Positions 1 to 51,554 of a stretch of 51,554 nucleotides of DNA are shown here, piece by piece. The notes below the pieces were generated by a model. That model made no database searches and was not told the DNA's origin. It saw only the letters and a program-made list of their open reading frames with translations. The stretch covers positions 1-51,554 of the forward strand of contig JAUPKQ010000129.1 of the NCBI GenBank assembly GCA_030837345.1, in the 5' to 3' direction. Origin of the DNA: Actinomycetota bacterium (GTDB lineage Bacteria; Actinomycetota; Actinomycetes; Actinomycetales; Kineosporiaceae). How positions within the stretch are numbered: the first letter of the stretch is position 1; each line of letters begins with the position of its first letter. The translations under genes and the position numbers were made by a program.

Positions 1-6
1 GCGGGA

Positions 7-1431
7 TCAGCCGAGCTCGTCGACCAGGCGGTCGGCGAGGCCGGTGTACCCGGCGGGCGTCAGGTCGAGAAGGCGCTGCTCGACGTCGTCCGGCAGGCCC
101 AGGCCGTGGATGAACTCCCGGAGCACGGCGGCGTCGATCCTCCGGCCCCGGGTGAGCTCCTTGAGGCGCTCGTAGGGCTGCTCGAGACCGTGGACCCGCA
201 TGACCGACTGGACGGCCTCCCCGAGTACCTCCCAGGTCGCGTCGAGATCGGCGGCGAGCGCTGCCGGGTCGGCGTCCAGGCCGGCCAGGCCGCGCCGGAC
301 GTTGTCGATCGCGAGGAGCGAGTGCCCGACGGCGGGACCGATGTTGCGCTGCATCGACGAGTCGGTCAGGTCGCGCTGCATCCGGGACGTGACGAGCGTC
401 GAGCCGAGGGTGTCGAGGAGCGAGCAGCTCACCTCGAGGTTCGCCTCGGCGTTCTCGAAGCGGATCGGGTTGACCTTGTGCGGCATCGTGCTCGACCCGA
501 CGGTTCCCTGGCCCCGGACCTGGGTGAAGTAGCCCAGCGAGACGTAGGTCCAGACGTCGGTGCACAGGTTGTGCAGCACCCGGTTGAACCGGGCGAGGTC
601 GGAGTAGAGCTCGGCCTGCCAGTCGTGGCTCTCGATCTGGGTGGTCAGGGGGTTCCACACCAGGCCCAGGCCCTCGACGAACGACCGGGAGACCGCGAGC
701 CAGTCCGTGCCGGGAGCTCCGGCGACGTGGGCGGAGAAGGTGCCGGTCGCTCCGTTGATCTTCCCGAGGTACTCGCCACGCTCGATGCGGGCGATCTGGC
801 GCCCGAGCCGGTGGGCGAGGACGGCGATCTCCTTGCCGAGCGTCGTCGGCGTCGCGGGCTGGCCGTGGGTGCGGGCGAGCATCGGGAGGGCCCGGTGGGC
901 GCGGGCGAGATCGGCGACCTCCGCGACCAGCGTGCGGGCGGCGGGAAGCCAGACCTGCTCGACGGCGCCACGCACCATCAGCGCGTAGGCGAGGTTGTTG
1001 ATGTCCTCGCTCGTGCAGAAGAGGTGGATGAGCTCGGCGACGTCCGCGAGGGAGGTGCCTTCGATCCGCCGCTTCAGGTAGTACTCGACCGCTTTGACGT
1101 CGTGAAGGGTCACCCGCTCGATCTCGGCGAGCTCGGCGACGTCCGCTGCCCCGAAACCGCTGACGACGGCCCGCAGCCGTGAGATCTCGTCGTCCGCCAG
1201 CGGCCGGCCACCGGGCACGGCTCCCGTCGAGGTGAGGTGGATCAGCCACTCGACCTCGACCCGGACCCTCTCCCGGTTGAGCGCCGCCTCGGACAGGTGC
1301 TCGGCCAGGGGCGCGACGGTGGCACGGTACCGTCCGTCGAGCGGTCCGAGCGGGACGTCGCCCAGCGAGGGAGCGGAGGCCGAGGGGGCGGAGGCCGGAG
1401 TCACGAAGGTCGGGTCGGTCACGGGCTCCAT
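7..1431 (-). CDS. purB: Adenylosuccinate lyase PurB
   Basis: Cytosolic purine-biosynthesis enzyme that splits SAICAR to AICAR plus fumarate and adenylosuccinate to AMP plus fumarate. From the chosen ATG (1431) it is 474 aa, about the family length. The N-terminal LGPLDGRYR (residues 28-36) is typical of the E. coli-type enzyme. THG at 188-190 holds the catalytic His, and GSSTMPHKVNPIRFEN (312-327) is the fumarase/aspartase-superfamily signature with the catalytic Ser loop. The reading frame stays open upstream to 1695, but that part is Pro/Gly/Thr-rich, contains a 24-bp tandem repeat and lacks family similarity, so I start at the Met just before the conserved domain. The ribosome site is weak, so the start is less certain than the function. 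purC is also in this window, but about 35 kb away. Confidence 0.95.
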   Translation of the reverse strand: MEPVTDPTFVTPASAPSASAPSLGDVPLGPLDGRYRATVAPLAEHLSEAALNRERVRVEVEWLIHLTSTGAVPGGRPLADDEISRLRAVVSGFGAADVAELAEIERVTLHDVKAVEYYLKRRIEGTSLADVAELIHLFCTSEDINNLAYALMVRGAVEQVWLPAARTLVAEVADLARAHRALPMLARTHGQPATPTTLGKEIAVLAHRLGRQIARIERGEYLGKINGATGTFSAHVAGAPGTDWLAVSRSFVEGLGLVWNPLTTQIESHDWQAELYSDLARFNRVLHNLCTDVWTYVSLGYFTQVRGQGTVGSSTMPHKVNPIRFENAEANLEVSCSLLDTLGSTLVTSRMQRDLTDSSMQRNIGPAVGHSLLAIDNVRRGLAGLDADPAALAADLDATWEVLGEAVQSVMRVHGLEQPYERLKELTRGRRIDAAVLREFIHGLGLPDDVEQRLLDLTPAGYTGLADRLVDELG

Positions 1432-1474
1432 GTTCCCACGGGCACCGTCGCCGTCCGCCTGGGGCGCCGTCGAT

Positions 1475-1540
1475 GTTCCCCCGAGGGGCACTGTCGGTGT
1501 TCCCCCGAGGGGCACTGTAGGTGTTCCCCCAGGGGGCTTT
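1475..1540. repeat. 24-bp tandem repeat upstream of purB (about 2.7 copies)
   Basis: Units begin at 1475, 1499 and 1523 (the last partial). They differ at one base, and each contains a CCCCCGAGGGG-like self-complementary core. The repeat lies in the probable 5' leader of purB. Because 24 is a multiple of 3, the purB frame stays open through it. Confidence 0.75.
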
Positions 1541-1774
1541 CGGGCGCAGCGGCTTCTCGCCATGACCACATCGACGTGTGAGAGTGAGAACGCGACCGAT
1601 TCCCCTCCGGACAGCCACTGACTCGGGGCCGGTGTGGGGCCCGGGGCTGGTTGTTGAAGGACGACAGATCGGACGAATCGAATCACATCCGTCATTCCCG
1701 GTCCTGATCATCCCTCGTGTCCACTGTGTGCAACCCGGGGATCGGTATGAGACCCGTTGGTCTGGCCGTGCAGG

Positions 1775-1826
1775 CTCAACGTGTGCAATGACCGTCGCAA
1801 TCGCGACGGTCATTGCACACGTTGAG
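1775..1826. repeat. Perfect 52-bp palindrome (24-bp arms, 4-nt loop)
   Basis: The left arm at 1775-1798 is the exact reverse complement of 1803-1826, with AATC as the loop (1799-1802). Outside the arms the flanks pair imperfectly: TCTGGCCG (1761-1768) faces CGGCCAGA after the right arm, and GACCCG faces CGGGTC further out. The foldable structure may therefore extend over about 1735-1880. There is no T-run after it, so a simple rho-independent terminator is not clearly supported. Alternatives are a dimeric-protein binding site, a remnant of a small inverted-repeat element, or a structured RNA. Confidence 0.85.
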
Positions 1827-2196
1827 GGCACTCGGCCAGAATGGCGGGTCGGGTATCTGGTATCCGGATCGGTTGGGCTGCTCCTCCGTGATACCACCCC
1901 GACGGTGTGGCTCGATGCGTACCTGACGTCGGCTCGAGGTGGCAGATCACTTGGTAGCGGTCATCTCGTGCATGCCGGAACGCCACAGTGTCCGATCCCT
2001 CGCCAGGGGCACCTCACCGGATACCGGGTGCGGGCTACGGGGTGCGGGGCGCCGGGTACCGGGCGCCTGACCTGTCCTTCTGGTGTCCCGCGCCAGAGAT
2101 CCGCTCGGCAATTTGGCCGACTGAGGTGCGGCGAGAGCCGGGCGGCCGGTCTCGATCACGGGCGAGACTGTCGGTGGGATGCGGGAGAGTGGCTGC

Positions 2197-3768
2197 ATGT
2201 CCCAGACGGACCCCGTTTCATCGCCCGGCAGCCGGGCGGCCCCCGGCAGCCGGGCGGTGTCGGGAAGGCAGCGCGGCAGCCGGACGGCGTCCTCCGTGAC
2301 GGTCCAGGCGATGGTGACGGCCGCGATCGCAGGGTGCGCGTCGTTCGCGCTGTACCTCGCCCTCGGTTGGGTGCGCTTCTCCACCGGCGCTTCGGGCAAC
2401 TACGACCTGGGGATCTTCGCTCAGGCCGCGCGGTGTTGGGCGGCCGGTGAGCTGCCCGGCTCCGCGATCCGCAGCGTCGACAGCCTCTTCGCCGACCATT
2501 TCAGCCCGGTGACCGTCCTGTTCGGGGCCGGCTGGGCGGTGTGGCCCGACCCCCGGTCGCTGATCGTCGTCCAGGCGCTGGCGATGGGCCTCGCCGTCGC
2601 CCTGGTCACCCTGGCCGCCGCCCGTGTCCTTCCCCCGGCCGGGGCGGGAGCGCTCGCGGTGGGGGTGGCCCTGGCGAAGGGCATGGTCTCGGCGGCGTCG
2701 TTCGACGTCCACGAGACGGCGCTCGGGACTCCGCTGATGGCGGGACTGTGCTGGGGCCTGCTTGAGCGGCGTCCCCGGGTGGTCGCCGGGTGCGCGGCCG
2801 GGCTGTTGCTCGTCAAGGAGGATCTCGGGCTCACCGTCGCCGCCGCCGGAGTCGTGGCGTGGTGGCTGACCCGCTGCCGCCGGCAGGTGGCCGGGCTCGT
2901 CGCGCTCGGCATGGTGGGGTTCGTCGTCGCGAACGGCGTGGTGGTCCTCGTGTCCCCGGACCACCGCAGCCCGTACCTCCAGTTCCTCCTCGGGGCGACG
3001 GGGAACCCGCAGGGGCTCGCGGGATCCGTGGCCCCGGGCGGCGTGCGGTGGGCGCCGTTCGTGCTGTTCGCGCTGACGGCGGGGGTGGTCGGTCTCCGTT
3101 CGCCGGTGGCTCTGCTCGCCGTTCCGACCCTCGCCTGGCGGGCCGTCTCGTCCAACACCTCCTACTGGCAGACCTACTTCCACTACGACGCGCTGCTCGT
3201 CCCCATCGCCGCGTTCGCGCTGCTCGACGTCCTGCGCCGGACGCGTTCGGAGCCATGGGTGCGTTCGGAGCCATGGGTGCGTTCGGAGCCAGTGGTGCGC
3301 TCGGGGGCACGGGCGCGGCGGGCGCTCGTGGCGGTCGCGGTCGTCGGGGTGGGTTGGGCGGCGGGGATGGGGACGGCGAAGGTGGTGTCGTGGAGGCCGT
3401 GGGAGCCCGGTCGCTACGTGTCGGCTCCCCAGCTTCAGGACGCGGCCGCGCTGGTGGAGGGGCTGCCGCGCGACGCGCCGGTCGTCGTCCAGCAGGATCT
3501 CGGGCCGGCGGTGCTCGCGCGGGTCGACGTCCGGATGCTCACGAGCACGGTGCCCGCCGACGGGCGCTGGGTCCTCCTGACCCCGGCCGGTGACCGGCTC
3601 GGCGCTCCCGAGGACCTCAAACGGGCGTGGCTGGCGCGGCAGCGGGAGCGGCCGGGGGTGACCGTCACCGCTCGTGGGGAGGTCGTGCTCGTCCGGCTCC
3701 CGGCGGGCGAACCGGTGGTGCTCAGCCGGCCAGGCTCAGGGCCAGCCGCCGGCGCAGCCACGCCGTGA
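2197..3768 (+). CDS. DUF2079 polytopic membrane protein
   Basis: 523-aa integral membrane protein with about ten hydrophobic segments after a Ser/Gly/Arg-rich N-terminus. The segment with NYDLGIFAQ, followed by an F-x-DHFSP stretch, matches the DUF2079 family (membrane proteins resembling GT-C glycosyltransferases; function not established). I chose ATG 2197 because GGGAGAG lies 7 nt upstream; ATG 2179 is the in-frame alternative. Between the last membrane segments there is a triplicated SEP(W/V)VR motif from an 18-bp tandem repeat. The gene's 3' end overlaps the end of the convergent GGDEF/EAL gene by 47 bp. Confidence 0.75.
   Translation: MSQTDPVSSPGSRAAPGSRAVSGRQRGSRTASSVTVQAMVTAAIAGCASFALYLALGWVRFSTGASGNYDLGIFAQAARCWAAGELPGSAIRSVDSLFADHFSPVTVLFGAGWAVWPDPRSLIVVQALAMGLAVALVTLAAARVLPPAGAGALAVGVALAKGMVSAASFDVHETALGTPLMAGLCWGLLERRPRVVAGCAAGLLLVKEDLGLTVAAAGVVAWWLTRCRRQVAGLVALGMVGFVVANGVVVLVSPDHRSPYLQFLLGATGNPQGLAGSVAPGGVRWAPFVLFALTAGVVGLRSPVALLAVPTLAWRAVSSNTSYWQTYFHYDALLVPIAAFALLDVLRRTRSEPWVRSEPWVRSEPVVRSGARARRALVAVAVVGVGWAAGMGTAKVVSWRPWEPGRYVSAPQLQDAAALVEGLPRDAPVVVQQDLGPAVLARVDVRMLTSTVPADGRWVLLTPAGDRLGAPEDLKRAWLARQRERPGVTVTARGEVVLVRLPAGEPVVLSRPGSGPAAGAATP
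3245..3300. repeat. 18-bp tandem repeat inside the DUF2079 gene (3 copies)
   Basis: Three in-frame copies of an 18-bp unit of the type GTTCGGAGCCATGGGTGC encode RSEPWV, RSEPWV, RSEPVV in a cytoplasmic-loop-like segment. The number of units could vary between strains without breaking the frame. Confidence 0.7.
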
Positions 3769-6235
3769 ACTCGGCGGGCGGCAACGGCCGGGAGAGAAAG
3801 AACCCCTGCATCAGGTCGCAGTCCATGCCGGCGAGGTGGTCGATCGTCCGGTGGTCCTCGACGCCCTCAGCGATGATCTCCAGGCCGAGGTTGCGGGCGA
3901 GGTCGATGACGGAACGGACGATGCTGGCGGCCGAGGGGTCGTCCGCCATCGGCAGCACGAACGACTTATCGATCTTGATTTCCCTCACCGGGAGGCGCTG
4001 GAGGTAGGACAGCGAGGAGTACCCCGTCCCGAAGTCGTCGATCGAGAAGGTCACCCCGGTCCGCGCCAGTTCGTTCAGCATCGCGATCATGTGCTCCGGG
4101 TCGGACATGATGCCGGTCTCGGTGATCTCGAACGTCAGCCGGTCGGGGGACACCCGGTGGCGTTGCAGCAGGGCGTGGACCTTCGCGGGCCACTCTCGGT
4201 CCAGCAGCACCTGCACCGAGAGGTTGACGGCGACCTTGAGGTCGAGATCGGTGTTCTGCCAGGCCCGGCACTGCTCCAGGGCGTGGTCCAGCACGTAGTG
4301 GGTGAGGTGGCCGATCAGGCCCGTGCGCTCCGCGATGGGGACGAACTCCTCGGGGGAGATGTCACCGAGATCCGGATGGTTCCAGCGGACGAGGGCCTCC
4401 ACGGTGACCACCCGCTGGTCGTGCACTTGCGCGATGGGCTGGTAGTGGACCTCCAGCCGCTCGTTCTCCAGCGCGCCCCTCATCTCCCCGGCGAGTTGCA
4501 GGTGCAGCGGGCTGCTGCCGTGGACCTGGCTGTCGAAACGGGTGACGTGCTCGCGGGCCCGTTTCGCCGCGTACATCGCGACGTCGGCCCGCTGCAGCAG
4601 GATCGCGAGGTCGTCCCCGTCGTCCGGGCAGATCGACACCCCGATGCTCGCGCCGACCTCCAGCAGGAGTCCCGCGAGCCGGATCGGGTCGGTGACCTCG
4701 TCGTGCAGCAGGGTCGCGAAGTCCAGCACCTCCGTGGGCGACGTGATGCCCGGCAGCAGGACGGCGAACTCGTCGCCGCCGAGCCGTGCCACGAGCCCGC
4801 GATCGGCGACGACCGACCGCAGCCGGGCCGCGACCTCCTCCAGCAGGGAGTCACCCATGTGGTGGCCGAGGGCGTCGTTGACCTCCTTGAACTGGTCGAG
4901 ATCCATCAGCAGGACGGCGAAGGGCGCGGCGCCGTCCCGGAACCGCTCCAGCGTGCTCTTGAGGGTCCGCGAGAACAGCAGCCGGTTGGGGAGGCCGGTG
5001 AGCGGGTCGTGCAACGCCTCGTACTCGCGGGCGAGGGCCTGCTCGTGCAGTTGCTCGATCAGCCGGCCGTTGTCGATCGTCACTCCGGCCTGGGCCGCCA
5101 GGGTGCTGAACAGGCGGGCGTCGTCGTCGTCGAAGGTGCTGACGCCTCCGAGCCGGCCCGCGACCAGGAGAGTGCCGATCAGCGCTCCGCCGCTGACCAG
5201 GGGCGCGACGAGCAGGTCGTCGACCCTCACCTGGTCCAGGGCGGAGCGCAGCACCGCGTCCGGGGTGTTCCGCGGGACGACGACGGTCTCCCGGCACTTG
5301 GCGACGCGCCAGCGGACGGAGTAGGGAAGCTCCCCGACGTCCGCGTCCGGCGGGCTGGAGACGGTCTCCGTCAGGCCGCCCCCGGACGCGGCGTTCAAGG
5401 TGACCATCGCCACCTCGGCGCGGAGGAGGCGCCGCGCCTCGTCCAGCACGCCCGCGATCGCCTGTTCGGGGCGCAAGGCCTGGCTGGTCGAGCTCGTGAA
5501 GTCATAGAGGATCTCCAGGCCGGAGAACCGCTTCGCCAGGCGTGCGTACTTCTGGTACCCGACGACCAGCAGAGCCGCCACGAACAGCAACGGGATCAGG
5601 GCCCAGTGCCGGTCGCGGAGCAACGCGGCGGTGATCCCGGCCAGACCGGCGTTCCCCAGCGCGGTGACCAGCCCCGTAGCGATCACCGGGGTGAGCGTCA
5701 TCCGGCCGCCGTGGAGGCGGATCGCCGTCCACACCGCGACGGCCCCGAACACGGCCGTCGCGCAGACCCCGGTGAGCGCCGCCCCCCACGCCGCGGCGTC
5801 CGTCCGCCCGGGGACGCCGCCGAGCACGTGGAACACGCTGAGGGCGAGACAGCTCTCGGCCATGAAGAGGCTGAGGTTGAAGGCGAGCTTTCCCGGTGGT
5901 TGCCGCTCCCGCACCACGAGGACCACCATCTCTCCGACCATGCGGGCGGTGATGAGTTCCGCGGGGTCCGCGAGCATCAACGCCATCACGAAGGGGATCT
6001 CGCTCAGGGAGAACGTGTGGGCGTCCTGGTTGACCTCCATGTGGAACACGAACAGCTCCGCCACGGCGAACAGCGGGACGAGGTGCCACCACCGCAGCAC
6101 GGCGGTGCCCGGGGGGAGCCGGGGGAAGGGCCCGGCGAGGGCGGCCGGCAGGAGCAACCCGCCGAGGATCAGCAGGCCCACGGTGAGGACCGTCGTCCAC
6201 AGCCAGGACGGTGGCCGTCGTCTGCCCTCGCTCAC
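3722..6235 (-). CDS. Membrane GAF-GGDEF-EAL c-di-GMP turnover protein
   Basis: 837 aa. The N-terminal third has several hydrophobic helices (a MASE-like sensor, residues about 15-235), then a GAF-like segment (about 255-395), a GGDEF domain with HDPLTGLPNR and intact LGGDEF, and an EAL domain. The EAL domain has VEALVRW, AVNLS, EITET, DDFGTGYSS, KIDKSF, AEGVE and QGFFLS, so the catalytic residues of a c-di-GMP phosphodiesterase are present. No RxxD inhibitory site sits five residues before GGDEF. It could therefore make c-di-GMP, degrade it, or both. GTG 6235 has GGGGGAA upstream. It lies 28 bp downstream of the exported subtilisin gene and may be cotranscribed with it. Confidence 0.92.
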   Translation of the reverse strand: MSEGRRRPPSWLWTTVLTVGLLILGGLLLPAALAGPFPRLPPGTAVLRWWHLVPLFAVAELFVFHMEVNQDAHTFSLSEIPFVMALMLADPAELITARMVGEMVVLVVRERQPPGKLAFNLSLFMAESCLALSVFHVLGGVPGRTDAAAWGAALTGVCATAVFGAVAVWTAIRLHGGRMTLTPVIATGLVTALGNAGLAGITAALLRDRHWALIPLLFVAALLVVGYQKYARLAKRFSGLEILYDFTSSTSQALRPEQAIAGVLDEARRLLRAEVAMVTLNAASGGGLTETVSSPPDADVGELPYSVRWRVAKCRETVVVPRNTPDAVLRSALDQVRVDDLLVAPLVSGGALIGTLLVAGRLGGVSTFDDDDARLFSTLAAQAGVTIDNGRLIEQLHEQALAREYEALHDPLTGLPNRLLFSRTLKSTLERFRDGAAPFAVLLMDLDQFKEVNDALGHHMGDSLLEEVAARLRSVVADRGLVARLGGDEFAVLLPGITSPTEVLDFATLLHDEVTDPIRLAGLLLEVGASIGVSICPDDGDDLAILLQRADVAMYAAKRAREHVTRFDSQVHGSSPLHLQLAGEMRGALENERLEVHYQPIAQVHDQRVVTVEALVRWNHPDLGDISPEEFVPIAERTGLIGHLTHYVLDHALEQCRAWQNTDLDLKVAVNLSVQVLLDREWPAKVHALLQRHRVSPDRLTFEITETGIMSDPEHMIAMLNELARTGVTFSIDDFGTGYSSLSYLQRLPVREIKIDKSFVLPMADDPSAASIVRSVIDLARNLGLEIIAEGVEDHRTIDHLAGMDCDLMQGFFLSRPLPPAEFTAWLRRRLALSLAG

Positions 6236-6263
6236 GAAGTTCCCCCGGTCATGGTCGCCCGGT

Positions 6264-7805
6264 CTAGTCCCAGTCCATGGTCGACCAACGGCTGCCGCTC
6301 CAGCGTGAGCCCGTCCACCGGCTCCCGTTCCAGCCGTCGCCCGACCAGCGCGAGCCGTCCCAGCTCATGCCCGACCAGCGGCTGCCCGACCAGCGGCTGC
6401 CCGACCAGGAGGTGCCGGACCAGTCGCCGTTGCTCCACCGGCTGCCGGACCAGTCGTCGCCCGACCATCGGCTGCCGTTCCACGTCCCGCGGTTCCAGGC
6501 GCCGGCCCGCGACGCCGCGGCGGACATCGAGGCACTGTCGTAGGGCTTGCCGAAGATGTCCTTCTCGCCGCGCAGGACCACCTCGCCGTCCTGGACGTAC
6601 TCCCCGGCCCGGCTCTTGTCGAGGTCCCCGTCGCCGAGGCTGCTGGGCCACCCCTGGGCACCCCCGGACGGCGTCGCCTCGCAGGCGCGGGCGAGGTTGA
6701 CGATCCCGTGGCCGCTGTACTTCTCGGCCTTGTGGGCGTTCTGCTCCTTGCGCGGCAACGGTGTCGCGGTGCTGCCCAGCAGGTGCTTGATCGCGTCCGG
6801 GGTGGCGTCCGGGTCCTTCTGGAGCAGCAGGGCCGCGCCGCCCGCGACGATCGCCGCGGCCTGGGAGGTCCCGGACCCTCGCTGGTAGCGGGTGCCGACG
6901 CGGCCCGTACCCGCCGCCTCGGCGTCCACGAACGATCCGGGGACGCGCAGGCCGATCACGTGGGCGGCCGGGGCGATCACGTCGACCGGCCTGTCCTCGG
7001 TGCCGTGCTGGGCGAAGTCCGGGACGCGGTCGTCGGCGGTGTCGAGGGTGCCGAGCGGGTCCTGCCCGCCGGCGGCGATCACATAGGGGTTGTAGGCCGG
7101 GTCGGCGAGCTTGCGCGGGCCACGGCCGTCGTTGCCCGCGGCCGCCACGACGACGATGCCGTGCTTCCACGCCTGCTCGGCGGCCTGCGCCAGGGGATCG
7201 CGCTCGTACGCCTGCACGCTGTCGGTCCCGAAACTCAGGCTGAGCACGCGGATGTTGAGACCCGGGTCGTGGGCGTGCTGCGTCACCCAGTCGATCGCGG
7301 CGATCACCTGTGAGACGTCGACGGCGCCGTCCGCCGCCCCGACCTTGACGTTGACGATCCTCGAATCGGGGGCGACACCGGTGTAGGAGCCGGGGTCCTT
7401 CGCGGCGATCAGGCCGGCCATGAAGGTTCCGTGCCCGTGGGCGTCGAGCCCGGTGACGGCCGCCCCCGGGGCGTCGAAGGAGAGGTCCGGGCCGTCGATC
7501 ACCTTCCCGGGGCCGTCGAGCCCGGGGACCTTCGCCACTCCGGTGTCGATCACGGCGACGTCGACGCCGCGTCCCGTCCAGCCGCGGGCCCAGGCCTCCT
7601 CGGCACCGATGATCCGGCTGATCGCCTCGGGCGAGCCCGTGTCGACCGTGCCGCCGTCCGCCGCGCCGGCGGTCCTCTGGTTCCCGCGGGGCGAGCGTTC
7701 GGCTGTCGCCGGGGAGACGGCCACCGCCACGGCCACGAGCGCCGCTGCCGCCGTGACCGACGTCACGAGGGCCCGGCGCCGGGAAGGAAAGGAGGGTTTC
7801 TTCAC
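6264..7805 (-). CDS. Exported S8 subtilisin-like serine protease with C-terminal Trp-rich repeats
   Basis: From GTG 7805 (AGGTGG 8 nt upstream) the 513-aa product begins MKKPSFPSRRR followed by a hydrophobic stretch ending SPATA, a classical Sec signal peptide. The S8 triad is complete: D87 in VAVIDTG, H125 in HGHGT and S314 in GSGTSQA, with the oxyanion Asn in AAAGND (N225). The last 85 or so residues are a low-complexity array of W(S/N/D)G-SRWSG units, likely a surface or cell-wall association region (inference). The longer frame to 7967 would put the signal peptide 54 residues inside the protein, so it is rejected. Substrate unknown. Confidence 0.9.
   Translation of the reverse strand: MKKPSFPSRRRALVTSVTAAAALVAVAVAVSPATAERSPRGNQRTAGAADGGTVDTGSPEAISRIIGAEEAWARGWTGRGVDVAVIDTGVAKVPGLDGPGKVIDGPDLSFDAPGAAVTGLDAHGHGTFMAGLIAAKDPGSYTGVAPDSRIVNVKVGAADGAVDVSQVIAAIDWVTQHAHDPGLNIRVLSLSFGTDSVQAYERDPLAQAAEQAWKHGIVVVAAAGNDGRGPRKLADPAYNPYVIAAGGQDPLGTLDTADDRVPDFAQHGTEDRPVDVIAPAAHVIGLRVPGSFVDAEAAGTGRVGTRYQRGSGTSQAAAIVAGGAALLLQKDPDATPDAIKHLLGSTATPLPRKEQNAHKAEKYSGHGIVNLARACEATPSGGAQGWPSSLGDGDLDKSRAGEYVQDGEVVLRGEKDIFGKPYDSASMSAAASRAGAWNRGTWNGSRWSGDDWSGSRWSNGDWSGTSWSGSRWSGSRWSGMSWDGSRWSGDGWNGSRWTGSRWSGSRWSTMDWD
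6270..6520. repeat. 15-bp-type tandem repeats encoding SRWSG array
   Basis: The 3' end of the subtilisin gene is a run of near-identical 15-bp (and multiples) units. On the + strand they read as repeated CGACCAGCGGCTGCC-like blocks and encode GSRWS/WSGSR on the - strand. Edges are approximate. Confidence 0.7.
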
Positions 7806-8077
7806 GAAGTGCACCACCTGTGGAAGGGAAAGACGTATCAGTATCCGATAGGTCACGCACTGTAGAGAATGGCACTTCCTGGGGTGCTGCGTACCGGTTA
7901 TCGCGCGAGGATGACCAAGGGCCCGGTGGTATCCGGAGTCGATTACCTCTCGGTAACGAACTGTCACGGGGTGTGCTGGTCACTGTCGGGAGAGGTGGAG
8001 GAATCTGTCGTGCGCGGACGGTCTGTTGTGGTGAGCCCTCCCCGAGGTTGCTCGCCGTCACCGATAGGTTGCTTCCT

Positions 8078-9220
8078 GTGAAGGTCACCGTTCCCGCCGA
8101 GATCACTCCGGGCGAGCGTCGCGTGGCGATCCTCCCCGACGTCGTGTCCTCCTACCGGCGCGCAGGCCTTGAGGTGACGGTCCAGAGCGGCGCCGGACGG
8201 CACGCGCTCGCCTCGGACGAGGCGTTCGTCCTGTCCGGTGCCGAGGTGGTCGACACCGTTGAGGCGTCGACCGTCGACGTCCTGCTGCACGTCCGGCCGT
8301 TGAACCCCGCCGTGGTGAACAAGCTGAAACCCGGGGCCGTCACGATCGGGTTCTGTTCGCCCTCGACCGAACTTAGGACCGTCCGGGCCCTGCGGGACGC
8401 CGGGGTGACGTCCTTCGCGATGGAACTCGTGCCACGGATCTCACGGGCGCAGTCGATGGACGCCCTGACATCCCAGGCCCTCGTCGCCGGGTACCGGTGC
8501 GTACTCGAGGCCGCCATGCGCCTGCCGCGCTTCTTCCCCCTGTTCATGACCGCGGCGGGCACGGTCCCCCCGGCGAAGGTCCTCGTCCTCGGCGCGGGTG
8601 TCGCCGGTCTCCAGGCGATCGCGACCGCGAGGCGGCTGGGCGCCGTGGTCAGCGCGTACGACGTCCGGCCCTCCAGCGCCGACGAGGTCCGGTCGATGGG
8701 GGCGGCCTTCCTCGACCTCGGTCTCGACGCGATCGAGGGGACCGGGGGGTACGCCCGGGAGCAGACGGAGGAACGCGCCGCCCGCCAGCGGGAACTGCTC
8801 GCCCCCCACGTCGCCGCGAGCGACGTCCTGATCACCACCGCGGCCGTCCCGGGGCGGTCCGCGCCCCTCCTCGTCACGACCGCGATGCTCGGCGGGATGC
8901 CGCCGGGAGCCGTCGTCGTCGACCTGGCCGCCGAGTCCGGTGGCAACGTCGAGGGCACCCGTCCGGGCGAGGAGGTCACCGTCGGCGTGGACGGGGGCGA
9001 GGTCCGGTTGCTCGGCCTGAAGGACGCCGCGAGCACGATGCCTGTCGACGCCTCCCGGCTCTACGCGAAGAACGTCGCGAACCTGCTGCTGCTCATGACC
9101 TCGGACGGCCTGGTCGCCCCGGACCTTGAGGACGACGTCCTCGGCGGGGCCTGCCTCACCCATGACGGAGTGGTGCGCCACGCGCCCACCGCGGCGCTGC
9201 TCGACGAGACGGAGGCCTGA
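8078..9220 (+). CDS. pntAA: NAD(P) transhydrogenase subunit alpha-1 (PntAA)
   Basis: NAD(H)-binding subunit of the proton-translocating nicotinamide nucleotide transhydrogenase, which moves hydride between NADH and NADP+ using the proton gradient. 380 aa from GTG 8078, whose product begins with the typical MKVTVPAEITPGERRVA. The GAGVAGLQAIATARRLGA Rossmann motif and RSMGAAFLDL follow, and the protein ends shortly after the nucleotide domain as expected for a split alpha subunit. An upstream extension of the frame has no family similarity. Its stop overlaps the next ATG (TGATG). First gene of a three-gene operon. Confidence 0.95.
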   Translation: MKVTVPAEITPGERRVAILPDVVSSYRRAGLEVTVQSGAGRHALASDEAFVLSGAEVVDTVEASTVDVLLHVRPLNPAVVNKLKPGAVTIGFCSPSTELRTVRALRDAGVTSFAMELVPRISRAQSMDALTSQALVAGYRCVLEAAMRLPRFFPLFMTAAGTVPPAKVLVLGAGVAGLQAIATARRLGAVVSAYDVRPSSADEVRSMGAAFLDLGLDAIEGTGGYAREQTEERAARQRELLAPHVAASDVLITTAAVPGRSAPLLVTTAMLGGMPPGAVVVDLAAESGGNVEGTRPGEEVTVGVDGGEVRLLGLKDAASTMPVDASRLYAKNVANLLLLMTSDGLVAPDLEDDVLGGACLTHDGVVRHAPTAALLDETEA

Positions 9221-9516
9221 TGTCCGGGGTCGCGTTACTGACGATCTTCGTCCTGGCGGTGTTCGTCGGGTTCGAGGTCGTGTCCAAGGTGTCGACCACG
9301 TTGCACACGCCGCTGATGTCGGGGGCGAACGCGATCCACGGCATCATCCTGGTCGGGGCGGTGATCGTCGCGGGTGAGGCCCACACCGGGTTCGAGCTCG
9401 CGGTCGGCCTGCTCGCGACGGTCCTGTCGACCGTGAACCTCGTCGGAGGGTTCGTCGTGACCGATCGCATGCTGGAGATGTTCAAGGGCCGGACGTCGAG
9501 GGGAGGCCATCGGTGA
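9220..9516 (+). CDS. pntAB: NAD(P) transhydrogenase subunit alpha-2 (PntAB)
   Basis: 98-aa membrane subunit with three hydrophobic helices. The stretch TLHTPLMSGANAIHGI is the highly conserved core of the transhydrogenase alpha membrane domain. Being separate from PntAA is the three-subunit arrangement known from Rhodospirillum and several actinobacteria. It overlaps both neighbours by a few bases (TGATG upstream, GTGA downstream), which implies translational coupling. Confidence 0.95.
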   Translation: MSGVALLTIFVLAVFVGFEVVSKVSTTLHTPLMSGANAIHGIILVGAVIVAGEAHTGFELAVGLLATVLSTVNLVGGFVVTDRMLEMFKGRTSRGGHR

Positions 9517-10910
9517 GGCTCTCCGGCCATGCCGTCGAGGTCGTCTACCTGATCGCGGCCATCTGTTTCATCCTCGCGCTCAAGGGGCTGTCGTCCCCGC
9601 GGACGGCGCGGCGCGGCAACCTGATCGGTGCCGTCGGCGCCGTGGTCGCCCTCGTCGCGGTCTTCGCCGCGAAGAGCAGCGACTTCGACCACGTCCCGGC
9701 GATCCTCGTCGCGATCGGTGTCGGTGCCGTGATCGCCGTACCGGCTGCCCGCAGGGTCCAGATGACCCAGATGCCGCAGCTCGTGGCCCTGTTCAACGGG
9801 GTGGGCGGCGGTGCGGCGGCCCTCGTCGCGCTGCTGGAGCTCGCTGCGTACTCGCAGACCGCCGGCGCGCGCCACGACCTCCTGAACCAGGCCGCGATCG
9901 CCTTCACCGTCCTGGTCGGGTCGGTGTCGTTCTCCGGATCCGTCGTGACGTTCGCCAAGCTCCAGGAGATCATGACGACCCGGCCGGTGATCCTGCCCGG
10001 GGCGGCGCCTCTGCTGCTCGCCGGGCTCGCGGTGTCCGCGGGGCTCGGGACCGGGGTGTACGCGACGGCCAACCCCGTCCTCGGGGTCCTCCTGATGATC
10101 GCGGCCCTGACCGTCGGCGTCATGATCGTTCTGCCGGTCGGCGGGGCCGACGTCCCGATCGTCATCTCCTTGCTCAACGCCTTCACCGGGCTGACGGTGG
10201 CGGCCGGCGGTTTGGTGCTCCAGAACACCCTGCTGCTCGTCGCGGGCACCCTGGTCGGTGCCTCCGGAACGATCCTGACCCGGCTGATGGCGGCGGCGAT
10301 GGGACGCCCGGTGACGGGCGTGATGTTCGGCGCTCTCCGGGGAGGCTCGACGGCGGGGTCGACGGCCGTGTCCGACCGGCCGGTGCGTACGGCCGGGCCC
10401 GAGGACGTCGCCGTCCTGCTCGCCTACGCGCGCAAGGTGGTCGTCGTCCCGGGGTACGGGCTGGCCGTCGCCCAGGCGCAGCACACCGTCCGCGAGCTCG
10501 CCGAGGTCCTTGAGGCCAGGGGGATCGAGGTCCTGTACGGCATCCACCCGGTCGCGGGCCGGATGCCCGGGCACATGAACGTCCTGCTCGCCGAGGCGAA
10601 CGTGCCGTACGAGTCCCTGAAGGAGATGGACGAGGTCAACCCCGAGTTCGCCACGACGGACGTCGTCCTCGTCGTGGGGGCCAACGACGTCGTCAACCCG
10701 GCGGCCAAGACCTCCCCCGGCGCCCCGATCTACGGGATGCCGATCCTGGAGGTCTCCGGGGCACAGCAAGTGATCTTCCTGAAGCGGTCGATGCGCCCGG
10801 GGTTCGCCGGGATCGAGAACGAACTGCTCTTCGACCCGAAGACCTCGCTGCTCTTCGGCGACGCGAAGGACTCCCTGACGAAGGTCCTCGGAGCTGTCAA
10901 GGACCTCTGA
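9513..10910 (+). CDS. pntB: NAD(P) transhydrogenase subunit beta (PntB)
   Basis: 465 aa. About eight membrane helices form the proton channel together with PntAB, followed by the NADP(H)-binding domain with VVVPGYGLAVAQAQ, HPVAGRMPGHMNVLLAEA and VGANDVVNPAA, all family hallmarks. The GTG start is inside the stop of pntAB (GTGA). The operon appears to end here: the next gene starts about 58 bp later and is unrelated. Confidence 0.96.
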   Translation: MRLSGHAVEVVYLIAAICFILALKGLSSPRTARRGNLIGAVGAVVALVAVFAAKSSDFDHVPAILVAIGVGAVIAVPAARRVQMTQMPQLVALFNGVGGGAAALVALLELAAYSQTAGARHDLLNQAAIAFTVLVGSVSFSGSVVTFAKLQEIMTTRPVILPGAAPLLLAGLAVSAGLGTGVYATANPVLGVLLMIAALTVGVMIVLPVGGADVPIVISLLNAFTGLTVAAGGLVLQNTLLLVAGTLVGASGTILTRLMAAAMGRPVTGVMFGALRGGSTAGSTAVSDRPVRTAGPEDVAVLLAYARKVVVVPGYGLAVAQAQHTVRELAEVLEARGIEVLYGIHPVAGRMPGHMNVLLAEANVPYESLKEMDEVNPEFATTDVVLVVGANDVVNPAAKTSPGAPIYGMPILEVSGAQQVIFLKRSMRPGFAGIENELLFDPKTSLLFGDAKDSLTKVLGAVKDL

Positions 10911-10968
10911 CGCGTTCGGCGGATAACGGTTGGATCGCGGCCCCGTGCGCGTGAAAGGCTCCTTCGTC

Positions 10969-12297
10969 GTGAACCGTTACGCGAGGATCTTGCGCCGCCG
11001 GGCGGTTCTCCTTCCGTACTTCGCGTCTCTGATCGCCCGGTTCCCCATCTCGATGATGCCGCTGGGCATGGTCCTGCTCGTCCAGAACGATCGGGGCAGC
11101 TACTCGGTCGCCGGCGGGATCACCGCGGTGACCGCGATCAGCGGGGCGCTCTCCGGGCCGATCTGGGGCGGGGTGATGGACCGTCGCGGCCAGCTCGTCG
11201 TTCTCGTGCCGACCTCGGCGTCCTGCGCCTTCCTGCTCGCGACGTTCGCCCTCGGCACGGTGAACGGCTGGCACGAAGCGGTGCTCGCCGTCCTGGCCGC
11301 CGGCGTCGGCCTGACCTTCCCCCCGATCTCCCCGGCGATGCGGGCGGCCTGGCGGGTCCTCCTCCCCGGCGAGGTGGACCGGCTCGCCGCCTACGCCCTC
11401 GACGCGGTCGCCGTCGAGGTCATCTTCGTCACGGGCCCGCTGCTCGTCTCGCTGCTCCTCGCCTTCGCCTCCCCGGTGGTCCCTCTGCTCGTCACGGCGG
11501 GTTTCCTCGCCGTCGGCGGCGCGGGGTACGCGACGACCCGTGCCGCTCGTTCCTGCCGCCCTGACGGCCCGACAGCCACGGACGGCCCGACAGCCACGGC
11601 GACCCCGAAGCCCGTGGACGCCGCGACCCCGGCGACCCCGGCGACCGTGGACGCCGCGGCCGGGGTCTTCCGCGGCGAGTCCCTGCTGCGCGCGGTCGGG
11701 GTGCGCATGGTCCTGTTCATCGGCGCGGCGATGGCCATCGGCTTCGGCCTGAACGACGTGGGCATCGCGGCCGTCGCCCAGGAGGAACTCGGCGCCACTT
11801 CGATCGTGGGGCTGCTGTTCGCGGCCATCGCCGGTGGCAGCGCCGTCGGTGGCCTCTGGTACGGCTCACGGTCCTGGAACGGTCCCGAGCACCGGCGCCT
11901 GCCCTACTCCCTGGCCGGGTTCTCGGCCGGGCTCGCCGCCGTCGGCCTTCTCCTCGCGACCGGGACCGTCTCGCTGGTCCTCTTGATGCCGCTGTTGTTC
12001 CTCACCGGGCTGTGCATCTCCCCGACGACGATCGTGCTCGCCAACCTCGTCGACCGTCACAGCGTCGCCAGCCGGCTCTCCGAGGCCCAGGCCTGGCTCA
12101 CCACCTCGTTCACCTTCGGCAGCGCCGTGGGGACGGCGACCGGGGGTCTTGCGGTCGACGCCGGGGGACCGGCCCTCGCCTTCGGCTGCGCGGCCGTCGC
12201 CGTCGCCGGTGGCCTCGGCGTGGCGCTCTTCGCCGGGCAGCACTGGTCGCACGGTGATGCCCTCCCCGACGACGAGCGGATCGAGTCCGCCGCCTGA
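10969..12297 (+). CDS. MFS transporter, substrate unknown
   Basis: 442 aa with two bundles of about six hydrophobic helices, split by a Pro/Ala/Thr-rich loop containing DGPTAT repeats (around residues 190-215). The first half has the loop GGVMDRRGQLV, matching the MFS motif A position. I start at GTG 10969 because AAAGG lies about 10 nt upstream; GTG 10951 is an in-frame alternative. It follows the transhydrogenase operon but has its own gap. Substrate cannot be inferred. Confidence 0.85.
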   Translation: MNRYARILRRRAVLLPYFASLIARFPISMMPLGMVLLVQNDRGSYSVAGGITAVTAISGALSGPIWGGVMDRRGQLVVLVPTSASCAFLLATFALGTVNGWHEAVLAVLAAGVGLTFPPISPAMRAAWRVLLPGEVDRLAAYALDAVAVEVIFVTGPLLVSLLLAFASPVVPLLVTAGFLAVGGAGYATTRAARSCRPDGPTATDGPTATATPKPVDAATPATPATVDAAAGVFRGESLLRAVGVRMVLFIGAAMAIGFGLNDVGIAAVAQEELGATSIVGLLFAAIAGGSAVGGLWYGSRSWNGPEHRRLPYSLAGFSAGLAAVGLLLATGTVSLVLLMPLLFLTGLCISPTTIVLANLVDRHSVASRLSEAQAWLTTSFTFGSAVGTATGGLAVDAGGPALAFGCAAVAVAGGLGVALFAGQHWSHGDALPDDERIESAA

Positions 12298-12332
12298 CAG
12301 CGGAGGCGTGTGCGCAGGCGGGGGCGGCTCGC

Positions 12333-13898
12333 TCAGAGGTCCCGGAGGTTCTCCTCCGCCATGACGGCCTCGTCCAGCCGGGGAGAGATCCGGTACCGGC
12401 CGGTCGGTGTCTCGTCGTGCAGTTCCCCGAGGACCGAGGCGACACGGACCGCGCCGACGCGGTCGCCCCACTCCAGCGGGCCCGACGGGTACGACGCCCC
12501 GAGCAGCATGGCGACGTCGACGTCCGTCGCGGTGGCGTCCCCCCGCGCGACCAGTTCCACCGCCTCGTTCACCAGCATCGCCACGGTCCGGGCGACGATC
12601 CCCCCGGCGGAGTCCCCGATGACGCTCACCGCCGCGCCGCTCGCCTGGCACACCCCGATCGCGCCGTCGAGGACCGTCGGATCGACGTCCCGGGGGGCCA
12701 TCAGCACGACCCGGCGGCAACCGGCCGGATCGTGCGCCCAGTCGAGCAGGACCACCCCGCCCGGCGCCTCGAGCGTCCACGACCGTGCCGTACTGCCGTC
12801 GGTCACCCGCAGCAGCCCGCCGCCGGGGAGCTTCAGGCCGGGGAGTTCCTCACCGAGCTGGTCCTCGCTGAGATCGAGCCGCTCGATCCCGACCCCGCCC
12901 GCCTCGATGCGGTCGAGGAACGGCGCCATCGGCCCGAAGTCGTCGTCCACGAGCTGGACGACGGGAGGGGCCGGACGCCGGGGGGCCGTCAACGGGTCGG
13001 CGTCGAGCGCCTCCCCCTCCGGTGTGTACGCGAAGATCCCACGACTGGTCCGCCGTCCGAGGCGACCGGTGTCGACGAGCCGCTGCTGGAACACGGTCGG
13101 GGCGTACCGGGGATCGTGGAAGGTCTGCTCCCACACCCCGCGAGAGACCTCCAGGTCGACGTCCTGCCCGAGCAGATCGGCGAGCTCGAAGGCCCCTTTC
13201 CGGAAACCTCCCGTCTCCCGGAGCACCGCGTCGATCGTGGCCGGGTCCGCGGCCCGGGACTCCGCGACGCGCAGGGCCTCGCCGAAGAACGGCCGCGAGA
13301 TCCGGTTGACGACGAAACCGGGTGACGAGCGGCACAGCACCGGGGTCTTCCCCCACGACCGGACGAGGTCGACCGCCGCGTCGACGACCTTCGGCTCGGT
13401 GGCCTCGCCCCGCACGACCTCCACCACCGCCACCTGCGGAACCGGGTCGAAGAAACGGAGGCCGACGAGCAGCTCCGGCCGCCCGAGCCCCGCGGCCGTC
13501 CTCGTGACGGAGGCCGAGGACGCGCTGGTCGCCATCAGCACCTCATGGCCGACGCCCTGCTCCACGGCCGCCTCGATCGCGCGCAGCAGATCCGGGTCGG
13601 TCTCCCCGCCCTCGTCGACGGCCTCGATCACCACCCCGCACCCGGTGAGGTCCGCGACGGCCGTCACCGGGTGCAGACGGCCCGCGACGAACCGTGCCTC
13701 GGCGGCGTTCAGGTGGTCGGAGCTGACGTCCCGCGCCAGCTGCTGCCGGATGCGCTCGACACCCCGGACGGCGACTCCCGGACGGCCGTCGAGGATCCGG
13801 ACGTTGTGGTGCGCCCGGGCCGCGACCTCGGCGATGCCCGTCCCCTTCGGTCCCGCTCCGACGACGGCCACGTCCACGTCGGCGGTCAGCTGTTCCAC
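12333..13898 (-). CDS. 3-hydroxyacyl-CoA dehydrogenase family protein with altered active site
   Basis: 521 aa: an N-terminal Rossmann domain (GAGPKGTGIAE, 15-25), then a C-terminal dehydrogenase domain (SSPGFVVNRISRPFF), and a second C-terminal-like domain near the end (LLGASYPSGPLEWGDRVG). This is the PaaH/3-hydroxybutyryl-CoA dehydrogenase layout. The usual catalytic stretch HFFNP reads RFFDP (148-152), so the His of the His-Glu dyad is Arg, although the Glu (E160 in VVEVV) is kept. The SNTSS substrate loop also reads TSASS. It may be inactive or have changed chemistry. The upstream neighbour is divergent, with about 108 bp between them. Confidence 0.85.
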   Translation of the reverse strand: MEQLTADVDVAVVGAGPKGTGIAEVAARAHHNVRILDGRPGVAVRGVERIRQQLARDVSSDHLNAAEARFVAGRLHPVTAVADLTGCGVVIEAVDEGGETDPDLLRAIEAAVEQGVGHEVLMATSASSASVTRTAAGLGRPELLVGLRFFDPVPQVAVVEVVRGEATEPKVVDAAVDLVRSWGKTPVLCRSSPGFVVNRISRPFFGEALRVAESRAADPATIDAVLRETGGFRKGAFELADLLGQDVDLEVSRGVWEQTFHDPRYAPTVFQQRLVDTGRLGRRTSRGIFAYTPEGEALDADPLTAPRRPAPPVVQLVDDDFGPMAPFLDRIEAGGVGIERLDLSEDQLGEELPGLKLPGGGLLRVTDGSTARSWTLEAPGGVVLLDWAHDPAGCRRVVLMAPRDVDPTVLDGAIGVCQASGAAVSVIGDSAGGIVARTVAMLVNEAVELVARGDATATDVDVAMLLGASYPSGPLEWGDRVGAVRVASVLGELHDETPTGRYRISPRLDEAVMAEENLRDL

Positions 13899-14006
13899 GG
13901 GATCGAGCCTTCCACATCCGGAGGCCTGTCATCGGTCCGCTTCCGGCCTGCCGGCGGTCCGCTGCCGGCAGGCCCCCCGCCGGGAACACACCCTAAGCTG
14001 GTCGCC

Positions 14007-15218
14007 ATGACCGACCGGCCCGTTCTCGACGTCGTCGAGCAGCGGGTGCTCGGCTGCCTGCTGGAGAAGCAGGTCACCGTCCCCACGACGTACCCGCTGA
14101 CGCTCAACGCCCTTCGCACCGCGTGCAACCAGACGTCGAACCGCGACCCGGTGACGGATCTCGACGACCGCGCCGTCGAGACCGCGGCGAGGGCGCTGCG
14201 TGACCGGGGCCTGCTGCGCATCGTCTGGGCGGACACCGGCCGCCGCGTCCTCAAGCACCACCAGACCCTCACCGAGGCCCTTCGGCTGGAGCCCGACGGG
14301 CACGCCGTGATCACCGTGCTGCTTCTGCGCGGCCCTCAGACCGTCCGTGAACTGAAGGTCCGCACCGAGCGGCTGCACCTCTTCACCGGCAAGGAGGACG
14401 TCGAGGCCTGCCTGGACCGTCTGGCGGGGCTTCCCGAGCCGCTCGTCCGCCGGTTGGACCGCCGTCCCGGGCAGCAGGACCACCGGTGGGCGCACCTCCT
14501 CGGGCCGATGCCGCAGGAGATGGCCGAACCCGCCGTCGAACCCGCCGCCGACCGTGAGCGTCCCCTCGCCGACGGCGCCTCCGTACGGGACGACCGCGTG
14601 CGTGAGGTGTACGGCGTCCTCGCCGGGACCTACGCCGAACGGATCGCCACCGAACTCGACGACCTGCCGTTCGAGCGCTGGCTGCTCGACCGGGTCGCGG
14701 TGGAGGTCGCGGACGGTCCGGTCGTCGACGCGGGATGCGGCCCGGGGCACGTCGCCGCCTACCTCGCCGCGGCCGGTGCGGACGCCTCCGGTATCGACCT
14801 CACCCCGGCGATGGTCGACCAGGCACGGGCCCGTTTCCCCGGCGTCCGGTACGACGTCGGTGACCTGATGCGGCTCATGCGGCCCGCGACCGCCATCGGG
14901 TGGGCCGCCGTCCTCGGCTGGTACTCGCTGATCCACCTGGCGGGGTCGGAGTTCCCCACCGCGGTCGCCGCTCTCGCCCGCCCGCTCGTCCCCGGGGGCC
15001 TCCTCGTTCTCGCCGGGCACGCGGGACGCGACGTCCGCCGGGTCACCTCGTGGATGGGCCATGACGTCGACCTCGACGTCGTCCTCCACGACCCGTTGGA
15101 CGTCGTCTCCGCCGTCTCCGCCGCCGGTCTGCGGCAGATCGAGTGGTACGTTCGCGGACCGATCGAGGCACGCGAGGAGACCACCGACCGTTTCTACGTG
15201 CTGGCCCGGTGTCCGTGA
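14007..15218 (+). CDS. YceH (DUF480) domain fused to a class I SAM methyltransferase
   Basis: 403 aa. Residues about 5-180 match the YceH/UPF0502 family (VLDVVEQRVLGCLLEKQ, TTYPLTLNALRTACNQ and NRDPV, then LLLRGPQTVRELK), normally a stand-alone double winged-helix protein. After a linker rich in Glu/Ala, residues about 200-400 form a methyltransferase with motif I VVDAGCGPGHVAAYLA and the acidic loop GIDLTPAMVDQARARFP. Substrate unknown. ATG 14007 is chosen because the YceH similarity starts at once. The longer open frame back to 13545 is antisense to the dehydrogenase gene and is not credible. Confidence 0.88.
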   Translation: MTDRPVLDVVEQRVLGCLLEKQVTVPTTYPLTLNALRTACNQTSNRDPVTDLDDRAVETAARALRDRGLLRIVWADTGRRVLKHHQTLTEALRLEPDGHAVITVLLLRGPQTVRELKVRTERLHLFTGKEDVEACLDRLAGLPEPLVRRLDRRPGQQDHRWAHLLGPMPQEMAEPAVEPAADRERPLADGASVRDDRVREVYGVLAGTYAERIATELDDLPFERWLLDRVAVEVADGPVVDAGCGPGHVAAYLAAAGADASGIDLTPAMVDQARARFPGVRYDVGDLMRLMRPATAIGWAAVLGWYSLIHLAGSEFPTAVAALARPLVPGGLLVLAGHAGRDVRRVTSWMGHDVDLDVVLHDPLDVVSAVSAAGLRQIEWYVRGPIEAREETTDRFYVLARCP

Positions 15219-15445
15219 CATCCCCCGTCCCGGTCCCGGTACGCGGGGCCGCCACGGTTGCGCCGGTACCGGACCGAGAAAGGACGCGTGTCCTCATCGC
15301 CATCCGATCAGCTCCAGGCCGTGCTGGCCGGGCACGGCCTGGAGCGTCCCACCGGGGACCGCGATTCGAAGAGCGCCGGGTCGCCGTGCGATCGTGAGGG
15401 ACGGAGATCGACGTGGGTCGGTCGACATGGATCGAAGGAGGCATC

Positions 15446-16435
15446 GTGAGCCTGCATCGTTCATCGGGGGGCACGGTCGGGTCCGGGCCGGGGGAGCTGA
15501 TCTCGATCACGCCCGAAGAGGCCGGATGGCAGTGGGCCGGTCTGCGTGTCCTCCGGCTGGAGCCGGGGACGCCGACGGTCGTCCGCACCGGGTCCAGCGA
15601 GGTGTTCGTCCTCCCGTTGTCCGGTTCCCTCCAGGTGTCGGTCGCGCTCGCGCCGGCGGACGGCGGGACGGGACGCGCCGAGGCCGCGTTCGGGCTGTCC
15701 GGGCGGACCAGCGTGTTCACCCGGGTCACCGACTTCGTGTACGCGGGGCGGGACAGTGAGCTGACCCTGATGAGTTCGCGGGGGGCCGAGGTCGCCCTGC
15801 CGTCGGCGCGGTGCGAGCGCCGCCTTCCCGCCGCGTACGGCCCCGCGGACACCGCCCAGGTCGAGATCCGGGGAGCCGGGCAGTCCACCCGCCAGGTGAC
15901 CAATTTCGGCGTCCCGGGAATCTGGGACCACGCGGAGCGCCTCATGGCGTGCGAAGTGATCACTCCTCCGGGCAACTGGTCGAGCTACCCGCCGCACAAA
16001 CACGACGTGACGGCCCCCTCGCCGGCGGCGAACGAGGAGATCTACCTCTACCGCGTCGCGGGTCCGGATCAGCGCACCCCCGCCCGCGCCGGGTTCGGGC
16101 TGCACCACGGGTACACCGGGCCGGAGCACGAGGTGTCCGGTCTTGAGCCGTTCGACCTGGTCGCCCAGGTCCGTGACCTCGACGTCGTCCTCGCGCCGTA
16201 CGGCTACCACGGCCCCGGCGCGGCCTCACCCGGATACCCGTTGTACGCCCTCAGCGTGCTCGCCGGGCCGGGCCCGGAGCGGTCGATGGATTCCTGCGAC
16301 GATCCCGCGCACGCCTGGGTCCGTGAGACCTGGCCGGTGACCGCGGCCGACCCCCGCGTCCCGTTCACCACGGTGGTCAGTTCGGTCGGTTCGACCGGAG
16401 CCATGAACCTCGGGCACCTCCGCGACCACCGCTGA
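15446..16435 (+). CDS. iolB: 5-deoxy-glucuronate isomerase IolB
   Basis: Inositol catabolism enzyme (5-deoxyglucuronate to 2-deoxy-5-keto-gluconate), a double cupin of 329 aa. Family hallmarks are TPPGNWSSYPPHKHD with metal-binding His residues, then NEEIYLYRV, and a second cupin stretch APYGYHGPGAASPGYPLY. GTG 15446 has AAGGAGG just upstream. No other iol gene lies next to it in this window, so it is either an orphan or separated from its pathway. Confidence 0.9.
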   Translation: MSLHRSSGGTVGSGPGELISITPEEAGWQWAGLRVLRLEPGTPTVVRTGSSEVFVLPLSGSLQVSVALAPADGGTGRAEAAFGLSGRTSVFTRVTDFVYAGRDSELTLMSSRGAEVALPSARCERRLPAAYGPADTAQVEIRGAGQSTRQVTNFGVPGIWDHAERLMACEVITPPGNWSSYPPHKHDVTAPSPAANEEIYLYRVAGPDQRTPARAGFGLHHGYTGPEHEVSGLEPFDLVAQVRDLDVVLAPYGYHGPGAASPGYPLYALSVLAGPGPERSMDSCDDPAHAWVRETWPVTAADPRVPFTTVVSSVGSTGAMNLGHLRDHR

Positions 16436-16586
16436 CGAGGGCCGTCGTCCCAGAGGGGACCTCACCCGGTTTGCCGGTTTCCCTGTTTCTGGGTGTCCGG
16501 AATCGGGCGCTCCGCTCCTGTATCGGTGACCTTCTCTGCGGAGGGGATCTCTCAAGGAGGGGTTCCGGACCGCCGAGACGGACAGG

Positions 16587-18371
16587 GTGAGGTCTCACTG
16601 GGTTGGTGCCGCCGCCGGTCTCGCACTCGGTGCGTCGGCCGGGGGCGCCCTGTCCGGGGCCAGCAGCTGGCAGGCAGGTGGCGTCGGCGGGATGTCCGCG
16701 GGGGGATGGGCTGTGGGCGCCGGGCTCGGGGCTGTGCTCGGGGTCGCGGCCGTGCTGCTGCACGAGCGGAGCCTCCGCAGGGCCCTGGCCCAGCAGCAGG
16801 CCGGAATGATCGCCGCCGTGGAGACGATCGGGGACAAGGTCCTCGCCGACGGCACGGTCGTCGCGGGCCTGCCCCGGCAGCGGGCGGGTGCTTCCGCGGC
16901 GGTGCCGGAGCTCGAGACGGTCGGGGCGAGGTCCGGGGAGGGGCAGCTGGAACACGCTGTCACCGGGCTTCTGGTGGCCGCCCGCTCCTCGTTCGAGTCC
17001 ACCGTCCTTCAGGAACTGGTGAGTCAGGCGGACCCGCTGCACCAGGCGACGCACGACCCCCTGACGGGACTGCTCAACCGCGAGGCGCTGATGACCACCG
17101 CCGCGGAGGTCGTCAGCCTCGCTTCGAAGCACCATCCCCTGTCCGTCCTCATGATCGATCTTGATCGCTTCAAGGACGTCAACGACAGCCTCGGGCACGG
17201 GATCGGGGACCGGTTGCTCGCCCAGGTCGGGCCCCGGCTCCGGACCGCCCTGCGCCCCGGCGACACCATCGCGCGGCTGGGCGGCGACGAGTTCGCCGTC
17301 CTGCTGCCGACCGCCGGTGAGGACGGCGCCCAACTGGTCGCCGAACGGCTCTCCGAGGCGTTGGAGACGCCTTTCGAGGTGGACGGGATGGATCTGCACG
17401 TCGAGGCGTCGATCGGGATCGCGGTCAGCCACCGTCCGTCGCGTCCGTCCACGCACACCGTCGAGGGACTTCTGCGCGAGGCCGAGATCGCCATGTACCG
17501 GGCCAAAGGCGAAGGTGCCGGCGTCGTTGTCTTCGAACCGGAACACGACTCGGGGCACGGCCGGTCACGTCTGGAACTCTCGGCCGAATTGCGCCGGGCC
17601 ATCACGCAGTGGCAACTCGTCCTTCACTACCAGCCGGTCGTGGACGTCGTCCAGGGCCGCCTCGCCGGGGTGGAGGCGCTCGTGCGCTGGGAGCATCCCG
17701 ATCGGGGGCTGCTCCCGCCAGCGATGTTCCTGCCGCTGGCCGAGCAGACCGGGCTGATCATCCCGCTGTCCAAACTGGTGCTCGCCGCCGCGGTGGAGCA
17801 GGCTGCGACCTGGTTCCGGGCCGGGTACCCGGTCCAGATCGCCGTCAACCTGTCGCCTCGGTGGCTCCAGCACGCGGATGTGCCCGAGATCGTGTCGAGT
17901 GTGCTCTCCCTCCACGACGTCCCGCCCGAACTGCTGCGCCTGGAGATCACCGAGAGCGCGGTCCTGGCCCAGCCCCAGCAGGCCCTCCCACTGCTGAACC
18001 GGCTCCGGGAGATGGGGATCGGCCTGTCGCTCGACGACTTCGGGACCGGGTACTCCTCGATGACCCACCTCCGCCACCTGCCCGTCGACGAACTGAAGGT
18101 CGACCGTGGCTTCGTGGACGCCATGACCACGAGCCCGCAGGACGCGGTCATCGTGCGGGCGGCCATCGAACTGGGCCACAACCTGGGGATGGACGTCGTC
18201 GCCGAGGGGATCGAGAACGCCGACACCCTGGCGGAGATCGTCTCGGCCGGTTGCTCCCTCGCCCAGGGGTACTACTTCGCCAGGCCGCTCCCTCCGGACG
18301 ACCTCCTCATCTGGGCGAACGAGCGGTTCCCGGGCTTCGGTGTCGACCAGCCGGCGTCACGGCACTCCTGA
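16587..18371 (+). CDS. GGDEF-EAL c-di-GMP turnover protein with N-terminal membrane anchor
   Basis: 594 aa. The N-terminus has two short Gly/Ala-rich hydrophobic stretches (about 5-55), then a linker, a GGDEF domain (HDPLTGLLNR, LGGDEFAVLLP) and an EAL domain (VEALVRWEHP, AVNLS, EITES, DDFGTGYSS, AEGIE, AQGYYFARP). An RPGD stands exactly five residues before GGDEF, matching the RxxD product-inhibition site, so the cyclase half is probably active and feedback-inhibited. The EAL residues also look intact. GTG 16587 is preceded by GGACAGG. Independent of the other GGDEF-EAL gene at 3722-6235. Confidence 0.92.
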   Translation: MRSHWVGAAAGLALGASAGGALSGASSWQAGGVGGMSAGGWAVGAGLGAVLGVAAVLLHERSLRRALAQQQAGMIAAVETIGDKVLADGTVVAGLPRQRAGASAAVPELETVGARSGEGQLEHAVTGLLVAARSSFESTVLQELVSQADPLHQATHDPLTGLLNREALMTTAAEVVSLASKHHPLSVLMIDLDRFKDVNDSLGHGIGDRLLAQVGPRLRTALRPGDTIARLGGDEFAVLLPTAGEDGAQLVAERLSEALETPFEVDGMDLHVEASIGIAVSHRPSRPSTHTVEGLLREAEIAMYRAKGEGAGVVVFEPEHDSGHGRSRLELSAELRRAITQWQLVLHYQPVVDVVQGRLAGVEALVRWEHPDRGLLPPAMFLPLAEQTGLIIPLSKLVLAAAVEQAATWFRAGYPVQIAVNLSPRWLQHADVPEIVSSVLSLHDVPPELLRLEITESAVLAQPQQALPLLNRLREMGIGLSLDDFGTGYSSMTHLRHLPVDELKVDRGFVDAMTTSPQDAVIVRAAIELGHNLGMDVVAEGIENADTLAEIVSAGCSLAQGYYFARPLPPDDLLIWANERFPGFGVDQPASRHS

Positions 18372-18385
18372 CCGGAACCGGCCGA

Positions 18386-18778
18386 TCAGTCGCCTCCGTC
18401 GGAGCCGGAGTCCAGGAAGGCGTTCAACGGGATGCTGACCAGGGTGACGACGACGGCCGCGAGGATCGTGGACCAGAAGAAGGGGCCCGGGTCGAAGCTC
18501 ACGTGCGCCTGACCGGCCAGCCAGCCCGCCGCCTTCAACATCAAAGCGTTGACGACCAGGGCCATCAAGCCGAGGGTGAGGATGTACAGGCAGCCGGTGA
18601 GCATTTTCACGAGAGGCTTGACGACGGCGTTGACGAGGGCGAGCGCCGCACCCACCACCAGCAGAGCCACGAATGACTCCGGGATGGTGCCACCCTCGAT
18701 CGAGACCTTGGGCACGATCAAGGTCGCCACCCAGATCGCGACGGCGTTGACCACCACGTTCGACAGGAGGCTCAGCAT
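18386..18778 (-). CDS. YvlD / phage holin family-4 small membrane protein
   Basis: 130 aa with four hydrophobic segments and the pattern ALALVNAVVKPLVKMLTGCLYILTLG that marks the YvlD-like (PF04020) family. Its members are widespread in actinobacteria and of unproven function despite the holin name. I favour ATG 18778 because GGAAGG lies about 9 nt upstream; ATG 18787 is the alternative. It lies about 40 bp downstream of the ABC permease gene on the same strand. Confidence 0.8.
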   Translation of the reverse strand: MLSLLSNVVVNAVAIWVATLIVPKVSIEGGTIPESFVALLVVGAALALVNAVVKPLVKMLTGCLYILTLGLMALVVNALMLKAAGWLAGQAHVSFDPGPFFWSTILAAVVVTLVSIPLNAFLDSGSDGGD

Positions 18779-18820
18779 GGAGGGCATCCTTCCTGCGGCG
18801 GTACCGCGAGGGCAAGGGGG

Positions 18821-20383
18821 TCAGGTGGACTTCCGGACGGAGGCGAGGATCTCCGGACCCCGATCGTCCATGACGACGCCGCCGATCTCGATGCCGGCCC
18901 AGAGCGCCAGGGGCGCCGTGACGAGGCTCAGCACCAGGCCCAGCCAGTTTGCCGGCGGCCAGCAGCACAGGGCGGCGATCAGCAGGCCGACGGAGGGCGC
19001 GGCGAAGGCGGACGCGACGGAGAAGACGGCGCCCTGAGCCAGGGCGGCGCGGGCGCCGCCGCCGCCCGTGCCGTTGAACGGATTGCTCCCCGCCTCCGGG
19101 ACCGGATACGGCAGGAGGGCCGAGCCGATCGCCGCGGCCCCGATCCCACCGAACAGCCCTGCTGTCCCGGCGCCGAGGCTGGCGGGCCACAACGGGCCGT
19201 GTCCGGACAACACAGCACCGGCGACGGAGGCGACGGCCACGAGGGGGAGTCCCACCGCCACCGCCGCCAGTGCCCGGCCCCAGCGGTCGGTCTTCCCCCG
19301 GACCCCGAGGAGCAGGTGGGTGGTGAACGCGCTGCCGTCGTACCCGACGTCGTTGCCCGTCGCGATCCCGAACATGATCCCGACGAACGGTCCCATCCCG
19401 ACGGCGATGATCCTTGAGCCCGTCGACCAGCTGAGAAGGAGCGGCAGGAGCGTGCCCACCACGATTCCGGCCAGCGCGATCAGATAGCGGGGGTCACGTC
19501 GCCAGTACCGCAGGGAACGCCCCGCGACCGCCCAGACGGGCCCGTCAGGCAGATGCTCGAGGACGGAGCTCCCCACCCGGGCACGTGACATCCCGCCGCT
19601 CGCGGTGTCCGTGAGAGCCCGGTCGAGCAGGACGGTCCAGACGAGGGCGCCGAGCACGACGATCCCGGCCGCGATCCCGAGCCGTGCCACCCCGCGCCAG
19701 AGGTGCCCGGTCGCGGCGTCGGCGGGGGCCGCCCACGCCAGGCCCATCGGCGTCCAGCCGAGGGCCGCGTAGACGGCCTCGACCTGGTCGTAGTCGACGT
19801 CATGCTCGTCGAGCAGGAGCGGCCACAGCGCGAACGCGGTCAGCAGGACCACCGAGAGCACCGTTCCCAGCTCCCGGAAGCGGCGGGAGGAGATCACGCG
19901 GGCAGCCGCCGTCGTCGTCAGGCGGGAGGCGAGGACGCACATCAGTAGCCCGACGGCGGCCGATCCGATCGCGAGGAGCACGGGGACGACGCCGCGTGAC
20001 CAGGTCACGACGGTCGCCGCCGCCACCAGCGCCGTGGCGAGGCCGGGCACTCCCACGAGACCGGCGAGCAGGAGACCGGGCACCAGACGCCGGGAGCTGA
20101 CGGGGAGCAGGGCGAACCGGGCCGGGTCGAGCGTCTGGTCGACGCCGGAGATCAGCAGCGGGACGACCGCCCACCCGGTCACGAGCACGGTGCCGGCGGG
20201 TACGAGGACGGCGGACGCGAGGTCCACGGGCGCCCAGCGCAGGGCGACCATCCCGGCGGCGCCGGACAGGCCGAGCCCCAGACCGCCCAGGGCCGCGAGG
20301 ATCAGCCCGATCCGCTGGCTGAGGCTGCCCCGGAGGCTCCCTCGGAGCAGGCGGAGCTTCAGGGAGACTAGGAGCGCAACCAC
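18821..20383 (-). CDS. ABC exporter permease, large membrane protein
   Basis: 520 aa with about twelve hydrophobic segments. No close family recognised, but it overlaps by 16 bp the 3' end of the preceding ABC ATPase gene, and it has the size and layout of actinobacterial ABC-2-type permeases that pair with a single ATPase. GTG 20383 is the start. Substrate unknown. Confidence 0.75.
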   Translation of the reverse strand: MVALLVSLKLRLLRGSLRGSLSQRIGLILAALGGLGLGLSGAAGMVALRWAPVDLASAVLVPAGTVLVTGWAVVPLLISGVDQTLDPARFALLPVSSRRLVPGLLLAGLVGVPGLATALVAAATVVTWSRGVVPVLLAIGSAAVGLLMCVLASRLTTTAAARVISSRRFRELGTVLSVVLLTAFALWPLLLDEHDVDYDQVEAVYAALGWTPMGLAWAAPADAATGHLWRGVARLGIAAGIVVLGALVWTVLLDRALTDTASGGMSRARVGSSVLEHLPDGPVWAVAGRSLRYWRRDPRYLIALAGIVVGTLLPLLLSWSTGSRIIAVGMGPFVGIMFGIATGNDVGYDGSAFTTHLLLGVRGKTDRWGRALAAVAVGLPLVAVASVAGAVLSGHGPLWPASLGAGTAGLFGGIGAAAIGSALLPYPVPEAGSNPFNGTGGGGARAALAQGAVFSVASAFAAPSVGLLIAALCCWPPANWLGLVLSLVTAPLALWAGIEIGGVVMDDRGPEILASVRKST

Positions 20384-21126
20384 TCGAGGTCCACGGTCTC
20401 GGTGGAGGCTCCGACCCGTTCGGCGAAGCGCTGTTCCAGTGTCGCCCCGGCGCGCACGTCGTCGAGAGGGCCCGCCGCGACGATGCGCCCCAGATGGACG
20501 ATCGCCACGTGGTCACACAGACGCTCGACGAGTTCCATCACGTGGCTCGACAGCACGACAGTGCCTCCGCCCACGACCACCTGGAGCAGGATGGCGCGGA
20601 TCGCCGCCGCGCTCACCGGGTCGACGGCCTCGAAGGGTTCGTCGAGCAGCAGCAGCTTCGGCGCGTGGATCAGCGCGCACGCCAGGGCGATCTTCTTCGT
20701 CATCCCCGCGGAGTAGTCGATGACGAGCGAGTCCCGGTCCTCCGTCAGGCCGAGCGTGTCCAGCAGCTCGTCCGTCCGGTGCAGGACGGTCGGCCGGTCC
20801 ATCCCCCGGAGCAGGCCGTGGTAGATGACGAGCTCCCGGCCGCTCAGCCGGTCGAAGAGCTTGACGCCGTCCGGCAGCACGCCGATGAGGCTCTTGGCGG
20901 TGACCGGGTCACGCCAGACGTCGTGGCCGAGGATGTGGACCGTTCCGGCGTCCGGGCGGAGGAGCCCGGTGGCCAGGGAGAGCGTCGTCGTCTTGCCCGC
21001 GCCGTTCGGGCCGAGAAGGCCGTAGAACGATCCCGCGGGAACGGTGAGGTTCAGGCCGGCGACGGCGACCTTTTCGCCGAAACGCTTCCACAAGTCGGTG
21101 AGAAGAAGAGCAGCGCCCACGGTCAC
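20368..21126 (-). CDS. ABC transporter ATP-binding protein
   Basis: 252 aa ATPase: Walker A GLLGPNGAGKTTT, a signature region that reads YSAGMTKKIALA in place of the usual LSGGQ, Walker B LLLLDEPFEAVDP, and the switch His in LSSHVMELVE. The YSAGM-type signature is common in ABC-2 exporter ATPases. GTG 21126 starts right at the domain. The frame is open much further upstream but without similarity, and through the DnaA-box cluster. Forms a pair with the permease downstream. Confidence 0.88.
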   Translation of the reverse strand: MTVGAALLLTDLWKRFGEKVAVAGLNLTVPAGSFYGLLGPNGAGKTTTLSLATGLLRPDAGTVHILGHDVWRDPVTAKSLIGVLPDGVKLFDRLSGRELVIYHGLLRGMDRPTVLHRTDELLDTLGLTEDRDSLVIDYSAGMTKKIALACALIHAPKLLLLDEPFEAVDPVSAAAIRAILLQVVVGGGTVVLSSHVMELVERLCDHVAIVHLGRIVAAGPLDDVRAGATLEQRFAERVGASTETVDLEWLRS

Positions 21127-21165
21127 GTCGTCGACGGTACCGGGATCCGGAGGGGTCCTCGAGAG

Positions 21166-21243
21166 TTGTCCACAGGTCAGTTCCGTGGGGCACCTGGGAT
21201 ATCCACAGCCCACCCACTTCTTCTGTGGATAAGTTGTGGATGA
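21166..21243. promoter_or_regulatory. Cluster of four DnaA-box-like sites
   Basis: TTGTCCACA (21166-21174, +, perfect actinobacterial consensus), ATATCCACA (21199-21207, +, one mismatch), TTATCCACA (21224-21232, -, perfect E. coli-type) and TCATCCACA (21235-21243, -). They lie in the intergenic region upstream of the ABC ATPase gene, followed about 100 bp later by an unusually AT-rich stretch (21350-21405). There is no dnaA or dnaN nearby, so this is not an ordinary oriC. It could be a DnaA-titration or DnaA-regulated site. Confidence 0.65.
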
Positions 21244-21396
21244 GTGGGGTGATCGCCGATGCGGGCGCGACGGACCCGCCGGGGGGACGAAGGCGGTGGG
21301 GGTGGGGCGGCGTGTCCGCTCCCCTTGGGTCGAGGTGGCACCTACAGTGCCTTGTGTAACTGAATGTAACACTGAGATGACAATCAGTGAAAATCG

Positions 21397-21711
21397 ATGA
21401 AATACGACCGAACGGGACCCATGCGCCGCAGCCCTCGTCACCTGGCTGCCCCACCGGATCGGCGGGGCGGGCTCGCCCTGCCGACTCTCCTCTCCGCGGT
21501 CGTCTGCGGCAGCTCGGTGCTGGCGATCGCCGTCACCGGCTCCTTCGCCCTGGACGCCGGGGGGAACGACGTCCAGACCTTCGCGAAGGTGATCACGTCG
21601 GTGACCGGTAGCGGGATGGTCGTCCCCCGTCCCGAGTCCGTGCCCGTGGAGACGGCACCCCTGCCACCGGCGGCCACCGCGCCGGACCGCACCCTGCACC
21701 CGCTGCCCTGA
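21397..21711 (+). CDS. Small hypothetical protein with one membrane/signal segment
   Basis: 104 aa: a basic N-terminus, one hydrophobic segment (about 28-50, LPTLLSAVVCGSSVLAIAV), then a short exported-looking Pro/Ala/Thr-rich tail. ATG 21397 or ATG 21421 could start it; neither has a strong ribosome site. The region immediately upstream is AT-rich for this genome and probably carries a promoter. No recognised family. Confidence 0.5.
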   Translation: MKYDRTGPMRRSPRHLAAPPDRRGGLALPTLLSAVVCGSSVLAIAVTGSFALDAGGNDVQTFAKVITSVTGSGMVVPRPESVPVETAPLPPAATAPDRTLHPLP

Positions 21712-21888
21712 GCCTGCCGGGCGGTCCTGCCGGGCGATCGCGCCGGGCGGAGGGCGGACGCCGCGCGTCGCGGCGGGCTTCGGAGACAACCGGATGCACG
21801 GTGCGGGGAGTGGAGCATACGGTCGGCATCGTGTTCCCCGCGGTGGTGGTCTCCGCCGCGATCGTGCCGGGCGGGAGGTTCAGAAGGC

Positions 21889-22587
21889 GTGACCCGTCGT
21901 GACGTCGCCCGGCTGTCCGCGACCCTTCTGGTCACCGTCCTGGCGTTCGCGGCGTTGGCGCTCCTCGTCACCGGCGGAACCGGGCCTTGGGCCTCCTTCG
22001 ACCAACGGGTGCTCGACGTCGTCCGTGTCCGGGTGTTCCCGCATCCGGAGGTCGTCGTCGCCCTGGAGGTCCTTGCCTTCGTCACCCACCCCAATGCCTG
22101 GCGGGCGGTGGCCGCGGTGATCGCGGTCGTGCTCTGGCAGCGAGGCCGTCACGGGATCGCCACCTGGCTGGTCGTGACGATGGCGCTCGGCGGGGTCCTG
22201 AGCCCGTTGCTCAAGGCCATCGTCGGACGGGAACGACCGGTCTTCGCAGACCCCGTGTCCTCCGCCGACGGCTACGCCTTCCCGTCCGGTCACGCCCTCG
22301 CGTCGATGCTCTTCGCGGCGTGCCTGATCGTCCTGGCCCGTTCCGTCGCCAGAGACGGACGACGATCACCGGCCCGGCGTGCCGTCGCCGTCGGCGTCGT
22401 GATCGTCGCCATCACCGGGATCGACCGGATCGCCCTCGGGGTCCACTACGCCAGCGACGTCCTCGCCGGATGGCTCGTGGCCCTCGCGACGGTCACGGTG
22501 ACGACGATCGCCTTCGGTATCCGGCCGGGGGACGCCGCCCGGCCGCCGACCGCCTCGCCTGGGCCGACGTCCGCACGACGACGGTAA
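21889..22587 (+). CDS. PAP2-family membrane phosphatase
   Basis: 232 aa with five to six hydrophobic helices and the three phosphatase motifs of the PAP2/undecaprenyl-diphosphatase-like superfamily: KAIVGRERP, PSGHA and GVHYASDVLAG, containing the catalytic His residues. Likely dephosphorylates a lipid phosphate at the outer face of the membrane; exact substrate unknown. GTG 21889 has GGGAGG upstream. Confidence 0.9.
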   Translation: MTRRDVARLSATLLVTVLAFAALALLVTGGTGPWASFDQRVLDVVRVRVFPHPEVVVALEVLAFVTHPNAWRAVAAVIAVVLWQRGRHGIATWLVVTMALGGVLSPLLKAIVGRERPVFADPVSSADGYAFPSGHALASMLFAACLIVLARSVARDGRRSPARRAVAVGVVIVAITGIDRIALGVHYASDVLAGWLVALATVTVTTIAFGIRPGDAARPPTASPGPTSARRR

Positions 22588-22853
22588 CGGCGTGTCGGTC
22601 ATGGGCGGGATTGATTGCCCTCAACGAATCCCTCTCAAGGAGGGTTCCGTCGGTGGTTCGAGAGATACACCACGGCATGTGCACCTCTGCAAAGATGCAG
22701 GTGAGATGCGGGAGCAGGGGGAGGGGAAGGGGGATTTCCGGTTTCGCCCGGCCGGTTCGGTAATCTCCTGCTAGACCTGAGGGTACCTCCCGCCCACGTG
22801 GTGCGGACCGTCTGTAACCGGCCTTCATCTGGCTGTGTGCGAAGGAGTTTCTG
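22588..22853 (+). other. Structured 5' region of the deacetylase gene, no gene seen
   Basis: 266 bp with two readable hairpins: CCCTC-TCAAG-GAGGG (22630-22644) and an imperfect CACCT/AGGTG hairpin with GCA/TGC inner stem (22682-22703). CTCTCAAGGAGG followed by GTTCCG also occurs upstream of the GGDEF-EAL gene (16549-16566). I tried to match it to the ydaO (c-di-AMP) and GEMM (c-di-GMP) consensus and could not. Confidence 0.4.
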
Positions 22854-23744
22854 ATGTCATCTCCCGTTCTGCGGAAACCCGTCGTCCTGGCGTGCGCCGC
22901 CGGGCTGCTCGCGGGCGGTGGGGTCGCGGTCGTCACGGCGAGGTCCGGCTCCGAAGAACCCGGTCTGCGGGCACAGAACGTCTCAGCGCAGACCGCCTCG
23001 AGGAAGAAACCCACGGTGAACACCGCCGCTCCGGCCGCCAGGCCCGGGACGATCCAGCGCGGTGCGATGGTCAGTTTCACGTTCGACGACGGCAAGAAGA
23101 ACCAGTACGTCAATGCGATGCCGGTTCTCGACCAGGCGGGTCTCAAGGGGACCTTCTACGTCATCGGCGGCGCCGTCGAGGACTGGCCGGAGTTCCGCAG
23201 CCAGTACATGGACCCGACCGAGCTCAAGACGTTAGCCAAGAATCACGAGGTGGGTAACCACACCTGGAATCACGGGAACCTCGCGGACCTCGTGAAGGGG
23301 AAGTCGGGAGCCGCTGCTCAGGCCGTCCTCGCCACCGAGTTCGACAAGACGCAGAAGGAGATCCAGAAGGTGATCGGGAAGGCGCCGAAAACCTGCGCCT
23401 ACCCCTTCGGCGGGGTGAACTCCACGGTGGCCGCGGTGGCGAAGCAGCACCTTGCCGCCTGCCGCACCACCGCCTCCGGCCTCAACGCCCCGGGGTCCGA
23501 CCTGTTCCAGCTGAAGATCTTCTACATGACCTCGAAGACCACCCCGGCCGAGCTCCAGAAGGCGCTGAAGGACGCGAAGCGTCAGAACAAGTGGATGATT
23601 CTCTGCTACCACTCGGTGCGGCCGACGGACAAGCCCGAAGACGAGTACGACGTCACGACGGCGGCCTTCAAGAATCAGGTCCAGGCCGTGAAGGCGAGTG
23701 GTATCCCCGTGCGGACGGTCTCCCAGGCTCTCGGCCTCGGCTGA
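22854..23744 (+). CDS. Exported NodB-type polysaccharide deacetylase
   Basis: 296 aa. The N-terminus has a signal/anchor helix (about 8-28), then a Thr/Ala linker. The NodB domain has motif 1 TFDDG, motif 2 HEVGNHTWNH (the H-x3-H metal pair plus context), YPFGG, and a late WMILCYHSV motif with the catalytic His. Probably removes N-acetyl groups from a cell-wall or extracellular polysaccharide. ATG 22854 has GAAGGAG 6 nt upstream. It ends 27 bp before the end of the convergent kinase gene. Confidence 0.9.
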   Translation: MSSPVLRKPVVLACAAGLLAGGGVAVVTARSGSEEPGLRAQNVSAQTASRKKPTVNTAAPAARPGTIQRGAMVSFTFDDGKKNQYVNAMPVLDQAGLKGTFYVIGGAVEDWPEFRSQYMDPTELKTLAKNHEVGNHTWNHGNLADLVKGKSGAAAQAVLATEFDKTQKEIQKVIGKAPKTCAYPFGGVNSTVAAVAKQHLAACRTTASGLNAPGSDLFQLKIFYMTSKTTPAELQKALKDAKRQNKWMILCYHSVRPTDKPEDEYDVTTAAFKNQVQAVKASGIPVRTVSQALGLG

Positions 23745-23771
23745 GAGCGTCCGGCGCTCGACCGGGCTCGC

Positions 23772-25307
23772 TCAGGGGTGAATGTCGAGCGAGTTCAGGA
23801 CCTGGGTGACGCCGGGATTACCCCCGGTCGAGCGCACCTCGATCCACACGGACCCTCCCTGGGTCCCACGCCGGGCAAGGGCCACCTCACTGATGTCGAC
23901 GCCGTTCCGGCAGGACGTCAGATGTTCGACGAGGCCGTTCCATCCGTGGACCGTCACCGTGCTCGTTCCCTTGGACGTGCACCCGTCAGGGCGGGTCCGC
24001 TCCAGAACGGCCCGGGGTTCCGCGTAAGAACCGCGGAAGGCGACGGAGACGGATCGTGACCCCGAGCCCATGCGGATTCCGGCCCGGGAATCCTTCTCCC
24101 CCGGGAACGGGATGCTGGTTCGTTCTTCCCAGCCCTCGGGTACCTCGACGCTCATCCTGCCTTCAAGCAACGTCACCTTCTGGTTGCGGTGAGTGAGGGC
24201 CCAGCCGGCCCACCCCACGACGGCGAGAGCCAGGATGATCACCGTCACCGCTGCCATCGGCAGGAGCAGCCGGGCGAGGTCGTCCCTCCGCGACGTCGGT
24301 AGGTCCGGCGGGCGGAGCGGCGGCCACGCGCCCGGAGGCCGCGGCCCGGGCCCGTGCGAATGCCGCGACGAGGGCACCCGCCCCGGCGGCGGCTGGGCGA
24401 CCGGCACCCGAGCGACCGTCGGCTGGACGAGCGGCACCTGGGCGAGCGGCGGCTGGACCAGTGGCACCCGAGCGACCGGTGGCGGAGGGACCGCCGACGA
24501 CGGGAGCACGAGGGGCGTCGTCAGCGGGGGCTGGGCCACGGGGATGGCGAGGGCCGCGCGGAACTGGGCGGCGAAGTCGGGGGCCGTGGGCGTACGGCGG
24601 CCGGGATCGGGTTCGGTCGCCCGGGCGAGAACTCCCCCGAGCGGGGTGGGTGGCCACGGGGGACGGACGCCGAGCAACTCGGCGGCGGTCATCGCCAGGG
24701 CGTGCACATCGGTCGGCGGGCCGATCTGTTCGGAGAAGTCCGCCTGTTCGGGAGCCGCGTAGCCGCTGGACCCCGTGGGAACCGTGACGCCGGAGGCCCA
24801 CTGGAGATCTTTCGCGATGCCGAGGTCTCCGAGAAGGACCCGCTCGCCGCCGTCCGGGGTGCCCCGCAGCAGGACGTTGCGCGGTTTGAGGTCGCGGTGG
24901 ATGACGCCGTGCCGGTGCAGCACGTCGAGGGCGTCGGCGAGGGCGTCGACGACGACGGCGACCGCTGGGGGCTGCCACGGCGGGGGGAGCCGCATCAGGC
25001 GTTCGTCGAGGTTGCCCCTGTCGGCGTACGTCATGACGAAGAAGGGCCGCCCGTCAGGCAGCTCGCCGACGTCGTACACGCGGAGCAGATGGTCGCTGTC
25101 GACGCGCCGGAGGAGACGCGCCTCGTCCGCGAAACGGCGCCTGATGTCGGCCTGGACCGCGAGGTTCTCGGCCAGGATCTTCACCGCCACCGGGCTGTCC
25201 AGCTCGGGGTCGTGGGCCAGCCAGACCGTCGCGAACCCACCCGCGCCGAGCTGTCGCTCGATGCGGAGGCGACCGATCGTGGGGGGCGTGACCACGGCCG
25301 TCATCAT
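23772..25307 (-). CDS. PknB-type receptor Ser/Thr protein kinase
   Basis: 511 aa. The kinase domain (about 10-270) has P-loop GAGGFATVW, VAVKIL with the ATP-anchoring Lys, HRDLKPRNVLL catalytic loop, GDLGIAKD (DLG in place of DFG, Asp retained) and YAAPEQ. Then comes a Pro-rich juxtamembrane linker with repeated (V/L)ARVP(L/V)(V/A)QPP units, one transmembrane helix (VTVIILALAVVGWAGWAL) and an extracellular domain of about 120 aa without PASTA repeats. I start at ATG 25307 just before the domain. The extracellular ligand is unknown. Confidence 0.9.
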   Translation of the reverse strand: MMTAVVTPPTIGRLRIERQLGAGGFATVWLAHDPELDSPVAVKILAENLAVQADIRRRFADEARLLRRVDSDHLLRVYDVGELPDGRPFFVMTYADRGNLDERLMRLPPPWQPPAVAVVVDALADALDVLHRHGVIHRDLKPRNVLLRGTPDGGERVLLGDLGIAKDLQWASGVTVPTGSSGYAAPEQADFSEQIGPPTDVHALAMTAAELLGVRPPWPPTPLGGVLARATEPDPGRRTPTAPDFAAQFRAALAIPVAQPPLTTPLVLPSSAVPPPPVARVPLVQPPLAQVPLVQPTVARVPVAQPPPGRVPSSRHSHGPGPRPPGAWPPLRPPDLPTSRRDDLARLLLPMAAVTVIILALAVVGWAGWALTHRNQKVTLLEGRMSVEVPEGWEERTSIPFPGEKDSRAGIRMGSGSRSVSVAFRGSYAEPRAVLERTRPDGCTSKGTSTVTVHGWNGLVEHLTSCRNGVDISEVALARRGTQGGSVWIEVRSTGGNPGVTQVLNSLDIHP

Positions 25308-25462
25308 GCCGCACAGAACCGACGAAGCGGTTCTGAGGGGAGCGACCGCTCTCGTCACCGCCCCGCGACGGGGAGGCCGACCGGGCCGGTGACGGCGGGC
25401 GTGAACCATTCCCGAAACCGTGACCGCGGGTCTTGCGGGTGCCGTTCGGCGACAGGTGATAA

Positions 25463-28732
<3,270 letters not shown>

Positions 28733-28950
28733 CCGGCCCGGAGTGACCTGTCCGGAGCGACCGAGATGCTCGGGCGCTCCCGTTTCCCGTCGTGATCACC
28801 CCTCGTGTTGCGATAGTTGCATGTGCGGTAGAAATGCCGCGAGCAGGTGCGGCGCGCTCTTGGATCGTGACGTGCGTCAGGCATCACCACGAGGACATCA
28901 AGGGGGTCGGCGGTGGCGGGGGTGGGTGAGCGGGGCGGGGAGAACCCCCA

Positions 28951-28986
28951 ACCAGGTTCCGCACCAGGTTCCACACCAGGTTCTAG
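28951..28986. repeat. 12-bp tandem repeat (3 copies)
   Basis: ACCAGGTTCCGC, ACCAGGTTCCAC and ACCAGGTTCTAG in tandem, ending just before the AGGAG ribosome site of the small gene at 29000. It is in its 5' leader or may be an operator. Confidence 0.7.
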
Positions 28987-28999
28987 GAGATCGGTGGCA

Positions 29000-29299
29000 A
29001 TGACACCCGAAGACACGAACCCCCCTCAGACGGCGGCGTCCTCCTCGGACGGTCCGGGAGAGCGCCCGCCGGAGGCCGCGAGGAGGGCCGTCGAGGCCGT
29101 CCTCGCGGAGTGCAAGGCCCAGATCGCGGAGGAGAAGGCCAAACCGAAGCCTGACGAGTGGGCCATCCGCCGTTGGGTCGACCGTCGGGCCTCCGCGTCG
29201 ACGGACCTTCGCTCCCTGGAGGCCGACCCCACCCGGGCCGAGGCTGTCCTCGCCCGGAACGACGCCCTGCTGGCGTCGTTCCGGACGACGAAGGCCTGA
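29000..29299 (+). CDS. Small charged hypothetical protein
   Basis: 99 aa, rich in Ala, Glu and Arg, predicted mostly helical (residues about 28-95) with no membrane segment. AGGAG stands 10 nt before ATG 29000 (GTG 28994 is a closer in-frame alternative). No family recognised. It stands alone, convergent with the drug-exporter gene. Confidence 0.55.
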   Translation: MTPEDTNPPQTAASSSDGPGERPPEAARRAVEAVLAECKAQIAEEKAKPKPDEWAIRRWVDRRASASTDLRSLEADPTRAEAVLARNDALLASFRTTKA

Positions 29300-29353
29300 C
29301 GGACGAGAGTCTCCACTCCGGGCCGGTCTCGCGCCGGGCCGGGGCACGGGGCA

Positions 29354-29380
29354 GGGCTGACACCGGGCGGGGGTCAGCCC
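29354..29380. terminator. Possible bidirectional hairpin between convergent genes
   Basis: GGGCTGAC (29354-29361) pairs with GTCAGCCC (29373-29380) across an 11-nt GC-rich loop. It sits at the meeting point of two convergent genes and includes the stop codon of the MFS gene. No T-run, as usual for high-GC actinobacteria. Confidence 0.4.
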
Positions 29381-31107
29381 GAGGCCGAGGCCGAGGCTGG
29401 GACCGAGGTCGAGGCCGAGGTCGCCGATTCGTCCTCACGGGCCTGGATGCCCGACAGTGAGCGGAGCGGCTCCTCGGGCAGGAACCACACGACGAGCCAG
29501 GCGACGGCGAGCACGACGGCGGCCAGGAGGAACACGACGTCCATCTGCTCGGCGAAGCCGACGAGGAACGGCTTGGCCAGCCTGGGGTCGAGCTGGTTGA
29601 TGAACGAGGAGTCGTTCAGCGCGTTCGTACCGCCCGCCGAACCGCCTCCCGAGAGCATCTCCAGAACGGGCCTGTCCGCCGGCGAGCTGAGGACGGCGGG
29701 GTCCTTCAGGGCCGACTGGAAGGCGGGCGTGGGGACGGCCGACCGGAACGCCGCGGAGATCTTCTCCGGGAGGCCGTTGAACAGCACCGAGAGGAACACC
29801 GCGGTGCCGAGAGTCCCGCCCATCTGCCGGAAGAACGCGACCGACGCCGTGGCCACTCCCATGTCCGAGGGTGGCACCGCGTTCTGGATCGCCAGGACCA
29901 GGGTCTGCATGTTGAGGCCGAGCCCGAGGCCGAAGACGATGGCGTAGCCGTTCAGCAGCGTGATCGACGTGTCGGCGCCGATCGTGGACATCAGGCCGAT
30001 GCTCACCACCAGCAGGCTGAGCCCGGTGATCGGCAGGGCCCGGTAGCGACCGGTGCGGGCGATCAGCTGCCCCGAGAGCGTCGACCCGGTCATGATCCCC
30101 AAGGTCATCGGCAGCAGCAACAGCCCCGCCTCGGTCGGGGACTTGCCCTTCACGATCTGGAGGTAGAGGGGCAGCATCGCCATACCGCCGAACATCCCCA
30201 CACCGAGGATGAAGTTCAGCAGGGAGCCGACGACGAACGTCCGCCCCTGGAAGAGCCGCAGCGGCAGCAGGGCCTCGTCGCCGTAGGACCGTTCGGCGAG
30301 AAGGAACGCGATGATCCCGATCGCTCCGAGGGCGTAGCTCGTGATCGCGGGTCCGCTCGTCCAGCCCCACGTACGGCCCTGCTCGGCGACGATCAGAAGG
30401 GGGACGAGACCGACGACGAGGGCGGCGGCCCCGGGGTAGTCGATCCGGTGGTCGCGTCGCTGGTGCGGCAGGTGCAGGGTCCGGAAGACGACGAGCAGCG
30501 ACGCCACGCCGATGGGCACGTTGACGAGGAACACCCACCGCCAGCCGGCGACGCCGAGGATCGTCTCCTGACCGGCGAGGAACCCGCCGACGACGGGCCC
30601 GAGCACGCTCGACGTCCCGAAGACGGCGATGAAGTACCCCTGGTACTTCGCCCTCTCCCGTGGGGGAACGATGTCACCGATGATCGCCAGGGCGAGAGAG
30701 AAGAGGCCTCCGGCGCCGATGCCCTGCAGCGCGCGGTACCCGGCCAGCTGGTACATGCTCGTGGCGAGACCGCAGAGGGCGCTGCCGGCCACGAACACGG
30801 TGATCGAGATCAGGAAGAACGGCCGCCGTCCGTAGATGTCCGACAGCTTGCCGTAGAGGGGGGTCGAGATGGTCGAGGTGATCAGGTAGGCGGTGGTCGC
30901 CCACGCCTGGATGCTCAGCCCGTGGAGGTCGTCGGAGATCGTCCGGATCGCCGTCGCGACGATGGTCTGGTCGAGCGAGGCGAGGAACATACCCGACATC
31001 AGGCCGAAGAGGATGATCCTCACCTGCCGTTGGGTGAAGGTCGTCGGCGGTGGGCTCTGACTCACCGGGGCAGCGGGGGAAGCCGTGGACAAGGGGACTC
31101 CTGACAT
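29374..31107 (-). CDS. DHA2-type (14-helix) MFS drug exporter
   Basis: 577 aa, about fourteen hydrophobic helices. GMFLASLDQTIVATAIRTI, then LYGKLSDIYGRRP (motif A) and GGAVGGFLAG-like motif C context (LGPVVGGFLAG) are hallmarks of the EmrB/QacA group. ATG 31107 lies 35 bp downstream of a MarR-family regulator on the same strand, which strongly suggests a MarR-controlled efflux operon. Substrate unknown. The last residues are an Ala/Ser-rich tail. Confidence 0.92.
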   Translation of the reverse strand: MSGVPLSTASPAAPVSQSPPPTTFTQRQVRIILFGLMSGMFLASLDQTIVATAIRTISDDLHGLSIQAWATTAYLITSTISTPLYGKLSDIYGRRPFFLISITVFVAGSALCGLATSMYQLAGYRALQGIGAGGLFSLALAIIGDIVPPRERAKYQGYFIAVFGTSSVLGPVVGGFLAGQETILGVAGWRWVFLVNVPIGVASLLVVFRTLHLPHQRRDHRIDYPGAAALVVGLVPLLIVAEQGRTWGWTSGPAITSYALGAIGIIAFLLAERSYGDEALLPLRLFQGRTFVVGSLLNFILGVGMFGGMAMLPLYLQIVKGKSPTEAGLLLLPMTLGIMTGSTLSGQLIARTGRYRALPITGLSLLVVSIGLMSTIGADTSITLLNGYAIVFGLGLGLNMQTLVLAIQNAVPPSDMGVATASVAFFRQMGGTLGTAVFLSVLFNGLPEKISAAFRSAVPTPAFQSALKDPAVLSSPADRPVLEMLSGGGSAGGTNALNDSSFINQLDPRLAKPFLVGFAEQMDVVFLLAAVVLAVAWLVVWFLPEEPLRSLSGIQAREDESATSASTSVPASASASG

Positions 31108-31142
31108 GGTGGCCGGACGGCTGGTGAACGGCGGACCGCGAC

Positions 31143-31607
31143 CTAGAGCTGGATGGTGTCGCGGAGCGTTTCCATCTCGTCGTTGAGACGGCGCATCAGT
31201 CGGACAAACGTGTGGGCGTCGTCGAGGGACCAGCCGGCGAGCAACTGGGCGATCAACTCTTCCCTCCGTGCCTGTACCCGCGCGCCGACGCCCCGCCCCT
31301 CGTCGGTCAGCACGAGCTGGACGGCGCGGCCGTCGGCAGGGTCCGGACGCCGGGTGACGAGCCCCGCGCGGACGAGCTGCCCGACATACCGGCTGACGGT
31401 CGACGGGTCGAGGAGGCAGTTCCCCGCGAGCTCGCCCTGCCGGACGGGCCCGTTCTTGACCAGGGACATCAGCAGGCCGAACGTCGCGGCGTCCAGGCCC
31501 GTGGGGGTTTCGATGTGCATGCGGGTCTTGGCCAGGTGGAGTAGTCGGGCGTGGCGGCTCAGCTCGTGGCTGAGCTCCCCCTTGATCCCTGGTTCGGCGG
31601 CGAGCAT
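31143..31607 (-). CDS. MarR-family transcriptional regulator
   Basis: 154 aa from ATG 31607. The winged helix-turn-helix segment (GPVRQGELAGNCLLDPSTVSR, then the wing RRPDPADGRAVQLVLT) is typical of MarR. ATG 31643 is an in-frame alternative, but it would place the palindrome at 31622-31635 inside the coding region. With 31607 the palindrome becomes an operator just upstream. Predicted to repress itself and the downstream exporter, released by a small aromatic or drug ligand (family knowledge). Confidence 0.9.
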   Translation of the reverse strand: MLAAEPGIKGELSHELSRHARLLHLAKTRMHIETPTGLDAATFGLLMSLVKNGPVRQGELAGNCLLDPSTVSRYVGQLVRAGLVTRRPDPADGRAVQLVLTDEGRGVGARVQARREELIAQLLAGWSLDDAHTFVRLMRRLNDEMETLRDTIQL

Positions 31608-31621
31608 GAAGATATGTGTAC

Positions 31622-31635
31622 CACGCAATTGCGTG
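31622..31635. promoter_or_regulatory. Perfect 14-bp palindrome, candidate MarR operator
   Basis: CACGCAATTGCGTG is self-complementary and sits 15 bp upstream of the MarR start, with the nitrilase gene diverging on the other side. MarR proteins typically bind 16-20 bp palindromes overlapping their own promoter. ACACATAT (- strand, between palindrome and start) is a plausible -10 region. Confidence 0.65.
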
Positions 31636-31685
31636 TAGGGCACATGTTGTTAGGCCTGTCGAGCTCCGTCGGCGAGAATGTCCGG

Positions 31686-32555
31686 ATGCGGATCCATGTG
31701 CTCCAGCTCGCCTACTCCGACGACGAACCGGTCGCCGAACGGGTCGGCCGCGTCGCCGGGCTCGTCCGTGCCCAGGAGGGGGCGGACCTCGTCGTGCTCC
31801 CCGAACTCTGGGCCCCGGGCGGCTTCAGTTACCGCACCTGGGCCGAGCGCGCGGAGGAGGCCGACGGCCCCACCGTCGCCGCGATCACCGCGGCGGCCCG
31901 CGACGCCGGGGTCGTCGTCCACGCCGGCAGCATCGTGGAACGCGCCCGCGAAGGGACCTGCGGCGCCGCGCTGGGTGAGACCGGGCGAGGGCTGTGGAAC
32001 ACGTCGGTCCTGGTGTCCCCGGACGGCGGCACGCTCGCGACCTACCGCAAGATCCACCGCTTCGGCTTCGGCCAGGGGGAGCCCACGCTCCTTGAGGCAG
32101 GGGCCGAGGTCGTCACCGCTTCCCTGCCCGGAGGGGTCGTCGTCGGCCTCGCCACCTGCTACGACCTGCGTTTTCCCGAACTGTTCCGGGCGCTGACCGA
32201 CGCCGGCGCGACTCTCGTCACCGTGCCCGCCGCCTGGCCCGCCGAACGGGTGGAGGCGTGGCGGCTGCTCGGCCGGGCCCGGGCGATCGAGAACCAGTTC
32301 ATCATGATCCAGTGCAACACCGCCGGGACGCACGCCGGGGTGACGATGGGAGGGCACAGCCAGATCGTCGACGCGACGGGTGCCGTCGTCGCCGAGGCCG
32401 GGACCGCCGAGGAGGTGCTGGTGGCCGACGTCGACCTCGCCGCCGTCGGCCGCTGGCGCGCGGCCTTCCCCGTGCTGGCCGACCGCCGTCTGCGTCCGGG
32501 TTCGCTCCGCCGCCACCTGATCGAGAACTCGGCTGACCCGACCACCCGGTTCTGA
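31686..32555 (+). CDS. Carbon-nitrogen hydrolase (nitrilase superfamily, omega-amidase-like)
   Basis: 289 aa. The Glu-Lys-Cys triad is visible: E in VVLPELW, K in YRKIHRFG and C in GLATCYDLRFPELFR. The sequence resembles the NIT2/omega-amidase-type branch, which hydrolyses small amide acids; exact substrate uncertain. ATG 31686 matches the start of the conserved fold (MRIHVLQLAY). It reads toward an amidohydrolase gene 75 bp downstream, and the two may act on related C-N substrates (inference). Confidence 0.9.
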   Translation: MRIHVLQLAYSDDEPVAERVGRVAGLVRAQEGADLVVLPELWAPGGFSYRTWAERAEEADGPTVAAITAAARDAGVVVHAGSIVERAREGTCGAALGETGRGLWNTSVLVSPDGGTLATYRKIHRFGFGQGEPTLLEAGAEVVTASLPGGVVVGLATCYDLRFPELFRALTDAGATLVTVPAAWPAERVEAWRLLGRARAIENQFIMIQCNTAGTHAGVTMGGHSQIVDATGAVVAEAGTAEEVLVADVDLAAVGRWRAAFPVLADRRLRPGSLRRHLIENSADPTTRF

Positions 32556-32630
32556 GTCCCCTCGGAGGCACTCGTCTAGAGTGGGCGCACAGCCTGTGAC
32601 GGCACCCCATCGGGGTGAGGAGGAGCCGAT

Positions 32631-33893
32631 ATGGGCCTGCTACTGCGGGCCGCCACCCTGGCCGGAGGGTCGACGTGCGCGGGGGTGCGCCTCAGCGGGC
32701 CCGTCACCGCCGACGTCAGGGTGGACGGCGACCGCCTGGCCTGGATCGACCCGCCCGGGACCCTGGCTCCGGCGCCCGGCGACATCGAGTTCGACCTGTC
32801 GGGGTACCTGTTGATACCGGCTCCGGCCGAACCGCATGCCCATCTCGATCTTGCTCTCCTCGGTGATCGGGTGCCGAACCCGACCGGCGACCTGGCCGGG
32901 GCGCTCGCCGCCGTCCGGTCGGTGTCCCTTGACCGCCGGGACATCCTGGACCGGGCGCGTCGCGCGGTCAGGGCCTATCTCGCCCACGGGGTCACCGCGA
33001 TCCGGACCCATGTCGAGGTCGGCGGGCGGGACGGGTTGCACCGGCTGGAGGCCCTCCTGGCGCTCCGGGCCGAGCTGCGCGGGACCATGACCATCCAGCT
33101 CGTCGCCCTCACCGCGCCGGGGAGCAGGCCCGCCGTCCTGCGTGAGGCACTGGCGCTGGGAGCCGATCTCGTCGGCGGCGCTCCGGATCTGGAGCCTGAT
33201 CCCGCCCGGGCGATCGCTGACCGTCTCGACATCGCCGGTGAGGCCGGCGTGGGTGTCGACCTGCACGTCGACGGCGTGCCGGGCCCCGCGGAGGACGGCC
33301 TCACGGCTCTGGTGCGCGCGGTCCGGAGCACCGGGTTCGACCGTCCGGTGACGGCGGGCCACGTTCTGGATCTGGGCCGGCGGTCTCCCGCCGGGCTCGC
33401 CCGGATCGCCGAGGAGGTGGCGGCCGCCGGGATCGGTGTGGTGACCCTTCCGCAGAGCGACCTCTTCCCGCCCGGGCGGCCGGACGCCGTCCAGGGTGGA
33501 TCCGCGGGTCATGGCTACCCCGTCGTCCTGCGGGCCCTGCTGGAGGCCGGGGTCACCGTCGCGGCGGGCGGGGGCAACCTGCGTGACGTGTTCAACCCGA
33601 TGGGCCGCGGCGATCCGCTGGAGATCGCTTCTCTCTTGGTGGTCGCGGGCCGGTTCACCCCGGAGGAGGCCTACACGGCGGTGAGCGGGGCCGCTCGCAC
33701 GGTGATGGGACTGCCGGCGGTCCCGTCGGACGGCGTCCTGACCGACGACGTCCCGGCCGAACTTCTCGCGGTTCGTGCCTCTCGGCTCGGTGAGGCGATC
33801 GCCTCGGGCGACCCCGACCGCACGGTGATCACCGGGGGGAAGATCTCGGTCCGGACCCGGCTCGCGCGGACGTATCCGATGCCACTCTCCTGA
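32631..33893 (+). CDS. Amidohydrolase, cytosine-deaminase-like, with altered active-site positions
   Basis: 420 aa TIM-barrel amidohydrolase. HAH (69-71) in AEPHAHLDL is the first metal motif, LHVD (211-214) and AGHVLDL (H244) follow the CodA layout, and GGGNLRDVFNPMGRGDPLE (312 on) aligns with the CodA block containing the catalytic Asp. The Glu normally after LHxD is Gly here (G215), and the Asp in the last motif seems replaced by Gly/Asn. It may therefore be inactive or use another substrate. ATG 32631 has GAGGAGG upstream. Follows the nitrilase gene. Confidence 0.8.
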   Translation: MGLLLRAATLAGGSTCAGVRLSGPVTADVRVDGDRLAWIDPPGTLAPAPGDIEFDLSGYLLIPAPAEPHAHLDLALLGDRVPNPTGDLAGALAAVRSVSLDRRDILDRARRAVRAYLAHGVTAIRTHVEVGGRDGLHRLEALLALRAELRGTMTIQLVALTAPGSRPAVLREALALGADLVGGAPDLEPDPARAIADRLDIAGEAGVGVDLHVDGVPGPAEDGLTALVRAVRSTGFDRPVTAGHVLDLGRRSPAGLARIAEEVAAAGIGVVTLPQSDLFPPGRPDAVQGGSAGHGYPVVLRALLEAGVTVAAGGGNLRDVFNPMGRGDPLEIASLLVVAGRFTPEEAYTAVSGAARTVMGLPAVPSDGVLTDDVPAELLAVRASRLGEAIASGDPDRTVITGGKISVRTRLARTYPMPLS

Positions 33894-33900
33894 GTGAGCG

Positions 33901-33920
33901 TCGGGGGACAAACCCCCCGA
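33901..33920 (+). terminator. Probable hairpin terminator after the amidohydrolase
   Basis: TCGGGGG pairs with CCCCCGA across ACAAAC, beginning 8 bp after the stop codon. No T-run follows, but placement and stem fit an actinobacterial terminator. Confidence 0.55.
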
Positions 33921-34103
33921 AATGATGCAGTGCGGACACCCCGGTAACCCTTCAATTACTTTCGGTGACTGAATCGCCGGGGAACGGGGGGTGAAATCAA
34001 CGGAACGTAGGATGCCCCCGGAGGGCTCTGGCGGGTGGATCGTCCTCTAGCGTTCAAGAACGGCCCGCGGTGTCCGGGCCTGTCGATACGGGGGGAGTGA
34101 ACG

Positions 34104-34430
34104 GTGAGTACGCCACCTGCGCTCAGCAGTGCACTGGGTCTCGGCGCCGGTCTGATGGCGCTGGGCGTCCTGACGTTCGCGCCCTCCCTGGCCGGCGGGG
34201 GAACGGGGTTTCCCGCGAGCGACGCCGGGAACTGGGTGAACAGCGTCGGGAACCAGGCGAACGGCGTCGGGGGCCGGGCGGTCGACGCCGGGGGAGAGGC
34301 TGCCCTTCTCGGAACGGCGGCGATCGCCGGAGCCGGGACGGAGGTCGACCATCTGTGGTCCTCCCCGCGGGCCGAGCGGCATCCGGTGCGGGCCGAGCGT
34401 CGTCTGCGGCAGGCCCTCAGAGCCCGGTGA
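34104..34430 (+). CDS. Small membrane/exported hypothetical protein
   Basis: 108 aa with an N-terminal hydrophobic segment (about 8-32), a Gly/Asn/Val-rich middle (NSVGNQANGVGGRAVDAGG) and a basic C-terminus. GTG 34104 has GGGGGAG 6 nt upstream, good support for translation. Unrecognised. Could be a small cell-surface protein. Confidence 0.6.
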   Translation: MSTPPALSSALGLGAGLMALGVLTFAPSLAGGGTGFPASDAGNWVNSVGNQANGVGGRAVDAGGEAALLGTAAIAGAGTEVDHLWSSPRAERHPVRAERRLRQALRAR

Positions 34431-34662
34431 CCGGCCTGGTGCACCCGGTGACCGGCCTGGCGATCGGGCTTCGCCAACCGGGGCGAACCACCTCGTGCGG
34501 TCGTGCAAGCGTTAAGGGCTTCCTACCTCCCCGAAAGGCTCCCCCGCTCGCGGTCGAGTGGTGCTAGCTTCGGCGATCGCGGTGCTTCGCCCGTCCACCT
34601 GGCACATTGCCGAGCGGCGTGCGACTTCCTGTTCGGCGTGCGACCAGGGGAGAGGGGACGGC

Positions 34663-35838
34663 ATGCCACGACGTGTGGGCCGGCCACTGATCACCGCGGT
34701 CACCGTCGCCCTCCTGGGTGTCCCCGTCCTTGTGCCGTCGGCGACCGCCTCGCCCTTCCCCGGAAGCCGGGCCGACCGTGGCGTTCCGGAGGCCGGTCTC
34801 GTGCTCGCGAGCGATGCCGTCGCCGCGGTCGGTGGTGTCGCGTCCACGGTTCTCGCCGAACGCGTCGAACGGGCCCTGATCGCCGTCGGCGGAGCCGCCG
34901 TCACGGTGAAGCTGCCCGGCCCTCGGCGCGCCGCCGTCCCGAAGGCCGCCGGACCGACGTGGCGGTGGAACGGCTGGGTCTCGGGCGCGGCCGGTCCCGA
35001 GACCGACGACGGGACCTTCGCGGCGTTCCGGGGCGAACCGCTGGGGATCGTCGGGGTCTGGTCCGACACCAGCGCGGAGTCGCAGACGTCCATGGGCACC
35101 CTCAAGGCCTACGACGACTACGTGGGTGAGATCGACATCGCGGTCGGCGGGTTGGTGCGGGGCGAGACCTGGGCGCAGGCCGCGGCCGGGCGCTTCGTCG
35201 GGCGGTGGACGACGGCCGTCCGCACCATCAAGGCGCACCGGGCCGGCAAGGGGACGACGTACATCCGGATCGCCCACGAGATGAACGGTGACTGGATGGC
35301 CTGGGGGGTCACCTCGAAGAACCTCGCCGCCTTCAAGAAGGGGTACCGGCTCTACGCCTCGATCATCCGTAAGGAGTTCCACGAGGCGCGGATCACCTTC
35401 TCGCCGAACAGCGGCAACCACACCGACGTCAGCATCGACAAGCTGTGGCCCGGGGACGACATCACCGATGTGATCGGCCCCGACTACTACGACTGGGACA
35501 ACGACGTCGCGTCCCCGGCGAGCTGGAAGCAGGAGACGAACGCCTGGCTCGTCCCCAAGGTCACCCCGACCGGGCTCGCCGCCTGGCGGGAGTACGCCGA
35601 GCGCAGGGGCAAGCCGATCGCCATGCCCGAGTGGGGGCTGCCGATGGGCGACGACCCCCAGTGGATCACGTACGTCCATGACTATATGGCCAGGTACGCG
35701 GCGGGCAGGGGCAGCACGAACGTCGCCGGGAGGTTCGTCTATGACGTCTACTTCAACGCGGAGCCGAAGTTCAAGCTGCTCGGCGGGGACAACCCGCGGG
35801 CCGGCGCGGCGTACGCGAAGCTGACCTGGGGAAAGTGA
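34663..35838 (+). CDS. Exported GH26-like glycoside hydrolase
   Basis: 391 aa. Signal peptide: MPRRVGRPLITAVTVALLG, ending near SATAS. The catalytic region has YIRIAHEMNGDWMAWG (acid/base Glu) and, near residue 320, GKPIAMPEWGLPMGDD (nucleophile Glu), the GH26 arrangement seen in beta-mannanases and related endoglucanases. Likely secreted and acting on a plant or bacterial beta-glycan; specificity unknown. ATG 34663 is preceded by GGGGAGAGGGGA. The 230 bp upstream hold no gene. Confidence 0.82.
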   Translation: MPRRVGRPLITAVTVALLGVPVLVPSATASPFPGSRADRGVPEAGLVLASDAVAAVGGVASTVLAERVERALIAVGGAAVTVKLPGPRRAAVPKAAGPTWRWNGWVSGAAGPETDDGTFAAFRGEPLGIVGVWSDTSAESQTSMGTLKAYDDYVGEIDIAVGGLVRGETWAQAAAGRFVGRWTTAVRTIKAHRAGKGTTYIRIAHEMNGDWMAWGVTSKNLAAFKKGYRLYASIIRKEFHEARITFSPNSGNHTDVSIDKLWPGDDITDVIGPDYYDWDNDVASPASWKQETNAWLVPKVTPTGLAAWREYAERRGKPIAMPEWGLPMGDDPQWITYVHDYMARYAAGRGSTNVAGRFVYDVYFNAEPKFKLLGGDNPRAGAAYAKLTWGK

Positions 35839-35863
35839 ACCCCGGGGACGGCGCGAGGGGCCG

Positions 35864-36706
35864 CTACGCCCAGCGGCGGCCGGTGAGCCGCTCGTACACC
35901 TCGACGTAGAGCTGGCGGGTGGCCTCAACGATCTCGGCGGGGACCTCGGGCGCGGGCTCCTGCTTGTCCCAGCCGGAACTCGTCGCCCAGTCCCGGACGA
36001 TCTGCTTGTCGAGACCGTGCTGGGCCCTGCCCGGCTGCCAGCCGTCGGCGGGCCAGAAGCGCGAGGAGTCCGGGGTGAGGATCTCGTCGGCGAGGACGAT
36101 CGTGCCGTCCGGCGCGCGGCCGAACTCGAACTTCGTGTCGGCGACGAGGATTCCCGCCCGCGCCGCGATCTCGGCTCCGCGCCGGTAGATCTCCAGGGTG
36201 AGGTCTCTCACCCTGGCCGAGGCGTCGGCGCCGATCGTGCCGGCCAGGCCGTCGAAGGTGATCGCCTCGTCGTGCAGCCCCAGATCCGCCTTGGTCGTCG
36301 GCGTGAAGATCGGCTCGGGCAGCCGGGAACTCTCCAGCAGCCCGGGCGGAAGGGGTACGCCGGACACGGTGCCGCTCTTCCGGTACTCCGTGAGGCCCGA
36401 ACCGGCGAGGTAGCCGCGGGCGATCGCCTCGACCGGCAGCATCTCCAGGCGCCGGACCCGGATCGCGCGCCCGGCGAACTCCGCGGGCACCGCCGTCCCG
36501 GAGATCACGTGGTTCGGCACCAGGTCGGCGACCTGCTCGAACCACCACAGGGAGAGCTGGGTGAGGATCTTGCCTTTGTCGGGGATCGGCGTCGGCAGGA
36601 TGACGTCGTAGACCGACACCCGGTCGGAGGCGACGAGGATCAGGTCGTCGCCGTCGGCGTAGATGTCACGGACCTTGCCCGAGTGCACCAGCTCCATGGG
36701 GTCCAT
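35864..36706 (-). CDS. purC: Phosphoribosylaminoimidazole-succinocarboxamide synthase PurC
   Basis: 280 aa purine-pathway enzyme (CAIR + Asp + ATP to SAICAR). SGKVRDIY near the N-terminus, then LASDRVSVYDVILP-type ATP-binding region (VASDRVSVYDV), LEMLPVEAIARGYLAGSG, and ILVADTKFEFG, which are the two PurC signatures. ATG 36706 or ATG 36697 could start it. It is separate from other purine genes here; purB, whose substrate it makes, is at the window start. Confidence 0.95.
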   Translation of the reverse strand: MDPMELVHSGKVRDIYADGDDLILVASDRVSVYDVILPTPIPDKGKILTQLSLWWFEQVADLVPNHVISGTAVPAEFAGRAIRVRRLEMLPVEAIARGYLAGSGLTEYRKSGTVSGVPLPPGLLESSRLPEPIFTPTTKADLGLHDEAITFDGLAGTIGADASARVRDLTLEIYRRGAEIAARAGILVADTKFEFGRAPDGTIVLADEILTPDSSRFWPADGWQPGRAQHGLDKQIVRDWATSSGWDKQEPAPEVPAEIVEATRQLYVEVYERLTGRRWA

Positions 36707-36767
36707 TGTGGTCCACGGCCCGGGCCCGACGACCGACGGGGGCGACAGCCGCAGGGTGTGAGGCGGG

Positions 36768-37772
36768 TCAGAGATCCGGGTACTGCTTCCCCGTCAGCTC
36801 GTCGGTCTCGTAGATGTCCACGGGAGGGCCCACGATCAGCGGGTCGGGGCGACCGACGATCTCGGTGTCCTTCTCGGGGTAGTCGACCTGGTTGAGGACC
36901 CATCGCATCGCCTCCAGTCGGCCGCGTTTCTTGTCGTTGCTGCGGACGACGGTCCATGGCGCGTGCTCGGTGTGCGTGTAGTAGAACATCGCCTCCTTCG
37001 CCTCGCTGTAGTCGTCCCAGCGATCGAGGGAGGCGAGGTCCATCGGGCTGAGTTTCCACTGCCGGACCGGGTCGATGCGGCGGATGGTGAACCGGGTGAC
37101 CTGCTCCTTGCGGCTGACGGAGAACCAGAACTTCACGAGGATGATCCCCGAGCGGACGAGCATCTTCTCGAACAGCGGCGTCTGCCGCATGAACTCCTCG
37201 TACTCGTCCTGGGTGCAGAAACCCATCACCCGTTCCACCCCGGCGCGGTTGTACCAGGACCGGTCGAACAGGACGATCTCCCCGGCGCTCGGCAGATGCC
37301 CCGCGTACCGCTGGAAGTACCACTGCCCGCTCTCCCTGGCGGTCGGCGTCGTCAACGCGACCACCTGGGCGCCACGGGGGTTGAGATGCTCCATGAACCG
37401 CTTGATCGTGCCGCCCTTGCCGGCGGCGTCCCGGCCCTCGAACAGCAGGCACAACCGCAGACCGGACTCCTTGACGTGCGACTGGAGCTTCAACAACTCG
37501 ATCTGCAACAGACGCTTGGTCATCTCGTACTCGCGCCGGGACAGCCTCTCCCGGTACGGGTACCCCTCCCGCCAGGTGTCGACCGGCATGCCGTCCGTAC
37601 CGAGCAGGACCGGATCGTCGACCTCGTCCCAGGTGCCGTCGACCGCCAGGCCGCGAAGGCTGAGCTCCTCGTCCGACAGATCCTTCAACGAGGCGATGAT
37701 GTCCGACAGATCCATCACCGCTTCGAGATCGAAGTCGTGCCGTGGCCGGGGCGGTTCCTGGTCCGTCGTCAC
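36768..37772 (-). CDS. ppk2: Polyphosphate kinase 2 (PPK2)
   Basis: 334 aa. LFEGRDAAGKGGTIKRF (Walker A) and IVLFDRSWYNRAGVERVMGF (Walker B and lid) are diagnostic of PPK2, which uses polyphosphate to phosphorylate nucleotides or makes polyP. One PPK2 domain, so one of the single-domain classes. GTG 37772 has GAGGAGGG 6 nt upstream. The N-terminal extension of about 60 residues is usual in actinobacteria. Ends 61 bp before the purC start on the same strand. Confidence 0.95.
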   Translation of the reverse strand: MTTDQEPPRPRHDFDLEAVMDLSDIIASLKDLSDEELSLRGLAVDGTWDEVDDPVLLGTDGMPVDTWREGYPYRERLSRREYEMTKRLLQIELLKLQSHVKESGLRLCLLFEGRDAAGKGGTIKRFMEHLNPRGAQVVALTTPTARESGQWYFQRYAGHLPSAGEIVLFDRSWYNRAGVERVMGFCTQDEYEEFMRQTPLFEKMLVRSGIILVKFWFSVSRKEQVTRFTIRRIDPVRQWKLSPMDLASLDRWDDYSEAKEAMFYYTHTEHAPWTVVRSNDKKRGRLEAMRWVLNQVDYPEKDTEIVGRPDPLIVGPPVDIYETDELTGKQYPDL

Positions 37773-37875
37773 CTGAACCCTCCTCGGGTCGCCCACGGCA
37801 TCCGTCTCACCGGGCCCTCGTCTCTCCGCTCGGTGCGCCGGAGCGAGAACCTAAGGTCTCTCAAGGACGCTCCGT

Positions 37876-37932
37876 GTCGCAAGGTGCGTCCTCTGTCGTT
37901 CGGTGCGTCCGCTGTCGCACGGTGTGTCCACT
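37876..37932. repeat. 19-bp tandem repeat, three copies
   Basis: Units start at 37876, 37895 and 37914: GTCG(C/T)(A/T)(A/C)GGTG(C/T)GTCC-type. They lie in the 286-bp divergent intergenic region between ppk2 and the PilZ gene, which holds no gene of its own. Confidence 0.8.
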
Positions 37933-38058
37933 CAGCGAGAGGCGCGGGAGGCCCTCGGTTGGGCCGGTCGAGGGGTCCTGCGAAAGGTCTGGTCCCCGGA
38001 CGCCGATGAAGGGTCAGGACGGTCCCGTCCTCGCCGTGTCACCTCCAGGGGAGCCGCC

Positions 38059-38706
38059 GTGACCTCACAGACCTTCACCACGGTCGTCACCGACGGGAGC
38101 TGGATGCGTGGGCTGCGTCCGGGTCATCTCGTCGAGTTGCTCACCTGCGGCGAGATGATGATCGGCAAAGTCCTGCACATGACCTCGGATGACATCACGG
38201 TGTCCGTGCCCGTCGACGAGCAGCCGGACGCTCTCGACGAGATCTCCCTCACCGGGACAGCGGTGATCTCCATCGACGGTGCGGCCGCTCGGGTCCCCGT
38301 CAGGGGGGAGCCGTCGGGCGAATCGGTCCGTCTCCGGTTCACCGGCCCGGCGGAGATCATCCAACGACGCCTCCACGTGAGGGTCCTGCTCGCCGTGCCC
38401 GTCCGGTTCGTCTGGCAGAGCTCGGTCGGCGGACCGTGGCACCGCGCGGAGTCACTGACCGTCGACATCTCGATCGGCGGGGTGCGGATCGCCCCCGGTG
38501 AGGGTGCCAACGGTGAGGGCGCCTGGCCCAGCGTCGGGCAGCATCTGGAGATCGCGCTCGATCTGCCGTCGGGCACCGTGCTCGAACGCGCGACGGTGAT
38601 CGGCACCACACCGGACAACGACCTCCGCCTGACCTTCTCCAGCATCGGGGAGGAGACCCGGGAGGCGATCGATTTCCTCACGCACTGCTCACCGCTCGCT
38701 CCCTGA
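38059..38706 (+). CDS. PilZ-domain c-di-GMP effector
   Basis: 215 aa, YcgR-like two-domain layout: an N-terminal beta-rich domain (about 15-95) and a C-terminal PilZ domain. PilZ hallmarks are R104-L-H-V-R108 in IIQRRLHVRV and D136-I-S-I-G-G in TVDISIGGVRI, both c-di-GMP-binding motifs and both intact. GTG 38059 has GGGGAG upstream. The open frame begins at 37903 but includes the tandem repeat, so the later start is preferred. Probably reads the c-di-GMP level set by the two GGDEF/EAL proteins of this window, or others. The 3' end overlaps that of the MFS gene by 18 bp. Confidence 0.9.
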   Translation: MTSQTFTTVVTDGSWMRGLRPGHLVELLTCGEMMIGKVLHMTSDDITVSVPVDEQPDALDEISLTGTAVISIDGAAARVPVRGEPSGESVRLRFTGPAEIIQRRLHVRVLLAVPVRFVWQSSVGGPWHRAESLTVDISIGGVRIAPGEGANGEGAWPSVGQHLEIALDLPSGTVLERATVIGTTPDNDLRLTFSSIGEETREAIDFLTHCSPLAP

Positions 38707-39882
38707 GGCGTTCCGGGAGGGAGGGTCGTGGCGCAGGACCACCGCGCCCAGGCCCATCACCACGGTCATGACGGTGATCACCCCGAACGAGAACCGCAGT
38801 GACGACACGTGGGCGATACCCCCGACGATCCCGGGGGCGACGAGACCGCTGCCGTACGCGATACCGGCCACCGCGGCGATGCTGTGCCCGGCGTTGTCAC
38901 CGGTCCGGCCCGCGGCGGCGAAGACCAGCGGGACGACGACCGACACCCCCACACCGATCAGGGCGAACCCGGCGATGACGACGAGGGCCCCGGGCCCGGT
39001 GACGACGGCGAGCGCTCCCGAGGTCGCGCAGACCGCGGCGGCCCGCACCGTCGTCACCGGACCGAACCGGCGGACCACCGCGTCCCCGGCGAACCGGGCG
39101 ACCGCCATGGAGAACGAGAACGTCGACACCGCCAGCGCGGCGGTCCCCGACGGTTCCCCGAGTTCCTGATGGACGTACAGCGCCGACCAGTCCTGGCAGG
39201 CGCCCTCGGCGAAGACCGCGCACAGGCCGACCAGGCCGATCGGCAGGATGCTCCCCGACGGCAGCGCGAAGGCAGGGGGAGCCTCGGCGTCCGGTTCGGG
39301 GCGGTGGGGCAGCAGCCCGGCCGAGGCCACGACGGCCACGGCGGCGAGGACGACGGCCGCGACGGCGAAGTGCACGCGCGCCTCGACGTCCGCCCTCGCC
39401 GCCAGCGCCGCGGCGCCGGAGCCGAGGAGCACCCCGAGGCTCCAGCATCCGTGCATGCCCGACATCACCGACCGCCCGTACCGCTGCTCGACGAGCACCC
39501 CGTGAGCGTTCATCGCGACGTCCGACAGACCGGACGCGGCGCCGTACACGAGAAGGGCCGGACACAGCATCACCAGGGACGCCGGCAGCGAGGGCAGGAC
39601 CAGGGAGGCGCACCACCCCACCATGAGGACCCGGACGAGCGTCCGCAGGTTGTTGTGGTGCACCAACCTCCCGGACAACGGCATCGCGAGGATCGCCCCG
39701 ACACCCGGCATCAGCAAGGCGATGCCCAGCCCGCCCACCCCGACGCCGACGTGTTCCGCGACCCACGGTATGCGGGCGGCGAAGCTGCCCGTCACCATCC
39801 CGTGAACGGCGAAGATGACGGACGTCGACAACCTGGCACGCCGCATCGCGGGCGGGACGTCGCTACGGTTCCCGTCGCTCAC
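38689..39882 (-). CDS. MFS transporter at the end of a MerR/ABC operon
   Basis: 397 aa, about twelve hydrophobic helices, with YGAASGLSDVAMNAHGVLVE typical of the fucose-permease/YbjJ-like MFS branch. GTG 39882 overlaps the 3' end of the MerR gene by 20 bp, so the two are cotranscribed. Substrate unknown. Confidence 0.85.
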   Translation of the reverse strand: MSDGNRSDVPPAMRRARLSTSVIFAVHGMVTGSFAARIPWVAEHVGVGVGGLGIALLMPGVGAILAMPLSGRLVHHNNLRTLVRVLMVGWCASLVLPSLPASLVMLCPALLVYGAASGLSDVAMNAHGVLVEQRYGRSVMSGMHGCWSLGVLLGSGAAALAARADVEARVHFAVAAVVLAAVAVVASAGLLPHRPEPDAEAPPAFALPSGSILPIGLVGLCAVFAEGACQDWSALYVHQELGEPSGTAALAVSTFSFSMAVARFAGDAVVRRFGPVTTVRAAAVCATSGALAVVTGPGALVVIAGFALIGVGVSVVVPLVFAAAGRTGDNAGHSIAAVAGIAYGSGLVAPGIVGGIAHVSSLRFSFGVITVMTVVMGLGAVVLRHDPPSRNASGSER

Positions 39883-40723
39883 GTGACGATCCTGGCACAC
39901 CCGGCTCGATGGCTGACCGGACCGGAACCTGGACCTCCGTCAGCCATTCAGCGGGGTCCTCGTAGTTCCAGATGCCTTCCAGATAGGACTCCCGGGGATT
40001 TCCCGCTGGTTCGTACCCGTTCTCGTCGATCCACCGGAACGCTGCGGCATAGGCCTCCCTCAGTTCGCCGTAAGGTCCCTGGTGGAGCACGCACGCGGCG
40101 ACCGGGACGGGCGGAATCGTCGTGAACGTCACCGAGGGGGTGTCCACGCCGCGTTCCCGGACCGCCTCGAAGTACTCGATGTCCAAATCGCGGTCCTTGA
40201 ACTCGCCGTCGTGGTACTCGATGAAGCAGTACGGCGGATCGTCGGCGCATTCGAGGGTCGGGTTCGTTCGCAGGACCTCTCTGCCGAGGGCCGGGATCAC
40301 CTCGAAGTAGGAGTCGTAGTCGGGAACGACCATCCGGCTGGAGTAGACCAGGACACCGGGCAGGGACTTGACGACCACCTGGTACCTCATGTCGCCGTCC
40401 TCGGTCAGGGAGCGCAGATAGGAATGGATGGAGGTGAGGCGCCGCAGGGTCTTGCCCAGCTCGGCCTCCAGCTCGTTCCGGCGCTCGCGGAGCAGCCTCG
40501 CCGGATCGGACCCCTCGAGGAAGTTCCGGATCTCGGTGATCGAGAACCCGCACTGACGCAGGGACACCACCTGGTGGAGCCGGGGAAGCTGCGCGGGTTC
40601 GTAGTACCGGTACCCGGATGACGGATCGACGTACGCCGGGGTGAGGAGTCCTTGCTCCTCGTAGTGGCGGAGCGCCTTGACCGTCACCTTCGCCATCTTC
40701 GAGAACTGTCCGATCCGGTACAT
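39863..40723 (-). CDS. MerR-family activator with GyrI-like ligand domain (BmrR type)
   Basis: 286 aa. The N-terminal MerR helix-turn-helix has YRIGQFSKMAKVTVKALRHY and SGYRYYEPAQL, then a coiled-coil dimer helix (about 75-115), and a C-terminal GyrI/AraC effector-binding domain (IPPVPVAACVLHQGPYGEL). This is the multidrug-sensing BmrR/TipA layout. ATG 40723 has AGGAGCGAG about 8 nt upstream. The gene follows an ABC-2 exporter and precedes an MFS transporter, so a role as drug-induced activator of this operon is likely (inference). Confidence 0.9.
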   Translation of the reverse strand: MYRIGQFSKMAKVTVKALRHYEEQGLLTPAYVDPSSGYRYYEPAQLPRLHQVVSLRQCGFSITEIRNFLEGSDPARLLRERRNELEAELGKTLRRLTSIHSYLRSLTEDGDMRYQVVVKSLPGVLVYSSRMVVPDYDSYFEVIPALGREVLRTNPTLECADDPPYCFIEYHDGEFKDRDLDIEYFEAVRERGVDTPSVTFTTIPPVPVAACVLHQGPYGELREAYAAAFRWIDENGYEPAGNPRESYLEGIWNYEDPAEWLTEVQVPVRSAIEPGVPGSSRERREP

Positions 40724-40746
40724 CTGGCTCGCTCCTGTCGAAATAC

Positions 40747-41466
40747 TCATTCCCATCTGAAGCGGAGGACGGCGACGGTGTAGGTCACGGCTCCCAGCAC
40801 GGCGAGGATGGCCGCGGGGATGAGCATGCCGGTCCACGGCTCCCCGAGCACGACCCCTTTGAGAAGGGCGACCCCCTGCGTCGCGGGAAGGATCTGTGCG
40901 GCGAGCTGGACGGGCCGGGGGAACACCTCGAACGGGACGGCGACCCCGGACAACAGGATCATCGGGAAGTACAACCCGGCGGCGAGGGCGTTCGCGACCT
41001 TGGCGTTGGAGGCCACGCCGCCGACGAGGGTCCCGACTCCGAAGATCGCCGCCTGCACGAACAGGAACGCGATGACGAACCGGCCCGGACCTCCACTAAT
41101 CGTGACGTCGAACACGAACCGGGCGACGAGGTAGGTGGCGACGGCGGAGACGGCGACGAAACCGCAGGCGGCCAGGGCGCTCGACCCGAGCAGGGTGGCG
41201 GGGCTGGTGGGCGTGACCCGGAACCGTTTCAGGACCTTGCGGTGACGGTAGTCGGCGATGGTCAGCGGAAGCATCATCAGACCGGCGGCACAGATGCCGA
41301 AACAGACGATTCCCGCGAAATTCGCGTTCATGTCCTCGGGGTCGGAGACCCATCCGGTCACGAGGAGCACGATGACCGGAAAGATGATTCCGAAGACAAT
41401 CATGTCGACATTGCGGGTCGCTAGCCGCAGCTCGGTGACAAGCACGGTCCGGAACGTCTTCACCAC
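40747..41466 (-). CDS. ABC-2 type exporter permease
   Basis: 239 aa, six hydrophobic helices, with the ABC-2 membrane hallmark AGLYFPMILLSGVAVPFEVFP. GTG 41466 lies inside the end of the ATPase gene (7-bp overlap). Pairs with that ATPase. Confidence 0.9.
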   Translation of the reverse strand: MVKTFRTVLVTELRLATRNVDMIVFGIIFPVIVLLVTGWVSDPEDMNANFAGIVCFGICAAGLMMLPLTIADYRHRKVLKRFRVTPTSPATLLGSSALAACGFVAVSAVATYLVARFVFDVTISGGPGRFVIAFLFVQAAIFGVGTLVGGVASNAKVANALAAGLYFPMILLSGVAVPFEVFPRPVQLAAQILPATQGVALLKGVVLGEPWTGMLIPAAILAVLGAVTYTVAVLRFRWE

Positions 41467-42197
41467 GAGCCTCCCTCGTGTTCCAGGGCGTCATCCACGT
41501 AGTCGAGGAACGCTTCTTCGAGCCCCGCCGCGGATGCCTTCTCCACCAGCTCCGACGGTGTCCCCTCCACGATGATCCGGCCATGGGAGAGAATGGCGAC
41601 GCGGTCGCACAGGGTCTCGACCTCGTCCATGTAGTGCGAAGTGAGGAAGATCGTCTTTCCGTCCTCCCGCAGACCTCTGACGATCGCCCACACATGGCGG
41701 CGGGCCCGGGGGTCGAGCCCGGTCGTCAGCTCGTCGAGGAAGACCAGTTCGGGATCGGGGATCAGCGCCTGCACGATGGCGAGTCGCTGCCGCTGCCCGC
41801 CGGACAGCGCCGTCACCGGGGCGGACACCTTGTCCTTCAGCCCGAACCGGGCGAGAAGCTCCCGCCAGTCCAGCGACGTGTCGTACAGCGAACTCGTCAG
41901 GGCGCACAGCTCCCCGACGCGAATCTTGTCCTGGTACCCCATCTCCTGGAACTGGACGCCGACCCGCTCGAACAGCGTCCTCCGGTCCCGTCCGGGATCG
42001 AGCCCGAGCACCTCGACGTCCCCCGCGTCACGCTGACGGGTGCCGAGGATGCACTCGATCGTGGTGGATTTTCCTGCCCCGTTCGGCCCGAGAAGACCGA
42101 AGATCTCTCCCCTGCCGACTCGAAGGTCGACCCCGTCGACGACGGCGGTCCCGCCGTACGTCTTTCGCAGGCCCTGGACCCGCACAGCGATGGTCAT
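41460..42197 (-). CDS. ABC-2 exporter ATPase
   Basis: 245 aa: Walker [14 protein letters not shown], signature LSGGQRQRLAI, Walker B LVFLDELTTGLDP, switch His in LTSHYMDEVE. Resembles DrrA/CcmA-type drug-export ATPases. ATG 42197 has GGAGGTG 7 nt upstream, the best ribosome site of the operon, marking this as the first gene: ATPase, permease, MerR, MFS. Confidence 0.93.
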   Translation of the reverse strand: MTIAVRVQGLRKTYGGTAVVDGVDLRVGRGEIFGLLGPNGAGKSTTIECILGTRQRDAGDVEVLGLDPGRDRRTLFERVGVQFQEMGYQDKIRVGELCALTSSLYDTSLDWRELLARFGLKDKVSAPVTALSGGQRQRLAIVQALIPDPELVFLDELTTGLDPRARRHVWAIVRGLREDGKTIFLTSHYMDEVETLCDRVAILSHGRIIVEGTPSELVEKASAAGLEEAFLDYVDDALEHEGGSW

Positions 42198-42307
42198 GTT
42201 TCGCACCTCCGCCAAGAACGGTGCAGTCTCCCCCACGGGGAGAGTCAATTCCGCAGCTCTCTGGCCGGTCACCCCTCCTTACCCGGAGTGATCGCTACCC
42301 TGTCCGC

Positions 42308-42553
42308 ATGGTGCAGGACGAGAACCGTCTGGCGGAGTTGGTGATCAGGCCTGCCTCGCCGTCCGACCACGAGCGCATCGCGGGCGTCGTCGACGAGTGG
42401 TGGGGCCGGCCGGTTAGCGGCGCGGTGCCCCGGCTGTTCCTGGAGCACTTCTTCGCCACCAGCCGGATCGCCGAACGGGACGGCTCGTCTGGGAGCCCCG
42501 ACCCCAGGCTTCACGCCTCCACGGCTGGGGCAGAACCTGTCGTGGGGACGTGA
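42308..42553 (+). pseudogene. Truncated GNAT acetyltransferase remnant
   Basis: 81 residues. The N-terminus (LVIRPASPSDHERIAGVVDEWWGRPV, split by me as LVIRPASPSDHE and VVDEWWGRPV, then PRLFLEHFFATS) matches the start of a GNAT domain whose usual length is about 150 aa. It stops before the acetyl-CoA-binding motif, and the tail SGSPDPRLHASTAGAEPV is unrelated. Likely a deletion or insertion scar. Confidence 0.5.
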
Positions 42554-42573
42554 CCTAGGACGTGGTCGTCCCC
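42544..42573. terminator. Possible hairpin between GNAT remnant and ABC-F gene
   Basis: GGGGACG (42544-42550) pairs with CGTCCCC (42567-42573) in the space between convergent genes. Weak evidence only. Confidence 0.35.
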
Positions 42574-42589
42574 CGGACGGCGTGGCCGC

Positions 42590-44284
42590 TCACCTCACGG
42601 TGTGGTCTCCGTTCGTGATCTCCAGGCGGGGCCAGCCGGCGAGGTCCCGCAGCAACTGACGGTCGTGCGTCGCGACGACGACGGCGGCGCTCGTCGTCCG
42701 GATCGCCTCGGTCACCTCGTCGACAAGCGCCGACGACAGATGGTTCGTCGGCTCGTCCAACATGATTAACCCGGGTCGCAGCGCCAGCGCCAATGCCAGG
42801 TCGAGGCGGCGTTGCTGTCCCTGTGACAGGCGCCCGACTGGCGTGCGCATCGCCTCCGGATCCAGCAGACCGAGCGTTCCGAGCCCGGCGGCGTCCGCCT
42901 CACGGAGCACCCCACCGGTCACCAGCTGTCCCGTTCGGCGGGCATACACCTCGTGAGCGGTGAGCGAGGGCTCCTGCCCGGCGGTCTCCTGACCGACGAG
43001 AGCCACCCGCGCGTCCGGCGCCGTCCAGACGTGACCGCTGGTCGGCGGCAGCACACCCGCGAGGACGGCGAGCAGCGTGGACTTCCCCGCGCCGTTCGGC
43101 CCGACGACGAGCAGCCGCTCCCCACCGTCGAGGACGAGGTCGACCGGCCCTCCCAGTCGTCCGGCGACGGCGACGCCGTGCGCCCGCACCTGCGGTGCCC
43201 CGGGCCGAACCCGAAGATCCGGCCACATGTGGGCCGGCAACGGCCGGGGGATGTCGATCCGGTGCGCTTCCAGGGCCTCCCTCTCCCGGTTCAGGGCCTG
43301 GACGACGCCCGGGGCCCGGGACTGACGCTGGTGCCTCCCCGTTCCCTTGTCCGGCCGCCACCCCGTCGAGAGCCGGTCCCGCGCCTTCGACACCGCGTCC
43401 TGCAGCCGCCGGTGCTCGGTCTGCTGCTCGGCGAAATCCTGCTCCCAGCGCTCGCGCTCGCGGTGCCGGGCCTCCCGCCAGGCGTCGTAGCCGCCCGCGT
43501 ACAGGCGGGGCTTCCCGTCGACGGTCGGGTCGAGGTCGAGGAACCGGTCGGCGACGTCGCGCAGCAGCGCCCGGTCGTGGCTGACGACGGCGAGCCCGCC
43601 GTCGTGCTCCCGCAACCGGCGGGTGAGGAAACCCAGCCCGTCGGCGTCGAGATGGTTGGTCGGTTCGTCGAGCAACAGGATGTCGTGCCGCGCCCCGAGC
43701 AGGCACGCCAGCCGTACCCGGTAGCGCTGGCCCACCGAGAGGGTCGCCAGGGGACGCTCCCGCTCGGTGCAGGCGCCGAGGGCTTCCAGCGCGACGTCGA
43801 CGCGCCGCTCGGCGTCCCAGGCGTCGAGTCTCGTCGCGGCGTCGAGGGCCGCGGAGTAGCGGTCGCCAGCGTCTGGGTCGCCGTCGGTCAGGGCGAGCGT
43901 CGCGTCGTCCAGGGCCTGCAAAGCCGCCAAGGACGGCGCCAGCGCCTTCGACGTCAGGGTGCCGACGGTGTCGCCGTCCCGCACGGACAGCTCCTGGCGG
44001 GCCAGGCCGATCGTGCCCGCCCGGTGCACGGTGCCCCTGTCGGGGGCGAGCAGCCCGGCGAGGACGAGCAACAGAGTGGTCTTCCCCCGCCCGTTCTCGC
44101 CGACGACGGCGACCCGGGACCGCCCGGAGACGGTGACCGAGGCATCGGTGAGGACGCGTCGCGACCCGCGCGTCACAAAGACGCCGACGGCGCGGACGTG
44201 GGCGCTGTCACCCGCCTCGATGGGGGCGGACAGGGTTTTGGAGGGGGTTTCGGAGGGGGCTTCTGATGGTGAGAAGGAGTTCAC
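42590..44284 (-). CDS. ABC-F ATPase, antibiotic-resistance type (ribosome protection)
   Basis: 564 aa with two ATPase domains and no membrane segment: Walker [10 protein letters not shown] and GPNGAGKST, signatures [12 protein letters not shown] and [12 protein letters not shown], Walker [15 protein letters not shown] and [12 protein letters not shown]. The linker between the domains (about 255-330) is charged and helical ([19 protein letters not shown]), as in ABC-F proteins that free stalled or drug-bound ribosomes. GTG 44284 has GGAG upstream. The N-terminal 25 residues are Ser/Pro-rich. A leader ORF at 44434-44381 suggests translation-coupled control. Confidence 0.9.
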
Positions 44285-44380
44285 AACGGCTCCGCGGCTC
44301 GCAGGTGAGCCGGGCAGCGTCGAACGGCCGCCCGGCGGGACCGGGACGGCGTACGCGGATCCGTGAGAGGGGCGCCGCCG

Positions 44381-44434
44381 TCAGCGGGCGGAGCGGAGCC
44401 TCTGCGACCAGATCGGCCAGCAACATCGAGCCAT
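44381..44434 (-). CDS. 17-aa Cys/Trp/Arg-rich leader peptide of the ABC-F gene
   Basis: ATG 44434 to TGA gives MARCCWPIWSQRLRSAR, 97 bp upstream of the ABC-F start on the same strand. TAGCGT, 7 nt before its ATG, could be a -10 box, making the transcript nearly leaderless. The stretch between this ORF and the ABC-F start is GC-rich and can form several competing stems. A short ORF before a ribosome-protection ATPase fits ribosome-stalling attenuation (family knowledge; inference here). Too short to be certain by itself. Confidence 0.55.
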   Translation of the reverse strand: MARCCWPIWSQRLRSAR

Positions 44435-44620
44435 GCCGAGCACGCTAGCAGCTGGTGCCGCAGCGGCTGGTTCCTCACAGCGGGGTGACGCCGGAGGGGT
44501 GGTCGCCGCGGTTCGCCAGGACCGTCAGCGTGTTCCAGGATGTCTGGCATCTCACTGGGATGTCGGTGTGATGAGCCGATTCCCCTTCACAAGAGTACGG
44601 ATATAGGTGACAATGTCGGG

Positions 44621-44869
44621 ATGTCTGACGGTTTGGCATTCGCACTTGCTCGGGGGATCAGAGCCGAGCGTCGTCGTCTGGGGCTTACGCAGGAGCAGCT
44701 CGCGGAGCTCCTGGGCTGGAAGCGCACAACGGAAGGAGCGGTCGAGACCATGGTCCGCAGCGTCTACGCTCATGAGCTGTCGGAGATCTGCCGGGCCCTG
44801 GGGGTGACACTGGACCAGCTCCTCGCCCGCGCTCCTCACGAGGACCGCCGCGATCTCGGGCTGTCCTGA
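44621..44869 (+). CDS. Small XRE-family DNA-binding protein
   Basis: 82 aa from ATG 44621, with a weak AGGTGA site 10 nt upstream. The helix-turn-helix is LGLTQEQLAELLGWKRTTEGAVETM, here given in two pieces: RRLGLTQEQLAELLGW and SEICRALGVTLDQLL, which flank an insertion after the first helices. Divergent from the ABC-F gene and convergent with rpoN. It marks the start of the sigma-54 region and may regulate it or itself. GACA/TGTC half-sites overlap its start (44609-44625). Confidence 0.75.
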   Translation: MSDGLAFALARGIRAERRRLGLTQEQLAELLGWKRTTEGAVETMVRSVYAHELSEICRALGVTLDQLLARAPHEDRRDLGLS

Positions 44870-44886
44870 CAGGCAGCTCGTTCAGA

Positions 44887-46170
44887 TCAGGACGTGAGCG
44901 CGTGACGGTACTTCGTGACAGTCCTCCGAGCGACGTGAATACCACGGGCCGTGAGGATTTCGGCGACCGCGCGATCGCTCGGTCTGGGCGTGCGGCCGAT
45001 CAGCTCAGCAACGGCTTGCCTGAGGTCGCTGCCGGTGCCGAAGAGCCGTTGCAGGGGGACGACGGTCCCGTCGACGAGCCGAGCCGTGCGGTGCCGTACC
45101 GCCCGGCTGATGGTCGACTCGTGAACGTCGAGCCTCGCTGCTGCCGTGCGCTGGGTGAACGCTCCGAACGTCAAGGCCCCTGTCAGCAACGGTTCTGCGT
45201 GTTCTAGTGCCAGCAGGTCGGCGAGCCCGGTCATCAGTGCCCACCGTCGATGGACGGCGCGCATCAGGGTCCGGGCCTCCCGAAGGTGCTTCCGCGCCTG
45301 CTCCAGCTGCGCGGCCTGTCCGGGGTCCGCCGTCCGTCCTGCCTGCCGCAGCGCGTCGCGGTATCCGTCGTCGAGGTCGACGACCCAGCGCTCGCTCTCC
45401 GGGACGATGGCTTCCACGAGGTCGCCGCAGCGCTCGAACAGCACATCGGGCGGCGTTCTCAGGGTTGGCGTGGTGTCAGCATCGACGATTCCCGGGTAAG
45501 GGCGCAACAGGCGGCTCAACCGAGTCAACAAGGCGGTGACCTGCTCGACGGTACAACCGAGCAGCGGAGCGACGGCACCGGCTCCTGAGGTCTCCAGCAC
45601 GTCGGAATGAAGAGAGAGAATCTCCCGGGCCAGGGCCCGTTCTCCCTCGGACAGCGGGGCCGTCTCAAGCTGTAGCAGGAGGCTTTCCCGAGCCGTAGCC
45701 GCCCCGATACCGGGGGGTCCCACCTCGCGCAGGGCGGCCAGGACTGTCGAGCTGATCTCGGGAGGAATGCCGGTGAGGTCCGCTGGATCGATGAAACCGT
45801 GCTCGTCGAGCGCAGAGAGTACCGTCGCCGCGACCCCGGACAACGATGCCGGGAGCAGCGCGGACAGCTCTTGTTCCAGGCATTCCCACGCCGAGGTGAC
45901 CGTCGCCGGTTCCGGGCTCAGTCGTGGATCTCCGGTCGACGGCGAACCTGTCGTCCCGCAGGCGCATCCGGAACCGGACGTCGTGCGCCCGCACCGGCTG
46001 CAGGACGGCAATGCCTTGGCTACGAGGGCGGGATTGCGGATCGAAGCGGTCTCGAGCTCGGCCTCGAAGTCGTGCTGGGGCAGCGCGAGCAGTTCGACGC
46101 CCATCACCAGGGCGGTGCAGACCTCGACGCGGAGCGAAGTCTGGAGACCCGGTGCGACGTCCCCGCTCAC
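44887..46170 (-). CDS. rpoN: RNA polymerase sigma-54 factor RpoN (divergent)
   Basis: 427 aa, alternative sigma factor that needs an ATP-driven activator and reads -24/-12 promoters. Region I (about 12-50: LVMGVELLALPQHDFEAELE, NPALV) matches the activator-contact region. The core-binding domain has LDEHGFID and LREVGPPGIGAATARESLLLQLE in shortened form GPPGIGA, ESLLLQL. The helix-turn-helix is RLDVHESTISRAVRH (346-360), and the RpoN box is ARRTVTKYRH (414-423), one change from ARRTVAKYR. Region II is replaced by a Cys cluster (C57, C60, C69, C71), unlike classical RpoN. The GTG start overlaps the activator stop by 4 bp (GTGA). Sigma-54 is generally absent from Actinobacteria, so this is unusual. 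Confidence 0.93.
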   Translation of the reverse strand: MSGDVAPGLQTSLRVEVCTALVMGVELLALPQHDFEAELETASIRNPALVAKALPSCSRCGRTTSGSGCACGTTGSPSTGDPRLSPEPATVTSAWECLEQELSALLPASLSGVAATVLSALDEHGFIDPADLTGIPPEISSTVLAALREVGPPGIGAATARESLLLQLETAPLSEGERALAREILSLHSDVLETSGAGAVAPLLGCTVEQVTALLTRLSRLLRPYPGIVDADTTPTLRTPPDVLFERCGDLVEAIVPESERWVVDLDDGYRDALRQAGRTADPGQAAQLEQARKHLREARTLMRAVHRRWALMTGLADLLALEHAEPLLTGALTFGAFTQRTAAARLDVHESTISRAVRHRTARLVDGTVVPLQRLFGTGSDLRQAVAELIGRTPRPSDRAVAEILTARGIHVARRTVTKYRHALTS

Positions 46171-47582
46171 GTGACCATCTCCCCGACCGGGGCATCCGGG
46201 CGTAACGTCCTGGTGCGTTCCGGGGAGCTAGTGATCACGATCGTATCCGCGCGGCGCATCTGCAAGGCCCGTGCCGTGACCCCCAGCCGTCGCGCAGCCC
46301 GGCTCATCTGACCGCCGGACTCGGTGAGGGCGATCTCGACGGCGAGATCGGCGACCGTCGATTTGAGGGTCCGCAGGTTCAGGCCCTCGTCGAGGGCGGC
46401 CCGGACCGCCGTGCGCAGGCAGTCTCCCGGGACCGGTGACTGGCTCCGCCCAGGACGTTCCGCCTCGGGGATCATTCCGACCGTGATGGGACCGTTGCCC
46501 ACGTGGCGTACGGCGATCTGGGTCACCAGTTGTCGAAGCTCCCGGACATTGCCGGGATACCGCCGGTTCCGCAGAAAGGCCTCAACCGCTGGCTCCAGCG
46601 GCGGTGCCTGCTCGCCGAAGATCTGTCGCAGGAAGTGATGGGCCAGCGCGGGGATGTCCGACCGGCGTTCCGAGAGCGTCGGCAGGTGGACCGTGACTGC
46701 CGACAACCTGGACCTCAGATCTCGCCGGAACTGCCCGAGGCACTCCAACTCGTCGAGGTCCCGGTTCGTCGCGCAGACCAGACGGAAGTCGGTCTTCTGC
46801 CATCGTGACGAGCCCAAGGGCTTGAAGGTCCCTTCCTGCAGGACGCGAAGGAGCTCAGGCTGGAGCCCTGGAGGTAGCTCCCCGATCTCGTCCAGGAAGA
46901 GGACTCCTTTGTCGGCCTCCGCGAAAGCGCCGACGCGAGCGGTGTGGGCTCCGGTGAAGGCTCCTCGTTCATGGCCGAAGAGCTCCGGTGCGGACAGGGT
47001 GGCGACGATGGTGGAACAGTCGACGACGACGAAAGGACCTCGTGCGCGTTGCGGATCGAGGGCGTGAACCAACCTGGCGGCCAGCTCCTTCCCGGTACCG
47101 CTCTCCCCGCAGACGAGCACGGAAGCATCGGAGAACTGCGAGATCTCCACCAGGTTGTTCACCACCCGCCGCCAGGCCGGACTGTCCCCGATCAACCTCG
47201 TCGTCACGGGAGCGGACCTGGCCAACCGATCGACGAGATACCAGCGGCGCAACCGGGCGATGACGTCGGGGATGCTCTCCTGAACGTCAGCGACGTTCAG
47301 GACCTCTGTCGCTCCCGCATCCAGGAGACGCCACGGGTCGTCCAGACGTGAGGGCGCGACAACCACGATCAGCCTGCGGTTCCCCTCCTCGGACAGCTGG
47401 TTGATGACCTCCGGTGAGCAGGTCTCGGCCGAGCCGATGAGGACGCCTGGCGCATCGCCTTCCGAACAGATGCCGATGCCGGCCTGGGCCAGGGCAGAGG
47501 AGGCGGCTCTCGCCGTGTCATCGGCGCGCGGAGCGGTGACCCAGACTCGGATTCCTTGACTCTCACTCACGTCCTGGTGCAT
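46167..47582 (-). CDS. Sigma-54 enhancer-binding activator with phospho-acceptor-less receiver-like domain
   Basis: 471 aa. The N-terminal domain (about 10-118) looks receiver-like (VLIGSAETC, LIVVVAPS, LLDAGATEVLN), but no acceptor Asp stands where expected. The AAA+ domain has Walker A GESGTGKE (159-166), the sigma-54-contact loop GAFTGA (207-212), Walker B VLFLDE (227-232), the Arg-finger region FRRDLRSRL and sensor II RYPGNVREL (341-349). The C-terminal Fis-type helix-turn-helix (MSRAARRLGVTARALQMRR) binds enhancers. ATG 47582 is the likely start; its ribosome site is weak. Cotranscribed with rpoN and divergent from the target operon at 48114. Confidence 0.93.
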   Translation of the reverse strand: MHQDVSESQGIRVWVTAPRADDTARAASSALAQAGIGICSEGDAPGVLIGSAETCSPEVINQLSEEGNRRLIVVVAPSRLDDPWRLLDAGATEVLNVADVQESIPDVIARLRRWYLVDRLARSAPVTTRLIGDSPAWRRVVNNLVEISQFSDASVLVCGESGTGKELAARLVHALDPQRARGPFVVVDCSTIVATLSAPELFGHERGAFTGAHTARVGAFAEADKGVLFLDEIGELPPGLQPELLRVLQEGTFKPLGSSRWQKTDFRLVCATNRDLDELECLGQFRRDLRSRLSAVTVHLPTLSERRSDIPALAHHFLRQIFGEQAPPLEPAVEAFLRNRRYPGNVRELRQLVTQIAVRHVGNGPITVGMIPEAERPGRSQSPVPGDCLRTAVRAALDEGLNLRTLKSTVADLAVEIALTESGGQMSRAARRLGVTARALQMRRADTIVITSSPERTRTLRPDAPVGEMVT

Positions 47583-47809
47583 TGATCCGCACTTTCATGG
47601 AGATTGTCGAGAATACTGTCGCCGCTCGTTGTTCCGGGTGTGGCGCAATGAAATGAGTGATCGGGGTGAGGCCACCGGTGGAGCAGCCGGTGCGTGCCGC
47701 GTGAACAATTCAGACGCGCAGGCTCCTGGTCGGGAGCAATGGCCATCGAGGAGCACAAAAGGGTGGATTTCAATTCTGCTCACTTCGCCGAAACTACCGT
47801 CTCCCAGCG

Positions 47810-47819
47810 AGTGATCACT
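47810..47819. promoter_or_regulatory. 10-bp palindrome AGTGATCACT
   Basis: Perfectly self-complementary. The half AGTGATC recurs at 47656-47662, nearer the activator gene. Candidate enhancer or regulator site. Confidence 0.4.
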
Positions 47820-47932
47820 TAATGTTATACCGCTCCTGTCGGTCGGATAGCTATCCCGGCGAGTCTGGCAAGCCCTGCTCAGATCGGCGGAATGAGGGCG
47901 ATCTTCATCAGAACCACGGCTTACAGGGGACA

Positions 47933-47954
47933 GATCTTGATCACAGTCAAGGTC
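47933..47954. promoter_or_regulatory. Candidate enhancer (UAS) for the sigma-54 activator
   Basis: GATCTTGA and TCAAGGTC flank six bases and pair at 7 of 8 positions. The dyad lies about 120-140 bp upstream of the expected transcription start at about 48076, the usual distance for an enhancer-binding protein site. Confidence 0.5.
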
Positions 47955-48049
47955 GTGCGGGGTGACCGGCACCGAAGCTGGCTTCCTTCCGGCGAACACC
48001 GGTTCGTCGTACTGAGCCCGTTCTCCCAGGTCACGACGACCTATTCGGA

Positions 48050-48065
48050 TGGCATGCGACTTGCA
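48050..48065 (+). promoter_or_regulatory. Sigma-54 -24/-12 promoter
   Basis: TGGCATGCGACTTGCA matches the consensus TGGCACG-N4-TTGC(A/T) with the GG (48051-48052) and GC (48063-48064) at exactly the required spacing and only one mismatch (T for C) in the conserved -24 block. Predicted start near 48076, about 38 nt before the ATG at 48114. Confidence 0.85.
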
Positions 48066-48113
48066 TCTCCTGTGGCGACCGAGGCGAAGCCCGCCACAGC
48101 GAAAGGCAACGGG

Positions 48114-48992
48114 ATGCACGACATCGATCAGGAGGCGCTCGATCAGTCCGATCCAGCGCTCTCCGCAGAGAGGGAAGGGAGTCTGTTCGACCTTGACGAC
48201 GAGCCCGAGCCTGACGACCGGTCGGCGGCGGAAGCCACGCCGAGGGCACACGACCTGAGCGGTGTCGACAAGCGGCGCGAAGGCGCCGCTCAGCCGGATG
48301 CCAGTGACGTCATGGACCTGAGTGCTATGTCCCTGGCGCCAGGGGAGGAGCTTGACAGCTCGACCCGGTACGACGTGTTCGTCCCCGACTTCGAGACCGA
48401 TGAGCTAGATCTGGCCGAGAGGCTCCTGGAGGTGAGGGGGGCAGTGGAAGCCGCGGCATGTGTGGCTGCGCTGCTCGACTCGCAGGCCGGTGGCGGGGCG
48501 GACTTCGCTCGTTCCCGGGAAGGGCGCCAGCTCGGTGGAATCCTGTTGCAGGCGGCGACGCGGATCCTGCCGGTCCTCACTACCGCTCCTGGGCGGGGAA
48601 CCCGGAGTGGGGGCGCGAGCTCGCTGAACGTCCTAGCCAAGCGTTGTTTCGGGCTCGATCTCGAGGGGATGAGCCCGGAGGACCAGGAGTTCGAACTCGC
48701 CCGCCAATTCATCCGACTCGCCCAGGAAGCGGCCAGGGAATGCCGGGCGCGGTCCGGCGGGCAGGCTCCACACCAGGTTGCCAGGGCTGCGGCGGAGGCT
48801 GCGGGCCGACGCTGGGCACCAGGACTCTTTACGGCTCGGATTCTTGAGGCACCACCACTCGCGCCGCGATCGGACCTCCCGTCCTGTCCTGCGGTTCCGA
48901 ACTGTGCGAAGTGCAGGAACGGGGTCCTGTCTGGCGTCGCGAGTGGCTGGTGGGAACGATCCGGGAACAAAACCATTCTATATGTCGACTGA
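48114..48992 (+). CDS. Sigma-54 operon protein A: unknown, paralogous to the next gene
   Basis: 292 aa from ATG 48114, with AAAGG 7 nt upstream and the sigma-54 promoter before it. Acidic, disordered N-terminus (about 1-100), then a helical core (AERLLEVRGAVEAAA, DFARSREGRQLGGILLQAA, FELARQFIRLAQEAARECRA) and a Cys-containing stretch (CPAVPNCAKC), ending GWWERSGNKTILYVD. The core blocks and the C-terminal W-E-R-x-G-N motif reappear in the same order in the downstream gene, so the two are paralogs. Function not recognised. No signal peptide or membrane segment. Confidence 0.75.
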   Translation: MHDIDQEALDQSDPALSAEREGSLFDLDDEPEPDDRSAAEATPRAHDLSGVDKRREGAAQPDASDVMDLSAMSLAPGEELDSSTRYDVFVPDFETDELDLAERLLEVRGAVEAAACVAALLDSQAGGGADFARSREGRQLGGILLQAATRILPVLTTAPGRGTRSGGASSLNVLAKRCFGLDLEGMSPEDQEFELARQFIRLAQEAARECRARSGGQAPHQVARAAAEAAGRRWAPGLFTARILEAPPLAPRSDLPSCPAVPNCAKCRNGVLSGVASGWWERSGNKTILYVD

Positions 48993-49002
48993 GGAGAGCA
49001 AC

Positions 49003-49956
49003 GTGAGAACTGCCATGGGCTACCAGAATGAGCTCGAGTTCGAGGGCGAGTTCGAGGGCGAGGTGGAGCTCGAGTTCGAGGGTGAGTTCGAGGACGAGTT
49101 CGAGGGAGAGTTTGAGGACGAGTTCGAGGGAGAGTTTGAAGGTGAGTTCGAAGACGAGGGCGAGTTTGAGAGCTCACAGAAGGTGCTGGCGAGGGACATG
49201 CTCAACTCGGTCCTCGGTAGTTCGGCCAAGGGGCCGATCTCTCCGGCGCAGGAGATGGAGCTTGCTGGAGAACTGCTGGAGCTGGAGAGCGAGGCCGAAC
49301 TCGAACAGTTTGTCGGGAGACTCTTCAGGAGGGTGGGACGTGGGGTCGCCGGATTCGCCCGATCCGAAGCCGGTCGAGCGCTCGGGGGAGTACTCAAGAA
49401 TGTTGCCAAGCAGGCTCTTCCGACGCTCGGCGGCGCGCTCGGATCGGCGATTCCCGGGCTGGGTGGAATCGGTGGAATGATCGGCTCGAAGCTCGGGCAA
49501 ATGGCCAGTAACGCCCTCGAGATGGAAGGCGAAGTCGTCCAGCACGAGCTCGAGTTCGAGGTGGCGCGGCGTGTCGTGCGCATCGCAGCTGACGCCACTC
49601 GCCGTGCCAGCCGGACGCCGTCCCGCAGCGCCACGCCGAAGCAGATCGTCCGGAACTCGATCATCGCCGCGACTCGTCGTCACGCTCCGGCCGCGCTGAT
49701 CGAGCTGTCCCCGCGAGCGGCCGCTGCGGTCAGGGCACGGGGAGCCCGCGCCAGCTACGTGAGTCCCCGGTTCCGGGGCCGGCGGCCGGCGGCCACTGCG
49801 CAGTGGCCGGCGACGCGCCCGCGCCGGCGCAGGTACTACCGGCAGATGCCCATGACTGGATACACGACGTCACCTGACCGAGGCTCCGGCATGATGCTCG
49901 GGCGCGGCGGACGCTGGGAGCGCCGGGGCAACACAATCGTCATGTTCGACGCCTAA
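49003..49956 (+). CDS. Sigma-54 operon protein B: acidic EFEGE-repeat protein
   Basis: 317 aa from GTG 49003 (GGAG 6 nt upstream, 10 bp after the previous stop; ATG 48982 is an alternative). Residues about 10-57 are nearly pure E/F/G/D repeats of the EFEGEFED type. Then a helical core like protein A (ELAGELLELESEAELEQFV, FARSEAGRALGGVLKNVAKQ), a Gly-rich hydrophobic hairpin-like segment (GGALGSAIPGLGGIGGMIG), FEVARRVVRIAADATRRAS, a basic Arg/Ala tail, and final GRWERRGNTIVMFDA. Acidic head and basic tail suggest self- or partner assembly (inference). Function unknown. Confidence 0.8.
   Translation: MRTAMGYQNELEFEGEFEGEVELEFEGEFEDEFEGEFEDEFEGEFEGEFEDEGEFESSQKVLARDMLNSVLGSSAKGPISPAQEMELAGELLELESEAELEQFVGRLFRRVGRGVAGFARSEAGRALGGVLKNVAKQALPTLGGALGSAIPGLGGIGGMIGSKLGQMASNALEMEGEVVQHELEFEVARRVVRIAADATRRASRTPSRSATPKQIVRNSIIAATRRHAPAALIELSPRAAAAVRARGARASYVSPRFRGRRPAATAQWPATRPRRRRYYRQMPMTGYTTSPDRGSGMMLGRGGRWERRGNTIVMFDA
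49029..49175. repeat. 12-bp-type tandem repeat encoding EFEGE
   Basis: Imperfect GAGTTCGAGGGC/GAGTTCGAGGAC units run through the 5' part of protein B's gene, prone to length change in multiples of 12 bp without frameshift. Confidence 0.8.
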
Positions 49957-49958
49957 TC

Positions 49959-51335
49959 GTGTTCGGTTCCGCCGTCACGCGCGACTTCCTCGCTGCGGAG
50001 ACCCAAGCTCTGCTGACCAGGATCGACGGGCTGCGGGCGTTCGTCGAGCAGGACACCATGGTGCCCGCGGCACTGTTGTTGCCGCGGGCACTGGTGGGTA
50101 TCGATGCCCTCCTTGCCACGGAGCGCTCCCGCTTGCGCCAGCTTGCTGAGGCGTACCTCGTCTGGCTCCAGGGCATCGGCGCCCATGCTTCGCCAGCCGA
50201 GCAGCAGCGTCGGTTCGTGCTGCTGCGGCTGCGGTTGAACGACCACCTCTCGCAGTTAGATCTCTTCTCGGAAGTCATCGTCCAGCGGTCCGAGATGGAG
50301 ATCGGGGCGTGGCTGTCGGGGATGGATGTGGCGGCCGCGGACGCTTTGTGCCTGAATGACGGCCGTCTGGGAGATGCCGTTCCCATCATCTGTTACCTGG
50401 CGCGGGGGCCGGGCGCGGCGATCCGGCGGGCCCACACCAGGCTGCCCGGGGGGGTGCAGAATCCTGTGGCAATCGTCCGGGTTCCCCGGGAACGGATGGC
50501 CGGACACGGCATAGCTTCCTCGCTCTTCCATGAGGTCGGACATCAAGGTGCGGCCCTTCTGGATCTCCTGCCATCCTTGAGGGCAGAGCTCGCCGACGTC
50601 GTACGGGAGAGTGGCGTGGGCGAGCGGTTCGCCTGGAAATGCTGGCAACGGTGGGTGTCGGAGATCGTGGCCGACTTCTGGTCGGTCGCGAAGCTCGGGA
50701 TCGGATCCACCCTCGGTCTGATGGCCGTGGTGAGTCTGCCCAGGCCTTTCGTCTTCCGGATCAATCTCACCGACCCTCATCCCTTTCCCTGGATCAGGGT
50801 CCTGATTTCCGCCGCGTTCGGCCAGCATCTCTACCCGGATCAGCAGTGGCAGGATATAGGCCGTATCTGGTGTCATCTGTACCCGTTGGAGAACGCGGCG
50901 CCAAATGCGCAACAGATTGTCCGCCGACTCTTGCCAACGTTATCTGACCTTGCTGCAAGGATTGCCGGTCACCGCCCTCCGGCGCTGGACGGCGTGAACC
51001 TGTCGGAGGCTCTGGCCCACCCCAGCAGACGACCGGTGGAGTTGCGGCGGTTGCGGGGGGAAGCTGCCTCGGGGAAGGACCTGGCCATGATCTCCCCGGT
51101 GCTTCGGTTTGCTCTGCTGGGGCAAGCCCGGTGGGACCGCAGGGTGTCCGCGGCGGACGAGAACCGCGAGGTGAGGTCCATGCTCACCACGTGGGCCAGG
51201 GAGTCCACGCTGCGCATGGCTGAGGCGGCGGGGCGTCAACGAATTACTAGCACGGGACAGGTGATTCCGCACACCTCCGGGAGAACGGTGAACCTCGGGG
51301 ACCATGCCTGGACCGAACCAGTCTCGAAAGGATGA
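49959..51335 (+). CDS. Sigma-54 operon protein C: putative HEVGH zinc peptidase
   Basis: 458 aa. GTG 49959 is 2 bp after the stop of protein B and lacks a clear ribosome site, so translation is probably coupled. LFHEVGHQ (190-196) fits the HExxH zinc-peptidase motif, and EIVADFW (235-241), 40 residues on, could supply the third ligand (Glu235) in gluzincin style, with Asp239 as support. No signal peptide. The rest has no recognised domain. Might process the neighbouring repeat proteins (inference). Confidence 0.75.
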   Translation: MFGSAVTRDFLAAETQALLTRIDGLRAFVEQDTMVPAALLLPRALVGIDALLATERSRLRQLAEAYLVWLQGIGAHASPAEQQRRFVLLRLRLNDHLSQLDLFSEVIVQRSEMEIGAWLSGMDVAAADALCLNDGRLGDAVPIICYLARGPGAAIRRAHTRLPGGVQNPVAIVRVPRERMAGHGIASSLFHEVGHQGAALLDLLPSLRAELADVVRESGVGERFAWKCWQRWVSEIVADFWSVAKLGIGSTLGLMAVVSLPRPFVFRINLTDPHPFPWIRVLISAAFGQHLYPDQQWQDIGRIWCHLYPLENAAPNAQQIVRRLLPTLSDLAARIAGHRPPALDGVNLSEALAHPSRRPVELRRLRGEAASGKDLAMISPVLRFALLGQARWDRRVSAADENREVRSMLTTWARESTLRMAEAAGRQRITSTGQVIPHTSGRTVNLGDHAWTEPVSKG

Positions 51336-51338
51336 AAG

Positions 51339-51554
51339 ATGGGAAATGAGAATCGTCCGAATCCCCGCAGGCCGAGATCGAACCCGCCGGAAGACGTCGA
51401 CGAGACAGAGCTCCGAAAAATGACCGTGCGGGCCGAGGCCAGCCTTCGATGCTCGGAAGGATCGGTTGGTGATGTGGAGGGTGAACCAGAAGGGGACGGG
51501 GACGAGAGGGTCGTCGTCGAAGGTGAGGCGATCGTCACTCCGAGCAGCTCAAGC
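51339..51554 (+). CDS. Sigma-54 operon protein D: acidic protein, cut by window end
   Basis: ATG 51339, 3 bp after the stop of protein C, with AGGA 6 nt upstream. 72 codons are visible without a stop: MGNENRPNPRRPRSNPPEDV, then a Glu/Asp/Gly/Val-rich stretch (GDVEGEPEGDGDE). The 3' end is outside the window. The acidic low-complexity start resembles that of proteins A and B, so it may be a further member of the set. Too little is visible to assign a family. Confidence 0.65.
   Translation, partial: MGNENRPNPRRPRSNPPEDVDETELRKMTVRAEASLRCSEGSVGDVEGEPEGDGDERVVVEGEAIVTPSSSS

Follow-up and report, generated by a model that had tools for sequence, protein, structure and literature searches.

A predicted -24/-12 promoter between a divergent activator-rpoN unit and an operon of an actinomycete contig

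In an actinomycete contig a sequence of the -24/-12 type lies in front of an operon, with genes for the sigma factor RpoN (sigma-54) and a sigma-54 activator on the opposite strand. This arrangement raises the question whether the sequence is a promoter for the locally encoded sigma factor, in a group for which such transcription has been doubted. According to a 2025 survey (PMC12316311), rpoN matches occur in 4 of 173 Actinomycetota, a single one being accepted as proper in a strain judged to be misclassified; the survey concludes that functional RpoN is effectively absent from Actinomycetota and proposes that high G+C impairs the recognition of sigma-54 sites. Another paper (PMC3162934) likewise states that the sigma-54 system is absent from Actinobacteria. 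Among the papers listed, as far as titles and the beginnings of abstracts tell, no rpoN cassette has been described in Actinomycetes. The whole stretch of 51,554 nucleotides analysed here is called the window, and its source genome is G000.

The site and the genes of the operon

Sigma-54 promoters follow the consensus TGGCACR-N4-TTGCW, in which GG and GC lie 10 bp apart. The original prediction had placed a promoter of this kind before the operon, pointing away from the activator-rpoN unit. Its sequence, coordinates and strand agree with the DNA, with GG and GC of TGGCATGCGACTTGCA 10 bases apart; the claimed distance to the ATG at 48114 agrees too, the start codon of gene A lying 48 bases downstream of the site; and activator and rpoN are indeed encoded divergently on the opposite strand (Table 1). 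Including the spacing of GG and GC, the site matches the consensus at 11 of 12 scored positions. The ATG at 48114 is supported as the start of gene A since MHD(I/L)D also begins this gene in actinomycete relatives. A second -24/-12-like match, CGGCACGGGCCTTGCA (46261-46276, minus strand), falls within the activator coding sequence, about 91 bp upstream of the start of rpoN, and could reflect chance or feedback.

Table 1. Coordinates of the predicted promoter elements and of the genes in the window
Feature	Position	Strand	Remarks
rpoN (sigma-54)	44887..46170	-	weak region I, zinc-ribbon-like cysteine motif, core-binding and DNA-binding domains, RpoN box ARRTVTKYR
Sigma-54 activator (bEBP)	46167..47582	-	N-terminal region with little conservation; GAFTGA in the AAA+ domain; putative Fis-type HTH, just under the Pfam cut-off
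Distal enhancer-like dyad	47974..47985	.	GAAGCTGGCTTC
Proximal enhancer-like dyad	47994..48005	.	GAACACCGGTTC; 20 bp from distal dyad
-24/-12 (sigma-54) promoter, predicted	48050..48065	+	TGGCATGCGACTTGCA; GG 48051-48052, GC 48063-48064; predicted start near 48076
Gene A	48114..48992	+	starts MHDID; no Pfam/NCBIfam match
Gene B	48982..49956	+	acidic repeats; glycine-rich core common to A and B
Gene C	49959..51335	+	HEVGHQ motif; 46-48% identity to six relatives
Fourth gene, start only	51339..51554	+	ends at contig edge; by eye unlike relatives' gene D

Relatives of the operon carry the additional genes D, E (PLP-enzyme-like, a weak match at E 0.17), F, which is an amidohydrolase (PF04909, E 7.2e-17), and G, which over 24 residues weakly resembles a toxin-nuclease family (E 0.004, below cut-off), a similarity not relied on. 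Pfam named none of A, B, C and D, with no match above cut-off for A, B and C; NCBIfam had no match for A, B and C, and PADLOC named none of A, B, C, D, E and G. PHROGs yielded no naming match for A, B and C, the weak matches of gene B being to an unknown family (E 9e-4) and to a tape-measure family (E 0.005). Going by its HEVGHQ motif only, gene C may encode a putative zinc peptidase; its AlphaFold model had a mean pLDDT of 57 and no PDB match at E <= 0.001, and that of gene D a mean pLDDT of 42.7. No counterpart of the relatives' gene D was detected in G000, a result of one query against a fragmented assembly which shows little. Upstream on the window lies a gene for an ABC-F protein (42590-44284, minus strand), near the ribosomal-protection families and below their curated cut-offs.

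The sigma factor, its activator and the occurrence of the cassette

The window RpoN matches PF04552 (E 1.2e-16) and PF04963 (E 3.4e-14) above the cut-offs, and all eight members of an aligned RpoN set match both families. Region I is weaker, with PF00309 reaching 14.5 bits (E 0.032) against a cut-off of 23.8, and is detected at E <= 0.1 in six of the eight members. As the NCBIfam rpoN_sigma equivalog cut-off was missed by far (128 versus 277 bits), the protein is regarded as a divergent branch. The RpoN box ARRTVxKYR is present in each of nine cassette RpoNs, and eight of these contain the motif CxxC...C(x)xC between region I and the core-binding domain, the one of genome G600 having CxxC and then CC; no CxxC of any kind was found in eleven reference RpoNs. 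This motif might serve to stabilise the sigma factor or to adapt it to actinobacterial polymerase. In a tree of 20 sequences, from which G997 was left out, the nine cassette RpoNs formed one clade with 100/100 support, to which neither the five proteobacterial groups nor Prevotella nor the four RpoNs of other members of the phylum belonged; the row of the window is long and the root arbitrary.

The activator gene comes first in the divergent unit, and its end overlaps rpoN by 4 bases. Its product matches PF00158 at E 4.7e-53 with GAFTGA present, and its HTH_8 match is just below the Pfam cut-off (21.2 versus 22 bits). GAFTGA is found in 12 of 13 activators, with GSFTGA in the remaining one (L043 of G600). 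When the four cassette genomes G000, G035, G373 and G600 were searched with PF00158, a single match at E 7.3e-50 or better was observed in each, and this was the cassette's own activator. Other matches in these genomes had E values of 2.3e-8 or weaker and, inferred from their length, look like Clp or MoxR-type ATPases. Two control genomes had weak matches only, none of them a strong activator.

The cassette, consisting of rpoN, the sigma-54 activator and the operon A-B-C, was found in eight other actinomycete genomes, six of them named (L014-L019) besides G373 and G600. A search with gene C led to seven loci, in Pseudarthrobacter sp. C4D7, Arthrobacter sp. P2b, Cellulomonas sp. Root930, Kribbella steppae, Paractinoplanes deccanensis, Cellulomonas avistercoris and Arthrobacter nitrophenolicus (L020, which ends at a contig edge); G035 was taken as Pseudarthrobacter sp. 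C4D7 itself, the genes being identical. Six of the seven loci have the same gene order, rpoN, A, B, C, D, E, F, activator, with the activator at the far end on the opposite strand, and the window differs from these relatives by having activator and rpoN as one divergent unit. All six loci L014-L019 have gene F, which L020 has as two pieces, gene G was not recognised in Paractinoplanes, and E, F and G were not detected in G600. In L020 the genes C and D, gene F and the activator are each split between frames, by decay or by sequencing errors.

Among 396 genomes of the order, profile searches gave a strong RpoN hit in three, and among 394 of the class likewise in three. The four distinct genomes with a strong RpoN (G000, G035, G373 and G600) all have the cassette genes, and no strong RpoN outside a cassette was found in these 396 and 394 genomes. 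Six weak RpoN matches in the order and four in the class (E 1.7e-5 to 8.8e-4) were read as HTH similarity of a general kind. Gene C was detected in 15 of the 394 genomes of the class sample, assumed to be identical with the sample searched for RpoN; three matches were very strong (E 1.6e-153 or better), all in genomes with RpoN, and none of the 12 weak ones (E 2.3e-40 to 1.4e-14) was among the RpoN-matched genomes. Distant homologues of C at L044-L048, L052 and L053 are without RpoN and cassette, except for an F-like amidohydrolase in L052, and were not counted. Their neighbours include an M20 peptidase (L052), an OmpA-domain protein (L044) and a CHAT protein (L053) and, by eye, acidic repeat proteins and a LuxR-like regulator nearby.

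Conserved elements upstream of gene A and their possible readings

A -24/-12 site is present before gene A in all nine actinomycete loci having that upstream DNA (the window, L012, L014-L019 and L043 of G600), 34-71 bases before the ATG, with 34 bases in L018 and 42 in L043. L010 was dropped as a duplicate of L014, and L020 is without DNA before gene A. The rpoN gene of G600 is located between C and A, each of which has a site in front of it, the second one being 44 bases before the start of C. The site of Ensifer adhaerens agrees with the consensus at 12 of 12 positions and that of Rhizobium sp. CCGE532 at 11; the one of Paraburkholderia phymatum, with the deviant TGGTATG, agrees at 9 of 12, was spotted by eye and lies 81 bases before the ATG.

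Upstream of the promoter there are dyads of the form GAAS-N4-STTC. In the region from -250 to -20 of 11 loci the strict form was counted 16 times against 0.16 expected and a slightly looser form 19 times against 0.19, the expectation being taken from the rest of the loci and being post hoc, because the pattern was defined after inspection of these same loci. The dyads are spaced by 20 bases in five loci, by 41-44 in five and by 32 in P. phymatum. A strict pair with a gap of 8 bases, a gap which fits the source genome among others, occurs once each in G000 (47974-48005), G035 and G373, always before gene A. Genome-wide it is absent from G600, which has the cassette, and from two relatives without rpoN (G001 and G017); the reversed control gave no match in all six genomes. 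No dyads of the GAAS-N4-STTC type were found at -250 to -20 in L043 of G600, where different dyads, GCGCAGCCGGCTGCGC, lie upstream. The paired inverted repeats are likely candidate sites for the activator. Neither these dyads nor the wider cassette formed part of the original prediction.

The sequence at 48050-48065 is best taken as the promoter of the operon A-B-C, predicted to be read by the RpoN encoded opposite, with sigma factor, activator, enhancers and operon forming a cassette, and we put the probability of this at about 0.92. The proposal that the local sigma factor has its target here gained support from the presence of the site in nine of nine actinomycete loci, from the columns invariant in nine distant loci, which fall on the -24 and -12 elements, and further from the dyad pair, which in three genomes was found only here, from the DNA-binding domain and RpoN box of RpoN and from GAFTGA in the activator. 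On the best reading of these sequences the parts would make up a closed, largely one-promoter sigma-54 circuit which brings its own sigma factor. In the mechanism that we infer, polymerase carrying RpoN would form a closed complex at the promoter. From the dyads at 47974 and 47994, some 75-95 bases upstream of the predicted start at 48076, the bound activator would then open this complex, using ATP by way of its GAFTGA loop.

The alternative which survives best, itself unlikely, makes this promoter one of several in a larger RpoN regulon, the circuit then serving more than a single operon. Such a regulon would fit the two additional exact matches of the motif in each of G035 and G373, the second G600 site before gene C and the site-like match at 46276 within the activator gene, about 91 bp before rpoN. 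The dyad pair occurring once per genome in three genomes and the one strong activator in each of four argue for the dedicated circuit.

An operator of a dyad-binding repressor or activator in place of a sigma-54 promoter is conceivable because the conserved 16-mer is partly palindromic in several other actinomycetes, GCACGGAACGTGC and GCACGAATTGTGC being near-palindromic examples from relatives. Symmetry is poorer in the window, Ensifer, Rhizobium and G600, yet the -24/-12 letters are kept. In an alignment of nine distant loci (near relatives L015, L019 and L012 left out, Rhizobium CCGE531 not among the rows) the columns T-GG-A-G and TGC, placed as in a sigma-54 site, were invariant in all nine; no flanking column was, and a G four bases upstream, shared by eight of the loci, came closest. 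As the cassette moreover encodes RpoN and a GAFTGA-type activator, the operator is a very improbable explanation.

The sequence might also match by chance, and a housekeeping promoter at another point of the 531-bp gap might drive the operon. Of 20,000 order-1 Markov shuffles, 0.085% had a plus strand site of equal quality within the 231 bp preceding gene A, and of 5,000 shuffles 0.76% had one on either strand of the 531-bp gap; in the whole window two sites this good stand against 0.3 expected (40 shuffles). The pattern TGGCAYGNNNNKTGCA had one match in G000 (4.35 Mb) and its reversed form two, the corresponding numbers being 3 and 0 in G035, 3 and 9 in G373, and 0 and 9 in G600; in eight further genomes or records the motif exceeded its control in the Ensifer and Rhizobium plasmids only. 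The original prediction had proposed refutation by the frequency of the motif, a check that is uninformative because the count is at chance level. Counts exceeded the reversed control in three of 12 genomes or records (G035 and these two plasmids) and were at or below it in nine, and genome-wide rarity was rejected as evidence. Judged from sequence, the case for the site rests on position, context and conservation across species, the motif count being of little weight. That same chance-level count is what favours a chance match, which is nevertheless still less probable than an operator in view of the 0.085% from shuffling, the same position of the site in nine of nine actinomycete loci and a region 47560-48130 without a sigma-70-like site (E. 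coli-type consensus only). Contamination of an actinomycete assembly by proteobacterial DNA, a thought suggested by the megaplasmid relatives of the operon in Ensifer, Rhizobium and Paraburkholderia, the 269 contigs of the G000 assembly and a G+C of 0.65-0.69 in the last 8 kb, below most of the remaining window, can be dismissed as scarcely credible for a contig with 70% G+C and many ordinary chromosomal genes (annotation by eye), the cassette being found also on contigs of 3.47 Mb in Cellulomonas sp. Root930, 254 kb in Paractinoplanes and 3.98 Mb in G373.

Origin, known counterparts and meaning of the cassette

On the megaplasmids of Ensifer adhaerens, Rhizobium and Paraburkholderia phymatum the operon, the activator and the promoter site are present, and no rpoN was found within 19 kb in Ensifer adhaerens, Rhizobium sp. 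CCGE532 and P. phymatum (tblastn, E 1e-3). When the activator was compared with plasmids, Ensifer, two Rhizobium and P. phymatum were at the top of the best 15 of 2425 matched records (E 2e-90 to 2e-69), and the best other plasmid activator among the matches listed had E 3e-50. Since the activators of Ensifer, Rhizobium and P. phymatum are the closest among the matches listed, the cassette probably crossed phyla, in the one direction or the other. The simplest reading is that rpoN was retained where the host has none of its own, so that the cassette carries its own rpoN in Actinomycetes and the host RpoN would serve in the three Proteobacteria. The odds are about even that the sigma-54 lineage with the cysteine motif has become a mobile transcription system of its own, whose sigma factor, activator, enhancer pair and promoter entered actinomycetes together to run a gene set that uses the host's sigma-54 in Proteobacteria.

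In its -24/-12 element, upstream dyads, GAFTGA-bearing AAA+ domain and RpoN box the cassette is like sigma-54 promoters with bEBP enhancers of the NtrC, NifA, PspF and RtcR type. It differs from these in grouping sigma factor, activator, enhancers and one target operon together, and in its occurrence in a class where the analysis found no other RpoN. The best NCBIfam and PADLOC match of the activator is RtcR, the regulator of rtcBA RNA repair, via residues 120-442; the RtcR equivalog cut-off was missed (260.8 versus 650 bits), the best PADLOC stretch begins at residue 120, and the N-terminal part is without a match to the CARF sensor region of RtcR. Neither rtcB nor rtcA was recognised by eye beside the window activator. 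RpoN3 of Cereibacter sphaeroides is likewise reported to be paired with a particular activator (PMC11999139). This organism is a proteobacterium with several rpoN copies according to PMC12316311, whereas here the cassette RpoN is the only one found in an actinomycete genome. A plasmid of Gemmobacter fulvus also has rpoN adjoining a sigma-54 regulator; its RpoN is of another lineage, without the cysteine motif of the cassette RpoNs.

Outside the class of the window, 15 of the 396 genomes sampled from the phylum had a strong RpoN (E 1.3e-36 or better; L073-L084). For some Actinomycetes the present loci contradict, by sequence, the conclusion of PMC12316311, the cassette being a sequence-level counter-example in a 70% G+C contig with every expected part in place. 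Its occurrence in named cultured strains of Pseudarthrobacter, Cellulomonas and Kribbella makes the question of sigma-54 in actinomycetes testable and, if the reading is true, a sigma-54 circuit with one promoter would provide a simple orthogonal system for expression that occurs in nature.
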